A stretch of 64,000 nt of DNA from Sedimenticola sp. GTDB lineage: Bacteria; Pseudomonadota; Gammaproteobacteria; Chromatiales; Chromatiaceae. Shown piece after piece: positions 1 to 64,000 of this stretch. The translations under genes were made by a program, and so were the position numbers. The notes below the pieces were generated by a model. That model did not search any database. It worked only from the letters and a program-made list of their open reading frames with translations, and was not told the DNA's origin. Each line of letters opens with the position of its first letter. Position 1 is the stretch's first letter. Where the stretch lies: the NCBI GenBank assembly GCA_002869585.1, contig PKUO01000002.1, positions 62,001 through 126,000 on the forward strand, given 5' to 3'.

Positions 1-2
1 AT

Positions 3-794
3 ATCCAGGATGGTCAGGATTGTCGTCGCGAATCCCTGGAGAGCGTCAAGCGCTTTGACCAGCAGGTGAATGATGACATTGGCAGCATCCATGCGTCGGT
101 GAGCGGGGCCAGCAGCATCCAGCAACTCAGAAGCGATGTGGAGACACACCTGAACGTGTTGAAGCATCACATGGACAGCCACATCGCCGAGGAGATGCAA
201 CTCCACGAGCAGGCCGAACATATCGAGCTGCAGCTACGCGACCGCCTCCGGCATGTCGAGCTGGAATCAGAAGAGCTGCGCAAAAAGGTGGTGGATGCCC
301 ATCAGAAGGCGACCACCGACAGCGTGACCGGCCTGCCCAATCGTCTCGCCTATGATCAACGACTGCACCAGGAGTATGTCCGCTGGAAGCGCTTCGGCCA
401 ACCGGTCAGCCTGTTGGTCTGGGATATCGACGATTTCAAGGGGATCAACGATCGCTTTGGTCATCGTTCCGGGGACAAGGCGCTGGCGGTCATCGGCAAC
501 CTGCTCAAGCAGCGTTTGCGGGAGACGGATTTTGTCGCCCGCTATGGCGGCGAGGAGTTCGTCATGCTGCATATCGGCGCCAGCCTGAATGAGTCGAAAC
601 AACTCGCCGAATCAATTCGCCAGGCCATCGGCAAAAGCGGATTTCACAGCAACGGCAACAAGGTGCAGGTGACCATCTCCTGCGGCCTGACCGAGTTCAG
701 GGAGGGGGACACGGTGGAGTCCATCTTTGAACGTGCAGACCAGGCGATGTACCAGGCCAAAGGCAGTGGCAAGAACTGCTGCGCCACCCTGTGA
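3..794 (+). CDS. Diguanylate cyclase, GGDEF domain (5' end outside window)
   Basis: Makes cyclic di-GMP from two GTP. The reading frame is open to the left edge, so the true start lies upstream; an internal GTG at 66 is only the first start codon visible. The visible N-terminal part is polar, His-rich and probably coiled coil. It is followed by a complete GGDEF domain with the Y-GGEEF-V active-site loop. An inhibitory I-site R-E-T-D lies five residues before GGEEF, so product feedback is likely. The domain ends with the usual ADQAMYQAK-type helix. The sensory part, if any, is not in the window. Confidence 0.9.
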   Translation: MQDGQDCRRESLESVKRFDQQVNDDIGSIHASVSGASSIQQLRSDVETHLNVLKHHMDSHIAEEMQLHEQAEHIELQLRDRLRHVELESEELRKKVVDAHQKATTDSVTGLPNRLAYDQRLHQEYVRWKRFGQPVSLLVWDIDDFKGINDRFGHRSGDKALAVIGNLLKQRLRETDFVARYGGEEFVMLHIGASLNESKQLAESIRQAIGKSGFHSNGNKVQVTISCGLTEFREGDTVESIFERADQAMYQAKGSGKNCCATL

Positions 795-801
795 GGCAGC
801 G

Positions 802-1350
802 TCACTCCTGAAGGTAAAAATAGTCCCAGCGGCAACCCAGAGCTTCGAGCGCGCTGATCAGCTCAGCTGAGGGAACGGCCTCGCCCGGAAACACCCCCCA
901 GATCTAGATGAACAGTCGCCCAGTGCCCGCACTTTGGCGCCAGTTCAGGGTGGGCATGGATAGATTCGCTCCGCATCCCTCACAATTAAAACTGTCTTGT
1001 TCGGCCAGTTCCCTCCAGTGAACGTAGCGATGACGGCACACCGGACATCTGGGTGGGGTGGTGTTGGGACCAGAGCGGAAGAGCGGTTCTGCAAAGGGAC
1101 CCCTGATGCGAATGTGGCTGAACTCGCTATCGTCCGGGTGTTCCGGTTCAAGGCGTACGAAGGGTGAACAGCCCAGGAAGGTGATCAGTTGCAGGAAACG
1201 GTCACCTGCGAGATAAGCCGCCTGCCCGGCTACATCGGTGGCGCGGGTTTCTCTGGTCAGACCGATGGCGCTGAGCCTCTCCACAACCTGCCCGGTAGGG
1301 GGTAAGGCGGCTTCGGGCGATGGGGTGAGAATCAGTTTTGAGTGGGGCAT
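802..1350 (-). pseudogene. Zinc-ribbon protein of the zinc locus, interrupted by an in-frame TAG
   Basis: Unnamed family. From the ATG at 1350 the frame gives 148 residues with two zinc-ribbon knuckles (CPVC and CEGC) and stops at TAG (904-906, minus strand). The same frame then continues for 33 codons to a TGA at 802-804. The continuation looks like genuine protein: IWGVFPGEAVP, then a helix, then WDYFYLQE. The TAG sits where CAG (Gln) would be expected (...RLFI-stop-IWGVF...). The gene is either a recent pseudogene, read through, or mis-sequenced at one base. It diverges from znuA across a Zur-like dyad, so zinc control is likely. A longer start at 1449 would run through that operator and is less likely. 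No clear ribosome binding site precedes 1350. Confidence 0.6.
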
Positions 1351-1426
1351 GGGGCAGGGTCGGTTTCTGTTCCCAGCAATCCTAGCAGATATGATGTGAT
1401 CCGGTGTGCATGGATGCTTGCATTTG

Positions 1427-1453
1427 AATGATATGTGATAACATAACATTATT
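1427..1453. promoter_or_regulatory. Zur-like operator between the zinc-ribbon gene and znuA
   Basis: An AT-rich imperfect dyad. Left half AATGATATGTGAT, right half ATAACATAACATTATT, overlapping at the centre. It resembles the gammaproteobacterial Zur box built around TGTTATAATATAACA. It lies 31 bases upstream of the znuA ATG and in the leader of the divergent zinc-ribbon gene, and a zur gene lies 2.5 kb downstream. The site is called from its form and position only. Confidence 0.6.
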
Positions 1454-1483
1454 GTTTCCTGGAATATTCAATCGGGATTGTGC

Positions 1484-2377
1484 ATGTACCCCTGGTCAAG
1501 ACCTGTAACGCTTTTGCTGATGCTGTTTTGTATGCAGGGCCTCTCTTTTGCCCAAGTGGCGGAAAAGCCCACGGTGTATGTCAGTATCCTGCCACAGAAA
1601 TTTCTCGTGGATCGTATTGGCGGCGGCAATTTCCAGGTCAGTGTGATGGTGGGTCCGGGGGAGAGTCCGGCGACCTACGAGCTGAAGCCGCGCCAGATGG
1701 CGGGGCTGAAAACCGCACTGCTCTATTACCGGGTAGGCGTGCACTTCGAGGATGTCTGGCTGCCGAAGGTCCTCTCGATCAATCCGCAGCTGCCGCTGCT
1801 GGATGCCCGTGAAGGGTTGGAGTTGCGGGAGATGGAACCTGCTGGCGGGCACCACCACGACTATGACGCTACGCATCATCATGGCAAGGGCGCGGATCCC
1901 CATATCTGGATGAGCCCGCGACTGTACAGCGAGATGGCCAGAAACCTGGCCAGGCGGCTGGGTGAGCTCGATCCGCAACATGCCGATCTCTACCGTGACA
2001 ACTATCAACAGTTGGCCACGGAACTGGATCACTTGAATACGCAGATCCATGCCCGCCTGGAAAAGCTGCAGCATCGCCGTTTCATGGTGTTTCACCCCTC
2101 CTGGGGCTATTTCGCCGATGAGTACCATCTGCAGCAGATCCCGATCGAGGCGGAAGGCAAGCAACCGGGCGCCAGGACCCTGGCGAGACTGATCGGACAG
2201 GCGAAGGAGGAAGGTATAAAAGTGATCTTTATTCAGAAACAGTTTGACCATAGTCAGGCCGAATCGATTGCCCAGGAGATCAGCGGCAGGGTGCTCGCCA
2301 TTGATCCGCTGGCGGAGGACTATCTGGATAACCTGAACCGGATTGTAGATGCCATCACGGGAGAGAGCGGTGGATAA
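1484..2377 (+). CDS. znuA: Zinc ABC transporter periplasmic binding protein ZnuA
   Basis: Captures Zn(II) in the periplasm and hands it to the ZnuB permease. A 297-residue protein with a signal peptide (hydrophobic TLLLMLFCMQGLSFA) and the cluster A-I metal-binding fold. Between the two lobes it has the His-rich loop typical of ZnuA (GGHHHDYDATHHHGKGADPH), followed by HIWMSP. It also has the VFHPSWGYFADEY and EAEGKQP segments of the family. The ATG at 1484 is chosen over the TTG at 1478. The gene overlaps znuC and is probably repressed by Zur through the dyad upstream. Confidence 0.93.
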   Translation: MYPWSRPVTLLLMLFCMQGLSFAQVAEKPTVYVSILPQKFLVDRIGGGNFQVSVMVGPGESPATYELKPRQMAGLKTALLYYRVGVHFEDVWLPKVLSINPQLPLLDAREGLELREMEPAGGHHHDYDATHHHGKGADPHIWMSPRLYSEMARNLARRLGELDPQHADLYRDNYQQLATELDHLNTQIHARLEKLQHRRFMVFHPSWGYFADEYHLQQIPIEAEGKQPGARTLARLIGQAKEEGIKVIFIQKQFDHSQAESIAQEISGRVLAIDPLAEDYLDNLNRIVDAITGESGG

Positions 2378-3107
2378 ACAGCCGGTGATACAGATCAGGA
2401 ATCTCAGCTTCTCCTATGACGGTCCGCGGGTGATCGAATCGGTTGAGCTGGATATCCCGGACGGCGAATTTCTCGGGGTCGTCGGTCCCAATGCCGGGGG
2501 CAAAAGCACGCTGTTAAAGCTAATCCTCGGGTTGCTCGATCCAGTGAAAGGCGAAATCCGGGTGTTGGGTGTCAGCCCGAAAAGGGGGTGCAGGCATCTC
2601 GGCTATGTCCCCCAGTATCCAGCCTTCAGCCGCGATTTTCCGATCACGGTGGAACAGACGGTACTGATGGGCCGATTGGGGCAGGGGCGCATTCTGGGCG
2701 GTTATGGCCGGCAGGATTACCAGGTGGCTGCCCGTGCCATGCGCGAGACAGAAATATTCAGTCTGAAGGATCGCCAGTTATCGACCCTGTCAGGCGGGCA
2801 GTTGCAGCGGGTGCTGGTGGCCCGCGCCCTGGCCTGTGAACCGCGTGTGTTGATCCTGGACGAGCCGACCGCAAACATTGATATGCGGGTCGAGACCGAC
2901 ATCTTCGATCTGCTCAAGTAGATCAACCAGCGCATGACCATCATCGTGGTCTCCCACGATATCGGCTTCATCTCCCAGTACGTGGACCGGGTGGCCTGCC
3001 TGAACCGCACGTTGATGTGTCACCACACCGCCGCCATCGATGGCCAGATGATCAGTGATCTATACGGCTCAGATGTGCACATGGTCGAGCATGTCCATCA
3101 TCACTGA
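2370..3107 (+). pseudogene. znuC: Zinc ABC transporter ATPase ZnuC, interrupted by an in-frame TAG
   Basis: ATPase that powers ZnuB. Start chosen at GTG 2370, which overlaps the znuA stop and follows GGGAGAG; an ATG at 2349 is also possible. Residues 1-183 carry Walker A (GPNAGGKST), the signature LSGGQLQR and Walker B (RVLILDEPTANID). A TAG then occurs at 2919-2921. The same frame continues for 61 codons (INQRMTIIVVSHDIGF..., His-rich end) to the TGA at 3107, giving the normal family length of 245. The TAG replaces an expected Gln codon (DLLK-stop-INQRM). The essential H-loop SHD lies after the stop, so the truncated product should be inactive unless the stop is read through. Neighbours znuA and znuB are intact. 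Confidence 0.75.
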
Positions 3108-3118
3108 AGGGAGCGGTT

Positions 3119-3964
3119 ATGACGTTTTTTGAGGCCATCCTGCAGCACGAATTTCTCCAGCATGCGCTGATCGGTGGCGTGCTGGCCAGTATCGGCTGCG
3201 GGATTATCGGTAGCTACGTGGTTGTCATGCGCATCGGCTTTCTCGCCGGGGGCATCTCCCACACGGTGCTGGGCGGCATGGGAATTGCGCTCTATCTCGG
3301 CCTGAACCCGATTGGCGGGGCGCTGGTGACCGCCCTGCTGGCGGCGCTGCTCATCGGCTGGGTGAGCCTGCAGTGGAAGGAGCGCGAGGATACCCTGATC
3401 GGCGCCTTTTGGGCGATAGGCATGGCGACCGGTATCTTGTTTATCTCCCAGACGCCTGGCTACAACGTCAACCTGCTCAGCTATCTTTTCGGGAATATTC
3501 TGATGGTGACGACTGCCGAACTCTGGGGTATGGGGTTGATGGATCTGTTGATAGCGGGTGTCGTGCTGCTCTGTTACCGGCAGTTTCTCGCGGTCTCGTT
3601 CGATGAGGAATTCGCGCGGCTGCGCGGTGTGCCGGTCACCTTCTTTTATCTGCTGCTGCTCTGCATGGTGGCGGTGACCGTGGTGTTGCTGATCCAGGTG
3701 GTGGGACTGATTCTGGTGATCGCGCTGCTGACCCTGCCGGCTGCCATCGCCGGGCAGTATGTGAAGAGCCTGGGCAAGATGATGTTGCTGGCAACCCTGC
3801 TGGGCATCTGTTTTTCGGTCCTCGGCCTGATGATATCGTATTCGCCTGATCTGCCAGCCGGTTCGACGATCATCCTGGTTGCGGGCGCCGCCTATATCCT
3901 GTCCACCATTTTCACCATCACCTGGCAAAGAAACAGAGCCAGGTATGCCAATGGCGCCAATTGA
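3119..3964 (+). CDS. znuB: Zinc ABC transporter permease ZnuB
   Basis: Integral membrane channel of the zinc importer, ABC-3 family. 281 residues with about eight hydrophobic helices and the conserved segments GFLAGGISHTVLGGMG and LLTLPAAIAGQY. A good ribosome binding site (AGGGAG) lies between the znuC reading-frame end at 3107 and the ATG. The frame is intact even though the partner ATPase gene carries a stop. Its last codons meet the start of the zur region, consistent with one transcript. Confidence 0.92.
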   Translation: MTFFEAILQHEFLQHALIGGVLASIGCGIIGSYVVVMRIGFLAGGISHTVLGGMGIALYLGLNPIGGALVTALLAALLIGWVSLQWKEREDTLIGAFWAIGMATGILFISQTPGYNVNLLSYLFGNILMVTTAELWGMGLMDLLIAGVVLLCYRQFLAVSFDEEFARLRGVPVTFFYLLLLCMVAVTVVLLIQVVGLILVIALLTLPAAIAGQYVKSLGKMMLLATLLGICFSVLGLMISYSPDLPAGSTIILVAGAAYILSTIFTITWQRNRARYANGAN

Positions 3965-3990
3965 GGTTTGGGGTTGCCCGGAGTGTCCCT

Positions 3991-4452
3991 ATGAAACAGC
4001 ATGACACGGATTACCAAACGGCCTTGTCACTGGCTGAGGGCATCTGCCGCCAGATGGATGTGCGCTTGACCAGCCAGCGCCGCCAGGTTTTGCAGATCCT
4101 TTGCCAGCAGGCCCGACCGATGGGTGCCTACGAGGTGCTTGATGTGTTGCGCCAGCAACTGCCTTCCGCGAAACCGGTGACCGTCTATCGCGCCCTCGAT
4201 TTCCTGCTGCAACAGGGGCTGGTGCATCGTCTTGAGTCCCTTAACGCCTTCATCGGCTGCACCCACCCGCAATCCCCCCACGACAGCCAGTTCCTCATCT
4301 GCAGGGATTGTGGCGAGGTCGAGGAGCTGGAGGATCGCGGTATCGACCAGACGCTCGGGCAGGCCGTGGCGGCCTGTGGCTTTCAGGCCGAGGACCGGGT
4401 TGTCGAGGTCACCGGGCGATGCGCCCGTTGTTGTAATCGGACGCAGCCGTGA
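3991..4452 (+). CDS. zur: Zinc uptake regulator Zur (Fur family)
   Basis: Zinc-responsive repressor of 153 residues. An N-terminal winged helix ([20 protein letters not shown], then [22 protein letters not shown]) is followed by the dimerisation and metal domain with CRDC and CARC zinc knuckles. ATG 3991 is chosen because GGAG lies seven bases upstream. A TTG at 3961 that overlaps the znuB stop would add ten residues. It sits inside the locus it should control. Zur rather than Fur is inferred from context and from the H-x2-SLNAFIGC segment. Confidence 0.9.
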
Positions 4453-4697
4453 TGAATCCGCTCAAAGGTGCACTCATCGCCCTGATTAAGGGCTACAGTT
4501 ACCTCATTAGCCCCTTTCTGGGTAATAATTGCCGCTACCATCCCTCCTGTTCGAGCTATACCCAGGAGGCAATAGAGCGGCACGGGGCGGCCAAGGGACT
4601 CTGGCTGGGTATCAAACGCATCTCCCGCTGTCATCCGTTTCATGAAGGGGGCTATGATCCGGTTCCCGAGCCGAAAAAGCCGGAGCAGAAAAAATAG
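4452..4697 (+). CDS. yidD: Membrane protein insertion efficiency factor YidD
   Basis: Small membrane-associated protein of 81 residues that assists YidC-dependent insertion. It has an amphipathic N-terminus ([17 protein letters not shown]) and the family signature with conserved cysteines [15 protein letters not shown] and SRCHPF. The C-terminus is Lys-rich. Its ATG overlaps the zur stop (GTGATG). It is usually found in the rnpA-yidC cluster, so its place at the end of the zinc operon is less common. An overlapping GTG at 4449 would add one residue. Confidence 0.92.
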
Positions 4698-4812
4698 GTC
4701 AATATTTTCGATGGATTCATTTACCGACACTGTGCTGGATTTTGTTCTGCCTGGGGGTTTGAGGCTGGAATCGTTCCTGTGCTGACGGTTAGCGGCGGGA
4801 AGCCTCCGGACA

Positions 4813-5868
4813 ATGTCGTCTGCTCTGTTTAACTCTCCGCAGGAGTTCCGCAGCGCCTTTGAGCACCACCTGGCGGGGATGTTGCGTGACTATGATGAGC
4901 TGGGAACCTTTATTCTGGTGCTCGCCAACGCCAGTTTCGATGCGCGGGTCTGGAAGCAGCTCGAGGGCCCACTGCGTCACAAGTACCAGCGGTTAAGGGC
5001 CGAGTTTCTCGAGCGTGAGGCCTGTGGCCTGGTGCTGGATGACGCCGGTGATGACCTGGAGGTTTTCCGGCAGCTGGTTGCGGTGGGAATCGCACGTCTG
5101 AAGCTCACCGAGTTCAGGTTTCCGGGGCGATGGGAGTTGCAGTTCAATCATCTGCGCTCGTTTCGCCCCGCACGCATCACCGCGGAGAACATCGAGGTGA
5201 TCTCCACCCGCTATAATCCCGATGGCTTCAACTTTAACCGCCCCTATCTGCGCAAGGAGATCCTCTGGCGGGGTTGGCTTGCCGGGCGCAACTGTGCGCT
5301 GTTTTACAACAAATTCCCGTTTGTCGATCTGCATGGTTTGCTGGTGCCGGAGCCGCGCAAGGAGCGCCCACAACTGCTGTTCGAGGAGGATAACGAGTAT
5401 ATCTGGAAACTGAACGAGATCCTGGCGAAGACCCTGCCGGGCATAGGGTTCGGCTACAACAGCTATGGGGCCTGTGCGTCGGTGAATCATCTCCACTTCC
5501 ACATGTTCCAGCGTGATCAGGTGCTGCCGGTCGCTGATTCACGCTGGGTGCACAACGGGGGTGAAATACTCTATCCGGCAGCCTGTTTCCGTTTTGATTC
5601 GGCCGCTTCATCCTGGCGATTTATCCGTGAACTGCACCACCGCAATGTCGGCTACAACCTGGTCTATCTGCCCGGCGTGCTCTATTGCCTGCCACGCTTG
5701 AAACAAGGCAGTGATTTAACCCCGGCGTGGAGCAGCGGATTTGCCTGGTACGAGATGGCAGGCGGTTTCACCACATTCTGCGAAAATGACTTCGCAGCCG
5801 TTGATTCTACGGCAATTGAGTCGGCGCTAAAGGCAATCTCGATTGATCCGGTCTGTGGGGGTAGTTAG
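4813..5868 (+). CDS. Histidine-triad phosphorylase/nucleotidyltransferase-like protein (GDPGP1/VTC2-like)
   Basis: 351 residues. The histidine triad motif H-L-H-F-H-M occurs in the context ASVNHLHFHMF, and the segment FYNKFPFVDLHGLLVPEP precedes it, as in GDP-sugar phosphorylases and galactose-1-phosphate uridylyltransferase relatives. The middle histidines would carry a nucleotidyl or phosphoryl intermediate. The substrate is unknown; GDP-hexose phosphorolysis is an inference by resemblance. It has no operon partner: 115 bases separate it from yidD, and the chemotaxis promoter follows. The start is the first ATG, with no strong ribosome binding site visible. Confidence 0.6.
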   Translation: MSSALFNSPQEFRSAFEHHLAGMLRDYDELGTFILVLANASFDARVWKQLEGPLRHKYQRLRAEFLEREACGLVLDDAGDDLEVFRQLVAVGIARLKLTEFRFPGRWELQFNHLRSFRPARITAENIEVISTRYNPDGFNFNRPYLRKEILWRGWLAGRNCALFYNKFPFVDLHGLLVPEPRKERPQLLFEEDNEYIWKLNEILAKTLPGIGFGYNSYGACASVNHLHFHMFQRDQVLPVADSRWVHNGGEILYPAACFRFDSAASSWRFIRELHHRNVGYNLVYLPGVLYCLPRLKQGSDLTPAWSSGFAWYEMAGGFTTFCENDFAAVDSTAIESALKAISIDPVCGGS

Positions 5869-5998
5869 CGTAGTTCTATCCACGCCTCCTCTCAACTATC
5901 CGTTTCGGCCCATGACAGAGGCTGAAGACCGGTCAAATAAGAATCCAATTCATCCATTGTCCCGCTGTTCCCCAGGGAAAAAAAATCACATCGATTGT

Positions 5999-6025
5999 TA
6001 AAGTTTTAATCCCCAACGCCGTTAT
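5999..6025 (+). promoter_or_regulatory. FliA (sigma-28)-type promoter of the chemotaxis operon
   Basis: TAAAGTTT, 11 bases, GCCGTTAT. The -35 octamer and spacing match the sigma-28 consensus TAAAGTTT-N11-GCCGATAA exactly, and the -10 matches at six of eight bases. It stands 125 bases upstream of cheY, the first gene of the operon. This would tie the operon to the flagellar regulon. Confidence 0.75.
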
Positions 6026-6149
6026 CCATTTCACAGTCAGGTTTGCAGGGCAGTTTCATCCTGTGGGAGTGCTGCCTGGCCGGACCTGATATCAACAGAT
6101 TACAGCTTTATGACTTGGCTATTTAGCATGCCAACCCGGGAGAAGAAGC

Positions 6150-6512
6150 ATGGCAAGCATTCTTGCAGTAGATGATTCCGCCTCGATGCGTCAAATGGTC
6201 TCATTCACCCTAAAGGGTGCGGGATACGAGGTATTGGAAGCGGCAGATGGTGTGGAAGCGTTGGGTATCGCCAAAACCCGCAGTGTGGATTTGGTCATTA
6301 CCGATGTGAATATGCCCAATATGGATGGCATCAGCCTGATTCAAAACCTGCGTACTCTGCCCACCTATAAATTTACCCCGCTATTGATGCTGACCACCGA
6401 GTCCAGTCCGGAAAAGAAGCAGCAGGGCAAGGCGGCCGGTGCGACCGGCTGGATTGTAAAGCCGTTCAATCCGGAGCAGTTACTCAATACCGTGAAAAAA
6501 GTCATCCGCTAG
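6150..6512 (+). CDS. cheY: Chemotaxis response regulator CheY
   Basis: Single receiver domain of 120 residues, phosphorylated by CheA and acting on the flagellar switch. It has the acidic pair (AVDDSASMR), the phosphoacceptor Asp in VITDVNMPNMDG, the Thr in MLTTE and the Lys in VKPFNPEQL. No output domain is present. It is the first gene behind the sigma-28 type promoter. The frame ends in TAG, one of many TAG stops in the window. Confidence 0.93.
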   Translation: MASILAVDDSASMRQMVSFTLKGAGYEVLEAADGVEALGIAKTRSVDLVITDVNMPNMDGISLIQNLRTLPTYKFTPLLMLTTESSPEKKQQGKAAGATGWIVKPFNPEQLLNTVKKVIR

Positions 6513-6535
6513 TCAGATGACTGGGTGTAAACGGC

Positions 6536-6644
6536 ATTGCAGGGGGCGGATTAATGGTAATTGACATGGCGCGCCGACGAGGCCGCAATAGAAACCTTCG
6601 TCTGTAAATTGCAGGGGGCGGATTAATGGTAATTGACATGGCGC
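6536..6644 (+). repeat. 37-bp direct repeat duplicating the cheA translation start
   Basis: The same 37 bases, starting ATTGCAGGGGGCGGATTAAT and ending GACATGGCGC, occur at 6536-6572 and 6608-6644 with a 35-base spacer. Each copy contains a ribosome binding site (AGGGGGCGG) and ATG-GTA-ATT-GAC-ATG-GCG. Only the second copy leads into cheA. The offset is 72 bases, so both ATGs share a frame but are separated by a TAA. Confidence 0.95.
6554..6607 (+). other. 17-codon decoy frame upstream of cheA
   Basis: The first repeat copy opens an ATG frame that begins like CheA (MVIDMA), runs RRRGRNRNLRL and stops at TAA 6605-6607, nineteen bases before the cheA ATG. It has the same ribosome binding site as cheA, so it should be translated. 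It may lower cheA expression or couple it to upstream translation. It is probably a by-product of the duplication rather than a functional peptide. Confidence 0.5.
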
Positions 6645-8716
6645 AGTTCCATCAGGTGTTTTTCGAGGAGAGCATCGAAGGACTTGATGTAATGGAATCC
6701 GGGTTGCTGAATATGGATCCCGGTACCGTTGATCCGGAAGAGATCAACGCCATTTTTCGTGCCGCGCATTCCATCAAGGGCGGTAGTGGAACCTTTGGTT
6801 TCAGTGAAATTGCCAGCTTCACCCATGTCATGGAGACCCTGCTGGATGAGATGCGCGACGGCCGAAGGGCGGTGACCGCCCAGGCAGTCGAGGCGTTGCT
6901 GCGTTCGGTCGATGTGCTGCGGGAGATGCTGAAGTCGGTATCGGCCGGCGATGAGATCGATGCTGACGAAGTCCGTTCCCAGCAGAATGAGCTTGAGGCC
7001 ATCCTGCGTAACCAGGCAGCCGTCGATCCGCAACAGGAGACGACCACGGCCGCTGTGGACGATGTGACTCCCAGTGGCTGGCATATCGTGTTTCGGCCGC
7101 ACTCACACATGATGCGTACCGGCAATGATCCACTGCGGATTATCCGCGAGTTGGCTGAGCTCGGTGATACCGAGGTCAAGGGCGATGCCTCCCTGGTGCC
7201 TCGCTTTGCGGAATTCGATCCCGAGGAGTGTTTTCTCAGTTGGGAGATCACGCTGCATGGCGAGGTGGACAGAAGCGCCGTGGCGGATGTGTTCGATTGG
7301 GTCGAGGATGATTGCGACCTGTCGGTAGCACCGATCTACCCAGAGGCCGCGACTGAAGCCCAACCCCAGGCTGCACCGCTGGCCGTTCAACCCGTGGCTG
7401 CGGCTCCGGTTCCTGAACAGGACGAGCGGCGCAAGGGTGATCGTCGTAACGACGACCGGCGCGCACCGGTTGACCGCAGGCAAGGCGACCGTCGTAATGG
7501 CCCCGCCGCCGGCGGTTCCAGCTCGATCCGGGTCGACATCAACAAGATAGATGGCCTGATCAACATGGTCGGCGAACTGGTCATTACCCAGTCCATGCTC
7601 AGTCTGCTGGGTGAGGATTTTGGTATGGATCGGGTTGAGCGCCTGCAGGACGGTCTGGCCCAGCTCGAGCGGCATACCCGGGAACTGCAGGAGAGTGTCA
7701 TGCAGATTCGCATGCTGCCGATCAGTTTTACCTTCAGTCGTTTTCCGCGCCTGGTTCATGATCTGAGCACCAAGATGGGCAAAAAGATCGAACTGAAAAT
7801 GAGCGGCGAACATACCGAAGTGGACAAGACGGTGATCGAAAAGATCGGCGACCCGCTGGTCCATCTGGTGCGCAACAGCCTGGATCATGGTATCGAGATG
7901 CCCGAGGTGCGCAAGGCCGCTGGCAAGCCGGAAACCGGGACTGTGCACCTGAATGCGGCCCATCGTGGCGGCAATATCATTATCGAAATACGCGATGACG
8001 GCAAAGGCCTGGACCGTGACCGGATTGCGAGCAAGGCGGTCGAGCGCGGCCTGATTCCGGAAGACCATAACCTCAGCGACCAGCAGATTTACGAACTGAT
8101 TTTTCAACCCGGCTTTTCCACCGCCGACCAGGTGAGTGACGTTTCCGGGCGTGGTGTCGGTATGGACGTGGTGCGCAGAAATATCAACGAGCTGGGTGGC
8201 AATATCGAGATTGAATCCGAACTGGGCGAGGGCAGCGCGATTATTATCCGGCTGCCGCTGACCCTGGCGATTCTCGACGGTCAGACCATTTCGGTCGGGG
8301 ATGAAACCTATATCGTGCCACTGGTTTCGATCATTGAATCGATTCAGCCGAAACGCGAGATGATCAACCTGGTGGCGGGCCGTGGCGAGACCTTCAAGCT
8401 GAGAAATGAGTACCTGCCGATCGTGCGCCTGCATGAGATTTTTGGCATCGACTCGGTGAACGCCTCCGAGTTGGTGGATGGCCTGTTGGTTGTGGTCGAG
8501 GGCGATGGCAAGCGCTGTGGCCTGTTTGTTGATGATCTGATTGGCCAGCAGCAGGTGGTGATCAAGTCTCTGGAAGCCAACTATCGCCGCGTTGACGGCA
8601 TCTCCGGGGCAACGATTCTGGGTGATGGCTCGGTCGCGCTGATTCTGGATATCCCGGGAATCATCCGTCTGGCCAGCGAGAAAAAACCGCTGGAAAGCCT
8701 GAGAAAATCCGCATGA
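6626..8716 (+). CDS. cheA: Chemotaxis histidine kinase CheA
   Basis: Kinase of the receptor array, 696 residues. HPt domain with phospho-accepting His48 (AAHSIKGGSGTFGF). A long variable linker contains an unusual Asp/Arg-rich stretch (DERRKGDRRNDDRR and DRRQGDRR, about residues 268-290). A dimerisation domain starts near 298, an HATPase domain carries N-box HLVRNSLDHGIE and DDGKGLD, and a CheW-like domain starts near 548. No separate CheY-binding P2 domain is recognised. The start is in the second copy of a duplicated ribosome binding site. Confidence 0.95.
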   Translation: MVIDMAQFHQVFFEESIEGLDVMESGLLNMDPGTVDPEEINAIFRAAHSIKGGSGTFGFSEIASFTHVMETLLDEMRDGRRAVTAQAVEALLRSVDVLREMLKSVSAGDEIDADEVRSQQNELEAILRNQAAVDPQQETTTAAVDDVTPSGWHIVFRPHSHMMRTGNDPLRIIRELAELGDTEVKGDASLVPRFAEFDPEECFLSWEITLHGEVDRSAVADVFDWVEDDCDLSVAPIYPEAATEAQPQAAPLAVQPVAAAPVPEQDERRKGDRRNDDRRAPVDRRQGDRRNGPAAGGSSSIRVDINKIDGLINMVGELVITQSMLSLLGEDFGMDRVERLQDGLAQLERHTRELQESVMQIRMLPISFTFSRFPRLVHDLSTKMGKKIELKMSGEHTEVDKTVIEKIGDPLVHLVRNSLDHGIEMPEVRKAAGKPETGTVHLNAAHRGGNIIIEIRDDGKGLDRDRIASKAVERGLIPEDHNLSDQQIYELIFQPGFSTADQVSDVSGRGVGMDVVRRNINELGGNIEIESELGEGSAIIIRLPLTLAILDGQTISVGDETYIVPLVSIIESIQPKREMINLVAGRGETFKLRNEYLPIVRLHEIFGIDSVNASELVDGLLVVVEGDGKRCGLFVDDLIGQQQVVIKSLEANYRRVDGISGATILGDGSVALILDIPGIIRLASEKKPLESLRKSA

Positions 8717-8735
8717 TTAACGGATCGGAGTGAAC

Positions 8736-9263
8736 ATGTCAGAGGCATTGAAAACGCAGGGAACCAGGGTGCCCCAGCCAGAAATGGATCTCGAGTCCGT
8801 GGGGGCGGAGTACCTGACATTTCTCCTTGGTGCGGAAGACTATGGCGTGGATATTCTGCGTGTCCAGGAGATCCGGGGTTGGGAGCAGGTCACGCGCATA
8901 CCCAATCAGCCTGGCTATGTGAAAGGCGTACTTAACCTGCGGGGTTCCATTGTCCCGATTTTTGATTTGCGTGAACGCCTGGGTATGCCGGGACGGGACT
9001 ACGATAAGGCCACGGTGGTGATCGTGCTGAAGGTGCTCGATGAGTATTCGGAAAAGAGTGTTGGCGTGGTGGTCGATGGTGTATCCGATGTTCTCAATGC
9101 GACGGCAAAGGATATTGCGGCAACGCCTGATTTTGGCTCCCGCCTGGATACGGAATTCATCACCGGGCTGGCATCGGCCGGCGGCAAGATGATCATGCTG
9201 CTGGATGTGGATAAGTTGCAGCCGCCTGCAGGGCGGGAAAATGACGAATTTGATGAGGCCTGA
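8736..9263 (+). CDS. cheW: Chemotaxis adaptor CheW (first copy)
   Basis: Links CheA to receptors. 175 residues with the CheW fold: EYLTFLLGAEDYGVDILRVQEIRGWE, VKGVLNLRGSIVPIFDLRERLG and the end MIMLLDVDKL. ATG 8736 is preferred over GTG 8730 because GGAG lies five bases before it. About 25 residues of N-terminal extension and an acidic tail (ENDEFDEA) distinguish it from the second CheW at 11732. It lies 19 bases downstream of cheA. Confidence 0.93.
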   Translation: MSEALKTQGTRVPQPEMDLESVGAEYLTFLLGAEDYGVDILRVQEIRGWEQVTRIPNQPGYVKGVLNLRGSIVPIFDLRERLGMPGRDYDKATVVIVLKVLDEYSEKSVGVVVDGVSDVLNATAKDIAATPDFGSRLDTEFITGLASAGGKMIMLLDVDKLQPPAGRENDEFDEA

Positions 9264-9302
9264 CACAGGGCCCGAAAGTAATACAAACTGGAGTGACAGA
9301 GC

Positions 9303-11678
9303 GTGAAAGTCAATCAGCCGGTAACCGACCAAGAACATTTCATGAAGGATGGGTCTATCCTGGTTTCCAAGACAGACCTGAAAGGCAGCATTACCTATTG
9401 TAATCGTGATTTCATCGAGATCAGTGGTTACGCAGAATCGGAATTGCTGGGCAAAAACCACAATATGGTTCGTCATCCCGACATGCCGCCGGAAGCCTTT
9501 CAGGATTTGTGGGATACCCTGAATTCCGGCAAGCCCTGGACGGGTATTGTCAAGAATCGCTGCAAGAACGGTGATTTTTACTGGGTAAAAGCCAATGTCA
9601 CGCCGCTCTCCCAAAGCGGCAGGGTGAATGAGTATATGTCGGTGCGCACCAAACCCTCCCGCGAGGAGATTGCATCGGCAGAGGCGCTTTACCGCGATGT
9701 CAACGCCAAAAAGGCCACACTGGAAAACAGGGGTGTTGCCAGGCTTATAGAAAAATTCAAGGGCATCAGGATCAGAACACTGCTGGCGGCAACGGTGGTG
9801 CTGACGGTGGCTGCATTTGCGGCCCTGGCGGGGATGATCTATCTGGGCGTGCCCAATATCTATGTCTACGGCATCCTCGGCGCAATGTCGGTGATGACGC
9901 TGCTGTTCGGACTGTCGCTCACCTCCTATGTGACCAAGCCGCTGATTTATGCAAGAGAAAAGCTGTTGCAGATCTCCGAGGGCAACTATTTCGACTGGGT
10001 GGATGTGACCCGGAATGATGAACTGGGCGACCTGCTGCAATCGATCAAGTCGACGCAGATCAAGCTGGGCTTTGATGTAATGGATGCACGGGAACAGGCT
10101 TCGGCGGCAATCAGGATCAAAACGGCCCTGGATAACGTCTCAAGCTCGGTGATGATGGCCGATCCTGAGCTGAATATCATCTACATGAATAAGACCGTGG
10201 AGCAGCTGTTCAAGGATGCGGAAAGCGATATTCGCAAAGACCTGCCGGAGTTTGATGCCAGTGTGCTGCTGGGCAGTAACATCGACCAGTTCCACAAGAA
10301 CCCCTCACATCAGCGGAAACTGCTTGAATCACTGGCGGCCAGCTATGCCTCGGAGATCAAGATTGGCGGGCGCACCCTGCGTGTGGTGGCCAATCCCGTG
10401 GTCGATGAAAGTGGTCATCGGCTTGGCACCGCCGTCGAATGGACCGATCGGACGGCAGAAGTGGCGGTCGAGGAAGAGATCGACAGTATCGTCGTCGCGG
10501 CGCAAGCGGGTGATTTGACCAAGCGTATCGACCTGATGAACAAAACCGGTTTCTTCAAGGAACTGGGTGATGGTATCAACTCCTTCATCACAGTCGTGGA
10601 GCAGGTGTTTGATGATATCGCAACGGCAATGAGCAGCATGGCCAGGGGCGACATGACCAAGCCGATCACCAATGAATACGAAGGTAAATTCGGCGCTGTG
10701 AAGCAGGATGTCAACGAGACCATGAGCCGTCTTGAGCAGATTGTCTCTGAGATGCGCGACTCGGCCGAGGTGATCACCACCGCAGCCAATGAAATATCGG
10801 CAGGCAACAACAATCTCTCGGCACGCACGGAACAGCAGGCGAGCGCCCTGGAAGAGACCGCCTCCAGCATGGAGGAACTTACCAGCACCGTTAAAAACAA
10901 CGCGGATAATGCCCAGCAGGCGAATCAGCTGGCGGCCAGCGCCCGCCAGACCGCAGAGAAGGGCGGTGATGTGGTCAGTCGTGCCGTGCAGGCGATGGAG
11001 GCGATCAATTCATCCTCAGGGAAAATTGCTGAAATCATCGGTGTGATCGATGAGATTGCCTTCCAGACCAATCTGCTGGCCTTGAACGCCTCGGTTGAAG
11101 CGGCGCGTGCCGGCGAGCAGGGACGGGGATTTGCCGTGGTGGCCACTGAAGTCAGAAATCTTGCGGGGCGCAGCGCGACAGCCGCAAAAGAGATCAAGGA
11201 GTTGATCAACGACAGTGCTGAAAAGGTCAATGTTGGTGCGCAACTGGTGAATGATTCAGGCGCGACCCTGGAAGAGATCGTCAATGGTGTGAAAAAAGTG
11301 GGCGACATCATCTCCGAAATTGCCGCCGCCAGCGCCGAGCAGTCGGCCGGTATCGATCAGGTCAATCAGGCCGTTACCAGCATGGATGAAGTAACCCAGC
11401 AAAACGCGGCGCTTGCCGAGCAGACTTCCGCCGCCTCGGCTTCGATGAGCGAGAAGGCGATGGAGATGGACAAACTGATGAGCTTCTTTGCCGTTTCCCG
11501 CGCAAGCGGCAGAAGGCCGCCGGTTGAAAGCGTACATAAAGCAGTAGCACCTGCGGCCCCACGGCCTGGCAGGGTGGAGCCGCCGGCTCCGCGCCGTCCT
11601 TCGGCGCCTGCCGCAGCGGTCAAGGTGGCGGCGGTGGCGGCATCAGATGACGATGGTGATGAGTGGGAAGAGTTCTAA
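9303..11678 (+). CDS. PAS-containing methyl-accepting chemotaxis protein (Aer-like) with EWEEF tail
   Basis: Receptor of 791 residues with GTG start and GGAG upstream. It begins NQPVT and has an Aer-type N-terminal PAS domain (residues about 10-115, [22 protein letters not shown]). Two close membrane segments at about 158-207, with almost no periplasmic loop, are followed by HAMP and a second PAS-like domain (about 270-390). The signalling domain has the conserved hairpin tip [22 protein letters not shown]. It has no periplasmic sensing domain, so it should read an internal redox or energy signal; FAD binding is inferred. A flexible Pro/Ala-rich tail ends in EWEEF, matching the x-W-x-x-F pentapeptide that tethers CheR and CheB. 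Confidence 0.93.
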
Positions 11679-11731
11679 CCAGGGTGTGATTGAGCATTGT
11701 GGTTTTCTGCAAGGGCCTGAGGTAAAGATCG

Positions 11732-12217
11732 ATGAGTGGTGAAGTGGCAGTGGCAAAGGGTGGTCAATACCTGAGTTTTACTCTGGGCGGAGAGGATTAT
11801 GGCGTGGATATCCTCAAGGTGCAGGAGATAAAAGGCTGGGAAGAGGTCAGGCCGCTCCCGGATACCCCGGAGTATGTGAAGGGGGTGCTGGATTTTCGCG
11901 GGACCATCGTGCCGATTATCGATCTCAGAAGTCGTTTCAATTTAAAGAGCATCGAGTACACGCCAACCACCGTGACAATTGTGATAGCCGCGGAAGTGAA
12001 TGGCAGCTCGCACATCATTGGTATGGTGGTGGACAGTGTTTCAGACGTGCTGGATGTATCGGTCAAGGATATCCGCAACGCACCGAATCTGGGGGCCAAA
12101 ATCAACACCCGCTACATTCTCGGGATGGTCAATCAGGATCAGCGTATGGTGATTCTGCTGGATACGGACAAGTTGCTCGACCCTGACGAGTTGGGTGTTC
12201 TTGACGTTATCGGCTGA
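11732..12217 (+). CDS. cheW: Chemotaxis adaptor CheW (second copy)
   Basis: 161 residues, CheW fold throughout: YLSFTLGGEDYGVDILKVQEIKGWE, VKGVLDFRGTIVPIIDLRSRF and MVILLDTDKLL. GAGG precedes the ATG. It is clearly paralogous to the CheW at 8736 but lacks that copy's N-terminal extension. Standing just after the receptor gene, it may serve a different receptor or array layer. Both copies look intact. Confidence 0.92.
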   Translation: MSGEVAVAKGGQYLSFTLGGEDYGVDILKVQEIKGWEEVRPLPDTPEYVKGVLDFRGTIVPIIDLRSRFNLKSIEYTPTTVTIVIAAEVNGSSHIIGMVVDSVSDVLDVSVKDIRNAPNLGAKINTRYILGMVNQDQRMVILLDTDKLLDPDELGVLDVIG

Positions 12218-12238
12218 GCATGGAGTCTGGGACTGCCA

Positions 12239-12997
12239 ATGAAGTCGATTGCGGTAATCAACCAGAAAGGTGGAGTCGGTAAAACCACGGTTACTGCGAA
12301 CCTCGGGCATGCGCTGGCCCAGCATGGCAAGCATGTCACCCTGATCGATCTCGATCCCCAGGGGCAGTTGTCTGCCAGTCTGGGGCTGTTTCGGCCACCC
12401 AAGCAGGGTATCGACGAGGTGATGCTCAACGCTGCGAGCATTGAGTCGGTGAGCGTCAGTACCCGCGAGGGACTGATGCTGGTGCCTGCCGGGGCTAACC
12501 TCGGCGATGTGGAAAAGCAGTCTGCCGAAGGGGTTCAGCGGGCGCTGTTGCTGCAGAAGGGGATGCAGAGATCGGGGTCTGACAAAGACTATCTGCTGAT
12601 CGACTGTCCGCCATCATCCGGCCTGTTAATGGCAAACGCCATTATGGCGGTTGATGAGGTGCTGATCCCGGTCACCGGTGATTATCTGGGTCTGAATGGA
12701 CTGGCGCACCTGCTGGCGACCCTCAAGCAGTTTGAGCGGCTACGCCATCGTCCCCTAGGCCGGCGTGTGCTGTTGAGCCGCCTGGTGGCCCGCAGGCGGT
12801 TGTCAAAAGAGGTGGTGGGGAAACTGAAGAACCACTTCCCCGGAAAAATCATGGCCACCGCAGTCCGGGAGGCCGCGGTGTTGGCGGAATGTCCGGGAGT
12901 GGGGCGAACCATATTTGAATACCGCCCCGGCAGCGTGTCGGCAAAAGAGTTTACTGCCCTGGCCGTGGATCTTATCGAAGGACGCATGATGTCATGA
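12239..12997 (+). CDS. ParA/Soj-family ATPase of the chemotaxis cluster
   Basis: 252 residues with the deviant Walker A KGGVGKTT (residues 10-17), LIDLDPQGQ and YLLIDCPPS. This is the ParA/MinD type that dimerises on ATP and often binds DNA. In chemotaxis clusters such ATPases (ParC, PpfA) space receptor arrays so that both daughter cells inherit them; that role is inferred from position. The stop overlaps the ATG of the STAS gene (ATGTCATGACG region), implying translational coupling with a likely partner. No parB lies nearby, which argues against chromosome or plasmid segregation. Confidence 0.85.
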   Translation: MKSIAVINQKGGVGKTTVTANLGHALAQHGKHVTLIDLDPQGQLSASLGLFRPPKQGIDEVMLNAASIESVSVSTREGLMLVPAGANLGDVEKQSAEGVQRALLLQKGMQRSGSDKDYLLIDCPPSSGLLMANAIMAVDEVLIPVTGDYLGLNGLAHLLATLKQFERLRHRPLGRRVLLSRLVARRRLSKEVVGKLKNHFPGKIMATAVREAAVLAECPGVGRTIFEYRPGSVSAKEFTALAVDLIEGRMMS

Positions 12998-13488
12998 CGG
13001 GAACAGACGGACAGAGCAGAAAGAGACAGAAACCCAGTGCGGTGATGAAGCACGACCCACTGGCGGAAATCGATGATTTGTCCGAGACGCCGGTTCCTGT
13101 TGATGCGGATAGGGACGCTGGCGCGATGGAGAACCCAGTGACGACCGAAGCCGTGCTGGATGCTGTGTCTGCGATGCCAAGCTCAATGAAGGAGAATGCA
13201 ATGACCGATCAGACTGAACTCGACCTGGGAAGCAGCCTGACCATATTAGACGTTGGCGACTGGTACCAGAAAATGGCCGGGTTATGTGATGCCGGCGGAA
13301 GCATCTCTCTCAAGGGCGGCGATATTGATCAGATCGATGGCGCCGGAGTGCAGTTGCTGGCGGCATTCATCAAAGAGGCCGCGCACCTGCAGGTGGCGAT
13401 TACCTGGACCTCGGTGTCCAAGGTGCTAGCCGAGGCGGTGCGTATCGTCGGATTGAGAGATGCCGTGCATATCAGCGCCGACAGTTAA
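12994..13488 (+). CDS. STAS-domain protein with basic, disordered N-terminus
   Basis: 164 residues. Residues 1-69 are low in complexity: a basic start (TGTDGQSRKRQKPS) followed by acidic and Ala/Pro-rich sequence. Residues 70-164 form a STAS (MlaB/SpoIIAA-like) domain with GGDIDQIDGAGVQLLAAFI, where the usual phosphorylatable Ser is replaced by Gly-Ala. An internal ATG at 13201 has an excellent ribosome binding site (AAGGAG), so a short STAS-only form of 95 residues may also be made. The long form overlaps the ParA gene by four bases. Basic N-terminal peptides commonly stimulate ParA ATPases, so a partner role is plausible. Confidence 0.7.
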   Translation: MTGTDGQSRKRQKPSAVMKHDPLAEIDDLSETPVPVDADRDAGAMENPVTTEAVLDAVSAMPSSMKENAMTDQTELDLGSSLTILDVGDWYQKMAGLCDAGGSISLKGGDIDQIDGAGVQLLAAFIKEAAHLQVAITWTSVSKVLAEAVRIVGLRDAVHISADS

Positions 13489-13510
13489 CCAGACATCGGA
13501 TGGAAAAAAC

Positions 13511-14083
13511 ATGTCTAGCGATTCAATAGTACACGCGCCTTCGAATTCCAGGGCCCCGGATCTGGATTGGAGCCAGATTCGTGAAACGGTCCGGATGCTG
13601 CATCTGGCTGTCGCGCAGATCGAGATGGCGATGCGTGAAGGGGATGACTCTATAAACACACTGAGCAGCTCTTTCACAACGATGATCGAAAAGGTCAATG
13701 CAATCTCTGCGGCCTCGGCAATGATTGACGGGGAGGGGGAAGCGCGAACCATGATCCAGGAGAACTGTGCAACAGTCACTTCCGGGATGCACACCTCGAT
13801 CGTTGCCTTTCAGTTTTACGACAAGCTTTCACAACGGTTGCAGCATGTGGCCGAGAGCCTGTCGGCGCTGTCCGGGCTGGTCAGTGATAATCAGCGGCTG
13901 TTCAACCCGGGTGAGTGGATGGGTCTCCAGGATCACATCCTCTCCAAATACAGCATGCAGGAAGAGGTGAACATGTTTAATGCACTGCTCAGCGGAGCGA
14001 GCATCGAAGAGGCATTGCAACTCTACCAGGTGAAGCAGTCCGATGAGAGTGGCGAACACTCGAATGATATCGAGTTGTTCTAG
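13511..14083 (+). CDS. Chemotaxis-operon protein with CheZ-like D-x-x-x-Q helix and -IELF tail
   Basis: 190 residues, mostly helical. ATG 13511 is chosen (GGATGG upstream) over an ATG at 13460 inside the previous gene. The segment FQFYDKLSQRLQHV places Asp104 and Gln108 as in the CheZ catalytic helix (E. coli Asp143 and Gln147 in FQDLTGQ). The C-terminus NDIELF is a short acidic-hydrophobic tail like the CheY-binding end of CheZ. A role as CheY-P phosphatase is therefore suggested, but overall similarity to CheZ is not obvious. No other cheZ is present in the operon. Confidence 0.55.
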   Translation: MSSDSIVHAPSNSRAPDLDWSQIRETVRMLHLAVAQIEMAMREGDDSINTLSSSFTTMIEKVNAISAASAMIDGEGEARTMIQENCATVTSGMHTSIVAFQFYDKLSQRLQHVAESLSALSGLVSDNQRLFNPGEWMGLQDHILSKYSMQEEVNMFNALLSGASIEEALQLYQVKQSDESGEHSNDIELF

Positions 14084-14118
14084 ATAGTAGGTGAAGGTAC
14101 TGGGTCGAGGGAGGCTCT

Positions 14119-14958
14119 GTGGACGAAAGGCAAAGGGAGTTTTCGTTTTCCCATCGTGATTTCGATTTCCTGCGCAAGGTGGCCAATCAGCGCACGGGCA
14201 TAGTCGTCACTGATGAAAAATTCGATATGTTCTACTCGCGGCTTTCCCGCCGGGTCCGGGCTCTGGGTCTGCAGAGCTTCAGTGAATATTGCGATCTGAT
14301 CAAGAATGAAAAAAGTGACAAGGAGGTGCTCGAACTTGTCAATGCGATCACCACCAATCTCACCGCATTTTTCCGCGAGAATCACCACTTTGAATATCTC
14401 GCCAGCACGCTGATTCCACAACTGCTGAAGCGCAATGCCGCCAGTCGCCGGATCCGTGTCTGGTCTTCCGGTTGTTCAACCGGAGAGGAACCCTACTCCC
14501 TGGCGATGACGCTGAAGGAGAATGTGCCTGCAGGCTGGCAGATCGATCTGCTGGCAACAGACATCGATTCCAATGTGCTCGCCAAAGCCGCCTCCGGCAT
14601 CTATGCCCTGGATCGCGTCACCGGTATTCCCTCTCAGCGATTACGCCGCTGGTTTGTCAGGGGCAAAGGGAGTAAAGCGGGGTATGTACGCCTCAAGCCG
14701 GAGATCCGGCAGATGATCAGTTTCGGCCAGCTCAACCTGATGGAGAACTGGTCGTTTGATGAGATGTTCGATGTCATCTTCTGTCGGAATGTCATTATCT
14801 ATTTCGATAAGGTATCCAAGGCGGGTCTGGTGGAGCGCTATGCCGATAACCTGACGGCTGACGGTCACCTGTTTATCGGCCACTCGGAATCCCTGTTCAA
14901 GCTGACTGAGCGGTTTTCCCTGATTGGCCACACCATTTACCGAAAGACCGGAGGCTAG
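14119..14958 (+). CDS. cheR: Chemotaxis protein methyltransferase CheR
   Basis: Methylates receptor glutamates using S-adenosylmethionine. 279 residues, GTG start. An N-terminal helical domain (FDFLRKVANQRTGIVV) and the methyltransferase domain with RIRVWSSGCSTGEEPYSLAM, ATDIDSNVL and FDVIFCRNVIIYFD are present. No TPR extension is present. It probably docks on the EWEEF tail of the receptor at 9303. It stands 35 bases after the CheZ-like gene and four bases before cheD. Confidence 0.95.
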   Translation: MDERQREFSFSHRDFDFLRKVANQRTGIVVTDEKFDMFYSRLSRRVRALGLQSFSEYCDLIKNEKSDKEVLELVNAITTNLTAFFRENHHFEYLASTLIPQLLKRNAASRRIRVWSSGCSTGEEPYSLAMTLKENVPAGWQIDLLATDIDSNVLAKAASGIYALDRVTGIPSQRLRRWFVRGKGSKAGYVRLKPEIRQMISFGQLNLMENWSFDEMFDVIFCRNVIIYFDKVSKAGLVERYADNLTADGHLFIGHSESLFKLTERFSLIGHTIYRKTGG

Positions 14959-14961
14959 GGA

Positions 14962-15600
14962 ATGTTTACCCGCACGGCCAGTGAGTTGCCCAGAGTCCTT
15001 CAGGGGTTCGAGAGTATCAACCGCTATTGGGACAGGACTCACGCCATTCCAGCGGCGAAGATCCTGCCCGGTGAATACTATGTGACGGCCAACGATGAAC
15101 TGATCACCACGGTGCTGGGTTCCTGTGTGTCGGCCTGCATCAGGGATCGCGTGTTTGGCATCGGTGGGATGAACCATTTCATGCTGCCGGCATCCGATAA
15201 CGGTGGCTGGGGGAGTGGCAATGATATCGCCAGTACCGCCAACCGGTATGGCAACTACGCCATGGAACATATGATCAACGATATTCTGAAAAACGGCGGG
15301 CATCGTCGCAACCTGGAAGTGAAAATCTTCGGGGGCGGGAGGATTATCCACACCGGAACGGATGTCGGGAACAACAATATCGATTTCGTCCGGAGCTACA
15401 TAAAAACCGAGGGTCTGACGCTGGTGAGTGAGGATGTCGGTGACATCTATCCGCGGAAGATTGTCTATTTCCCGGCAACCGGCCGGGTGCGGGTAAAGAA
15501 ACTGAAAAACATGCACAACGATACCGTGGTGCGGCGCGAGCGCGAATACCAGAAAAACATTCTGGATGTGCCGGTTGCCGGCGAGATCGAGCTGTTTTAA
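14962..15600 (+). CDS. cheD: Chemoreceptor glutamine deamidase CheD, with -EIELF tail
   Basis: Deamidates receptor glutamines to glutamates. 212 residues with catalytic Cys in LGSCVSACIRD and His in GGMNHFMLP. The protein is longer than the minimal CheD (about 160). It has an N-terminal extension, and a C-terminal segment after the core ends GEIELF, nearly the same tail as the 13511 protein and the 16852 receptor. No cheC was found. cheB follows in the same frame, 17 codons after the TAA. Confidence 0.92.
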   Translation: MFTRTASELPRVLQGFESINRYWDRTHAIPAAKILPGEYYVTANDELITTVLGSCVSACIRDRVFGIGGMNHFMLPASDNGGWGSGNDIASTANRYGNYAMEHMINDILKNGGHRRNLEVKIFGGGRIIHTGTDVGNNNIDFVRSYIKTEGLTLVSEDVGDIYPRKIVYFPATGRVRVKKLKNMHNDTVVRREREYQKNILDVPVAGEIELF

Positions 15601-15651
15601 CGGATCGGGCGACTGGACCGAATACCAGGATGTAGAGGTTGCGACAGAATA

Positions 15652-16731
15652 ATTATTAAAGTCCTGATAGTTGATGACTCCGCGCTGGTGCGCCAGTTGC
15701 TGACGGAGATTCTCAATTCAGCGTCTGGTATTGAAGTGGTCGGCGTGGCGTCCGATCCCTTCGTGGCCCGTGAGAAGATCAAAAAACTCAATACCGATGT
15801 CATTACCCTGGATGTCGAGATGCCGCGTATGGATGGCGTTACCTTTCTCAGCAACCTGATGCGGTTGCGGCCCATGCCGGTGGTGATGATCTCGTCACTG
15901 ACCGAGCAGGGTGCAGATGTGACCCTCAGGGCGCTTGAACTGGGTGCGGTCGATTTCGTCTCCAAACCAAAACTGGATGTCGCCAAGGGTCTGGAAGCCT
16001 ATTCTGATGAGATTATCGCCAAGGTTCTCGCGGCTGCCGGAGCGAGGGTGCAGGCCATTACCCGGCGACCGGACAAGCCCGCCTCCGGGATAATGGTGCA
16101 GGAGAAGTATTCCGCAGACGCCGTGTTGAGCAAGAGCGGCTCCCGCCGCCATTTCCGCACAACCGATCGCATCATCGGCATTGGCGCCTCTACCGGAGGC
16201 ACAGAGGCGATCAAGGCGGTGCTGAGTGCCATGCCGCCGGATATGCCGGGCATCGTTATTTCCCAACACATACCCGAAGCCTTCAGCAAGCCGTTTGCCG
16301 CGCGGGTAAACAGTCAGAGCCAACTGACGGTGGTGGAGGCGAGCGATGGTCAGCAGATTCTCGCTGGACACGCCTATATCGCCCCAGGCAACAGGCACCT
16401 GGTTGTGCAGCGCGATGGCGCCCGTTATATCTGCAAGCTGAATGATGGTCCACCCGTCAACCGGCATAAGCCCTCGGTGGATGTCATGTTTCGTTCCTTG
16501 GCTATGAATGCCGGACCCAATGCGATAGCGGTGATGCTGACCGGTATGGGCGATGACGGCGCCGCAGGGGTGGGCGAGATGCGTGAGGCCGGGGCGCTGA
16601 CCGTTGCCCAGGATGAGAAGACCAGCGTTGTCTGGGGCATGCCCGGCGAAGTGGTCAAGCGCGGTTTTGCCGATGCGGTGCTGCCGCTCAACAAAATTTC
16701 TACACACCTTGAGCAGATCGCATTTACCTAG
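15652..16731 (+). CDS. cheB: Chemotaxis methylesterase CheB with non-standard start codon
   Basis: Phosphorylation-activated receptor methylesterase and deamidase. Receiver domain ([12 protein letters not shown], phospho-Asp in [15 protein letters not shown]), linker, then the esterase domain with catalytic Ser in [11 protein letters not shown], His in SQHIPEAF and Asp in [10 protein letters not shown]. No ATG, GTG or TTG exists between the cheD stop and the receiver. The first standard start, GTG 15688, would remove the acidic pocket. AGAGG at 15634-15638 is followed by ATA (15649), ATT (15652) and ATT (15655). Starting at 15652 gives the family N-terminus [10 protein letters not shown] (359 residues). 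ATA 15649 has better spacing and could be a mutated ATG. Confidence 0.85.
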
Positions 16732-16851
16732 ATTCGTGGGTCGTCGTCCGGAATCGGGTATTTATGCGATTGTGGCTATATCAGATTAAAGTAAACCTCT
16801 TATTGGGCCGATAGTTGAGCATGGAAACAAAACATTCGGGCCATTGACGTT

Positions 16852-18078
16852 ATGCTGGAGTACTTCAAGCAGTATTGGATAGTCCTGTCTGGGAGTGCGA
16901 TAGTCCTGGTTCTCGCTGCTGTGACCGGTGCCGGCGCAGAAGTGCTTGGCTGGGTTGCCGCTACCTTGCTGATCTGGGTGGTGTTTACCCTGGTTACTGC
17001 CCGATTGGCGAAGATCAATGCAAGTCGTGCAAGGGGCAGTTCGATTACAGAGAAACAGGCGGTTGAGCAAGCGTTCCACGGCCTGATCGGAGATGTGGAT
17101 CAGGTGGTCGGTGATCTGTCCCGGCAGCTGCGCAACGACCTGGGCCAGATCCAGGATCTGATCGCCGATGCTGTCAGCAGCCTTCAGGACGCCTTTCATG
17201 GACTGAACAGCCAGTCTATAGCCCAGCAGCAGATTGTCCTGAAAACGGTACATGACATTGGCCGGTCCCATCAGGCCGGTGAAGAGGATGAAATCGCCAC
17301 CTTTCAGGATTTTGCCGACGAGATCGACACGGTTCTGCAGGTGTTCGTCAAACACGTCGTCGAGGTCAGTTCCGACGGCATAGGACTGGTGGATCAGATT
17401 GATCATATGGTCGTGCAGATGAACAAGGCCGATGATCTGCTCAAGGATGTGAAGGGTATCGCCGATCAGACCAACCTTCTAGCCCTGAATGCAGCTATTG
17501 AGGCGGCACGGGCGGGCGAGGCTGGACGCGGGTTTGCTGTAGTGGCAGAAGAGGTGCGCGCCCTCTCTCAGCGTTCGGATCGATTCAACGATGAGATCCG
17601 CACGGTGCTTAGCGAGTCGCGCCGCAATATCGAGGCGGCCCGTGATCTGGTGTCACGTTTTGCCTCCAAGGATATGAATTTCGCCATCCAGTCAAAGTCA
17701 CGGGTGGATCAGATGCGCTCCCAGGTGGCGGGAATCAACCAGCAGGTCGAGCAGAATCTGGGTGAGGTTTCAACCCTGGTCGAGGGTATCAACACCACTG
17801 TTGGGCATGCCGTGAGATCCCTGCAGTTTGAGGATATCGTCAACCAGCTTGCCGGTTATGCACAAAATCACCTCAATCACCTGGAGCAGGTGGTGGGCAT
17901 GCTCGATTCCGGCGTGCAACAGTTTGATTCCGCTGATGCAAATGATTGCCGGCAACTTGTCGGAACCCTGCAGAGGCTCAGGTCGCAAGTCAGTGATATG
18001 CATCACCAACATCAGGCGCAAACCCACAAACCGGTTGACCAGCAGTCGATGGATGAGGGCGGGGTTGAACTGTTCTAG
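16852..18078 (+). CDS. Methyl-accepting chemotaxis protein with C-terminal CheZ-like motif and -VELF tail
   Basis: 408 residues. Two N-terminal membrane helices (about 9-28 and 31-50) leave no periplasmic domain. The receptor signalling hairpin lies at about 202-245 ([20 protein letters not shown]). After it comes a helix [13 protein letters not shown] with Asp328 and Gln332 spaced as in CheZ, then a charged His/Gln-rich linker and the tail GGVELF. It may be a short cytoplasm-facing receptor that also acts on CheY-P, or a scaffold. The same motif pair occurs in the 13511 protein. The sensory input is unknown. Confidence 0.8.
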
Positions 18079-18136
18079 GCAGGGTTTTGTGAATACTTGT
18101 AGATAAATCATTAGGTTAGGAATAGAGGATAGGTCG

Positions 18137-18436
18137 ATGAGCGTGACAGTCAACGAGTCACAAGATAAGACAGAAGTGACAATCAATGTGAGAGGACGCT
18201 TTGACTTCTCCTGCCATCAGGATTTCATGCGTGCCTACAAAGCCTATCCGAAAGGGGATAAGCGTTTTGTTGTCGATCTGAAAGACACCGAATACATGGA
18301 CAGTTCGGCAATGGGCATGCTGTTGCAGATCAGGGAATACAGTGCCCAGAATGGTGTGTTGCTGCAAAATGGCAATGACAGTGTCAAGGAGATACTGCGC
18401 ATAGCGAATTTTGACAAGCTATTCACAATCACCTGA
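18137..18436 (+). CDS. STAS-domain protein (anti-sigma factor antagonist-like)
   Basis: 99 residues, a single STAS domain. It has the conserved Ser pair at the phosphorylation site (EYMDSSAMGMLLQIRE), unlike the STAS protein at 12994. It is the last gene of the chemotaxis operon, 58 bases after the receptor. Such proteins are switched by a Ser kinase and a PP2C phosphatase; none is adjacent, though a PP2C gene lies at 46327. The target is unknown. Confidence 0.85.
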   Translation: MSVTVNESQDKTEVTINVRGRFDFSCHQDFMRAYKAYPKGDKRFVVDLKDTEYMDSSAMGMLLQIREYSAQNGVLLQNGNDSVKEILRIANFDKLFTIT

Positions 18437-18565
18437 AGCCGGCCATTAATCGTTGATTTTCAAGTGATTGATCAGCAGTGGGAGCACACTTCCCCCTGAA
18501 TTGCCTCTAGAATCTTGGCTGAGATTAACCTATCCTTGCCGCTTTTCTCGGCCGGGTGAGTCATC

Positions 18566-19657
18566 ATGGGTTTCAAGTGCGGTATCGTAGGTTTGCCAAA
18601 TGTCGGTAAATCCACTCTTTTCAATGCGTTAACCCAGGCCACCATTGCGGCCGAAAACTACCCTTTCTGCACCATTGACCCGAATGTGGGCGTGGTGCCG
18701 GTTGCCGATCCACGTCAGGACATCCTGGCCGAAATCGTCAAACCGCAGAATATCGTCCCCACGACCATGCAGTTTGTCGATATTGCCGGACTGGTGGAAG
18801 GTGCCTCCAAGGGCGAAGGCCTGGGTAATAAGTTTCTCGCCAATATCCGTGAAACCGACGCAATCTGCCACGTGGTCCGCTGCTTCCAGAACGACGATGT
18901 GATTCACGTTGCAGGAAAAGTCGACCCGCTGGCCGATATCGAGGTGATCAACACGGAACTGGCGCTGGCTGACATGGAGTCGGTGGAGAAAGCCCTCGAC
19001 AAGGTCGCACGCCAGGCCAAAACCGGTGACAAGAAAGTGATCACTCAGAAGGAGTTGCTGGAGAAGGTGCGGGACCACCTTGATCTCGGCAATCCGGTGC
19101 GCTCAATGGATCTGTCTGAAGATCAGCGTCAGGCGCTGCGCGACCTGCATCTGCTGACCATCAAGCCGACTCTGTATATCGCCAATGTCTCTGAAGACGG
19201 ATTCGAGAATAATCCCTTTCTGGACGCGGTGCGGGAGTTCGCCGCGTCTGAAGGTTCAGAGGTGGTGCCTGTTTGCGCGGCCATTGAGGCGGAGATCGTC
19301 GAGCTCGACGAGGACGAAAAACAGGAGTTTCTGGCGGATATGGGGCTTGACGAGCCCGGTCTGAACCGTGTGGTGCGCGCAGGATATAAGCTACTGGGAC
19401 TCGAGACCTATTTCACTGCAGGCGTCAAAGAGGTGCGCGCCTGGACCATACCCATAGGCGCCACTGCACCCGAGGCGGCTGCGGTGATCCATACCGATTT
19501 TCAGCGTGGCTTCATCAAGGCCGAAGTGATTGCCTACAATGATTTTGTCGCCTGCAAAGGTGAGCAGGGGGCAAAAGAGGCCGGCAAACTGCGCATCGAG
19601 GGTAAAGAGTACGTGGTCAAGGATGGGGACGTCATTCATTTCCGTTTCAACGTCTGA
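18566..19657 (+). CDS. ychF: Ribosome-associated ATPase/GTPase YchF
   Basis: Obg-family P-loop protein of 363 residues that binds ribosomes and prefers ATP. It has the G1 motif [16 protein letters not shown]3 [16 protein letters not shown] and the altered G4 NVSEDG (NxxE), which explains the ATP preference, plus a C-terminal TGS domain ([18 protein letters not shown]...). Length and ends match the family. It stands alone between the chemotaxis operon and a tRNA gene. Confidence 0.96.
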
Positions 19658-19669
19658 TAGGGCTAACAC

Positions 19670-19698
19670 TTGACAGTAAAAGGGTCGGTCGTTATATT
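19670..19698 (+). promoter_or_regulatory. Sigma-70 promoter of tRNA-Met
   Basis: TTGACA, 17 bases, TATATT. A perfect -35, ideal spacing and a near-consensus -10 end 13 bases before the tRNA gene. Confidence 0.85.
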
Positions 19699-19711
19699 CC
19701 CCGGCTTTCCT

Positions 19712-19788
19712 GGCTACGTAGCTCAGTCGGTTAGAGCGACGGACTCATAACCCGTAGGTCGGTGGTTCAATTCCACCCGTAGCCACCA
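19712..19788 (+). tRNA. tRNA-Met (anticodon CAT)
   Basis: 77 nucleotides including an encoded CCA. The acceptor stem GGCTACG pairs with CGTAGCC. The D-arm is AGCTCAGTCGGTTAGAGC, the anticodon loop is CTCATAA with CAT at 19746-19748, and the T-arm contains GGTTCAATTCC. The paired first base pair (G-C) and sequence point to elongator tRNA-Met rather than initiator; tRNA-Ile2 (modified CAT) was considered less likely. Confidence 0.93.
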
Positions 19789-19821
19789 ATTCATTATCCG
19801 ATAATATCCATTATCGTCCCT

Positions 19822-19847
19822 AAGCCCGCATTCTAGCGGGCTTTTTT
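19822..19847 (+). terminator. Rho-independent terminator after tRNA-Met
   Basis: Stem AAGCCCGC / GCGGGCTT with a six-base loop, running into a T tract (CTTTTTTG). Confidence 0.9.
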
Positions 19848-19874
19848 GTTGCTTTGGCGTTCTTTTGCGGCAGC

Positions 19875-19906
19875 AAAAAAACAGGGCGCCAAGGGGGGCG
19901 CCCTGT
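19875..19906 (-). terminator. Rho-independent terminator of the small secreted-protein gene
   Basis: Stem ACAGGGCGCC / GGCGCCCTGT around AAGGGG. The plus strand shows an A run just before the stem, so the minus-strand transcript ends in a U tract. It lies 20 bases beyond the stop of the gene at 19927. Confidence 0.85.
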
Positions 19907-19926
19907 CTTATCGCCAGTTAGAGCAC

Positions 19927-20205
19927 TTATTCGCTGCGGTTTGCGCCTGGGCCTGAGGATGTGGCCGAACCCGAGGGATCCTGGGTTTGTGTCACGCTAC
20001 CACCCATGCTACGGGAACTAATCATTGAATCGCCGTCTTCCAGCATTTCATCGATGATCTCGATATGCATCTCACTGATCTGTCCATCTACGAAATCAAA
20101 GTTTGGGTTCATATCTTCCGACGGATGGTGAGCCCAAGTCTGCCCACTCATTGCGAAGGAACTGACGATGGCGAGCAGTGCGGTTTTAAGTAGAGTTTTA
20201 TTCAT
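19927..20205 (-). CDS. Small secreted protein of unknown function
   Basis: 92 residues. A signal peptide (LLKTALLAIVSSFAMSGQTWA) is probably cleaved before HHPSEDM. The mature part is acidic with a predicted short helix (EMHIEIIDEMLEDGDSM) and a Ser/Gly/Thr-rich disordered end. AGAGGAA precedes the ATG, and a good terminator follows, so this is a real single-gene unit. No family is recognised. Confidence 0.7.
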   Translation of the reverse strand: MNKTLLKTALLAIVSSFAMSGQTWAHHPSEDMNPNFDFVDGQISEMHIEIIDEMLEDGDSMISSRSMGGSVTQTQDPSGSATSSGPGANRSE

Positions 20206-20621
20206 AAATCATTCCTCTTTTGGAATTAACAGGTAGTTAGGTTGCAAATATGTTGATTGAATATATTTGCTAAACCTGGGGCGATTTTAGGCGCTACATG
20301 TTTCACTCGTTTTCCACTCTGTTACTGTTTTGTAGTGCAATTGTTACGAGTTGTAACGCTGTGCTATTGAGCGATTCCACGCGCTGTGAGTTGCCTAGAT
20401 GTGTGCTTTGAACAAATGGTTATCGCTTTTACAGGTTATTGTTTCTTGGGGATTCTGATCATTAAAGTTTCCTGCTGCTAAGTCGCTATAGCCTAAGAGT
20501 AATAACATTGCAGATTATGTGTTAATTGGCGTTGCAAATTGGACTCAGTATTGAATGGGTGCAGACGGTCATTTCTACAAGCATCATGGGGTAGAGATCG
20601 GAATATATTTGGAGTTACTGG
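20206..20621. other. AT-rich intergenic region between the small secreted-protein gene and the FIST gene
   Basis: 416 bases without a supported gene; it must hold the promoters of two divergent units. The only clear structure is an inverted repeat at 20239-20277. No confident -35/-10 pair was identified for the FIST gene. Base composition is clearly AT-richer than the chemotaxis region. Confidence 0.6.
20239..20277. repeat. Inverted repeat upstream of the small secreted-protein gene
   Basis: Arms AGGTTGCAAATAT and ATATTTGCTAAACCT, matching apart from a two-base insertion, around an 11-base centre. It lies 34-72 bases upstream of the minus-strand ATG at 20205. It could be an operator or a leader hairpin; which one cannot be told from sequence. 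Confidence 0.5.
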
Positions 20622-21761
20622 ATGATGTCGGAGTCAACCTATGTAAAAAGGGCGGAAGTCGTTGCGCAGGATGAAAAGTCTGCTGTTGATGCGTTTGCGC
20701 AAAGAATAAGACAACCGGATATGGCGGGTGTCATATTCTTCTGCTCATCAAATTATGATCCAGCCAGACTGGGTCAGGCGTTGCGTGAACAGTTTACCTG
20801 CCCGGTTATCGGCTGCACTACTGCGGGTGGGATTGGGTCCACATACCAGCAAAACGGTATTGTAGGGCTAAGCCTCTCGGCAGAGATGTTTAGAATGCAT
20901 GCAGTCGCTATAGATCCACTCAATGAGTTTAGCAACTCTGCTGCTGAGAAGCTGGCGTCTAAGCTGAGATCAGAGCTGCAATTTTCTGACTCCCTTGACA
21001 GCAAGAAAATGTTTGGCTTTATTCTGATAGATGGTCTTTCATGCATGGAAGAGCAGGTTATTGCATCCATTTACAACTCTTTTGACAGCATGCCAATAAT
21101 CGGTGGTTCAGCCGGGGATGACCTGAGGTTTGAGGAGACTCGAATTTATGTCGATGGAGAATTTCGGAGTGGGGCTGCTGTATTCTCAATCATTGAAACG
21201 CATCTCCCCTTCAAGACTTTTCGACTACACCATTTTGAGCCGACAGAAAAAGATTTTGTTATCACAGGAGCAGACCCATCGCGTCGTATCGTATCCGAAA
21301 TAGATGGTTCTCCGGCAGCCGAAGAATACGCAAGAATCATCGGCTTGGATATGGATAAACTTTCACCACAGGTATTCACTACACATCCCACCATGTTGCA
21401 AATCGGAAACGAGTGGTATGTAAGATCGGTCAAGAATGTCAATGAAGATGGCAGTCTGTCTTTTGCATGTGCGATTGATATTGGGCTGCCTTTAACCATA
21501 GCAAAAGGAATGGGTTTTGTGGAAACGCTTCGTCAAAAGGTTGATGAAATCGAGGCGGAATTTTCCAGTATCGAATTTACATTGGGTTGTGACTGCACCT
21601 TCCGGCTGATAGAAATGTTGGAAACAGGGGTTGAAAAAGAAGTTGAACAACAGATCAAACGGATCAATTTGATCGGTTTCTCCACCTATGGTGAACAATT
21701 CAACTCAATTCATGTTAATCAAACCCTAACCGGGGTTGTGGTTGGTAAGCTCAAGCAATGA
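20622..21761 (+). CDS. FIST-domain sensor protein (NosP-like)
   Basis: 379 residues with FIST_N (about 30-215; [36 protein letters not shown]) and FIST_C (about 225-360; [30 protein letters not shown]). Members called NosP bind haem and sense nitric oxide, and they regulate a hybrid histidine kinase encoded next door. Here a hybrid kinase follows with a four-base overlap. Haem binding is inferred from context; FIST proteins may also sense other small ligands. Codon use and base content are AT-richer than in neighbouring regions. Confidence 0.85.
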
Positions 21762-23539
21762 ATTCGAATAATAATCTTGAAGCCAGAATTGCCGAGCTTG
21801 AAGAACTTAATGCAAAACAAAAGAAAGTTATCGATGCTCTCAAGGAGCGTGTAAAAAGAAGTATCAACTCTTCGGGTACAGCCTATTCGTTGTTCGAACG
21901 TAATATTCAGCTACAAAACGAGGTTGACCGACAGGTTCACGGGTTAAAGATGGCGAAAGACGCTGCAGAAGCAGCTAATCGCGCCAAAAGTGAATTTCTG
22001 GCCACCATGAGCCATGAAATACGCACGCCTTTGAATGGGATCTTGGGTATGACTGAGTTGTTGCTTGGGTCAAATCTGAACGAGAAGCAGCAGCGGTTTT
22101 CTGAGATTGCCCATCGCTCAGGACAGATGTTGCTCGATGTCATCAATAATATACTGGATTTTTCGCAGATTGAGGCCGAAAAACTCGTAATAGCAGAGTC
22201 GTCATTTGACCTGCAAGAGCTTGTGGATGATGTGATGCAGGTAGTGGCAGAGCATGGTCGCGAAAAGCGCCTGGAGTTGCTTAGTGATGTCTCTCCTGAA
22301 ATCAGCAAAAAATTGATAGGCGACGGGCCGCGTTTGCGCCAGGTTTTGATCAATCTGATGAGCAATGCGGTGAAATTTACTGAACAGGGTGAGATTGTAA
22401 TACGCATCAAGCCAGTAGAGGAATCTGGTCAGGACATTCTGATTTATTTTGAAGTAGAGGACAGCGGTTGTGGAATTCAAGAAGAAAAACTGCTGGATAT
22501 ATTTGATGCCTTTGTTCAAGCCGATGGTTCAAGCACCAGGCAACATGGCGGCACGGGATTGGGGTTGACGATTTCAAAGAAACTAGTGACCTTAATGGGT
22601 GGTGTTATCGGTGCCAAAAGTAAAGTGGGGTACGGTTCAGTATTTCACTTCTCGGTTAGGCTGAAAAAGCAAGATAAGGTCAGAGATTCCGCGATTGCGC
22701 TCGACCAAGTGAAAGAAGTCAAGGTGCTGGTGGTTGATGACAATCTTCCTACCAGGCAGATTCTGGTTAAAAAAATCAATGACTGGGGTATGCAGGCAAA
22801 TTGTGCTGATAGTGGAGTCAGCGCAATTAGGCAGTTGAAAGAAGCTGCGGCTGGCGGTAAGCCCTATGCACTCGCAATCCTCGATAGAATGATGCCAGGC
22901 ATGGATGGTTTGACATTGGCCGGTATCATCAAGGCCGATCCAATAATAGCGGAAACTCGACTTCTGATGTATTCAGCGCTTCGTGAGAGGACTGATGATA
23001 CCGTATGGCGGACGGTGGGAATAGACGCCTATTTAAGCAAGCCCGCCAGACTCACTGAACTGCAGAGTGTGCTCCTGTCTCTGTTGACTGATAATCCATC
23101 CAGAGAGAGCGGAGCAGAGTCACCAACAAAAGAAGAGATTGAGGCAGATGATGCTGTACTGCTTGGTTACCGTGTCTTGTTGGCAGAGGATAATCTGGTA
23201 AACCAAGTGGTGGCAATGGATATGCTGGAACTGCTTGGTTGTCGAACAGACTTGGCAGTGAATGGACTTGAAGCTGTTGAGGGGATCAAAAATCATCACT
23301 ACGATTTGTTGTTGATGGACTGCCATATGCCAGAGATGGATGGATTCGCTGCAACGAGGGCAATTCGAGATACTGAGCTGGAGGGGAACTACATGCCGAT
23401 TATTGCTTTGACTGCAGATGTAGAAGAAGGTGTGTATGAAAAGTGCCGTGCTGCAGGAATGGATGACTATCTGAGTAAACCATTTCATCAGAAGGCGTTA
23501 CAGGAAATGCTATGCAAGTGGCTTGTGCCCAAAAATTAG
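21758..23539 (+). CDS. Soluble hybrid histidine kinase with two receiver domains (NahK-like)
   Basis: 593 residues, no membrane segment. N-terminal coiled coil (5-80), HisKA with His86 ([15 protein letters not shown]), HATPase (about 190-310; [19 protein letters not shown]), then two receivers. The first (about 325-445) has VVDDN and phospho-Asp in [11 protein letters not shown], and the second (about 465-590) has AEDN and Asp in [11 protein letters not shown] with Lys in SKPF. No HPt domain is attached, so a separate one must pass on the phosphate. It overlaps the FIST gene, which probably supplies the input signal. Confidence 0.92.
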
Positions 23540-23795
23540 AAGCAGGTAAGGTATGGCCGATGGAATGTTTTGCAAGTGGCAGTCAGACAATATTACATGT
23601 CCTGCCCGAATTGAATTCACGGACACCTTTGTCCCAGAATCTGGCCAAAATATTCTGTAATGTATCATCTGGCGGGAGTAGTCCTTGGTGAGTAAAGTAC
23701 AGGCCGAAAAATGCAACAGCGTCAATTAGTTCGTTGAATAACTTTTGCATGGTTTATGATTGATTCTGGTAGCAGAGAAATAAAAACCCTTCCTT

Positions 23796-25262
23796 ATGTC
23801 AATCGCTAGCGGTTTTATCAGTCGTCATACAATTTCAGATCCCCGGAATTCGAGGGCGGATCTTTTTTCTGTTATTGCCAAATACTCTGAAAAATTGACA
23901 GCGGGTGAAGGATGGCCGGATGGTGTCGACAATCTGTTGAAAGAGCTTGGTGAGCTTCTGGGTGTCAGTCGGGTCTGGATTTTTCAGATCATGAAACTTA
24001 CCGACACGCATATAGTCCAGGATTACATTTTTGAGTGGTCTGCAAAACCCGAATACAGACAAATCGGCATGTCCCGTTTCAGAATGTTCACCAACAGAAT
24101 TGGTAACGACGAATATCGCAACTTGCTGGAAAGCCGAAAAAGGGGGGAGTGGCAAGCTGTTCAGGCATCTAAGCTCGATTCTGGATTCTTGAAAGAAGAC
24201 CAGATAAAACAAGGGATCAAGTCGATGTTGACGGTACCCCTGTTTATTGAGAATCAGTGGTGGGGGACACTGGGTTTTGATGATTGTGAAAGAGAATATG
24301 ATTGGGGCATGGAGGAGATTTCGCTGCTCCGTATTGCCGCCACGGTCATCTCAAATGCAATCTTGAACAACAAACTAAAGGCAAAAAAAGAGCAGTTCGC
24401 AACACTGCAGAGTATCTCTGACGGCAGCCTGTGGTCCCTGGATCTCAACTCGTGGCATATCAGCATTACCTCTGGTTTTCTGGACATCGATCAAACGCCA
24501 AGGCAATCAGATGAGTTTCCGTTACGTGACGTGCTCAAGATGACTCATCCGGAAGACAGAAAATTTCTTCTGGATTCCTTCAGGCAGGGGGCAAAAAGCG
24601 GGCGATACCGTATTCGCTATGATACCCGGATTAAGGCTGGAGAGGGGCAGTATAGGTGGGTTGAAGTGATCGGAAATGCCCATTTCGATACAAATGGTCT
24701 GCCAACGCTTCTGGCCGGAATCGCCATCGATATTATCGACCGGAAAAAAGAGGAAGAGAAACTGCGCGAGGCCGCCTCTGTCGATCCGTTAACGGGGGTG
24801 ATGAATCGCCGCGCCTTTGCAACCCGGATGGAGGGGCTGATACGCGAAGCCAGGGATAACAGCCAGCCGCTATCTCTTCTGATGATCGATATTGACCATT
24901 TCAAAGTGGTTAATGATCGCTGGGGGCACCATGTTGGTGATCAGGTGCTGATCCACATGACAGCCATTATCAACAAGATGCTGCGCAAAAAAGATTTCTT
25001 TGCCCGTTATGGCGGGGAAGAGTTCGTCGTTATTCTACCTGGGGTCGACAAGGAACTGTCTTTGCAGATTGGCGACAGAATACGGCAGTCTGTTGCAGTT
25101 TCCCCTTGTGTACTGGACGAGAGAGAGGTCGCCTTCACCATCAGCCTTGGCTGTGCATCCAGGAATAGAAATGAAGACACTTCTGCTAAAGGCCTGATGC
25201 TCGCCGCGGATGCTGCGCTGTATCAGGCAAAAAAGAACGGCCGAAATCAGATTTGCTGCTAG
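23796..25262 (+). CDS. GAF-PAS-GGDEF diguanylate cyclase
   Basis: 488 residues, soluble. A GAF domain (about 25-195; WPDGVDNLLKELGELLGVSRVWIFQ, LTVPLFIENQWWGTLGFDD), a PAS_3-like domain (about 210-315; TITSGF-type start, HPEDRKFLLDSF, RYRWVEV-like end) and a full GGDEF domain with YGGEEF. The I-site R-K-K-D lies before it. It makes c-di-GMP under control of one or two ligand domains. It is 256 bases downstream of the hybrid kinase, so it may have its own promoter. It joins the NosP-like sensor and kinase as a possible NO-to-c-di-GMP circuit. Confidence 0.92.
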   Translation: MSIASGFISRHTISDPRNSRADLFSVIAKYSEKLTAGEGWPDGVDNLLKELGELLGVSRVWIFQIMKLTDTHIVQDYIFEWSAKPEYRQIGMSRFRMFTNRIGNDEYRNLLESRKRGEWQAVQASKLDSGFLKEDQIKQGIKSMLTVPLFIENQWWGTLGFDDCEREYDWGMEEISLLRIAATVISNAILNNKLKAKKEQFATLQSISDGSLWSLDLNSWHISITSGFLDIDQTPRQSDEFPLRDVLKMTHPEDRKFLLDSFRQGAKSGRYRIRYDTRIKAGEGQYRWVEVIGNAHFDTNGLPTLLAGIAIDIIDRKKEEEKLREAASVDPLTGVMNRRAFATRMEGLIREARDNSQPLSLLMIDIDHFKVVNDRWGHHVGDQVLIHMTAIINKMLRKKDFFARYGGEEFVVILPGVDKELSLQIGDRIRQSVAVSPCVLDEREVAFTISLGCASRNRNEDTSAKGLMLAADAALYQAKKNGRNQICC

Positions 25263-25348
25263 CTAGGATTGATTGAAGTGGAAACAGATTTTAGCCACTT
25301 TGGCGGGTGAGGGAGTGGCAATGTAATCTTTTGATTAATATGCGAAAA

Positions 25349-25425
25349 TGGCGCGCCCGACAGGATTTGAACCTGTGACCCCCGCCTTCGGAGGGCGGTA
25401 CTCTATCCAGCTGAGCTACGGGCGC
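25349..25425 (-). tRNA. tRNA-Arg (anticodon CCG)
   Basis: Read on the minus strand: acceptor GCGCCCG paired with CGGGCGC, D-arm AGCTCAGCTGGATAGAG, anticodon loop CTCCGAA giving CCG, T-arm with GGTTCAAATCC, and an encoded CCA. 77 nucleotides. Confidence 0.94.
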
Positions 25426-25624
25426 ATATTTTGGTATTGTACTACTTTTGACCTTTAGCCTTTGAGCCTCTGCTGAATTCTGACGAGTTTCAGGCCCAAT
25501 CGGAAGACCGGCTATATTACCCTGCCCCTAGGATTGCGTCCATCTATGGAGTCGATCTTTTCCCGCTTTGCGGCTATACTGCGCGCAGTTTTTTACCGAA
25601 TTCTGATATACGGAGGGCCGGAAG

Positions 25625-26155
25625 GTGAGCCGCAAAGAAGTTTCTATATTTCGTGGTTTGGCGGTCGCGGGTGTGGCTGCATTGATTATTTCCACCCAGG
25701 CGCAGGCGCAGGATCGTGCCGATGTGCTTGATCGTATCAAGCCTGTTGGACAGGTTGCGGTTGAGGGTCAGGCTGCTGCCCCGGCTCCTGCAGCCGCTCC
25801 AGCTGAAGCCGCTGCGCCTGCTGCTGAAGCACCGGCTGTTGCGGAAGCTCCGGCGCCAGCACCTGCGGAGCCGGCTCCGGCCGCAGCCGCACCTGCTGCT
25901 GCGGATAGCAGTGAGGGGGCTCAGCTCTATGTCGCCAAGGGTTGCGGTGCATGTCACGGTCCGAATGGCAGAAAAACTATTATGAGTGTCTATCCGAAAA
26001 TCGCCGGACAGGCTGCGGGCTATATCAATAACCAGATGCTGGACATCAAAAGCGGCGCGCGTAACAACGGCCAGGCGATTGTCATGAAGGGGATCATGGC
26101 AAATGTTTCGGAAGAGGAAACGCGGATTATCGCCGACTGGCTGGCGACTCAGTAA
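25625..26155 (+). CDS. Secreted class I cytochrome c with long Ala/Pro/Glu-rich linker
   Basis: 176 residues, GTG start with GGAGG upstream. A signal peptide (GLAVAGVAALIISTQAQA) and a short N-terminal region precede a linker of about 65 residues made of Ala, Pro and Glu repeats. The C-terminal cytochrome c domain has one haem site CGACH and a likely axial Met in AIVMKGIMANVSEEE. It resembles cytochrome c5/c553-type electron carriers. The linker probably lets the haem domain reach membrane partners. Haem attachment would use the ccm system at 38518. A terminator follows. Confidence 0.88.
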   Translation: MSRKEVSIFRGLAVAGVAALIISTQAQAQDRADVLDRIKPVGQVAVEGQAAAPAPAAAPAEAAAPAAEAPAVAEAPAPAPAEPAPAAAAPAAADSSEGAQLYVAKGCGACHGPNGRKTIMSVYPKIAGQAAGYINNQMLDIKSGARNNGQAIVMKGIMANVSEEETRIIADWLATQ

Positions 26156-26220
26156 TGCCAGCAGGGGCCAGGCATCGGTAGTTGCTGGCGCCCGCACTGC
26201 ACAGTATTTCTGAACAGATC

Positions 26221-26256
26221 AACGGGCTTGTCATCAAATGGCAGGCCCGTTTTTTG
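26221..26256 (+). terminator. Rho-independent terminator after the cytochrome c gene
   Basis: Outer stem AACGGGC / GCCCGTT, inner helix TGTCAT / ATGGCA with a three-base loop, then six T. It also lies just beyond the end of the rep gene on the other strand. Confidence 0.8.
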
Positions 26257-26270
26257 TGGTGGCAGAAGGT

Positions 26271-28277
26271 TCACTCACCTCCCAGCAGGGCCTTCATGCT
26301 GGCAAGGTGGGCGGTGCCGCGCTGCTGTTTCTCCTCCTTGGAGAGGTTATTGTCTCTGCCCTCCCAGATGATCTCTTGCTCAGGCAGTTCCGCGAGGAAC
26401 CGGCTGGGTTCGCAGCGGGTGATCTCGCCATATTTTTTGCGTTTTTCCACATAGCTGATAGTGAGGGTGCGTTGCGCACGGGTAATGCCCACGTAGGCCA
26501 GGCGGCGCTCCTCTTCGATGTTGTCTTCTTCGATACTGCTTTTGTGGGGAAGCAGTTCTTCTTCCATGCCAACCAGAAATACGTGGGGGAATTCCAGGCC
26601 TTTTGAGGCGTGCAGTGTCATCAGGTGCACCTGGTGTTCGCTGCTCTCTTCGTCCTGGCGCTCCAGCATATCCTGCAGTGCCAGGTGATTGATCATTTCG
26701 GCCAGGCTCTCGCCCACATGGTCGCCCTTGTGCAGTTTGTCCAGCCAGTCGATCAACTCAAGCACATTCTCCCAGCGCTTTTCCGCCGCCTTGGGGTTTG
26801 TGGCGGTTTCATACAGCCAGCCCTCGTAGTCGAGGGACTTGAGCATGTCACGCACGGTTTGCACGGGGTGATCAGTTTCGGCGCGACGGTGGTAGTGATC
26901 GATCCACTGGGAAAACTCCCGGATGCGCTCCAGAGGGCGTCCACTGAGGCTCTGTTCCAGGCCCATCTCAAGACAGGCGGCCAGCAGGCTGATATGGCGT
27001 TGCCCGGTGTAGTTGCCCAGTTTTTCCAGGGTGTTCGGCCCAATCTCACGCCGCGGGGTATTGACGATGCGAAGGAAGGCTGCGTCATCGCTGGGATTTG
27101 CCAGCAGGCGCAGATAGGACATCACATCCTTGATCTCTGAGCGGCTGAAGAACGAGGTGCCCCCACTGAGAAAGTAGGGGATGTTGTTTTGCCGCAGGAT
27201 GGTCTCGAACAGCCTGGCCTGGTGGTTGCCGCGATAGAGGATGGCATAGTCGCCGTGGGAGCCGCCTTTGGTGAATTTGTGGTGAATGATCTCCGAAACG
27301 ACCTTTTCCGCCTCGTGGGTCTCGTTTTTGCAGACCATCACTCGCAATTGTTCTCCCGGGCCGAGTTCGCTCCAGAGTTTCTTTTCGAACACATGGGGAT
27401 TGTTGGCTATCAGGTGGTTGGCGCAACGCAGGATGCGTCCGCTGGAGCGGTAGTTCTGCTCCAGTTTGATCACCTTCAGACGCGGGAAGTCCTGCTTCAG
27501 GCGTTCGAGGTTTTCCGGGCGTGCCCCCCGCCAGGCATAGATGGACTGGTCGTCGTCCCCGACCACGGTCAGCGCCTGCCGCACACCGACCAGTTGCTTG
27601 ACCAGTTCGTACTGGCTCAGGTTGGTGTCCTGGTACTCGTCCACCAGCAGGTAGCGGATGCGGTTCTGCCAGCGCTCCAGGGTATCGGGAGAGTCGCGCA
27701 GCAGCTGTACTGGCAGTTGGATCAGGTCGTCGAAATCGACGGCGTTGTAGGCCTTGAGCGAGCGCTGGTAATTGGCGTAGAGCAGGGCGGTGCGGGTCTC
27801 CAGATCGTCGGTTGCCTGGGTCAGGGCCTGATCCGGGGCGATCATGTCGTTCTTCCACTCGGAGATGCGCCACTGCAGCGAGGCGGCAAGGGCGTCCTCC
27901 CCCGATCCCTTTTTCAGCAACTCCTTGAGCAGGCTTTGCCCATCCTGGGCGTCAAAAATGGTAAATCCGCTTTTCAAACCCATCAGGGCGTGTTCGCGGC
28001 GGATGATATTCAGCCCGAGGGTATGAAAAGTGGAAATACTCAGCCCCTTGTTGGCACCTTTCAGCAACCGTCCGACACGCTCGTTCATCTCCCGCGAGGC
28101 CTTGTTGGTAAAGGTGACAGCAGTGATCTGCTTCGCCTCCAGTCCCACTTTATCGATCAGATAGGCGATTTTTTCGGTGATGACCCGTGTTTTTCCCGAA
28201 CCAGCGCCTGCCAGCACCAGCAGTGGGGTGTCGATATGTCGTACAGCCTCGCGCTGTCTGGGATTCATGTCAGACAT
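26271..28277 (-). CDS. rep: ATP-dependent DNA helicase Rep (UvrD/Rep, superfamily 1)
   Basis: 3'-to-5' DNA helicase that clears proteins ahead of the replication fork. 668 residues, the expected length. Motifs: Q-motif NPRQREAV, Walker A AGAGSGKTRVI, VTFTNKAS, VDEYQDTN, GDDDQSIYAWRGA, QNYRS, MTLHASKGLEFPHVFLVGMEE and AYVGITRAQ. It ends close to the terminator shared with the cytochrome gene. It diverges from the LOG-family gene. Confidence 0.96.
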   Translation of the reverse strand: MSDMNPRQREAVRHIDTPLLVLAGAGSGKTRVITEKIAYLIDKVGLEAKQITAVTFTNKASREMNERVGRLLKGANKGLSISTFHTLGLNIIRREHALMGLKSGFTIFDAQDGQSLLKELLKKGSGEDALAASLQWRISEWKNDMIAPDQALTQATDDLETRTALLYANYQRSLKAYNAVDFDDLIQLPVQLLRDSPDTLERWQNRIRYLLVDEYQDTNLSQYELVKQLVGVRQALTVVGDDDQSIYAWRGARPENLERLKQDFPRLKVIKLEQNYRSSGRILRCANHLIANNPHVFEKKLWSELGPGEQLRVMVCKNETHEAEKVVSEIIHHKFTKGGSHGDYAILYRGNHQARLFETILRQNNIPYFLSGGTSFFSRSEIKDVMSYLRLLANPSDDAAFLRIVNTPRREIGPNTLEKLGNYTGQRHISLLAACLEMGLEQSLSGRPLERIREFSQWIDHYHRRAETDHPVQTVRDMLKSLDYEGWLYETATNPKAAEKRWENVLELIDWLDKLHKGDHVGESLAEMINHLALQDMLERQDEESSEHQVHLMTLHASKGLEFPHVFLVGMEEELLPHKSSIEEDNIEEERRLAYVGITRAQRTLTISYVEKRKKYGEITRCEPSRFLAELPEQEIIWEGRDNNLSKEEKQQRGTAHLASMKALLGGE

Positions 28278-28381
28278 TATTTTCGAAACAATCCGGGGGT
28301 TTTGCGGTATAAATGGATGGCAACTTCGTTCTGATATTATGCGTCAGAGTGTGATTGATTGCAGCAAACAATGAGAGATAT

Positions 28382-29104
28382 ATGAACGACATACCCAACA
28401 GTGAATGTGTGGATCACCTGGCCCAGAATGCCCCCCTTTCCAGGGAATCCTGGAAGGTTTTTCAGATCATGTCGGAGTTTGTTGATGGATTTGAACGACT
28501 TGCGCCGATCTGGCCGTCGGTGAGCATCTTCGGCTCAGCGCGCACCCATCGCGATAACCCCAATTATCAAAAGGCCGAGGAGATCTCCCGTCTGCTTTCG
28601 GACAGTGGCTTCGCCGTGGTCAGCGGTGGCGGGCCGGGGATTATGGAGGCGGCTAACAAGGGGGCATTTCTCGGAAAATCGCCCAGTATAGGTTTGAATA
28701 TCCAACTGCCCCACGAGCAACTGTCCAATGAGTATCAGGATATATCGCTGAATTTCAAGCATTTTTTCTCCCGCAAGGTGATGTTCGTGAAGTACGCATC
28801 GGCCTACGTGGTATTGCCCGGCGGTTTCGGGACTCTGGATGAACTGGCCGAGATCCTCACCCTGGTGCAGACCGGCAAGACCCGGCGTATTCCGATCATT
28901 CTGGTGAATCAGGCTTTCTGGAGCGGTTTGCTCGACTGGTTCAAGGAAACCCTGTGCCCGGAAGGTACAATCAATCCCGAGGATCTGGATCTATTAAGAA
29001 TCTGCGATGAACCTCAAGATGTGGTAAACGCGATCTTTGATCATTATGAATCGCGCGGTTTTGAACCCTCATCCAAGGAAAAAGAAATTTTGCTCGAGCT
29101 GTAA
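28382..29104 (+). CDS. LOG-family protein (TIGR00730 type)
   Basis: 240 residues with the Rossmann-like LOG fold and motifs GGGPGIMEAANKGA and PGGFGTLDELAE. Family members cleave nucleoside 5'-monophosphates to base and ribose 5-phosphate (cytokinin riboside phosphate phosphoribohydrolase type). The physiological substrate in bacteria is often unclear. ATG 28382 is chosen over a start at 28355 because GAGA lies upstream and homologues start near here. Confidence 0.85.
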   Translation: MNDIPNSECVDHLAQNAPLSRESWKVFQIMSEFVDGFERLAPIWPSVSIFGSARTHRDNPNYQKAEEISRLLSDSGFAVVSGGGPGIMEAANKGAFLGKSPSIGLNIQLPHEQLSNEYQDISLNFKHFFSRKVMFVKYASAYVVLPGGFGTLDELAEILTLVQTGKTRRIPIILVNQAFWSGLLDWFKETLCPEGTINPEDLDLLRICDEPQDVVNAIFDHYESRGFEPSSKEKEILLEL

Positions 29105-29181
29105 TATTATTTAAGTAGGCATGATGAACAATGGTTCGTGCCGCATGGTTTTCGCATCGGTAGTAGGAAGAGGGTGCAATA

Positions 29182-29517
29182 ATGAAAAAACAACTCTGTT
29201 TGGCAGGACTGATGCTGATCGCCTCTGCCGGTTTTGCCGCTGAAAACACCGCACCTGAGGCGGTGCCTGAGCCGCCGGATCTGCCGCCAAAGGTTGAGAG
29301 CGGCGAGGTGCTGGAACCCGAGGTGCGGATCATAGAGTCGGAAAAGGGCAAGCTGGAGGAGTACAGCATCAATGGCCGGGTCTACATGGTGAAGGTGACC
29401 CCACAGTCAGGCCCACCGTACTATCTGGTCGATTCCAATGGCGATGGAGAGCTGGACACCCGCCGTGACCACCCGTCAGAAATCTCTGTTCCACAATGGG
29501 TGATTTTGAGCTGGTAG
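29182..29517 (+). CDS. DUF2782 secreted protein
   Basis: 111 residues. Signal peptide (LCLAGLMLIASAGFA), a Pro/Glu-rich stretch (PEPPDLPPKVESG), then the DUF2782 core with EVRIIESEKGKLEEYSINGR, MVKVTPQSGPPYYLVDSNGDG and a final hydrophobic WVILSW. The family is widespread in gammaproteobacteria, often beside polA. Function unknown. Confidence 0.85.
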   Translation: MKKQLCLAGLMLIASAGFAAENTAPEAVPEPPDLPPKVESGEVLEPEVRIIESEKGKLEEYSINGRVYMVKVTPQSGPPYYLVDSNGDGELDTRRDHPSEISVPQWVILSW

Positions 29518-29579
29518 CCCGATACGGCCAGCGCTTGAAGTCTGCAGGATCTTTACTGTTGTGTTAAATAATCTGTATT

Positions 29580-29597
29580 TTGTCATAAAACTGTAAC
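29580..29597 (+). promoter_or_regulatory. Pho box of phoBR
   Basis: TTGTCAT-AAAA-CTGTAAC, two 7-base repeats separated by four bases as in the PhoB consensus CTGTCAT-AWAW-CTGTCAY. A TGTAAT element at 29608-29613 lies ten bases downstream, the right spacing for a PhoB-activated promoter. It predicts self-activation of phoB. Confidence 0.85.
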
Positions 29598-29655
29598 GGT
29601 CCCGGGTTGTAATACACCCCAATTATCCGTGAAAAAACAGATACAGAGCGCATCA

Positions 29656-30354
29656 ATGGCTACAAAAATACTGGTAGTGGAAGACGAGCCAGCAGTTCGG
29701 GAGATGATCTGTTTTGTGCTCAAGCAGACGGGTTACGAGACATTGGAGGCCGAGGATGCCGAAGGTGGCAGAGCCTGTTTGTCCCAGGAAACCCCTTCGC
29801 TGATTCTTATGGACTGGATGCTGCCGGGCACCAGTGGCGTAGAGCTGACGCGCGAACTCAAGCAGGACAAGCTGACCCGTGATATTCCGGTAATCATGCT
29901 CACCGCTCGTGGCGAAGAGGACGATAAGGTTCGCGGCCTCGAATGTGGCGCCGAGGATTATGTTACCAAGCCCTTCTCGCCGCGCGAACTTATCGCCCGT
30001 ATCAAGGTGGTTCTGCGCCGCGTTGCCCCCCACGCCACCGAGGAGGCGGTAGAGGCCGGTGGCTTGAGGCTTGATCCCGCCTCATACCGTGTCAGTGTAC
30101 AGGGCAGTGAAGTGGATCTTGGGCCGACCGAGTTTCGTCTCCTGCACTTTTTCATGACCCATCGGGATAAAGTTTACAGCCGCTCACGCCTGCTCGACAC
30201 GGTGTGGGGGACCAATGTATTTATTGAAGAGCGCACTGTCGATGTCCATATCCGGCGTCTGCGCAAGGCGCTCGAACCCTTTGGTGTTGAGTCTCTGGTG
30301 CAGACGGTGCGTGGGGCAGGCTATCGCTTCTCGGAGCAAGCCTCCGGTCGATGA
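29656..30354 (+). CDS. phoB: Phosphate regulon response regulator PhoB
   Basis: 232 residues: receiver (VVEDE, phospho-Asp in [11 protein letters not shown], Lys in [13 protein letters not shown]) and OmpR-type winged helix ([46 protein letters not shown]). ATG 29656 gives the usual [11 protein letters not shown] start; a GTG at 29629 would add nine residues. A Pho box stands upstream and phoR overlaps its end. Confidence 0.95.
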
Positions 30355-31646
30355 CGTACCCCCCCGGCCTGTTCAAGGAGCTGGGATTTCTCTCCCTCTA
30401 TCTGACCGGCGTCGGCCTCGTCGGTTTTCAGTTCGATCAGTTGCCCTGGATTGTGCTTGGTGCCCTTTCGATCTATTTCTTTTGGCATATCTCTCAGGCT
30501 GTCCGTCTGAATCTATGGCTGAACCAGTCGAAAAAATATAGCAAACCCTATGCGGTCGGGATCTGGCGTGGCGTGCTGTCAGCTATCGAAGCCCTGCGTG
30601 AGCGGGGACGCAAGCGCAAACGCAAACTGGGACGCATGCTGAGCGGTTTTCAGCAGTCCACCAGCGCCCTGCCGGATGCCACGGTGGTGATCGACAGCTC
30701 CGGGGAGATGGAGTGGTGGAATGATTCCGCCACCAGAATTCTCGGCCTGGATCGCAAACAGGATATGGGCCGGAATATCGAGGGGGTGATCACTGATCCG
30801 GTGTTTCTCGGCTATCTGACCGATGGCGATTATCTGCGCCCGATCCAGATCCCGGACCCGGTCGATGGCAGCGTCAGTCTCGAGGTGCGCGTGGTGCCCT
30901 ACGGCAAGGGCAAGCGCCTGCTGCAGGCCCGTGACATTACCCGTCTGCAGCAGTTGGAGACTGTCCGCCGGGACTTTGTGGCGAACGTCTCTCATGAGAT
31001 GCGCACACCCCTGACGGTGATCCACGGTTACCTGGAGACCATGGTCGACTCGGTGGATCCGGGGCTGGCGCCGTGGAGCCGGATTGTCATGCAGATGCAG
31101 CAACAGACCACGCGCATGCAGCGCATTGTTTGGGATTTGTTGTTGCTGTCGCGGCTGGAGACCAACCAGGATACCGAAGGGCAGGTCGAGGTGGATGTTC
31201 CGGCGCTGGTGGAAAGACTTGAGCAGGAGGCTGCCACGCTGAGCGCATCGGCCAGCCATGTCATTCATGTTGATATCGATCCTGCACTGAAGTTGTTTGC
31301 CAATCCGGACGAACTCGATAGTGCCTTTTCCAATCTGGTGTTCAACGCGGTGCGTTACACCCCTGCCGGGGGAGAGATCTTTCTGGCTTGGGCACTGACC
31401 GAACAGGGGCCCTGTTTTTCGGTGCGTGATACTGGTATCGGGATTGAGGCGGAGCATATCCCACGTCTCACTGAGCGTTTTTATCGGGTCGATGTAGGGC
31501 GCTCGCGCCAGAGTGGTGGTACCGGTCTGGGGCTGGCCATCGTCAAGCATGTGCTGACCCGGCATAACGGCAGACTCCAAATTGAGAGCCAGCCTGGAAA
31601 GGGAAGCCTGTTTCGTTGCTGTTTTCCAGCGTCGCGTATTTGCTGA
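30351..31646 (+). CDS. phoR: Phosphate regulon sensor kinase PhoR
   Basis: 431 residues. N-terminal membrane segments (about 10-50), a charged linker, PAS ([19 protein letters not shown]), HisKA with [18 protein letters not shown] and HATPase ([26 protein letters not shown]). It reads the state of the Pst transporter through PhoU. The ATG overlaps the phoB stop (ATGA). Confidence 0.95.
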
Positions 31647-31680
31647 AAGGCTTAACGCGTTAGCGGTCGCTTCAAAACTG

Positions 31681-31698
31681 TTGTAATCAAAGCGTCAT
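31681..31698 (+). promoter_or_regulatory. Pho box of the pst operon
   Basis: TTGTAAT-CAAA-GCGTCAT, two 7-base half-sites with a four-base spacer, 74 bases before the pstS start. It is less close to consensus than the phoB site. A TGTAAT element follows at 31715-31720. Confidence 0.65.
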
Positions 31699-31771
31699 AT
31701 ATCTCCAACAATCCTGTAATAAACACCTCCCATAATCGCGCCAGCATTTACCTATTATTTGGAGGTTTCCT

Positions 31772-32815
31772 GTGATTACAAATCGTCTTGCCTTGGGTGT
31801 CGCTCTTGCCCTGTCAGCATCAGCCGCGAGTGCCGCCGCAGCGCGTGACTACATCTCTATTGTCGGTTCTTCCACCGTCTACCCCTTTGCCACGGTTGTG
31901 GCGGAGAATTTTGGTAAGACCTCCAGTTTCAAGACCCCCAAAATCGAGTCGACCGGCTCCGGTGGTGGCCTGAAATTGTTCTGTTCCGGCGTGGGAGTTG
32001 AGTATCCCGATATCACCAATGCCTCACGTCGTATCAAGTCTTCAGAGGTTGAGACCTGTGCCAGTAATGGTGTGAATGACATCATTGAGGTCAAGATAGG
32101 TTATGACGGTATCGTGGTTGCCAATTCCAAGGATACCGGCCAGTTCGCGGTGACCCGCAAGGATCTGTACATGGCGCTGGCCAAGGATGTGCCCAACCCC
32201 GATGGCAGCGAAACATTCATCCCCAACCCTTTCAAGACCTGGAAGGATGTGAATGCCAGTCTGCCTGAGACCGGTATTGAGGTGCTTGGACCTCCTCCGA
32301 CATCCGGTACCCGCGACGCCTTCGTTGAATTAGCCATGGAGGGTGGCTGTAAGGAGATTGGCTGGGTCAAGGGGATGAAGAAGAGCGACAAGAATGCCTA
32401 TAAAGCCCGCTGTCACAGCATCCGTGAGGATGGAGCCTTCATCGAGGCTGGCGAGAATGACAATCTGATTGTCCAGAAGCTGCAGGCCAATCCGAGCGCC
32501 CTGGGTATCTTCGGATTCAGTTTTCTGGATCAGAACTCAGACAAGGTCCAGGGTTCGGAGATCGACGGCGTGGCGCCCACTTTCGAGGCCATTGCTGACG
32601 GTTCCTATCCGGTATCCCGTCCGCTCTACTTCTATGTGAAGAAGGCGCACATCGGCAGTGTTCCCGGAATTCAGGAGTACCTGTCTGAATTCACCAGTGA
32701 CAAGGCATGGGGTGATGAGGGTTACCTGACCGACAAGGGCATGATTCCCATGCCCCAGGAAGAACGCGCCAAGTTTGCCTCGGATGTCAAGGCGCTGAAA
32801 AACCTGGAAATGTAA
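31772..32815 (+). CDS. pstS: Phosphate-binding protein PstS
   Basis: Periplasmic phosphate receptor of 347 residues. Starts at GTG after TTGGAGGTTT. Signal peptide (LALGVALALSASAASAAAA), then DYISIVGSSTVYPFATVVAENF, ESTGSGGGLKLFC and GPPPTSGTRDAFVEL, which contain the phosphate-contacting Ser, Thr and Arg residues. It is of the longer PstS type common outside enterobacteria. A strong hairpin separates it from pstC. Confidence 0.94.
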   Translation: MITNRLALGVALALSASAASAAAARDYISIVGSSTVYPFATVVAENFGKTSSFKTPKIESTGSGGGLKLFCSGVGVEYPDITNASRRIKSSEVETCASNGVNDIIEVKIGYDGIVVANSKDTGQFAVTRKDLYMALAKDVPNPDGSETFIPNPFKTWKDVNASLPETGIEVLGPPPTSGTRDAFVELAMEGGCKEIGWVKGMKKSDKNAYKARCHSIREDGAFIEAGENDNLIVQKLQANPSALGIFGFSFLDQNSDKVQGSEIDGVAPTFEAIADGSYPVSRPLYFYVKKAHIGSVPGIQEYLSEFTSDKAWGDEGYLTDKGMIPMPQEERAKFASDVKALKNLEM

Positions 32816-32843
32816 TAGGTGCTGCCTATTCAGCTGCCATTGC

Positions 32844-32873
32844 AGGGGCGGCCGTTTTTCAACGGCTGCCCCT
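32844..32873 (+). promoter_or_regulatory. Strong hairpin between pstS and pstC
   Basis: A 13-pair stem (AGGGGCGGCCGTT with AACGGCTGCCCCT, one G-T pair) around TTTC. No run of T follows, so it is not a standard terminator. Such structures often protect the 3' end of the binding-protein message and lower expression of the permease genes. Confidence 0.6.
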
Positions 32874-32901
32874 TGTCACTAGAGTCAGGACTTAGTCTCT
32901 G

Positions 32902-34290
32902 ATGCAAAATTCGACACTCATCATTGTATTGTTACTGCTGATGGCAATGGCCTATCAGCTGGGACGCAGGCGGTCGCGGAGGCTGGCAATTGCCGGTGGC
33001 GGCGTTCGTTCGCTCCACTCCCTGCCAAGCTACTATGGATTCTATGCGGCGATCTGGTCAGGATTGCCGGCCTTGCTTGTGTTCGCTCTGTGGATGGCCT
33101 TCCAGTCAAGCATCATCACCGACCTGGTTATTGCTGATCTTCCGGAGAGTACCCGTCAACTGCCTGAAGCCCAGCTCGGTCTGGTGGTCAACGACATCCA
33201 CAATCTGGCCTCAGGAAACATCGTTTCGAAAGATATCGATCCAGTCATGCAGTTGGCGGCTGAGCACTATCTCTCTCTTCAACAGACCGCTGATGCGGCG
33301 TTGATGGTGGTTGTAGTCTCGATGGCCTTGCTTGGTTTTAGTCTGGCTTGGCGATTTATCTCGCCGGAACTGCGTGCCCGCAACAGCGTGGAGCGGGTGG
33401 TAAAAGGGTTGCTGATTGCTAGTTCCACGATTGCGATTTTCACCACCCTGGGGATTGTGTTGTCGGTGCTTTTCGAGGCACTGCGCTTTTTCAAGGCGGT
33501 GCCGATCAGCGAGTTTCTGTTCGGCCTCGAGTGGAGCCCGCAGATGGCTATCCGTGAGGATCAGGTGGGCTCCTCGGGCGCTTTCGGCGCGATACCGCTG
33601 TTTGCCGGCACGATGCTCATATCCCTGATTGCCATGACGGTTGCGGTGCCCATCGGGCTGATGTCGGCCATCTATCTCTCTGAATATGCCAGCAGCAGGC
33701 TAAGAGCCATCGCCAAGCCGGTGCTGGAGATCCTGGCCGGCATACCAACCGTGGTCTACGGTTTTTTTGCGGCATTGACGGTCGCCCCGTTTATTCGCGA
33801 TTCAGGCAGTATCCTCGGCCTGGATGTCTCCTCGGAAAGCGCGCTGGCGGCGGGTCTGGTGATGGGGGTAATGATTATCCCCTTCGTGTCGTCGCTCTCG
33901 GATGACGTGATCAACGCTGTTCCACAGGCGATGCGGGATGCCTCCTACGGCATTGGTGCCACCCAGTCGGAGACCATTCGCCAGGTGATCATTCCGGGGG
34001 CACTGCCGGGAATTGTCGGCGGTGTGTTACTGGCGGTTTCCCGCGCTATCGGCGAAACCATGATCGTGGTGATGGCGGCCGGGCTTTCGGCCAATCTCAC
34101 GGCCAATCCCCTGGAGAGCGTGACAACGGTGACGGTGCAGATTGTTACGCTGCTGGTGGGCGATCAGGAGTTCGACAGTCCCAAGACATTGGCGGCCTTT
34201 GCCCTTGGTCTGTTGCTGTTTGTAGTGACCCTGGTGTTGAACGTGATCGCATTGCATGTCGTGCGCAAATATCGTGAACAGTATGAATGA
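32902..34290 (+). CDS. pstC: Phosphate ABC transporter permease PstC
   Basis: 462 residues, longer than E. coli PstC (319) because of an N-terminal part with two extra membrane helices (residues about 5-20 and 45-70), a periplasmic-type loop and a third helix before the core. The core has the permease fold with ISEFLFGLEWSP, the SAIYLSEYAS segment, the EAA-type loop QAMRDASYGIGATQSETIRQ and AIGETMIVVMAAG. It overlaps pstA by eight bases. Confidence 0.93.
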   Translation: MQNSTLIIVLLLLMAMAYQLGRRRSRRLAIAGGGVRSLHSLPSYYGFYAAIWSGLPALLVFALWMAFQSSIITDLVIADLPESTRQLPEAQLGLVVNDIHNLASGNIVSKDIDPVMQLAAEHYLSLQQTADAALMVVVVSMALLGFSLAWRFISPELRARNSVERVVKGLLIASSTIAIFTTLGIVLSVLFEALRFFKAVPISEFLFGLEWSPQMAIREDQVGSSGAFGAIPLFAGTMLISLIAMTVAVPIGLMSAIYLSEYASSRLRAIAKPVLEILAGIPTVVYGFFAALTVAPFIRDSGSILGLDVSSESALAAGLVMGVMIIPFVSSLSDDVINAVPQAMRDASYGIGATQSETIRQVIIPGALPGIVGGVLLAVSRAIGETMIVVMAAGLSANLTANPLESVTTVTVQIVTLLVGDQEFDSPKTLAAFALGLLLFVVTLVLNVIALHVVRKYREQYE

Positions 34291-35581
34291 TAGTAATACA
34301 AATGGCTCGACCACGGTCGAGAAGGTAAACGCCTCGTTAAAGCGTCGCTATGCCAGGGAACGCCGTTTTCGTCGCATGGGTTTGTCGGCGGTAATGCTCG
34401 GCCTGGCCTTTGTCTCACTGTTGTTTCTCAGCATCATTGGCAATGGTTACAGCGCCTTTCAGCAGACCAAGGTCAGGCTCGCCATCAGTTTTGATGAGCA
34501 GTTGCTTGACCCGTCCGGGGAGCGCAACCCGAAGGTGCTCTCCAGCGCGGACTATAACGGTCTGATCAAGAACGCCCTGCGCCAGGCGTTTCCTGCGGTG
34601 CAGTCGCGCCAGGACAAAAAGGAGCTCTATCGGCTGATCAGTAATGGCGGGTCATTCCGGTTGCGGGAAATGGTACTCGATGATCCGGCGATTATCGGCA
34701 CCACCCGTGATGTCTGGCTCAGCGCCGATGACGATATCGATATGCTGGTCAAGGGTCATATCGATCGCAATCTGACGGAAGATGATCGCCGCGTTAAGGA
34801 CAGCGTAATTGCCTGGATCGATCAGTTGGATCAACAGGGTGCGGTTGATCTTGCTTTCAATGCCGGTTTTTTTACCTCGGGTGATTCCCGTGAACCGGAA
34901 CAGGCGGGCATCGGCGGGGCGATCATGGGGTCGATCTATACCCTCCTGGTAACGCTTGTGCTCTCCTTTCCCATAGGCGTGGCGGCGGCCATCTACCTGG
35001 AGGAGTTCGCGCCCCAGAACCGCTGGACGGATCTGATCGAGGTGAATATCAATAACCTTGCGGCAGTGCCCTCGATCGTATTCGGTCTGCTGGGTCTGGC
35101 GGTATTTATCAACTTCTTCGGTCTGCCGCGCTCGGCCCCGCTGGTCGGTGGGCTGGTGCTGACGCTGATGACCCTGCCGACCATCATCATCGCCAGCCGT
35201 GCGGCACTGAAATCGGTGCCGCCGTCGATACGCGAGGCGGCGCTCGGAATTGGCGCCTCAAGGATGCAGATGGTGTTTCACCATGTGATGCCGCTGGCCA
35301 TGCCGGGCATGTTGACCGGCACCATCATCGGCATGGCACAGGCCCTCGGAGAGAGTGCGCCGCTGCTAATGATAGGTATGGTGGCCTTTATCGTCGATAT
35401 CCCCGGCGGACCGCTGGACCCATCGACGGTGTTGCCGGTGCAGATTTTTCTCTGGGCAGACAGCCCCGAGCGCGCCTTCGTGGAGCGCACCTCGGCAGCC
35501 ATCATGGTGCTGCTGGGTTTTCTAATAGTGATGAATCTGCTGGCGGTTATCTTACGCAAGCGCTTCGAGCGCCGCTGGTAG
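34283..35581 (+). CDS. pstA: Phosphate ABC transporter permease PstA
   Basis: 432 residues, with an N-terminal cytoplasmic and periplasmic extension relative to the E. coli protein (296). Start at ATG 34283 overlaps the end of pstC; an in-frame start at 34256 would add nine residues. Core: [67 protein letters not shown] and [14 protein letters not shown]. The extensions of PstC and PstA match the long-type Pst systems. Confidence 0.93.
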
Positions 35582-35603
35582 TGCCAGGTGTGAACAGGAG
35601 TTA

Positions 35604-36500
35604 ATGATGCTAACTGAAATAACAACACTGAATCAACGTGAGGCAGGTGCCATGGGGCATAGTGCAATCCTGAGAGATGGCGCCAATAAGGTGAAACCGG
35701 GCGCTGGGGAGTTTGCCGGCACGGTGGGGAAAATCACCCTTGCTGATCCGCGTATGAGCGCCCGCAATGTGGATGTCTTTTACGGTGATAAACACGCCAT
35801 TCAGAACGTCAGCCTGGATATCGGCAAGAACGAGGTGATCTCCATGATCGGACCTTCCGGTTGTGGCAAATCGACCTTTCTGCGCTGTTTCAATCGCATG
35901 AATGACACCATCGACAGCTGCCGTGTGACCGGAGAGATTACCCTGGATGGCCAGGATATCTACGACAAGAGCAAGGATGTGGTGCCCTTGCGCGCCCAGG
36001 TGGGCATGGTGTTCCAGAAGCCCAATCCCTTTCCCAAATCGATCTATGACAACATTGCCTATGGCCCGCGCATCCATGGCCTGGCCGAAGGGCGGGATGA
36101 GATGGACGAGATCGTCGAGTCTTCCCTGCGCCGCGCCGGGTTGTGGAAAGAGGTCAAGGATCGCCTGGATCAGCCGGGCACCGGGCTGTCCGGCGGTCAG
36201 CAACAGCGCCTGTGCATTGCCCGGGCGATTGCCGTGTCGCCGGAGGTGATCCTGATGGATGAACCCTGTTCTGCACTAGATCCGATTGCCACGGCAATCA
36301 TCGAGGAGTTGATCGACGAGCTGAGGGAAAACTTCACCATCGCAATTGTCACCCACTCAATGCAGCAGGCCGCGCGTGTCTCCCAGCGCACCGCTTATTT
36401 TCACCTCGGCCGTTTGATCGAGGTGGGTAATACCGACGACATATTTACCCACCCCCGCCACAAACTGACCGAGGATTACATTACCGGTCGCTTCGGCTGA
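35604..36500 (+). CDS. pstB: Phosphate ABC transporter ATPase PstB
   Basis: 298 residues; about 40 N-terminal residues precede the usual PstB start ([20 protein letters not shown]). Walker [13 protein letters not shown], signature [15 protein letters not shown], Walker [15 protein letters not shown]-loop [17 protein letters not shown] precedes the start. Later internal start codons (ATG 35607, ATG 35652) would give a shorter form. Confidence 0.95.
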
Positions 36501-36519
36501 TTGGGTAAGAGGAAACTGT

Positions 36520-37245
36520 ATGAACGACATGACCGACGGGCACACCGTAAAAAGTTTCAATAGCGATATGAATCGTCTGCATCAGCTGGTGCTCAGGATC
36601 AGCGAGCTGGCGCGCAATCAGATAACGGATGCCGTGCAATGTCTCGAGGATGAAGACATCAGTCTGGCGCGCGAGGTGATCAGCAAGGATCAGGAGATCA
36701 ACGCCCTTGATGTGAAAGCCGATGAAGAGGTGATTCGCATCATCGCCAAACGTCAGCCGATGGCCAGGGATCTGCGCGAGATCATGACCATCAACAAGAT
36801 CGTGGCGGATATCGAGCGGGTGGGTGATCTGGCGCGCCGGGTGGCGCGTCTGACCCTGCACTTCTATGACGGCAACAACAACCCACCGAACAGTCACTTG
36901 CTGAGCGATATCCCCAAGATAGCGGCCTACGCGGACCTGATGCTGGAAAAGGCAGTCAGGGCATTCGATGAACTGGATCCGGAGTTGGCGCTGGAGGTGA
37001 TCAAGATGGATGCGGACCTGAATGAGGAGTTCCGATCCTCACTGCGCCGCCTCTCGACCTACCTGATGGAAGATGCCCGCAGCGTCGGCCATGTCACCGA
37101 TGTGGTGCTGGGACTGCGTTCCCTGGAGCGTATCGGCAGTCACGCGAAGAACATTGCGCGCTATGTGGTGTTTCTGGTCAAGGGCAAGGATGTCAGGCAC
37201 GAGAGCCTGGAAGTGGTCTCGGCAGAGGTGCTGGACAAGGGGTGA
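36520..37245 (+). CDS. phoU: Phosphate signalling protein PhoU
   Basis: 241 residues, two PhoU helical-bundle repeats with the metal-binding E/D-x-x-x-D pattern (EINALDVKADEEVIRIIAKRQPMARDLR and RSLERIGSHAKNIARYVVFLVKG). It links PstB to PhoR and keeps the regulon off when phosphate is plentiful. GAGGAA precedes the ATG. Last gene of the pst operon. Confidence 0.95.
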   Translation: MNDMTDGHTVKSFNSDMNRLHQLVLRISELARNQITDAVQCLEDEDISLAREVISKDQEINALDVKADEEVIRIIAKRQPMARDLREIMTINKIVADIERVGDLARRVARLTLHFYDGNNNPPNSHLLSDIPKIAAYADLMLEKAVRAFDELDPELALEVIKMDADLNEEFRSSLRRLSTYLMEDARSVGHVTDVVLGLRSLERIGSHAKNIARYVVFLVKGKDVRHESLEVVSAEVLDKG

Positions 37246-37292
37246 GGTTGAATTGAAACCGTGCTCAACGATGGGCGATGAGCGGTAGGGAA

Positions 37293-37649
37293 TTAGTAGG
37301 GCTGAGCCGGTTCGGGTGTGTAGTAGGCGTTGCTGGCCCGTAAAGGTAGAGGCGTGTTGCTGAGGCGGCTGGCCTCTCTCTCCAGTTCGGGCTGAGGCGT
37401 GCGAAATATCACACCCAAACCACTCTGCTGGACGTGGACTACCAAAGCGGAAATCTGCCACTGGTGTTCACCCATGTAAAAACTCAGTTCCACCAGATTG
37501 CCGGTCGGAATGGTCAGGCGGTTGGTTTCCAGGTACATGCCTTCGCGGGTGAGATTTTTCACCACGCCATGAAATCCGCGGCGGCGATAGGCGATATGCG
37601 CGTGGAAGCAGTATTCGATGCGACTGCGATAACGTTTTTCAATATTCAT
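37293..37649 (-). CDS. PilZ-domain protein (probable c-di-GMP receptor)
   Basis: 118 residues, one PilZ domain. The c-di-GMP contact motif R-x-x-x-R appears as KRYRSRIEYCF near the start, and the second motif as NLTREGMYLET (N-x-T-x-x-G, a Thr in place of the usual Ser). It could be a downstream target of the diguanylate cyclases at 3 and 23796. It stands alone between phoU and rdgB. Confidence 0.8.
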   Translation of the reverse strand: MNIEKRYRSRIEYCFHAHIAYRRRGFHGVVKNLTREGMYLETNRLTIPTGNLVELSFYMGEHQWQISALVVHVQQSGLGVIFRTPQPELEREASRLSNTPLPLRASNAYYTPEPAQPY

Positions 37650-37742
37650 CTGTTTCCTCTCTTCTATATTATTGTGGGGGCATCCTAGAAGAGAGGTGTG
37701 TCAGCGATGTTTCAGCCGCATGAAGATTGAGTGACAGGCCCC

Positions 37743-38351
37743 CTAACCGGAGAGCGCCTCCAGCAACTTGCGCAGCGCCTGGCCACGATGACTCAGCCGG
37801 TTTTTCGCTTCAGGGCTCAGTTGTGCAGAGCTGCAGCCCTCCATCGGGACAAAAAACAGTGGGTCGTAGCCGAAACCATTGTCCCCTTGGGGTTCGTTGA
37901 GGATGACCCCCTCCCAGGTTCCCTGGCAGATAAGCGGCGTGGGGTCTTCGGCATGGCGCATGTAGACCATCACGCATTGAAAGCGGGCGGTTCGCTGCTC
38001 CTGGGCGACCTCCGCCAGTTCTGTGAGCAGTTTTTGGTTGTTGTCCTGATCGCTCGATCCGGGACCGGCATAACGTGCGGAATAGATGCCGGGTGCGCCC
38101 TTTAGCGCATCGACCTCGATACCTGAGTCGTCGGCAATGGCTGGCAGGCCGCTGTGGCGCGCCGCGTTGCGCGCCTTGAGGATAGCGTTTTCCACGAAGG
38201 TCAGGCCCGTCTCCTCCGCCTCGGGTATGTCAAACTCTAGCTGTGGCACCACGGTTATTGCCTGTTCAGCCAGTAGTTGATTGATTTCTCTGACTTTTCC
38301 GGCATTGTTGCTGGCTAGCACTATTTTTTCACCATGATGGCTCTGTGGCAT
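37743..38351 (-). CDS. rdgB: XTP/dITP diphosphatase (RdgB/HAM1)
   Basis: Removes deaminated purine nucleotides (ITP, XTP) from the pool. 202 residues: [57 protein letters not shown] and GFGYDPLFF, all active-site segments of the Ham1 family, and [10 protein letters not shown] near the end. Diverges from ccmA. Confidence 0.95.
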
Positions 38352-38517
38352 GTCTCTGTTCTCGGCTGTAGCGATAGATGCTGGGGATTTTAACCCTTCA
38401 CACCGGTCTGGACCAATGCTTTGCCGGGATGTGTTTTTTGACCGGGTTTGTAGGAATGAATGACAAGCCTGTGTACAATCAGCGCTCTTTGTGTCTCGCT
38501 GGGGGTCTCTCCTTCTA

Positions 38518-39153
38518 ATGCTGCAAGTGGTTGATCTGGAATGTGTGCGTGGTGACCGCAGGCTCTTCTCGGAGTTGAGCTTCGAGCTGTTGCCGGGCGA
38601 ATTGTTGCACCTCTATGGCCATAACGGCAGTGGCAAGACAACCCTGATGCGGGCAATCTGCGGCCTGATCCAGCCGACCGCGGGCGAGGTACTGTGGAAT
38701 GGCGAGTCAAGCCGAAAACTGGCCGAGGACTTCACCCAAGAGGTGATCTATGTCGGGCATAAAAACGGTATCAAGGATGACCTGAGCGGTATCGAGAACC
38801 TGCGTATTTCCTGTGCCCTGGACGGCTGTCCGATCTCCGAGCAGCAGGCCTGGGATGCCCTGGAGGAGATCGGCTTGCGCGGGCAGGAAGATCTGCCCAC
38901 CCAAGTGCTCTCCCAGGGACAGAAGCGCCGGGTGGGTCTGTCCCGACTGCTGGTCCACAAGGCGAGGCTGTGGATTCTGGATGAGCCCTTCACCGCGCTG
39001 GACAAGGCGGCGGTCGGTTTTTTGCAGTCGGTGATCCGCAGGCATATCGATCAGGGTGGGATGGTGATCCTGACTACGCATCAGGAAGTGACCCTGACCG
39101 AAGGCCAGGTCAAGCGCCTGCAGCTGGGTTGGAAGGAGGAAGGGCATGTTTGA
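38518..39153 (+). CDS. ccmA: Haem exporter ATPase CcmA
   Basis: ATPase of the CcmABCD complex that releases holo-CcmE. 211 residues: Walker [15 protein letters not shown], signature [15 protein letters not shown], Walker [14 protein letters not shown]-loop LTTHQ. ATG 38518 gives the family start [14 protein letters not shown]; an ATG at 38491 would add nine residues. First gene of the ccm operon; overlaps ccmB. Confidence 0.93.
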
Positions 39154-39814
39154 AGCCTACCTCGCGATTCTCAAGCGTGATCTGATTCTCGCCGTTCGCC
39201 GCCGTTCGGATGTATTCACCACCCTGTTTTTCTTCGTGATCGTGGTGAGTCTGTTTCCGTTGGGGATCGGCCCGGAGCTAAAAACCCTGCGTCTGATCGC
39301 GCCTGGGGTGGTTTGGGTGGCCGCGCTGCTGGCCTCGATGCTGGCCCTGGAGCGGCTGTTTGCGGTGGACTATGCCGATGGCACCCTGGAGCAGATGCTG
39401 CTGGCGCCGCAGCCCCTGTCGGTGCTGGTGCTGGGCAAGGTGACGGCCCACTGGCTAATAACCGGACTACCTCTGGTGCTAATGGCGCCGCTTTTGGGAT
39501 TACAATACGATCTGTCCATCGAGGCCTTGAAGGTGTTGCTGATCTCGCTGTTGCTGGGCACTCCGGCGCTTAGCCTGATCGGCGCGATTGGTGCGGCCCT
39601 GACTCTGGGTCTGCGCGGTGGCGGGGTACTGGTGTCCCTGCTGGTGCTGCCGCTCTGTATCCCGGTGCTGATTTTCGGCGCCGGCGCTGTAGAGGCGAGC
39701 GTTTCGGGTCTTGGAGAGGTCGGGCATCTTTACATGCTGGGGGCGATTGTTTTGCTTGCCCTGTTGCTGGCGCCCCTGGCTACCTCGGCTGCCCTGAGGG
39801 TTTCTGCGGAGTAA
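39146..39814 (+). CDS. ccmB: Haem exporter permease CcmB
   Basis: 222 residues with six hydrophobic helices and family segments RDLILAVRRRSDVFTTLFFFVIVVSLFPLGIGPE and FAVDYADGTLEQMLLAPQPL. Partner of CcmA. Overlaps the end of ccmA by eight bases; 131 bases separate it from ccmC, with no obvious feature in the gap. Confidence 0.94.
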   Translation: MFEAYLAILKRDLILAVRRRSDVFTTLFFFVIVVSLFPLGIGPELKTLRLIAPGVVWVAALLASMLALERLFAVDYADGTLEQMLLAPQPLSVLVLGKVTAHWLITGLPLVLMAPLLGLQYDLSIEALKVLLISLLLGTPALSLIGAIGAALTLGLRGGGVLVSLLVLPLCIPVLIFGAGAVEASVSGLGEVGHLYMLGAIVLLALLLAPLATSAALRVSAE

Positions 39815-39945
39815 TTGAGATTCGTTGTTATTAATGTGTGCTTAATCACACTAGATTAGCCTGACGCGGTTTTACCGGGCAGGTCGGGAACAAAACCGGT
39901 CTGTCGGCATCCAATACCGAGTTATACGAGACAGATAAATATAAA

Positions 39946-40695
39946 ATGAATTCGCGATTGATCAATTGGTTCAAATTCTCTTCGCCCGCCAGTTTCTATC
40001 CCCTGGCGGGGAAAATGGTCCCGGTTTTTACCCTGATCGCCGTGATGTTGATCGGGGTCGGGCTGTACATGAGTTTCTTTGTTGCACCCACTGACTATAA
40101 GCAGGGCGAGGGCTACCGGATCATCTTCGTGCATGTTCCCGCCGCCTGGTTATCCATGTTTATCTATCTGGTCATGGCCTTTTGGGCGGCCCTCGGGCTG
40201 GTGTTCAATACACGGCTGTCGGGCATGATGGCCAGTTCCCTGGCGCCGACCGGGGCGATGTTTACCTTTATTGCGCTCTGGACTGGCGCATTCTGGGGCA
40301 AACCGATGTGGGGCACCTGGTGGGTGTGGGACGCCCGCCTCACCTCCGAGCTGATCCTGCTGTTTCTCTATCTGGGCTTTATCGCCCTGCAGGGCGCCAT
40401 CGATGACTCGCGCCGCTCAGACCGTGCCGGCGCCTTGCTGATCCTGGTCGGGGTGGTCAATATTCCGATCATTCACTACTCGGTCAAGTGGTGGAATACC
40501 CTGCATCAGGGTGCCTCGGTAAGTGTCACCCAGGGCTCGAGTATGAGCAGTATCATGCTCTGGACCATGCTGATTATGGCGCTGGGTTTTTGGGCCTACG
40601 CGATTGCGGTGGCGTTGAGCCGGGTTCGCAGCATCATTCTCGAGCGCGAGCGCGATACCACCTGGGTCAGTGAATTGGCGGAGGTGCGCCGATGA
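39946..40695 (+). CDS. ccmC: Haem delivery protein CcmC
   Basis: Membrane protein that attaches haem to CcmE. 249 residues, six helices, the tryptophan-rich motif GTWWVWDARLTSELIL and the flanking His residues in VHVPAAW and IHYSVKWWNTLHQ. It overlaps ccmD by four bases. Confidence 0.95.
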   Translation: MNSRLINWFKFSSPASFYPLAGKMVPVFTLIAVMLIGVGLYMSFFVAPTDYKQGEGYRIIFVHVPAAWLSMFIYLVMAFWAALGLVFNTRLSGMMASSLAPTGAMFTFIALWTGAFWGKPMWGTWWVWDARLTSELILLFLYLGFIALQGAIDDSRRSDRAGALLILVGVVNIPIIHYSVKWWNTLHQGASVSVTQGSSMSSIMLWTMLIMALGFWAYAIAVALSRVRSIILERERDTTWVSELAEVRR

Positions 40696-40865
40696 GCGTT
40701 GCTGAATTTTTTGATATGGGCGGGTACGCCCTCTATGTGTGGAGCTCCTTTGGGGTAACGGCTGTTCTGATGGTGATCGAACCGCTGTTGCTGCGCAAAC
40801 GCAGGCAGTCTGTTCTGCAGCGGATCTCCCGCATAATCCGGATGAATTCTGAGGAGAAGTTATGA
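40692..40865 (+). CDS. ccmD: Haem exporter small subunit CcmD
   Basis: 57 residues, recognised by place and form: ATG overlaps the ccmC stop (ATGA) and its TGA overlaps the ccmE ATG. One membrane helix ([19 protein letters not shown]) is preceded by the [12 protein letters not shown] segment usual in CcmD and followed by a basic RKRRQ stretch. It helps release holo-CcmE from CcmABC. Confidence 0.88.
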
Positions 40866-41302
40866 AGGCCAGGCATAAGCGGTTAGGGTTTGTTTTGGCA
40901 GGGTTGGTTGGCTTGGGGCTTGCCACCTGGCTGGTGATGAATGCCCTTGAAAACAATCTTTCCTATTTCTTCTCGCCGACCGAGGTCGCCGGGAATAAGG
41001 CGCCCAAGGATCATGTCTTCCGTCTGGGAGGGCTGGTGCAACCCGGTAGTCTGCAACGCGGCCAGGAGCTGACGATCCGCTTTACCGTGACGGATAATGC
41101 CCACAATGTGAATGTCGCCTATACAGGCATTCTTCCCGACCTGTTCCAGGAAGGGCAGGGAGTTATCGCCCAGGGCAGGATGGGCGCCGATGGGGTGTTC
41201 GTGGCAGATGAGGTACTGGCCAAGCATGATGAGAACTACATGCCGCCAGAGGTTGCCGATGCCCTGCAAAAGTCGCATAACGCTGCAACCGGAGCAAACT
41301 GA
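40862..41302 (+). CDS. ccmE: Haem chaperone CcmE
   Basis: Periplasmic, membrane-anchored carrier that binds haem covalently. 146 residues: N-terminal anchor ([19 protein letters not shown]), OB fold, and the haem-binding His in [14 protein letters not shown]. Overlaps ccmD; its stop overlaps the ccmF start. Confidence 0.95.
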
Positions 41303-43281
41303 TGATACCTGAGATCGGACATATCGCGCTGATACTCGCGCTGTGCATGTCGTTGGCACAGTCGTTTTTCCCTCTGGTGGGCGCCCACAAGGGGATTCCT
41401 TCCTGGGTGGCGCTGGCAAAACCCGCCGCACGGGCAAATCTGCTGTTCGTTCTGGTGGCCTATGGCTGCCTGACCTACTCCTTTCTGGTGCATGATTTTT
41501 CTGTCGCCTATGTGGCACAGAATTCCAATACCAAGCTGCCGACCCTCTATCAGATCTCCGGCGTCTGGGGCGCTCATGAGGGCTCTCTGCTGTTCTGGGC
41601 CCTGACCCTCTCGGTGTGGACTGCTGCCGTGAGTTTTTTCAGTCGCAGCGTGCCGGATGTCATGGTTGCCCGGGTGCTCGGCGTGATGGGGCTGGTGACG
41701 GTCGGTTTCCTGTTGTTCATGCTGCTCACATCCAATCCGTTCGATCGTCTGCTGAATCCGCCGATGGAAGGGCGTGAGCTTAACCCGCTGTTGCAGGACC
41801 CTGGCCTGGCGATCCATCCGCCGATGCTCTATATGGGGTATGTCGGTTTCTCGGTGGCCTTTGCCTTTGCCATTGCGGCCATGCTCGGTGGCCGGCTTGA
41901 TGCGGCCTGGGCCCGCTGGTCGCGCCCCTGGACCAATGTTGCCTGGGTGTTTCTGACACTGGGCATCGCCTTGGGCAGCTGGTGGGCTTACTACGAACTC
42001 GGCTGGGGCGGTTGGTGGTTTTGGGATCCGGTGGAAAACGCCTCATTCATGCCCTGGATCGTTGGCACCGCGCTGATGCACTCCCTGGCCGTGACGGAAA
42101 AGCGTGGCGCCTTCAAGGCCTGGACCGTTCTGCTGGCGATCTTCGCCTTCTCGCTTAGCCTGCTGGGCACCTTCCTGGTGCGATCCGGCGTTCTGACCTC
42201 GGTGCATGCCTTTGCCACCGACCCCGCACGTGGTGTCTTCATTCTGATGTTCCTGGGCGTGGTGATCGGCGGTTCACTGATGCTTTACTCCTGGCGGGCC
42301 AATCAGATCAAGAGTACCGTCAAGTTCGATCTGGTCTCCAGGGAGACCGCCCTGCTGATGAATAATGTGATACTGGTGGTGACCGCCTGCAGTATTCTGC
42401 TGGGCACCCTCTATCCGCTGCTGCTGGACGCCTTGGGTGCGGGCAAGATCTCGGTCGGTCCCCCCTATTTCAACAGTGTCTTCGTTCCTCTGACTGTGCC
42501 ACTCGCCATTCTCGTGGGTGTCGGTGCTTTGATGCGCTGGAAGCAGGATGATGCGGCACTGCTGTTTAAAAAGGTGTGGATCTATCTGGTTGTCAGTATT
42601 GTCCTTGGGCTGTTGCTGCCGGCGGTGTTTGCCCCGACCTATTCGTTCGGTGCGGCGCTGGGTGTCGGTCTGGCCATCTGGGTGCTGCTGACCAGTTTCA
42701 ATTGGCTGTTGGATCGTGCATCGGGTGGCAGAGGCCTGCTGCAGGTGATACGCAACACGCCACGCGGCGCCTGGGGTATGCTCTGCGGTCATTCCGGCGT
42801 GGCGATTTTCATCATTGGTGTCAGCCTGACCTCGATATACAGCGTTGAAAAAGATGTCAGGGTCGAGGCGGGACAAAGCTATAACCTGGGCGGGTATGAT
42901 TTCCTGTTTCACGGGGTGGAAAATTTCCGTGGCCCTAACTACCAGGGCGCCCGCGGCACCATCGAGATTTTCAAGGATGGAGAGCCGGTGACGACCGTCT
43001 ATCCAGAGAAGCGTAATTACACGACCGGCATGCCCATGACCGAAGCGGGCATTGATGCCGGCCTGACGCGTGATCTGTTTGTCGCCTTGGGCGAACCCCT
43101 TGGTGACAGCGGCGCCTGGGCATTGCGTCTCTACCATAAGCCTTTCATCCGCTGGATCTGGCTGGGGGGTATATTCATGGCGCTCGGCGGCTTGCTGGCT
43201 GCCAGCGACCAGCGCTATTTCAGGCTGGCACGCAAGGCCAGACTGGCCGCGGCTGATCAGGTTACGGCGGGGGCAGCATGA
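41302..43281 (+). CDS. ccmF: Cytochrome c haem lyase subunit CcmF
   Basis: Large membrane protein that joins haem to apocytochrome with CcmH. 659 residues, about 15 helices, the tryptophan-rich signature GGWWFWDPVENASFMPWI and surrounding His residues (GVWGAHEGSLLFW). Length and order match the family. Overlaps ccmG by four bases. Confidence 0.96.
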   Translation: MIPEIGHIALILALCMSLAQSFFPLVGAHKGIPSWVALAKPAARANLLFVLVAYGCLTYSFLVHDFSVAYVAQNSNTKLPTLYQISGVWGAHEGSLLFWALTLSVWTAAVSFFSRSVPDVMVARVLGVMGLVTVGFLLFMLLTSNPFDRLLNPPMEGRELNPLLQDPGLAIHPPMLYMGYVGFSVAFAFAIAAMLGGRLDAAWARWSRPWTNVAWVFLTLGIALGSWWAYYELGWGGWWFWDPVENASFMPWIVGTALMHSLAVTEKRGAFKAWTVLLAIFAFSLSLLGTFLVRSGVLTSVHAFATDPARGVFILMFLGVVIGGSLMLYSWRANQIKSTVKFDLVSRETALLMNNVILVVTACSILLGTLYPLLLDALGAGKISVGPPYFNSVFVPLTVPLAILVGVGALMRWKQDDAALLFKKVWIYLVVSIVLGLLLPAVFAPTYSFGAALGVGLAIWVLLTSFNWLLDRASGGRGLLQVIRNTPRGAWGMLCGHSGVAIFIIGVSLTSIYSVEKDVRVEAGQSYNLGGYDFLFHGVENFRGPNYQGARGTIEIFKDGEPVTTVYPEKRNYTTGMPMTEAGIDAGLTRDLFVALGEPLGDSGAWALRLYHKPFIRWIWLGGIFMALGGLLAASDQRYFRLARKARLAAADQVTAGAA

Positions 43282-43805
43282 AGGCGCGTTATCTAGTTCC
43301 GCTGGGTATTTTTATTGTCCTGGTCGTGTTTCTTGGCATCGGTCTGACCCTCAATCCGCGTGATGTGCCTTCGGTGCTGATCAACAAGAAGGCCCCGGAG
43401 TTCAGTCTGCCCGACCTGTTCGATGAAAACCGGGTGGTCTCTTCGGAGTCAATGAAGGGCAAGGTCTGGCTGCTCAATGTCTGGGGGACCTGGTGTCCGG
43501 AGTGCTGGCGCGAGCATGGTTTTCTCATGTATCTGAAGGGTGAAGGCGTGCCCATCGTCGGAATCGATTGGCGTGATGAATCCGCCGAAGCCAAAAAGAT
43601 GTTGGCGCAAGAGGGTAACCCATTCCTCGCCGTGGGCGTTGATCCGGAGAGCAAGGCGATTATGGACTGGGGTGTGTATGGCGCACCCGAGACCTTTCTG
43701 ATCGATAAGGAGGGCTTTATCCGCTGGAAGTACGCGGGTGGCTTGAATGCGGAATTGTGGCGCACAGAACTGAAGCCACTCATGGATCAACTGGAGGGTA
43801 GTTGA
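43278..43805 (+). CDS. ccmG: Thioredoxin-like protein CcmG (DsbE)
   Basis: Reduces the apocytochrome thiols before haem attachment. 175 residues, one N-terminal membrane anchor and a thioredoxin fold with the active site WGTWCPECWREH and the cis-Pro in GAPETFLID. Overlaps ccmF and ccmH. Confidence 0.95.
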   Translation: MKARYLVPLGIFIVLVVFLGIGLTLNPRDVPSVLINKKAPEFSLPDLFDENRVVSSESMKGKVWLLNVWGTWCPECWREHGFLMYLKGEGVPIVGIDWRDESAEAKKMLAQEGNPFLAVGVDPESKAIMDWGVYGAPETFLIDKEGFIRWKYAGGLNAELWRTELKPLMDQLEGS

Positions 43806-44269
43806 TGAGAAGGCTGTGGTTTGTGTTTTTTCTGCTGGTGCCGCTGGTGTGTCAGTCGTCGATCGAAGCCTATAGTTTCGAGGACCCCGAAAAAGAGGCC
43901 CGTTACAAGGTGCTGATCGATGAGTTGCGCTGCCTGGTCTGCCAGAATCAGAATCTGGCCGCCTCGAATGCGGAACTTGCCAAGGATATGCGCCGTTTGA
44001 CCTACGACATGGTACAGCGCGGGGCCACGAACGAGGAGGTGGTGACCTACATGGTCGATCGCTATGGTGATTTTGTCATGTACCGCCCCCCCTTCAATAG
44101 CTCAACCTATCTGTTGTGGATAGGACCCTTCATTATTCTGGGAATCGCTATTCTGGTGCTGGCAATGATTATTCGCCGCAAGGGCCAGGAGCAGACCCCG
44201 GTTACTTCTGATGCAGACCTGCAACGGGTCGAGCATCTTCTCAATCCAAGTAAAGATAAAAGCGCATGA
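43802..44269 (+). CDS. ccmH: Cytochrome c maturation protein CcmH
   Basis: 155 residues with signal peptide, the thiol motif LRCLVCQNQNLAAS (RCxVCQ), and a C-terminal membrane helix (IGPFIILGIAILVLAMII). This is the short CcmH form; the TPR part is encoded separately in the next gene. Confidence 0.94.
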   Translation: MMRRLWFVFFLLVPLVCQSSIEAYSFEDPEKEARYKVLIDELRCLVCQNQNLAASNAELAKDMRRLTYDMVQRGATNEEVVTYMVDRYGDFVMYRPPFNSSTYLLWIGPFIILGIAILVLAMIIRRKGQEQTPVTSDADLQRVEHLLNPSKDKSA

Positions 44270-45540
44270 CCATTTTTGTAATTCTCGCGGCGGCACTGGT
44301 GGTGCTCGCCCTGGTATTGGTAGCACCCTCGTTGTTGCGCAACCGCGCCTCCATGGTCCTCGATCGCAATCAGCAGAATGTTGTGATTGCCCAGGAGCGG
44401 CTATCGGAACTGGAGACCGATCTGGGCAATGGGGTGTTGACTCGGGAGCAGTTTGAACAGGCCAAGGTGGAACTGGAACAGGCGCTGTTGGAAGATCTGC
44501 GTGACGATCCTGCGGAAAGCACATCGCTCGAGGCGCCCAAAAAACACGGACGCATCGCCCTGGGTGTGCTGGCCGTTGCCGTGCCGGTACTCACGGTCAG
44601 CCTCTATCTGTTTCTCGGCGAGCCACAGATGGTGGAGTTTGATCGCCAGCAGATCGCCGCCCAGCAGAATGTCGGTCACGGGGGCAAGGAGCTGCCACCG
44701 GTGGAAGATATGGTGGATTCGCTGGTCAGCCATCTCAAGCAGCAGCCGGATGATGCCGAGGGTTGGTTCCTCCTGGGTCGCACCTACATGATGCTCAAGG
44801 ACTACCCGAAGGCGGTCCAAGCGTTCGACTCGGCTTACGAGTTGGTGGGTGATGTCCCGGCGGCCATGCTGTCGCTGGCAGATGCCCTGGCAATGGTGAG
44901 TGGCGGGAATATGGCGGGACGCCCCACCGAGCTGATTCGCAAGGCGGTGGTGATCGCCCCGCAGGACACCACGGCGCTGTGGTTGGCTGGTCTGGTGGAA
45001 AAGCAGGAGGGGAATTTCGAGGGCGCGCTGACGCACTTTAGAAATCTCAAGCCGCAGCTGGCCGGTGAACCGGACTCGCTGGAGCGAATCAATGGATTCA
45101 TTGCCGAGCTGGAACAGCAGTTGGGTCAGTCGGCCGGGGGTGCGGTTGCCGCGGCAGATACAGCAACCCCGGAACCCGTTTCAGCCGCGAGTGCGGTGGG
45201 TATTAAGGTGAGCGTCAGTCTTTCAGCAGAGATGCAGCAGAAGGCCGATCCAGAGCAAACCGTGTTTATCTATGCCAAGGCATTGCAGGGACCACCGATG
45301 CCTCTGGCGGCAGCCAAGCACAAGGTCAAGGATCTGCCCCTGGAGGTCGTTCTGGATGATACTACGGCGATGATGCCGCAGATGAAGTTGTCAAATTTCG
45401 ACCAGGTCACGGTCGGCGCACGTGTCTCACTCTCCGGAAATCCGATTGCCCAGACGGGGGATCTCAGCGGCGAGGTATCACCCGTTGCGGTTCAGCCTAA
45501 TGCGGCGGTGGATATCGTAATCGACTCGGCCGTTCAATAG
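44266..45540 (+). CDS. ccmI: Cytochrome c maturation TPR protein CcmI
   Basis: Apocytochrome chaperone of the haem lyase. 424 residues: two N-terminal membrane helices (about 2-20 and 97-117) enclosing a coiled-coil loop, then TPR units (GWFLLGRTYMMLKDYPKAVQAFDSAYEL) and a C-terminal beta domain (VGIKVSVSLSAEMQQKADP...). Last gene of the ccm operon; a bidirectional terminator follows. Confidence 0.92.
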   Translation: MTIFVILAAALVVLALVLVAPSLLRNRASMVLDRNQQNVVIAQERLSELETDLGNGVLTREQFEQAKVELEQALLEDLRDDPAESTSLEAPKKHGRIALGVLAVAVPVLTVSLYLFLGEPQMVEFDRQQIAAQQNVGHGGKELPPVEDMVDSLVSHLKQQPDDAEGWFLLGRTYMMLKDYPKAVQAFDSAYELVGDVPAAMLSLADALAMVSGGNMAGRPTELIRKAVVIAPQDTTALWLAGLVEKQEGNFEGALTHFRNLKPQLAGEPDSLERINGFIAELEQQLGQSAGGAVAAADTATPEPVSAASAVGIKVSVSLSAEMQQKADPEQTVFIYAKALQGPPMPLAAAKHKVKDLPLEVVLDDTTAMMPQMKLSNFDQVTVGARVSLSGNPIAQTGDLSGEVSPVAVQPNAAVDIVIDSAVQ

Positions 45541-45559
45541 TCCAACGCCTTGTAGCATC

Positions 45560-45589
45560 AAAAAAGGCCTTCAATCGAAGGCCTTTTTT
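45560..45589. terminator. Bidirectional terminator between ccmI and rph
   Basis: AAAAAAGGCCTTC, loop AATC, GAAGGCCTTTTTT. A perfect 13-pair stem with A and T tracts on each side, serving both converging transcripts. Confidence 0.93.
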
Positions 45590-45610
45590 GTGTTTACCGG
45601 GATGGCTGAA

Positions 45611-46327
45611 TCATTGCGACAGTGCCGCGCGTTGCGCTGCCATGATGTCATTGATACCGCTCTTTGCCAGTTCCAGCATCGACTGGAGCTCTTCCATGTG
45701 GAAGGCATGACCTTCGGCAGTACCCTGAACCTCGATGAAGGCACCGGCATCGTTCATCACCACGTTCATATCGGTCTCGGCATTGGAGTCTTCCGCATAA
45801 TCGAGGTCGAGTACCGGCGTGCTGTTGTAGATGCCGACAGAGACCGAGGCTATCTGGCCATAGAGCGGGTAGTGTTCCAGTTTGCCTGACTGCTGGAGCT
45901 TGCTGATGGCATCGACCAGCGCGACATAGGCCCCGGATATCGATGCAGTGCGCGTGCCGCCGTCGGCCTGGATGACGTCACAGTCGAGGGTGATGGTGTA
46001 TTCGCCCAGGGCCTGCAGATTGACCGCCGCGCGCAGCGAACGGCCGATTAGGCGCTGAATCTCCAACGTCCGCCCTCCCTGCTTGCCGCGGCTCGCTTCG
46101 CGTCCCATGCGCTCGCCGGTCGAGCGGGGCAGCATGCCGTACTCTGCAGTGATCCAGCCTTGTCCGGAGTTTCTCAGAAAGCGTGGAACGCCTGATTCTA
46201 CCGAGGCTGTGCAGAGCACCTTGGTGTCACCGAACTCCACCAGTACCGAGCCTTCCGCGTGCTTGGTGTAGTGGCGGCTGAAGCTTATCTGGCGCATTTG
46301 ATTGGGGTTTCGACCACTGGGTCTCAT
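45611..46327 (-). CDS. rph: Ribonuclease PH
   Basis: Phosphorolytic 3' exonuclease that trims tRNA precursors. 238 residues with [37 protein letters not shown] and [20 protein letters not shown] 46327 (GAGGA upstream) overlaps the stop of the phosphatase gene; a GTG at 46330 would add one residue. Confidence 0.95.
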
Positions 46328-47205
46328 CACTGATCCTCGTCTGTATGATTGTTGAAACTGTTGATGGCATTCTGCAGTTCGGCGATGGCGCTGTTGAGCT
46401 CGTCCTCTTTCTGTTCCATGAGCTCGCCAGGGGTTACTTGCGGCTGGGGCAGCACGATGGCTTCACCGATTTCCACGGATAGCAGGGTCACGTTGTCGCT
46501 CTCCGGATAGGCTTTCTGGGCAGCGGTTTCGGCAAGCATCAGCGCTGCGTCGTCGAGTTCCAGGTCACCGGTCATGATGCGGGTCATCTCCTCTTCGCCG
46601 ACGCTCCCCCAGAGGCCGTCCGTGCAGAGTAGAATCTTGTCGCCAGTCTGGAGTATCTGCCTGCCCAGGGTAATCTCGGGGGAGATCAGGGCGCCACCCA
46701 GGCAGCGGGTTACGTAGTTGCGCTGGGGATGTTTCTCCTGCTCCTGGTCGGTGATCATGCCCTGTTGGCGCAGGCGTTCGACATAGGAGTCGTCGGTGGT
46801 GCGAAAGGCGATGCCCTTGTTACGAAACAGGTAGAGGCGGCTGTCGCCGGCATGCGCCCAGTAGGCAGTTCCATCCTGAATCAGGCAGATGACCGCGGTG
46901 GTCCGTGGGTCGAGCGGGGGGTCCTGGTCATAGCCGTAGGCCATGATATTTTCATGGGCCTTGTGCAGTGTCCGGGTCAGGAAGCTGCCGGGACTGAGGA
47001 TCGGCGAAGGGGTACGGTAGAGTTGTTGCTCCGCGGTATCGATCAGGATCTGCGCCGCAATCTCACCACGCGGGTGTCCGCCCATGCCATCCCCGAGGGC
47101 GATGAAAAGATTGTCGTCATTGTCGATGATGGTGCAGCGATCCTGGTTTATCTTGCGATCGCCTATCAGGCTGACACGGGCCGAATCATACTGGTGTTTG
47201 ATCAT
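46327..47205 (-). CDS. PP2C-family Ser/Thr protein phosphatase
   Basis: 292 residues, PPM/PP2C fold with metal-binding Asp motifs [38 protein letters not shown] and [11 protein letters not shown]-terminal acidic coiled tail of about 45 residues follows. It overlaps the kinase gene upstream, so the two probably act as a reversible pair. Counterpart of PppA-type phosphatases, but no type VI secretion genes are in the window. Confidence 0.9.
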
Positions 47206-48152
47206 GCCTGATCCTCCACTCTTTTATTGTCACTGTTATTGTTATTGGAACTGTTTTTTGCCGCCTGAGCCGGCCGACCGGTCTCCTGCTGGAGTGATTT
47301 CAGCATGGTGCCGGCATCCTGGGGGCGCAGCAGAGGGTCCACCTCCATCGCCCAGTCGATAATCTCCAGCAGATAGGCGGGATACTTTCTCTTGTACTGT
47401 ATGGCAGCCGCCTTCAGGGTGTCCTTGGCGTGGCGCTCAATGGCCGATGGCGGGGGGCGTCCCTCGATGCAGGCGCGCATGGTTGCACCCATCGCGTAGA
47501 CATCGCTCCAGGGTCCGACATAACCCGAAGAGTAGTACTGTTCCACCGGCGCAAAACCGGGCGTGACCACCTGGGTGGTCTGTGCGCTGCGGGTGGTGGC
47601 AAACTGATGCACAGCGCCGAAATCGAGCAGTAACGGATTGCCGCCCGGGCGAAGGTGAATATTGCTGGGCTTGATGTCGAGGTGAAGGTGTCCTTCGGAA
47701 TGGATCAGGTTCAGGGCATCGAGAATACCGGGTAGCACGGTCAGGAGCAACTTGGCGCTCAGTCCCCCCTTATGCTGCTTGATGTAGGTGCCGAGATTTT
47801 TGCCCTGCTCGTAATCCATCACAAGATAGGCGGTGTTATTGGCCAGGAAGAAGGTTCTGACGTTGACAATGTTCGGGTGGCGCAGGGTGGCCAGCGCCTT
47901 GGCCTCCTGGTAGAACAGCCTGCGGCCATTATTGAAGGCGTCTCGTTTTTCCGCGTCGGCAACCTGCACATTCAGCATGTCGTCACGACAGGCCAGTTTT
48001 TTGGGGAGATACTCCTTGATGACCACCTGATCCTGGGTATCTTCATCCTCAGCCAGATAGATCAGACTGAAACCGCCACTGCCGATCATCTTGATAATCG
48101 AGTAGCAATCGACGATGGTTCCAGGCGGTAAAGTGTCACGTATTTTCTGCAT
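47202..48152 (-). CDS. Hanks-type Ser/Thr protein kinase
   Basis: 316 residues. Glycine loop IGSGGFSLIYLAED, Lys in VVIKEYLP, catalytic loop HLDIKPSNIHL, metal-binding DFG, and APE-like PVEQY. No membrane helix or sensor domain is attached; the C-terminus is a short Asn/Gln-rich tail. ATG 48152 is chosen because the protein then starts just before the kinase fold; the open frame upstream to 48449 runs through the yicC promoter. No strong ribosome binding site is seen, so the start is uncertain. Confidence 0.88.
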   Translation of the reverse strand: MQKIRDTLPPGTIVDCYSIIKMIGSGGFSLIYLAEDEDTQDQVVIKEYLPKKLACRDDMLNVQVADAEKRDAFNNGRRLFYQEAKALATLRHPNIVNVRTFFLANNTAYLVMDYEQGKNLGTYIKQHKGGLSAKLLLTVLPGILDALNLIHSEGHLHLDIKPSNIHLRPGGNPLLLDFGAVHQFATTRSAQTTQVVTPGFAPVEQYYSSGYVGPWSDVYAMGATMRACIEGRPPPSAIERHAKDTLKAAAIQYKRKYPAYLLEIIDWAMEVDPLLRPQDAGTMLKSLQQETGRPAQAAKNSSNNNNSDNKRVEDQA

Positions 48153-48284
48153 ATGGAAAGGAAATGTCTGCTCCAGGTGCACGAGTGTCAATTGCGGGGT
48201 TATGATACACGTATTCTCATATCTTGGCTGGCACTGGGTCTGATTTGGATTGTGTGCGCAGTTGGCTAACCGGTAGGACAAATT

Positions 48285-49779
<1,495 letters not shown>

Positions 49780-49908
49780 AATCGGCCACTTGGCTATATA
49801 ACGTCAGTTCATGTATATTCGTAAGTTCCGGTGGAATCCCGGAAAATCACTGTTTTTAAATGCCCTTACGAGCGGATCGTAAGGAATATCCCCGGAGTAG
49901 ATTGAATC

Positions 49909-50187
49909 ATGGCTCGTGTAACCGTAGAAGACTGTCTGGATTATGTGGATAACCGCTTTGACCTGGTCCTGTTGGCCACCAAGCGCGCGCGTCAGCTGGT
50001 CAATGGTGTAGAGCCATTGCTGCCCTGGGAGAACGACAAGGCCACGGTGGTGGCTCTGCGTGAGATTGCCGAGGGTCTGGTGGATAACAATGTGATCAAC
50101 CCGCCGGTAGAGGAAAATATCGATCTGGACATGGATGAGGATGAATTCATCGCTGGTCGCGGGGATGACCGTACACAAGCCCTTTAA
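49909..50187 (+). CDS. rpoZ: RNA polymerase omega subunit
   Basis: 92 residues with [30 protein letters not shown] and [15 protein letters not shown], the conserved core; acidic tail. Helps assemble RNA polymerase and forms part of the ppGpp site. Between gmk and spoT as in other gammaproteobacteria. Confidence 0.95.
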
Positions 50188-50270
50188 CGGATGCAGAAAA
50201 CGTGTATTTCCTCTAACAACATCTTTCCCGCGTTAACTTGTAACGCGGTTGGCTTCCTCTAGGAGGCGGT

Positions 50271-52445
50271 ATGCAGAACAAGCCGGCCGCCTCCACATCA
50301 ACAACCGACAATAACAAACCGCGCTATCTAATCAGCGATCTCTGTTCGTATCTCGAATCCTATTTGACCCAGGATCAGATACAGGAGGTCTATAGCGCCT
50401 ACCTGTTTGGCGCCGAGGCCCACGAAGGTCAGAGACGGCAGACCGGCGAGCCCTATATATACCATCCGTTGGCGGTGGCCAGAATCCTGGCCAGCATGCA
50501 TATGGATTACAAAGGGCTGGTGGCCGCGATTCTGCACGATGTGATTGAAGATACGCCTGTGGCCAAGGAGCAACTGACCGAGATTTTTGGTGCGGAGGTT
50601 GCCGAACTGGTGGACGGGGTCAGCAAGCTGACCCAGATCGATTTCCGCTCCCATGCCGAGGCGCAGGCGGCCAACTTCCGCAAAATGCTGCTGGCGATGA
50701 CCAAGGATATCCGGATCATCTTGATCAAGCTGGCGGATAGGCTGCACAACATGCGCACCCTCTGCGTGATGCGTCCGGCGAAGTGTCGCCGTATCGCCAA
50801 GGAGACGCTGGAAATCTTTGCCCCGATTGCCAATCGTCTCGGTATCCACAGTATCAAGAGTGAGTTGGAAGAGCTGGGGTTTGCCGCCTATTGGCCGATG
50901 CGCTATCGGGTGCTGAAGGCGGCTGTGAAAAAATCCCGCGGTAATCGTAAAGAGGTGTTGAGCAATATTGAAACCGCCCTCAGACTGCGTCTTGTCGAAG
51001 ATGGCCTTGAGGGTGATGTCGAGGGCCGCGAGAAGCATCTGTACAGCATCTACAAAAAGATGCTTGAGAAGAAGCTCCCCTTTAACGAGGTAGTGGATGT
51101 TTACGCCTTTCGCATCGTGGTCGACAGTCTGGATACCTGCTACCGGGTGCTGGGCTCGGTGCACAATCTCTACAAACCGGTGCCGGGGCGTTTCAAGGAC
51201 TATATCGCCATCCCCAAGGCCAACGGTTACCAGTCGCTGCATACCGTTCTGTTCGGACCCCACGGTATACCGATCGAGATCCAGATCCGCACCGAAGAGA
51301 TGCATCATCTGGCTGAATCGGGCATCGCCGCGCACTGGATCTATAAGGCCGGTGGCGATCAGAGCAGTCAGGCCCAGGCCGAGGCATCCGACTGGCTGAA
51401 GAACCTGCTGGAGTTCCAGCAGGGCGCGGGCGATTCCATGGAGTTTCTCGAACACGTCAAGGTCGATCTGTTTCCCGATGAGGTCTATGTCTTTACCCCG
51501 CGCGGAAAAATCATGGTGCTGGCCAAGGGCGCTACCGTGATTGATTTTGCCTATGCCGTGCACAGCGATATCGGCAATCATTGCGTGGCGGCCAGAATTG
51601 ACCGCCGCCTGGTGCCCCTGCGCTCAAAGATCTACAGCGGTCAGACCGTCGAGGTGATTACCGCGCCAACCGGCAGACCGAATCCCTCCTGGCTGAATTT
51701 TGTCGTTACCGGCAAGGCGCGGGCTAATATCCGCAATTTTCTCAAGAACCTGCAGGGCAAGGAGGCGCTGGAGCTGGGCCAGCGTATGCTGGAGAAGGAA
51801 CTTGCCGGTTACGGTACGACACTCGAACAAATCGACCCCTACAAGTTGGAGCAGTTGCTCAAGGATTTCAATCTGCCGAGCAAGGAGAAGCTGCTGGAGG
51901 AGATCGGCCTGGGGAACCGCATGCCGATGATGGTCACTCGCCGACTTATGGTCGCCGACGAATCCAGCGGGGAGAAGCCGGATGATACGGTTTCCGGGGG
52001 GGAGACCTCGCCCCTGGCGATCAAGGGCACCGAGGGCATGGTGGTTCGGTTTGCGCGTTGCTGTCGACCCTTGCCCGGGGATGAGATTGTCGCTACCTTC
52101 AGTCCCGGCAAGGGGATTGTCGTGCACCGCCAGGAGTGCAGAAACATTGGTGAGTTCAAAAAAACCGGCATCAACTGGTTGGATGTGGAGTGGGAGAAGG
52201 GGTCGACCAGCGACTTCTCCACAGAGATCAAGGTCGAGGTCGGCAACCAGCGCGGCGTGCTCGCCACGGTCGCTTCCGCCATCTCCGAGATGGGTTCGAA
52301 TATCGAGAACGTGGGGATGAAGGAGCGTGATGGCCTCACCTCCACCCTGCAGTTTGTCATGACTGTAAAGGACCGGCGCCATTTGGCGAATATCATGCGC
52401 CGGCTCAGGGCCATACCGACGGTGCTGCGGATTGCACGCACCTGA
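50271..52445 (+). CDS. spoT: Bifunctional (p)ppGpp synthase/hydrolase SpoT
   Basis: 724 residues. HD hydrolase domain with intact AILHDVIEDT, synthetase domain (YSIYKKMLEKKLPFNEVVDVYAFRIVV, FKDYIAIPKANGYQSLHT), TGS domain (VYVFTPRGKIMVLAKGATVIDFAYAVH), RIS-type zinc-finger-like CCRPLPGDEIV and C-terminal ACT (VGNQRGVLATVASAISEMG). The intact HD site shows it can degrade the alarmone. GGAGG precedes the start. Confidence 0.95.
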   Translation: MQNKPAASTSTTDNNKPRYLISDLCSYLESYLTQDQIQEVYSAYLFGAEAHEGQRRQTGEPYIYHPLAVARILASMHMDYKGLVAAILHDVIEDTPVAKEQLTEIFGAEVAELVDGVSKLTQIDFRSHAEAQAANFRKMLLAMTKDIRIILIKLADRLHNMRTLCVMRPAKCRRIAKETLEIFAPIANRLGIHSIKSELEELGFAAYWPMRYRVLKAAVKKSRGNRKEVLSNIETALRLRLVEDGLEGDVEGREKHLYSIYKKMLEKKLPFNEVVDVYAFRIVVDSLDTCYRVLGSVHNLYKPVPGRFKDYIAIPKANGYQSLHTVLFGPHGIPIEIQIRTEEMHHLAESGIAAHWIYKAGGDQSSQAQAEASDWLKNLLEFQQGAGDSMEFLEHVKVDLFPDEVYVFTPRGKIMVLAKGATVIDFAYAVHSDIGNHCVAARIDRRLVPLRSKIYSGQTVEVITAPTGRPNPSWLNFVVTGKARANIRNFLKNLQGKEALELGQRMLEKELAGYGTTLEQIDPYKLEQLLKDFNLPSKEKLLEEIGLGNRMPMMVTRRLMVADESSGEKPDDTVSGGETSPLAIKGTEGMVVRFARCCRPLPGDEIVATFSPGKGIVVHRQECRNIGEFKKTGINWLDVEWEKGSTSDFSTEIKVEVGNQRGVLATVASAISEMGSNIENVGMKERDGLTSTLQFVMTVKDRRHLANIMRRLRAIPTVLRIART

Positions 52446-52475
52446 TGTCGGCGGCACAGCATTGAGAGAGGAGTA

Positions 52476-52865
52476 ATGATGGCGAGAGAAATTATACGAA
52501 CCGACCGGGCGCCCCAGGCGATAGGCACCTATTCCCAGGCGGTGAAGGTCGGCACGACGGTCTATCTGTCCGGGCAGATCCCTCTGGTGCCGGAAACCAC
52601 GGAGATGGTCGAGGGCGGCATCGAGGCGGAGATCAGGCAGGTATTCGATAATCTGCAGGCAGTGGCACAGGCGGCCGGAGGCGATCTGAAGGACCTGGTC
52701 AAGCTGAATATCTACCTGACCGACCTGTCGCATTTCCCCCTGGTCAACCAGGTCATGGCTGAGTACTTTGTCCAGCCCTACCCGGCGCGTGCCGCGATTG
52801 GGGTTGCGGCCCTTCCCAAGGCGGCCGGGGTTGAGATGGATGCGGTGATGGAGCTGGGCGCCTAG
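52476..52865 (+). CDS. ridA: Reactive enamine/imine deaminase RidA
   Basis: 129 residues, YjgF/RidA family. [21 protein letters not shown], the catalytic Arg in [23 protein letters not shown]. It hydrolyses 2-aminoacrylate and similar enamines. GAGGAG precedes tandem ATGs (52476 and 52479). Downstream of spoT, a common order. Confidence 0.94.
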
Positions 52866-52880
52866 CGTCTTGTTCGGCTG

Positions 52881-53300
52881 CTAGTCACCCTGCAGCGTGA
52901 TGGTCACATGGCGGCGCTGGCTGTGGCTGCGATGCTCCCAGAGAAAGACGCCCTGCCAGGTTCCGAGTGCCGCCTCGCCCCGGCTGACCGGTATGGTTAG
53001 ATCCATGTTGGTCAGAATGGAGCGGATGTGCGCCGGCATATCATCTGGGCCTTCAAGGCTGTGGTCATACATCGGGTCGCCATCCGGCACCAGCCGCGCC
53101 ATGAACATTTCCAGGTCACGGCGCACCGATGGGTCGGCGTTTTCACAGAGTATCAGGGAGGCGCTGGTATGCTGGCAGAAGATGTGGCACAGGCCGGTGG
53201 TTATGCCCGATTCCTGAATAAGCCGCCTGATCTCTGGGCTGATATTGTAGGTCCCCCGCCCTTGGGTCGTTACCTGAATGCTCTGCTGGAAGGTCTTCAT
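52881..53300 (-). CDS. YjbQ-family protein (UPF0047)
   Basis: 139 residues with the family motifs GLCHIFCQHTSASLILCENADPSVRRDLE and DDMPAHIRSIL, and the end LGTWQGVFLWEHRSHSQRR. Family members show weak thiamine-phosphate synthase activity. The gene directly follows a thiamine-binding family gene (eight-base gap), which supports a thiamine link. It converges on ridA. Confidence 0.88.
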   Translation of the reverse strand: MKTFQQSIQVTTQGRGTYNISPEIRRLIQESGITTGLCHIFCQHTSASLILCENADPSVRRDLEMFMARLVPDGDPMYDHSLEGPDDMPAHIRSILTNMDLTIPVSRGEAALGTWQGVFLWEHRSHSQRRHVTITLQGD

Positions 53301-53308
53301 GAGTGTGT

Positions 53309-53623
53309 TCAGCTCGCCAGATCGCCAATCTTTTCCCGAATCGATTCGACTTTGCCGCTGAGCCGGTTGGTTTGACCTTTACGGATATCCAGTTTCAGTG
53401 ACGAGTAAATACGTGTGCAACCGACGTCATCCAGCACCGAATGGGCCTTTTGGACAATCGTCAGCGCCTGCTCAAGGGTGTCGGTTTCGATGATGGTGCC
53501 CATCGGGGTCAACTGGTAGCTCACGCCGCTGTCCCTGATCATGCGGATCACCTCCGAAACCTCTTTGCTGACGCTCTCTCCCCGGTCTGTGGGGAACATG
53601 GCAAATTCTAACAGGACTGACAT
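53309..53623 (-). CDS. MTH1187-family thiamine-binding protein
   Basis: 104 residues, ferredoxin-like fold of the UPF0045/YqgV family: MSVLLEFAMFPTDRGESVSKEVSEVI, SYQLTPMGTIIETDTLEQAL and the end TNRLSGKVESIREK. Homologues bind thiamine or related molecules. ATG 53623 is chosen (AAGG nine bases upstream) over a start at 53674. Confidence 0.87.
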   Translation of the reverse strand: MSVLLEFAMFPTDRGESVSKEVSEVIRMIRDSGVSYQLTPMGTIIETDTLEQALTIVQKAHSVLDDVGCTRIYSSLKLDIRKGQTNRLSGKVESIREKIGDLAS

Positions 53624-53824
53624 CTGCACTACCTTTAGCGGATCAAGGAACGAATGAATCGGGACAGAGGACAAAAAAGTAACACATTTTTCGTCATTTT
53701 TTCCCGTTTTCAGCGGCGGGATCTATAAAACAGTGGAACTCTCAGGGGGCAGGGGGTATATAATCCGCGCAATTTTTCGGTATTGAGAAATACACCCTCA
53801 ACGCCCTCCATCTTAAAGAATCTT

Positions 53825-55657
53825 ATGTCAAACGAAATTAATATCAGTAAATTGCGTAATGTCGCAATCATTGCTCATGTCGATCATGGCAAAACCACAC
53901 TTGTTGATGAGCTGCTGAAGCAGTCAGGAACCCTGGGTGAACGTTTCGGGGCGGTTGAACGGGTCATGGACTCGAATGACCAGGAGCGGGAGCGGGGTAT
54001 TACCATCCTTTCCAAGAACACGGCCATCAACTGGAACGACTACCGGATCAACATCGTTGACACCCCGGGCCATGCCGACTTCGGTGGCGAGGTGGAACGT
54101 GTGCTCTCCATGGTTGACTCGGTGCTACTGCTGGTCGATGCCCAGGAAGGCCCGATGCCGCAAACCCGGTTTGTCACGCGCAAGGCCTTCAAGCACGGGC
54201 TGCGCCCGATTGTCGTGGTAAACAAAATCGATAAGCCCGGCGCCCGCCCTGACTGGGTGATCGATCAGGTTTTCGAACTGTTTGACCGGCTCGGCGCAAC
54301 CGACGAACAGCTGGATTTTCCAATTATCTATGCCTCCGCCATCAACGGCTATGCCGGATTGGACAGCAGTGTCAGGGAGGGCTACATGACGCCTCTGTTC
54401 GAGGCGATCGTCAAGCACTGTCCGCAACCGGATGTCGATCTGGAAGGCCCCTTTCAGATGCAGATCTCCAATCTCGACTACAACAGCTATGTGGGGGCGA
54501 TCGCTGTTGGCCGAATCACCCGCGGATCGGTCAAGCCCAACCAGCAGGTGATGGTGGCTAAATACGACGGTGAGCAATATCGCGCCAAGATCGGGCTGGT
54601 ATACGGTTACATGGGACTGCAGCGCTCCGAGGTCGATAAGGCCTCCGCCGGCGACATCATCGCCATCACGGGTATAGAGGCACCGAACGTATCCGACACC
54701 CTCTGTCACCCCGAGCACATCGAACCTCTGCCGGCATTGAGCGTGGACGAACCAACGGTGTCGATGACCTTTCATGTCAACTCCTCACCCTTTGCCGGGC
54801 GTGAAGGCAAATACCTCACCTCTCGCCAGCTCAAGGACCGCCTGGAGCGGGAGCTGATACACAATGTCGCCCTGCGTGTCGAGGAGGGAACAGACCCTGA
54901 GAAATTCAAGGTGTCTGGTCGGGGTGAGCTGCACCTGTCGGTATTACTGGAAAACATGCGCCGTGAAGGCTATGAACTGGCGGTCTCCAGACCTGAGGTA
55001 ATCTTCCGCGAAGTCGATGGCGAGGTGTGTGAGCCCTATGAGCAGTTGACAGTGGATGTCGAGGACGACGACCAGGGCGCCATCATGGAAGCGCTGGGTA
55101 TCCGTAAAGGTGAACTCAAGGACATGGTGCCGGATGGCAGGGGCAGGGTGCGTCTCGACTACATCATCCCATCGCGCGGGCTGATCGGTTTTCAGACGGA
55201 ATTCATGACCACCACCTCGGGCACGGGCCTGATCTACCACGTGTTTGACCATTATGGACCGGCCCAGCACGGCGGTATCGCACCCCGCAAGAATGGGGTG
55301 ATGATCTCCAACGGAACCGGCAAGGTTCTGGGTTTTGCGCTGTTCAATCTTCAGGATCGCGGCAAGCTGTTCGCCTCTCCGGGCGATGCGGTCTATGAAG
55401 GACAGTTAGTGGGCATTCACTCACGCGATAACGATCTGGTGGTCAATCCACTCAAGGGTAAACAGCTGACCAATGTCCGGGCCTCGGGAAAAGATGATGC
55501 AATCGCCCTGACCCCGCCGGTCAAGTATTCGCTGGAGCAGGCGCTGGAGTTCATCGAGGAAGATGAGCTGGTGGAGATCACCCCGGGCGCTATTCGTCTG
55601 CGTAAGAAGATCCTGCATGAAAACGACCGCAAGCGCGCGTCACGCGGTATGAAATAG
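53825..55657 (+). CDS. typA: Ribosome-associated GTPase TypA/BipA
   Basis: 610 residues, translational GTPase. G1 [16 protein letters not shown]2 [13 protein letters not shown]3 [17 protein letters not shown]4 [11 protein letters not shown]; then beta barrel and EF-G-like domains and the BipA-specific C-terminus ([17 protein letters not shown]). ATG 53825 gives the family start; an upstream in-frame start at 53783 would add 14 residues. Needed for ribosome assembly and stress growth. Confidence 0.96.
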
Positions 55658-55663
55658 CCCATG

Positions 55664-55698
55664 AAAAAAGCCCTGATCGAATTCCTTTCGATCAGGGC
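55664..55698 (-). terminator. Hairpin after typA
   Basis: GCCCTGATCGAA / TTCGATCAGGGC around TTCCT, with AAAAAA before the stem on the plus strand. Only the minus-strand transcript would end in U, yet no minus-strand gene lies just upstream. For typA it may act as an end-protecting structure. Confidence 0.5.
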
Positions 55699-55764
55699 CT
55701 ATATGTCGCCGGGCTTGGTTGGCAAAGGGTGTCTTAATCCTTAGACTCATCCCTGGATATACAG

Positions 55765-55853
55765 CTCTCCGTGAGCATCCGTGGTTGGCTTAGGTGTTCA
55801 TCCATGAACTCTCATCCGTGGGTGTAATCTCTCCGTGAACGTCCATGGTTGGC
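55765..55853 (+). repeat. Pair of imperfect 25-bp direct repeats
   Basis: 55765-55789 (CTCTCCGTGAGCATCCGTGG then TTGGC) and 55829-55853 (CTCTCCGTGAACGTCCATGG then TTGGC) match at 22 of 25 positions, with all differences transitions. The sequence between them contains a related fragment (CTCATCCGTGGG). It looks like a member of a dispersed intergenic repeat. Confidence 0.75.
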
Positions 55854-56011
55854 GACAGGTTTAGATTGCCACAGGGCGTTGTCTAAAACATTGCGATCAT
55901 TCCGGGTGATTTGTAAGATTATTCTGAACCTATATAGGGGTTTTCCCTGATATAAATCATACTTTGCCAGATGGGTATCGCTATTCTGTCTTTTCTCCGG
56001 ATAATTAGGCC

Positions 56012-56449
56012 ATGATTGCTCTGCTGCAACGTGTATCCCATTCCAGTGTCGAGGTCGATGGCCGCTGTGTTGGCCGGATAGAATCGGGCCTGATGGTATT
56101 ACTTGGCGTGGAGAGAGGGGACGCTGAATCCCAGGCGGAACGCCTGCTGGAACGACTGCTGGGTTACCGGGTATTTGCCGATGCCGAGGGGCGGATGAAC
56201 CTGAGTCTGCGGGATGTCTCGGGGGGGCTGTTGCTGGTGCCCCAGTTTACCTTGGCCGCTGAAACGCGCAAGGGCACCCGACCTGGCTTCTCAGGCGCCG
56301 CATCGCCCGACGAGGGCCGGCGTCTGTTCGACTATTTCTGCCAATTGGCCAGGGAGCAGTACGCGCCGGTGCAGACCGGGATTTTCGGCGCCGATATGCA
56401 GGTGAGCCTGGTTAATGACGGCCCCGTCACCTTCTGGTTACAGGTCTGA
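56012..56449 (+). CDS. dtd: D-aminoacyl-tRNA deacylase
   Basis: 145 residues. Removes D-amino acids from mischarged tRNAs. Family motifs [20 protein letters not shown] (SQF-x-L type, here PQF) and the cross-subunit Gly-Pro in [10 protein letters not shown]. Length as expected. It precedes the his operon. Confidence 0.93.
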
Positions 56450-56541
56450 GAAGACTGCATTTTATGTTGTTTTGACATAGAATATCCCCCTTTGCCGGGG
56501 TTTGCCGGCACTATTCTTTTCAGACCGGTGGAGTTTGATCA

Positions 56542-57132
56542 ATGCAGCGCACAGCAGAGATAGAGCGCAATACCCTGGAGACCCGGATCACAGTTGCCAT
56601 CAACCTGGATGGGGCGGGTGATTCCCAACTCGATACGGGCCTGCCCTTCCTGGAGCACATGCTCGACAAGGTAGCGCGTCATGGCATGATCGACCTGAAC
56701 ATTCTGGCCAAGGGCGATCTGCACATCGACGGCCACCACACGGCAGAGGATATCGGCATCACCCTGGGTCAGGCGATGGCGCAAGCGGTGGGCGATAAAA
56801 AAGGCATCCGCCGGTACGGTCACGCCTATGTGCCCCTCGATGAGGCGTTGTCACGGGTGGTGATTGATTTTTCCGGTAGCCCCGGGCTGGATTTCCATGT
56901 TGATTTCCCCCGGGCCAGTATTGGCGGCTTTGATACCGAGCTGTTTTTTGAATTCTTTCAGGGATTTGTCAATCACGCCGGTGTGACGCTGCACATCGAT
57001 GCCTTGCGCGGGCGCAATGCGCATCACATCGCCGAGACCGTGTTCAAGGCCTTCGGCCGCGCCCTGAGGATGGCCCTGGAGCCAGATCCGCGCATGTCCG
57101 GAATCCTTCCCTCCACCAAAGGTAGTCTCTAA
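56542..57132 (+). CDS. hisB: Imidazoleglycerol-phosphate dehydratase
   Basis: Sixth step of histidine synthesis. 196 residues, dehydratase only (no HisN phosphatase part). Two metal-binding motifs: [11 protein letters not shown] and [19 protein letters not shown]. First gene of the his cluster here; gene order hisB-hisH-hisA-hisF follows. Confidence 0.95.
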
Positions 57133-57159
57133 GACTCGGGTTTTATCTGGCGGTATAAA

Positions 57160-57801
57160 ATGTCGAAGACAATTGCGGTTATCGATTACGGCATGGGCAA
57201 TCTGCGTTCTGTCTCCAAGGCCATCGAGCATGTGGCCGAGGCCAGTGACCGGGTTTTGGTGACCGATGATCCGGCGCTGATCCTCTCCGCTGATCGGGTG
57301 GTATTTCCCGGGCAGGGTGCGGCGCGGGACTGCATGGCGGCCATCTCTGATCACCACCTCAACCAGGCAGTGCTGGAAGCCGCGCGCAGTAAACCCTTTT
57401 TCGGTATCTGCATGGGTTTGCAGGTGCTGTTACAGTTCAGTGATGAGAATCGTGGAACCGATCTGCTGGGACTTATCCCCGGCAAGGTCCGGCGCTTTCC
57501 TGAACAGCAGGCGGTGAACGGCCAGCGTCTGAAGATTCCGCAAATGGGCTGGAATCAGGTGCATCAGAGTCGTGAGCATCCGCTCTGGCAGGGGATACCC
57601 CAGGACGCGCGCTTCTATTTCGTGCACAGCTATTTCGTTGTGCCGGATGATGCCGGCCTAGTGGTGGGAACCACCGACTATGGCGTCAGCTTTGCCAGCG
57701 TGATTGCCTATAAAAATCTGTTTGCAACGCAGTTCCACCCGGAAAAGAGCGCCGATCACGGCCTGCAGCTGTTGCGTAATTTTGTTCACTGGGATATCTG
57801 A
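57160..57801 (+). CDS. hisH: Imidazole glycerol phosphate synthase glutaminase HisH
   Basis: 213 residues, class I glutamine amidotransferase. Start of family IDYGMGNLRSVSKA, nucleophile Cys in FGICMGLQVLL, catalytic His-Glu in TQFHPEKSADHG. Supplies ammonia to HisF, encoded two genes downstream. Confidence 0.95.
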   Translation: MSKTIAVIDYGMGNLRSVSKAIEHVAEASDRVLVTDDPALILSADRVVFPGQGAARDCMAAISDHHLNQAVLEAARSKPFFGICMGLQVLLQFSDENRGTDLLGLIPGKVRRFPEQQAVNGQRLKIPQMGWNQVHQSREHPLWQGIPQDARFYFVHSYFVVPDDAGLVVGTTDYGVSFASVIAYKNLFATQFHPEKSADHGLQLLRNFVHWDI

Positions 57802-57869
57802 CCCAGCGTATATTTCCACCCTGATACCGCCGGATGACCCGGTGTGCAGAGAGTTTAGCGAGGTGTGAC

Positions 57870-58604
57870 GTGTTATTGATTCCGGCAATTGATCTCAAGG
57901 ATGGCCGCTGCGTGCGCTTGCGTCAGGGCCGCATGGATGATGAGACCATCTTTTCCGATGATCCGGTGGATGTGGCGGGGCGTTGGGTCGAGGCCGGTGC
58001 ACGCCGCCTGCATCTGGTTGATCTCAACGGGGCCTTCGCCGGCAAACCGGTCAATGGTGAGGTGATCCAGGCGATCGCCCGGGCCTACCCGGATCTGCCC
58101 ATACAGGTGGGTGGTGGTATTCGTGACGAGGCCACCATTCAGGCCTATCTTGATGTCGGTGTCGAGTTTGTAATCATCGGCACCCAGGCGGTCAAGGAGC
58201 CTGAGTTCGTCGGTCGCGCCTGTGGCGCCTTCCCCGGGCATATCATCGTTGGTCTGGATGCGAAGGATGGCATGGTGGCGATCGATGGCTGGGCGACCAT
58301 TACCGAGCATCGGGTCACCGATCTGGCCAAGCGCTTTGAGCAGGATGGGGTCAGCGCCATTGTCTATACCGATATCGGTCGCGATGGCATGCTCAGCGGT
58401 CCGAATGTTGAGGCGACTGCCGCTCTGGCGCGCGCCATCGATATCCCGGTGGTGGCCTCCGGGGGCATAACCCATATCGGTGATATCCGTGCCTTGTGTG
58501 AGGTGGCAGACAGCGGAATCATGGGCGCGATTACCGGCCGTGCCATTTACGAGGGGACGCTCGATTTTGCCGAAGGGCAGAGGCTGGCGGATGAACTTGC
58601 GTGA
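57870..58604 (+). CDS. hisA: ProFAR isomerase HisA
   Basis: Beta-alpha barrel isomerase, 244 residues. GTG start at 57870 with GAGG upstream gives [16 protein letters not shown]. Catalytic Asp in AIDLKDG and in YTDIGRDGM; phosphate sites VGGGIR and ASGGI. An upstream in-frame start (57834) would add a non-family stretch. Confidence 0.95.
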
Positions 58605-58638
58605 ATTTTCAGCTTAACTGGCTGATAGGTAAAGAATT

Positions 58639-59409
58639 ATGTTAGCGAAACGTATCATTCCCTGTCTCGATGTGGACAATGGCCGGGTAGTTAAAGGGGT
58701 CAAGTTCGTTGATATCCGCGATGCCGGCAATCCCGTGGAGGTGGCCCGCCGCTATAACGAGGAGGGCGCCGACGAGATCACCTTTCTCGATATCACCGCC
58801 AGTTCCGACAACCGTGAGACGATTGTGCATGTCGTCGAGCAGGTCGCCAGTGAGGTGTTCATCCCGCTGACAGTCGGAGGCGGTATCCGGGTGGTCGAGG
58901 ATGTGCGGCGCATGCTCAATGCCGGTGCCGATAAGGTGGCGATCAACACCGCTGCCGTGTTCAACCCTGAATTCGTCAAACAGGCAACCGACCGTTTCGG
59001 TTCACAGTGCATTGTGGTCGCCATCGACGCCAAGCAGGTGAGTGGTGAAGGTGAGCCGCTGAAGTGGGAGATCTTCACCCACGGCGGGCGTAAGCCGACC
59101 GGACTGGATGCCGTTGAGTGGGCGAAAAAGATGGTCGAGTACGGGGCCGGTGAGATACTGCTTACCAGCATGGATCGTGATGGCACCAAGGTCGGTTTCG
59201 ACCTGGCACTGACCCGGGCGATTGTCGATGCCGTGAGCGTACCGGTCATCGCCTCGGGTGGCGTGGGTAATCTGCAGCATCTGGTGGATGGTGTGGTCGA
59301 GGGTGGCGCCGATGCGGTGCTGGCGGCCAGTATCTTCCATTTCGCTGAGTACAGCATTGGCGAGGCCAAGCAGTATATGGCCGAGCGCGGTGTCGAGGTC
59401 AGGCTTTAA
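58639..59409 (+). CDS. hisF: Imidazole glycerol phosphate synthase cyclase HisF
   Basis: 256 residues, barrel paralogous to His[20 protein letters not shown] with catalytic Asp, [23 protein letters not shown] and ASGGVGN. Pairs with HisH. AGGTAAAG precedes the ATG. hisE follows directly. Confidence 0.96.
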
Positions 59410-59422
59410 CCGGACAGAAATG

Positions 59423-59755
59423 ATGAGTGACACGCTAACGCGCCTGGCTCAGGTGCTGGAACAGAGGAAAGGCGCCGACCCGGACAGCTCCTACGTTGCC
59501 AAACTATACGGCAAGGGGCTGGACGCCATCCTGAAAAAAATCGGTGAAGAGGCGACCGAGACGGTGATGGCGGCCAAGGACGGAGATCCCGACAAGATCG
59601 TCTACGAAACAGCCGATCTCTGGTTTCACACCCTGGTATTGCTGGCGCAGCAGGGGCTCGGGCCGGAACATGTGCTGGCCGAACTCGATCGGCGCTTTGG
59701 CCTGTCCGGTCTGGAAGAGAAAGCCAGTCGAAAGCCACAGGCCGACACTCAATAA
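59423..59755 (+). CDS. hisE: Phosphoribosyl-ATP pyrophosphatase HisE
   Basis: Second step of histidine synthesis. 110 residues, MazG-like helical fold: [48 protein letters not shown]. The start is one of two tandem ATGs (59420 and 59423). The gene for the next enzyme, HisI, which usually lies between hisF and hisE, is absent; only 13 bases separate the two. Confidence 0.93.
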
Positions 59756-59890
59756 ACCCCTGCGCCCAAGCCTGTTTTCGGTTATTATCAGGCGAGTCTG
59801 ACGGCCTCAGGGTCGTAATATAATGAATTATTCAGCAGCCCGGGTTGTCAAAGTAAAATAGGGTCTGCGTTAAGTTACCTGGAGAAGATA

Positions 59891-60130
59891 ATGGGATTTG
59901 GTGGCATCAGTATCTGGCAGCTGTTGATTGTTCTGGTGATCGTTCTGCTGCTGTTCGGAACCAAACGGCTGAAAAATATCGGCTCTGATCTTGGAAACGC
60001 CGTAAAGGGTTTCAAGGGAGCTATGAAAGACGGTGAAAAAGAGGCCAACACCGAGCGCCTTGAGAAGGCCGATGAAGGCGATGTAATTGAGGGTGAAGTG
60101 ACCAAGAAGGAAGAGAAGGAGAAGTCCTGA
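59891..60130 (+). CDS. tatA: Twin-arginine translocase subunit TatA
   Basis: 79 residues. One membrane helix ([30 protein letters not shown]), amphipathic helix with FKGAMKD, and an acidic/basic tail. Forms the protein-conducting pore of the Tat system. GGAGAAG precedes the ATG. Confidence 0.94.
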
Positions 60131-60177
60131 ACTCCCTGATTCGGTAATGTCTGTACTTGCACTGAAAGCAACCATCC

Positions 60178-60534
60178 ATGTTTGATGTCGGTTTCTGGGA
60201 GTTGATGCTCATCGGCGTGGTCGCCCTGCTGGTGGTCGGACCCGAACGCCTGCCAAAACTGGCCTACACGGCCGGAAAATGGCTGGGCAAGGGACGAAGC
60301 ATGCTGTCCGCGGTGAAGTCGGAGATCGACAAAGAGATCAAATCCGAAGAGCTGAAAAAGGTGCTGGAAGAGCAGAAGCGGATGATGAATCCGATGGAGG
60401 AGATCATCGAGGAGACATCCTCCGCCGTGAAAGAAATAAAAAATGAGACTGAGAACGTGGTGCAGGACGCCCACAAGCAATATGCGTCCGATGACCAGTC
60501 CGATTCCCCACCCGGTCCTGCCGGGGAAAAATAG
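60178..60534 (+). CDS. tatB: Twin-arginine translocase subunit TatB
   Basis: 118 residues: FDVGFWELMLIGVVALLVVGPERLPKL (TatB signature) and a long amphipathic helix. With TatC it recognises twin-arginine signal peptides. Confidence 0.94.
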   Translation: MFDVGFWELMLIGVVALLVVGPERLPKLAYTAGKWLGKGRSMLSAVKSEIDKEIKSEELKKVLEEQKRMMNPMEEIIEETSSAVKEIKNETENVVQDAHKQYASDDQSDSPPGPAGEK

Positions 60535-60552
60535 TTCCTGCCTGCGACACAC

Positions 60553-61776
60553 ATGACTGCCAAAGAATCAGAGGATAACAGCCTGGCGGAGCAGCCCTTT
60601 ATCTCCCACCTGGTTGAATTGCGTGACCGTCTGTTGCGCGCCGTGATAGCGGTCGTCGTTATCTTTCTCGGACTGTTCCCGTTTGCCAACGATCTCTACC
60701 ACCTGGTTTCCAGGCCGCTGCTGGAAAAGCTCCCCCAGGGCGACCAGATGATCGCCACAGGCGTTATCTCGCCCTTCCTCGCACCGTTCAAACTGAGCCT
60801 GGTGGCGGCGATTTTTATCGCTATGCCCTTTATTCTCTACCAGTTCTGGTCGTTTGTTGCACCGGGCCTGTATAAGCACGAGAAAAAGGTACTAGTGCCG
60901 CTGGTCGCCTCCAGCGCACTGTTGTTCTATCTAGGCGCGCTGTTTGCCTTCTATGTGGTGTTTCCGCTGGTATTCTCCTTCATGGTGGCGACCACCCCGG
61001 AAGGGGTCAACATGGCGCCGGATATCACCCAGTATCTCGAATTTGTGCTGACCCTGTTCTTCGCATTCGGCCTGGCTTTCGAGGTGCCAATCGCCACCAT
61101 CATCCTGGTCTGGATGGGGGTTACCACGCCTGATACTCTCTCGGAAAAGCGCCCCTATATCATTGTTGGCGCTTTCTGCCTGGGCATGTTGCTGACACCG
61201 CCCGATGTGATCTCCCAGACCCTGCTGGCCTTGCCCATGTGGGTTCTGTTTGAAATCGGGGTGTTCTTCTCGCGCCTGGTTTATCGTGAAAAACAGCAGC
61301 GTGAGCGGGAAAAAGAAGCCGCAGAGGCCGATACCGATAGTCCTGACGACAGTGCTGCGTCTGTATCGCCCAAGCCGGATCAGCCCAAAGGCTCTCCCGG
61401 TGGTGGTGCAGGAGTAGTCGCGGCAGGGACCACCAACGCGGTACCAGGCTTCGACGGGGACCCGGATCCTGTCACTGGTATCGATACCGAGCGCTTTGTT
61501 CCCCTTAGTCCAGAGGAACTTGAGCGCGAGCTGGACCTCATCGAGGAGCAGGAACAAGTGGAAGACGACTACGAAGTGGATGATCTCGGCCATTCGGATA
61601 CCGATGGTATGTACAAAGCGGCCGTGGACGAAAAACTGCGCAGGATTCAGGAGTATCGCGAGCAGGAGGAGTTCATCAAGGCCCGCGGCGTACTGTATGA
61701 GGTGCTTGGCGAAGGCGATGAAGAGCAGGTTGCCGTGGCACGCAATATCCTCAATCAGCTCGACGAAGAGTACTGA
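60553..61776 (+). CDS. tatC: Twin-arginine translocase subunit TatC with long C-terminal extension
   Basis: 407 residues against about 250 in the family. Residues 1-255 form the normal six-helix TatC ([50 protein letters not shown]). Residues 256-407 are an added cytoplasmic part: charged and Pro/Gly-rich linker, an acidic segment ([20 protein letters not shown]), then a helical unit at about 360-407 ([20 protein letters not shown] then [12 protein letters not shown]) like the TPR-type end of FimV. The frame is unbroken, so this is a fusion and not a frameshift. Its role is unknown. Confidence 0.92.
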
Positions 61777-61856
61777 CCACTTAATCAACCCGAAGAAACT
61801 TTCTCCCCAGCGGGCAGTCGAAAAAGATTACCCGCCTGAAAACAAAAGGAAACGGC

Positions 61857-63677
61857 ATGTTACGCATTGTTTTCCTGTTGCTGTTGTTTGTTCTATCCCC
61901 CCTCAGCGTTGCTTCACCGGAGAATCAGCTCCGGAATAACGCATCCCCCTATCTTGCGTTGCATGCCGATGACCCGGTCAATTGGCAGGTATGGGATCAG
62001 TCGGTGCTTGATCGGGCTCGCCAGGAAAACAAACTGATCTTTATCTCCAGCGGTTATTTTGCCTGTCACTGGTGCCATGTGATGCGGCGCGAGAGCTATC
62101 AGAACAAAGCAATAGCCGCACTGCTGAACGAGCATTTCATCCCGGTGAAAATTGACCGGGAGCTTGAGCCGGCGTTGGATGCGCACCTGATCGAGTTTGT
62201 CAGAAGCACCCGGGGGAGCGCCGGCTGGCCGCTGAACGTATTCCTTACCCCGGATGGCTATCCGCTGGTTGGCCTGACCTATGCGCCGGCCGAGTCATTC
62301 AAGGGTTTGCTGGAACGGCTGCAGAAGGTCTGGGGTGAGCAATCCCGGGCGTTGTCTGCGACGGCAAAGTCCGCGGCCCTTGAACTGTATGCAAGCGCAG
62401 AACCACCAGCAGAATCGCCGACCATCGATTATCTGCGACTGGGCGATGATCTGATCACCATGGTTCTGGCGTTCGGTGACGACCTGGGGGGCGGAATAGG
62501 CCAGCAGAACAGGTTTCCCATGTCTTCGCTCTGGAATGTCTTGCTGACGTTTGAAAAAGCACGATCCGATTCGCGCGTGCAGGCACTGGTAACCCTCACC
62601 CTTGATCAGATGGCGGCCAAAGGGTTGCGTGATCATCTGGCCGGCGGTTTTTTCAGATATACCGTCGATCCCGGGTGGCGTGTCCCTCATTTTGAAAAGA
62701 TGCTCTACACCCAGGCACTGCAGAGCGAGCTGTTCCTCAATGCTGGGAAACGGCTGGGACGTGAGGATTACCTGGCGGTGGCGCGGGATACCCTGGATTT
62801 CACCCTGTCTGTTTTTGCCGGAAACAGCGGGGGGTACATCGCCAGTCTCTCCGCCGTGGATCCACAGGACAATGAGGGCGGGGGGTATCTCTGGACAGAT
62901 CAGCAGCTGACTGCCCTGTTGACCGAGGATGAACTGGCCTTCACCAGAAAACGCTGGAATCTGCACGGTGATGCCGTGATCGACGATGGCTATCTGCCCA
63001 CGGCCGGACAGAGCATCGAAGAGCTGGTGATAACACTGCAACAGCCACTTGCAAAACTGCGTGAACTTGAAACCAGCGCCCGGCAAAAGCTGTTGGCAGA
63101 CAGTGCCAAGCGGGCGCACCCGCGGGATACGAAACAACTGGCGGCCTGGAATGGCTTGCTGCTTTCGACGCTGACACATGCGGCGCAGGCGTTTGACAGC
63201 AGTCGCTACAAACAAGCGGCACAGGCGCTCAAGGAGTATCTGGTAACCGAGTTATGGGACGGGAAAAAACTGCTGCGCGCAAAAGACGCCGTCGGTGAAA
63301 TAGGCCAGGCGACCCTTGAGGACTATGCCTTCGTGGCAGACGGGCTCTATCGCTGGGGGCTGTTTGTCCAGGATCAGAGTGCAATTGAACTTGCATCGAT
63401 AATCGTACAGCAGGCGTGGCAGCGCTTCTATCAGCCCTCGGGTTGGGTCAGCACAGACCAGTCGCTGATACCGGGCATCGGTTCTGACTTTGCGCTCTCG
63501 GATAACCCCTTGCCCTCGCCTATACCGGTTCTGATCCGGCTCACCGCGGAGATGGGTGATCAGGGCCGCAAAGCACAGGCAAAAAAGGCGCTACAGATGG
63601 GGTATGGGGAATTTAAGGAACGCCCTCTCTGGTACGCCACTCATGTGCTGGCGTTGCTGGAGGTAAACGACGATTAG
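61857..63677 (+). CDS. Secreted DUF255 thioredoxin-like protein (YyaL/spermatogenesis-associated protein 20 type)
   Basis: 606 residues. Signal peptide (FLLLLFVLSPLSVASPEN), N-terminal thioredoxin-like DUF255 domain with LRNNASPYLALHADDPVNWQ and CHWCHVMRRESYQN (CxxC), then an alpha/alpha barrel region as in glycosidase-like proteins (GGFFRYTVDPGWRVPHFEKMLY, DTKQLAAWNGLLLSTLTHAA). Bacterial members are usually cytoplasmic and over 650 residues; this one is exported. Substrate unknown. Confidence 0.85.
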   Translation: MLRIVFLLLLFVLSPLSVASPENQLRNNASPYLALHADDPVNWQVWDQSVLDRARQENKLIFISSGYFACHWCHVMRRESYQNKAIAALLNEHFIPVKIDRELEPALDAHLIEFVRSTRGSAGWPLNVFLTPDGYPLVGLTYAPAESFKGLLERLQKVWGEQSRALSATAKSAALELYASAEPPAESPTIDYLRLGDDLITMVLAFGDDLGGGIGQQNRFPMSSLWNVLLTFEKARSDSRVQALVTLTLDQMAAKGLRDHLAGGFFRYTVDPGWRVPHFEKMLYTQALQSELFLNAGKRLGREDYLAVARDTLDFTLSVFAGNSGGYIASLSAVDPQDNEGGGYLWTDQQLTALLTEDELAFTRKRWNLHGDAVIDDGYLPTAGQSIEELVITLQQPLAKLRELETSARQKLLADSAKRAHPRDTKQLAAWNGLLLSTLTHAAQAFDSSRYKQAAQALKEYLVTELWDGKKLLRAKDAVGEIGQATLEDYAFVADGLYRWGLFVQDQSAIELASIIVQQAWQRFYQPSGWVSTDQSLIPGIGSDFALSDNPLPSPIPVLIRLTAEMGDQGRKAQAKKALQMGYGEFKERPLWYATHVLALLEVNDD

Positions 63678-64000
63678 CCGTTTTTGTAGCGCATTCTGAT
63701 TCCGTGCAGCAGTGAGAGGGTGATCTCGTCGGCCTCCAACTCCTTGGGGAAGTAGGTGCCGGAGATCTTTGCACCGTTGATGCTGGCGCCTTCGAGATTG
63801 GCCTGGGAAAAGTCCACGCCGCGCAGATCGGCCTGGCGTAGATACGCACCGCTGAGATCAAGTCCTGCAGCATCAATATTCCGCAGATCCAGCCCCCTCA
63901 GGTCTGCACAGCGCAAGTCGCAGCTTTCACCTGCAGCACGGCGCTGATTGAACTCTTCGACGCACTCTCTTCTCAGCAGGTGGTATAGCGCATCACTTTT
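63674..64000 (-). CDS. Pentapeptide-repeat protein (5' end outside window)
   Basis: The frame is open to the right edge of the window (108 residues visible). It begins inside KSDALYHLLRRECVEEFNQR, then has A-(D/N)-L-x-x repeats: CDLRCADLRGLDLRNIDAAG, LDLSGAYLRQADLRGVDFSQ, ANLEGASINGAKI. The C-terminus (ADEITLSLLHGIRMRYKNG) looks like a capping segment. These proteins fold as a square beta helix; function here unknown. Its end overlaps the DUF255 gene by four bases on the opposite strand. Confidence 0.8.
   Translation of the reverse strand, partial: KSDALYHLLRRECVEEFNQRRAAGESCDLRCADLRGLDLRNIDAAGLDLSGAYLRQADLRGVDFSQANLEGASINGAKISGTYFPKELEADEITLSLLHGIRMRYKNG

Follow-up and report, generated by a model that had tools for sequence, protein, structure and literature searches.

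A protein family with a putative CheZ-type active-site helix, homologous to the C-terminal module of short chemoreceptors

Introduction

Many accessory chemosensory clusters contain CheD with no CheZ, CheC or CheX adjoining it, and to our knowledge the switching-off of phosphorylated CheY (CheY-P) in such clusters has hardly been put to the test. CheC, CheX and FliY have an alpha/beta fold. Phosphatases of the CheC/CheX/FliY type carry an ExxN motif, CheZ and NarX-type kinases have an acid and an amide spaced as DxxxQ, and in CheX and CheZ the acid/amide pair coordinates the water that attacks phospho-CheY (available part of PMC3510030). An AXXF(Y)Q motif adjoins DXXXQ in CheZ, where the Gln before the Asp is the most conserved, according to the accessible text of PMC7750401. 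For 871 genomes whose only CheA bears a CheY-like domain, a preprint, in the portion at hand, reports that 811 lack known chemosensory phosphatases, and its authors invoke a phosphate sink (PMC10542144).

We analysed a 64,000-nucleotide stretch of DNA from Sedimenticola sp. (the window), in which a chemosensory cluster encodes a small protein, here called X, with a DxxxQ motif. X is proposed to share CheY-P as substrate with CheC, CheX and FliY, but is predicted to be all-helical and not alpha/beta. With the NarX-type HisKA_3 proteins it would share a helix on which acid and amide stand four residues from each other (same part of PMC3510030); those proteins, however, are histidine kinases, to which X has no sequence relation in the Pfam scan.

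Gene cluster and sequence of X

The genes of the cluster are arranged in the order cheY, cheA, cheW, MCP1, cheW, parA, STAS, X, cheR, cheD, cheB, MCP2 and STAS-like (Table 1). Pfam annotation covers 7 of the 13 genes, cheA was recognised through PF02895, and the remaining ORFs were read by eye. At this depth of annotation no cheZ, cheC, cheX or fliY was seen, in agreement with the first-pass annotation, and the cluster has one stand-alone cheY. Its ParA and STAS genes form a separate pair. Elsewhere in the genome, ORFs read by eye in the flagellar cluster (G000:C53; L251:15286-16850) include a ParA-type ATPase and a CheW-like protein downstream of motCD, a pair that we take to be reminiscent of ParC/ParP.

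Table 1 Features of the chemosensory cluster (window coordinates) and loci of the ExxN family (locus coordinates)
Feature	Position	Strand	Basis or remark
cheY, presumed substrate of X	6150..6512	+	ORF by eye; relatives found with cheY as query
cheA	6626..8716	+	PF02895 at G000:C85:69517-69708
cheW	8730..9263	+	Read by eye
MCP1, PAS/HAMP chemoreceptor	9303..11678	+	Ends EWEEF, classical CheR pentapeptide type
Second cheW	11732..12217	+	Read by eye
ParA-type ATPase	12239..12997	+	ORF and Pfam/NCBIfam scans
STAS-domain protein	12994..13488	+	STAS_2 E 1.1e-6; 29.1 bits, cut-off 29.2
X	13511..14083	+	ORF translation; relatives from profile scans
Asp104 codon (DxxxQ) of X	13820..13822	+	D in 108/109 rows
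Gln108 codon (DxxxQ) of X	13832..13834	+	Q in 109/109 rows
NDIELF tail of X	14063..14080	+	pLDDT <50, probably disordered
cheR	14119..14958	+	Pfam scan
cheD	14962..15600	+	Ends EIELF; Pfam/NCBIfam scans
cheB	15688..16731	+	Read by eye
MCP2, short chemoreceptor, 408 aa	16852..18078	+	MCPsignal E 9e-28; ends GVELF
DxxxQ of MCP2 (D328, Q332 in LQFEDIVNQ)	17833..17847	+	Inspection of sequence
Small STAS-like protein	18137..18436	+	ORF by eye
ExxN family locus L280	2534..3049	-	
ExxN family locus L281	15573..16097	+	
ExxN family locus L291	8341..8964	-	
ExxN family loci L285, L286, L287, L292			

Translated from the ATG at 13511, X has 190 residues; the ORF spans 13460-14083, and its first in-frame ATG, upstream at 13460, would give 207. 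From residue 100 onward the protein reads FQFYDKLSQRLQHV, with D104 and Q108 four residues apart, and it ends in NDIELF; both readings of the first-pass annotation are exact in the translation. DxxxQ arises by composition in 52% of shuffles of X, so the motif per se is no evidence. The conservation of its two residues is another matter, exceeding in the aligned sequences what chance would give. In a set of 109 rows (103 non-identical sequences, the window's X included, plus six distant members from other families of the class), D104 is conserved in 108 and Q108 in 109, matching the catalytic DxxxQ of CheZ, and Q101, F102 and Y103 are each present in all 109. The terminal F190 is kept in every one of the 108 rows that extend to it. 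D104 is missing only from L031, a copy that lies where its contig begins and from which the normal C-terminal end is also absent. In alignment A2 (81 X rows), D104, Q108 and F190 are invariant at a mean column identity of 38%.

No Pfam or NCBIfam model attains its cut-off on X, and neither CheC nor CheX is among the four families that the Pfam scan lists for it with E values up to 10. PDB sequence searches with X and its profile gave chance-level matches only, and tblastn of plasmids with X gave zero matches. The literature searched, mostly from outside subscription journals, yielded no recognised account of X, nor any of a receptor tail resembling CheZ.

Predicted structure

AlphaFold2 run on A2 predicts X (mean pLDDT 76.9, pTM 0.62) as a long antiparallel hairpin of helices 20-69 and 77-125, followed by shorter helices. 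D104 and Q108 lie mid-way on the second long helix of the model, along which block pLDDT is 75-91; values fall below 50 at residues 1-10 and 181-190. In the sequence a hydrophobic stripe runs through F102, L106 and L110; D104 and Q108 lie off it and are, we infer, probably exposed. For the window's MCP2, a model built on eight rows also places D328 and Q332 in a helix, but at pLDDT 65 and pTM 0.36 it is too poor for use.

Fold searches are uninformative for a hairpin like that predicted for X. Foldseek gave no match at E ≤ 0.001 and unspecific helical matches only, and the top VIA-align Z of 9.3 is near those of many unrelated hairpins, with receptor hairpins among the generic matches. CheZ is absent among the listed matches of both programs, which is uninformative for or against a relationship.

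Distribution and genomic context

Within the order of the window's organism, 37 of 210 genomes have a match to X at E ≤ 0.001, 30 of them strong (E ≤ 8.6e-20), and five of the seven weak matches are frames of 403-494 aa. The class sample gave matches in 68 of 369 genomes, 38 at E ≤ 1.7e-20. A scan of GTDB contigs found 141 relatives, of which 80 were retained (L032-L111); they come mostly from gamma- and betaproteobacteria, with some from Desulfobacterota and Nitrospirota and one from a record labelled cyanobacterium.

Two kinds of context were found: X lies within or beside a che cluster, or it stands alone. The order loci (L002-L029, the window's included) are uniform, with X between STAS and cheR of one cluster and with cheR and cheD adjoining in 28 of 28. 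Among the 80 GTDB loci, X lies inside a che cluster in eight and has one nearby in four more (L039, L048, L055, L089); no che cluster was seen beside it in the other 68, as searched with 14 window proteins on contigs that are in some cases short. Any given neighbour family is common to at most ten of the orphan loci examined. In a tree of 107 X rows, cluster and orphan forms part with two changes where shuffling leads one to expect 30, although the bootstrap has yet to converge and a number of the distant rows sit on long branches.

A receptor module homologous to X

The X profile also matches frames of about 400 aa in many genomes (best E 4.6e-11 in the class sample). Those fetched are short receptors, in which an MCP signalling domain is followed by Q(F/Y)xDxxxQ and then by an ITFF/VTFF/IELF-like end. 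The motif is present in 20 of 20 receptor loci fetched through X- or CheZ-profile matches. A tail alignment, A4, led to loci with both Q(F/Y)xDxxxQ and a terminal F in 30 of 30 cases, a count to be read knowing that A4 itself contains motif and terminal F and that these are its best-scoring loci. With X matches counted in, A4 matches 127 of the 369 class genomes.

Profile-profile comparison by hhalign gave 98.3% (local) and 98.8% (global) probability between X and MCP2-like tails, at E 1e-14 to 5e-16, against 27% for reversed X and 3% for the reversed module. Such scores firmly support, at the level of sequence profiles, homology of X with the C-terminal module of these receptors of about 400 aa, one of which is MCP2 in the same cluster. 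Module and X are alike in Q[FY]xDxxxQ and the terminal F in those inspected. The module differs in being attached to an MCP signalling domain, in its mostly ITFF/VTFF-like tails and in lacking PDLDW, a motif present at the N terminus of X. We found no name for it.

Short receptors that combine Q(F/Y)xDxxxQ with a C-terminal Phe (L324-L353) are widespread in the class, and several share a contig with a cheD. A genomic DNA pattern for QFxDxxxQ gave 30 matches as against 11 for the backward pattern and was for that reason dropped as a gene finder.

C-terminal tails

All but one of the 109 X rows have [IVF][ED][LFMI]F as their C terminus, in one case with an extra Asp, and this conserved hydrophobic end follows a stretch of low model confidence. 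CheD carries the same end. In the window's cluster an [IV]ELF end recurs on CheD (EIELF) and MCP2 (GVELF), and every complete cheD of the first set of X clusters ends much like X; two CheDs (L288, L290) have VELF plus eight further residues. Among the 30 best-scoring loci of PRK13487-type CheD, 28 have an [IVA][ED]LF end with at most one further residue, ten of them in strong-X genomes and 18 in genomes without a strong X; of the other two, one was missed by the script and the match of the other is interrupted by a stop. CheD (window 14962-15600; L294-L323) appears to have a conserved docking tail, irrespective of X in the genome.

MCP1-type receptors have a W-x-x-F pentapeptide end in 3 of 8 and 6 of 10 cases (two cluster sets) and otherwise no such end, as against [IVF][ED]xF on X, CheD and MCP2 of these clusters, a difference that may point to two partners. 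System III receptors of Vibrio cholerae end in E-W/V-E-X-F, proposed in the available part of PMC11940527 as a CheR3 site. We regard the [IV]ELF tail as probably a docking peptide common to CheD, X and MCP2, with CheY, CheR or another hub as its possible partner. The first-pass annotation had likened the tail of X to the CheY-binding tail of CheZ; as CheD and MCP2 share it, and a similar end has been proposed as a CheR site, the likeness is weak evidence for CheY binding.

Relation to CheZ

X shares with CheZ, such as that of Escherichia coli or Azorhizobium, the spacing A-x-x-F-x-D-x-x-x-Q (A99, F102, D104 and Q108 in X), a chemotaxis context, a probably flexible C-terminal end with a terminal Phe and, if the model is right, the placement of DxxxQ on a hairpin helix. 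It departs from CheZ in having Tyr103 (109/109) where CheZ has the Gln before the Asp, so that AXXF(Y)Q is incomplete although A99 and F102 are kept. It also has extra predicted C-terminal helices, a different gene neighbourhood and an IELF tail, compared with ...DDLLSSLGF in the CheZ of its own genome, and it coexists with canonical CheZ.

Direct profile comparison, the check that the first-pass annotation had suggested, finds no match with CheZ. The CheZ profile PF04344 gave no row on X at E up to 10, and hhalign gave 0.07-0.5% probability. These runs set all X, X with the six distant members, or distant X only against CheZ of the own order (21 loci) or a wider set of 58 with alphaproteobacterial sequences among them, L242 and L243 having been left out as the motif was not found. 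Among the resulting insignificant local alignments, D and Q are in register in two all-X runs and out of register in the first own-order run and the distant-only run.

Local hhalign runs of the receptor module against CheZ gave 71% (own-order CheZ) and 63% and 75% (58 CheZ, two tail sets) at E 2.6e-5 to 7e-5, the Asp of one profile aligning with that of the other and likewise the Gln; a single global run gave 9%, and reversed controls 0.1-0.2%. The local scores of 38.7 and 41.5 are barely above block-shuffle maxima of 36.7 (40 shuffles) and 37.5 (60), and the column-shuffle maximum was 19.9 in 60. X (41 of 103 rows) and module merged gave 48% against CheZ, with E 1.9e-4, 101 columns in register and a score of 35.8; the shuffle controls cover the unmerged module. 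PF04344 matched six MCP2-like proteins below threshold (E 1.1e-4 to 2.1e-3), a biased sample chosen since the CheZ profile had matched them; it gave no match on the window's MCP2 or the L174 tail and none on six ordinary receptors (E ≤ 1).

These comparisons are suggestive of remote homology between receptor module and CheZ, short of proof. X itself may be remotely related to CheZ, through the receptor-borne module, with D and Q in register. Judged by its sequence, X represents a new family, distinct from canonical CheZ, whose putative active-site helix is of the CheZ type. The first-pass annotation had offered a divergent CheZ or an independent family: the independent family, with that helix, stands, and divergence from CheZ is not established, direct profile comparison having failed.

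CheZ and other phosphatases in X genomes

The genome of the window has one canonical cheZ (PF04344 E 3.3e-71, 240 bits), located in the flagellar cluster with cheY and cheA on either side, so X is an addition and no replacement. It also encodes three CheA-type kinases and one FliM and has no PF04509 (CheC) match. A canonical cheZ elsewhere in the genome is one of the two things that the first-pass annotation had weighed jointly against its proposal, and a need of this genome for a CheZ substitute is not supported.

CheZ accompanies X in most genomes scanned. Within the order, PF04344 is found in 30 of 30 strong-X genomes, compared with 122 of 210 overall; one genome with a weak X (G067, E 5e-14) has no PF04344 row. 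In the class, 30 of 36 scanned X genomes have a PF04344 match, 29 of them over the cut-off, the 36 being those with X at E ≤ 1.7e-20 (38) with G000 and G553 left out. The match in G429 is an 18-residue fragment at a contig edge. Of the six X genomes without PF04344, five (G277, G340, G407, G441, G480) have CheA and FliM, and G524 has neither. In G480, G340 and G441, X belongs to a che cluster and has cheR as a neighbour; it is an orphan in G277 and G407, yet both have a cheD cluster with MCP2 elsewhere. We considered X as the only CheY-P phosphatase of some genomes and dropped the idea, because four of the five (G480, G340, G407, G277) carry a CheX/CheC-like ExxN protein beside a cheY, and X cannot be called the sole phosphatase there.

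Proposed function and alternatives

By analogy with CheZ, we lean towards X being a stand-alone CheY-P phosphatase of a new family that works as CheZ does. X would fold as the predicted helical hairpin, perhaps dimerising into a four-helix bundle as CheZ does, and the exposed face of its second helix would present Asp104 and Gln108. These residues would reach into the active site of a CheY in its phosphorylated form, in all likelihood the product of the cluster's own cheY, where amide and carboxylate would hold the attacking water, while the floppy [IV]ELF tail would dock X on a partner within the signalling array. From the homologous module on MCP2 we propose that phosphatase activity may exist both free and receptor-attached, the module dephosphorylating CheY-P from within the array.

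The same homology could point elsewhere. X is homologous to the C-terminal module of chemoreceptors, which are coiled-coil proteins, receptor hairpins are among the many generic VIA matches, the tail is common to X, CheD and MCP2, and most of the X genomes scanned have a CheZ already, all of which would suit a non-catalytic array adaptor or scaffold whose invariant FQFYDxxxQ face binds CheA, CheW, CheR, ParA or a receptor hairpin and whose tail binds another partner. We consider this unlikely, though worth keeping in view: the residues kept most strictly in X include an Asp and a Gln with the four-residue spacing of CheZ and NarX-type phosphatases, and in the alignment of the module with CheZ these two are in register. 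X might instead be an adaptation factor derived from a receptor: a chemoreceptor tail set free, with an [IV]ELF end that tethers CheR (or CheB or CheD) to the array in the manner of a pentapeptide, a role compatible with the proposed CheR3 site on V. cholerae receptors and with X directly preceding cheR-cheD in clusters. It strikes us as improbable, for the pentapeptide-like ends of MCP1 are W-x-x-F and those of X, CheD and MCP2 are [IVF][ED]xF, which suggests, without proving, two partners; moreover, the invariant D/Q face would be left unexplained, and most orphan X genes have no cheR nearby.

A DxxxQ phosphatase could also serve another response regulator, be it an additional CheY, CheB or one that acts outside chemotaxis. 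Most GTDB loci show X alone, and several distant X lie in clusters with two cheY-like genes (L280, L281, L285, L286, L287); the fixed place of X between STAS and cheR of one cluster in 28 of 28 order loci and the single stand-alone cheY of the window's cluster nevertheless make us give this reading very little credence.

On the reading of X as a CheZ-type phosphatase of CheY-P, a wider proposal can be made tentatively, at somewhat less than an even chance: X and the short-receptor module may be an unrecognised DxxxQ phosphatase superfamily beside CheZ, occurring free (in part as orphans) and attached to receptors, and serving accessory systems thought to be without a phosphatase. If so, signal termination would be placed inside the chemoreceptor itself, and an active receptor-borne version would physically couple kinase input and phosphatase output in one receptor. 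X and the MCP2 module offer concrete, mutable candidates (D104/Q108 and D328/Q332), and the alignments would allow annotators to name a family that lies below every Pfam and NCBIfam cut-off.

The ExxN proteins met beside cheY form a family in their own right. Their frames of 160-208 aa adjoin a cheY-like gene, with cheB or flagellar genes nearby, and share invariant N-x-x-E-V-M-N-I and T-P-H-L motifs, with ExxN as in CheC and CheX; no convincing Pfam, NCBIfam or PDB match was found for them. We regard the family as a candidate divergent CheX-like phosphatase; the V. cholerae protein VC0377 is called a CheX-family protein in the accessible portion of PMC8789113.
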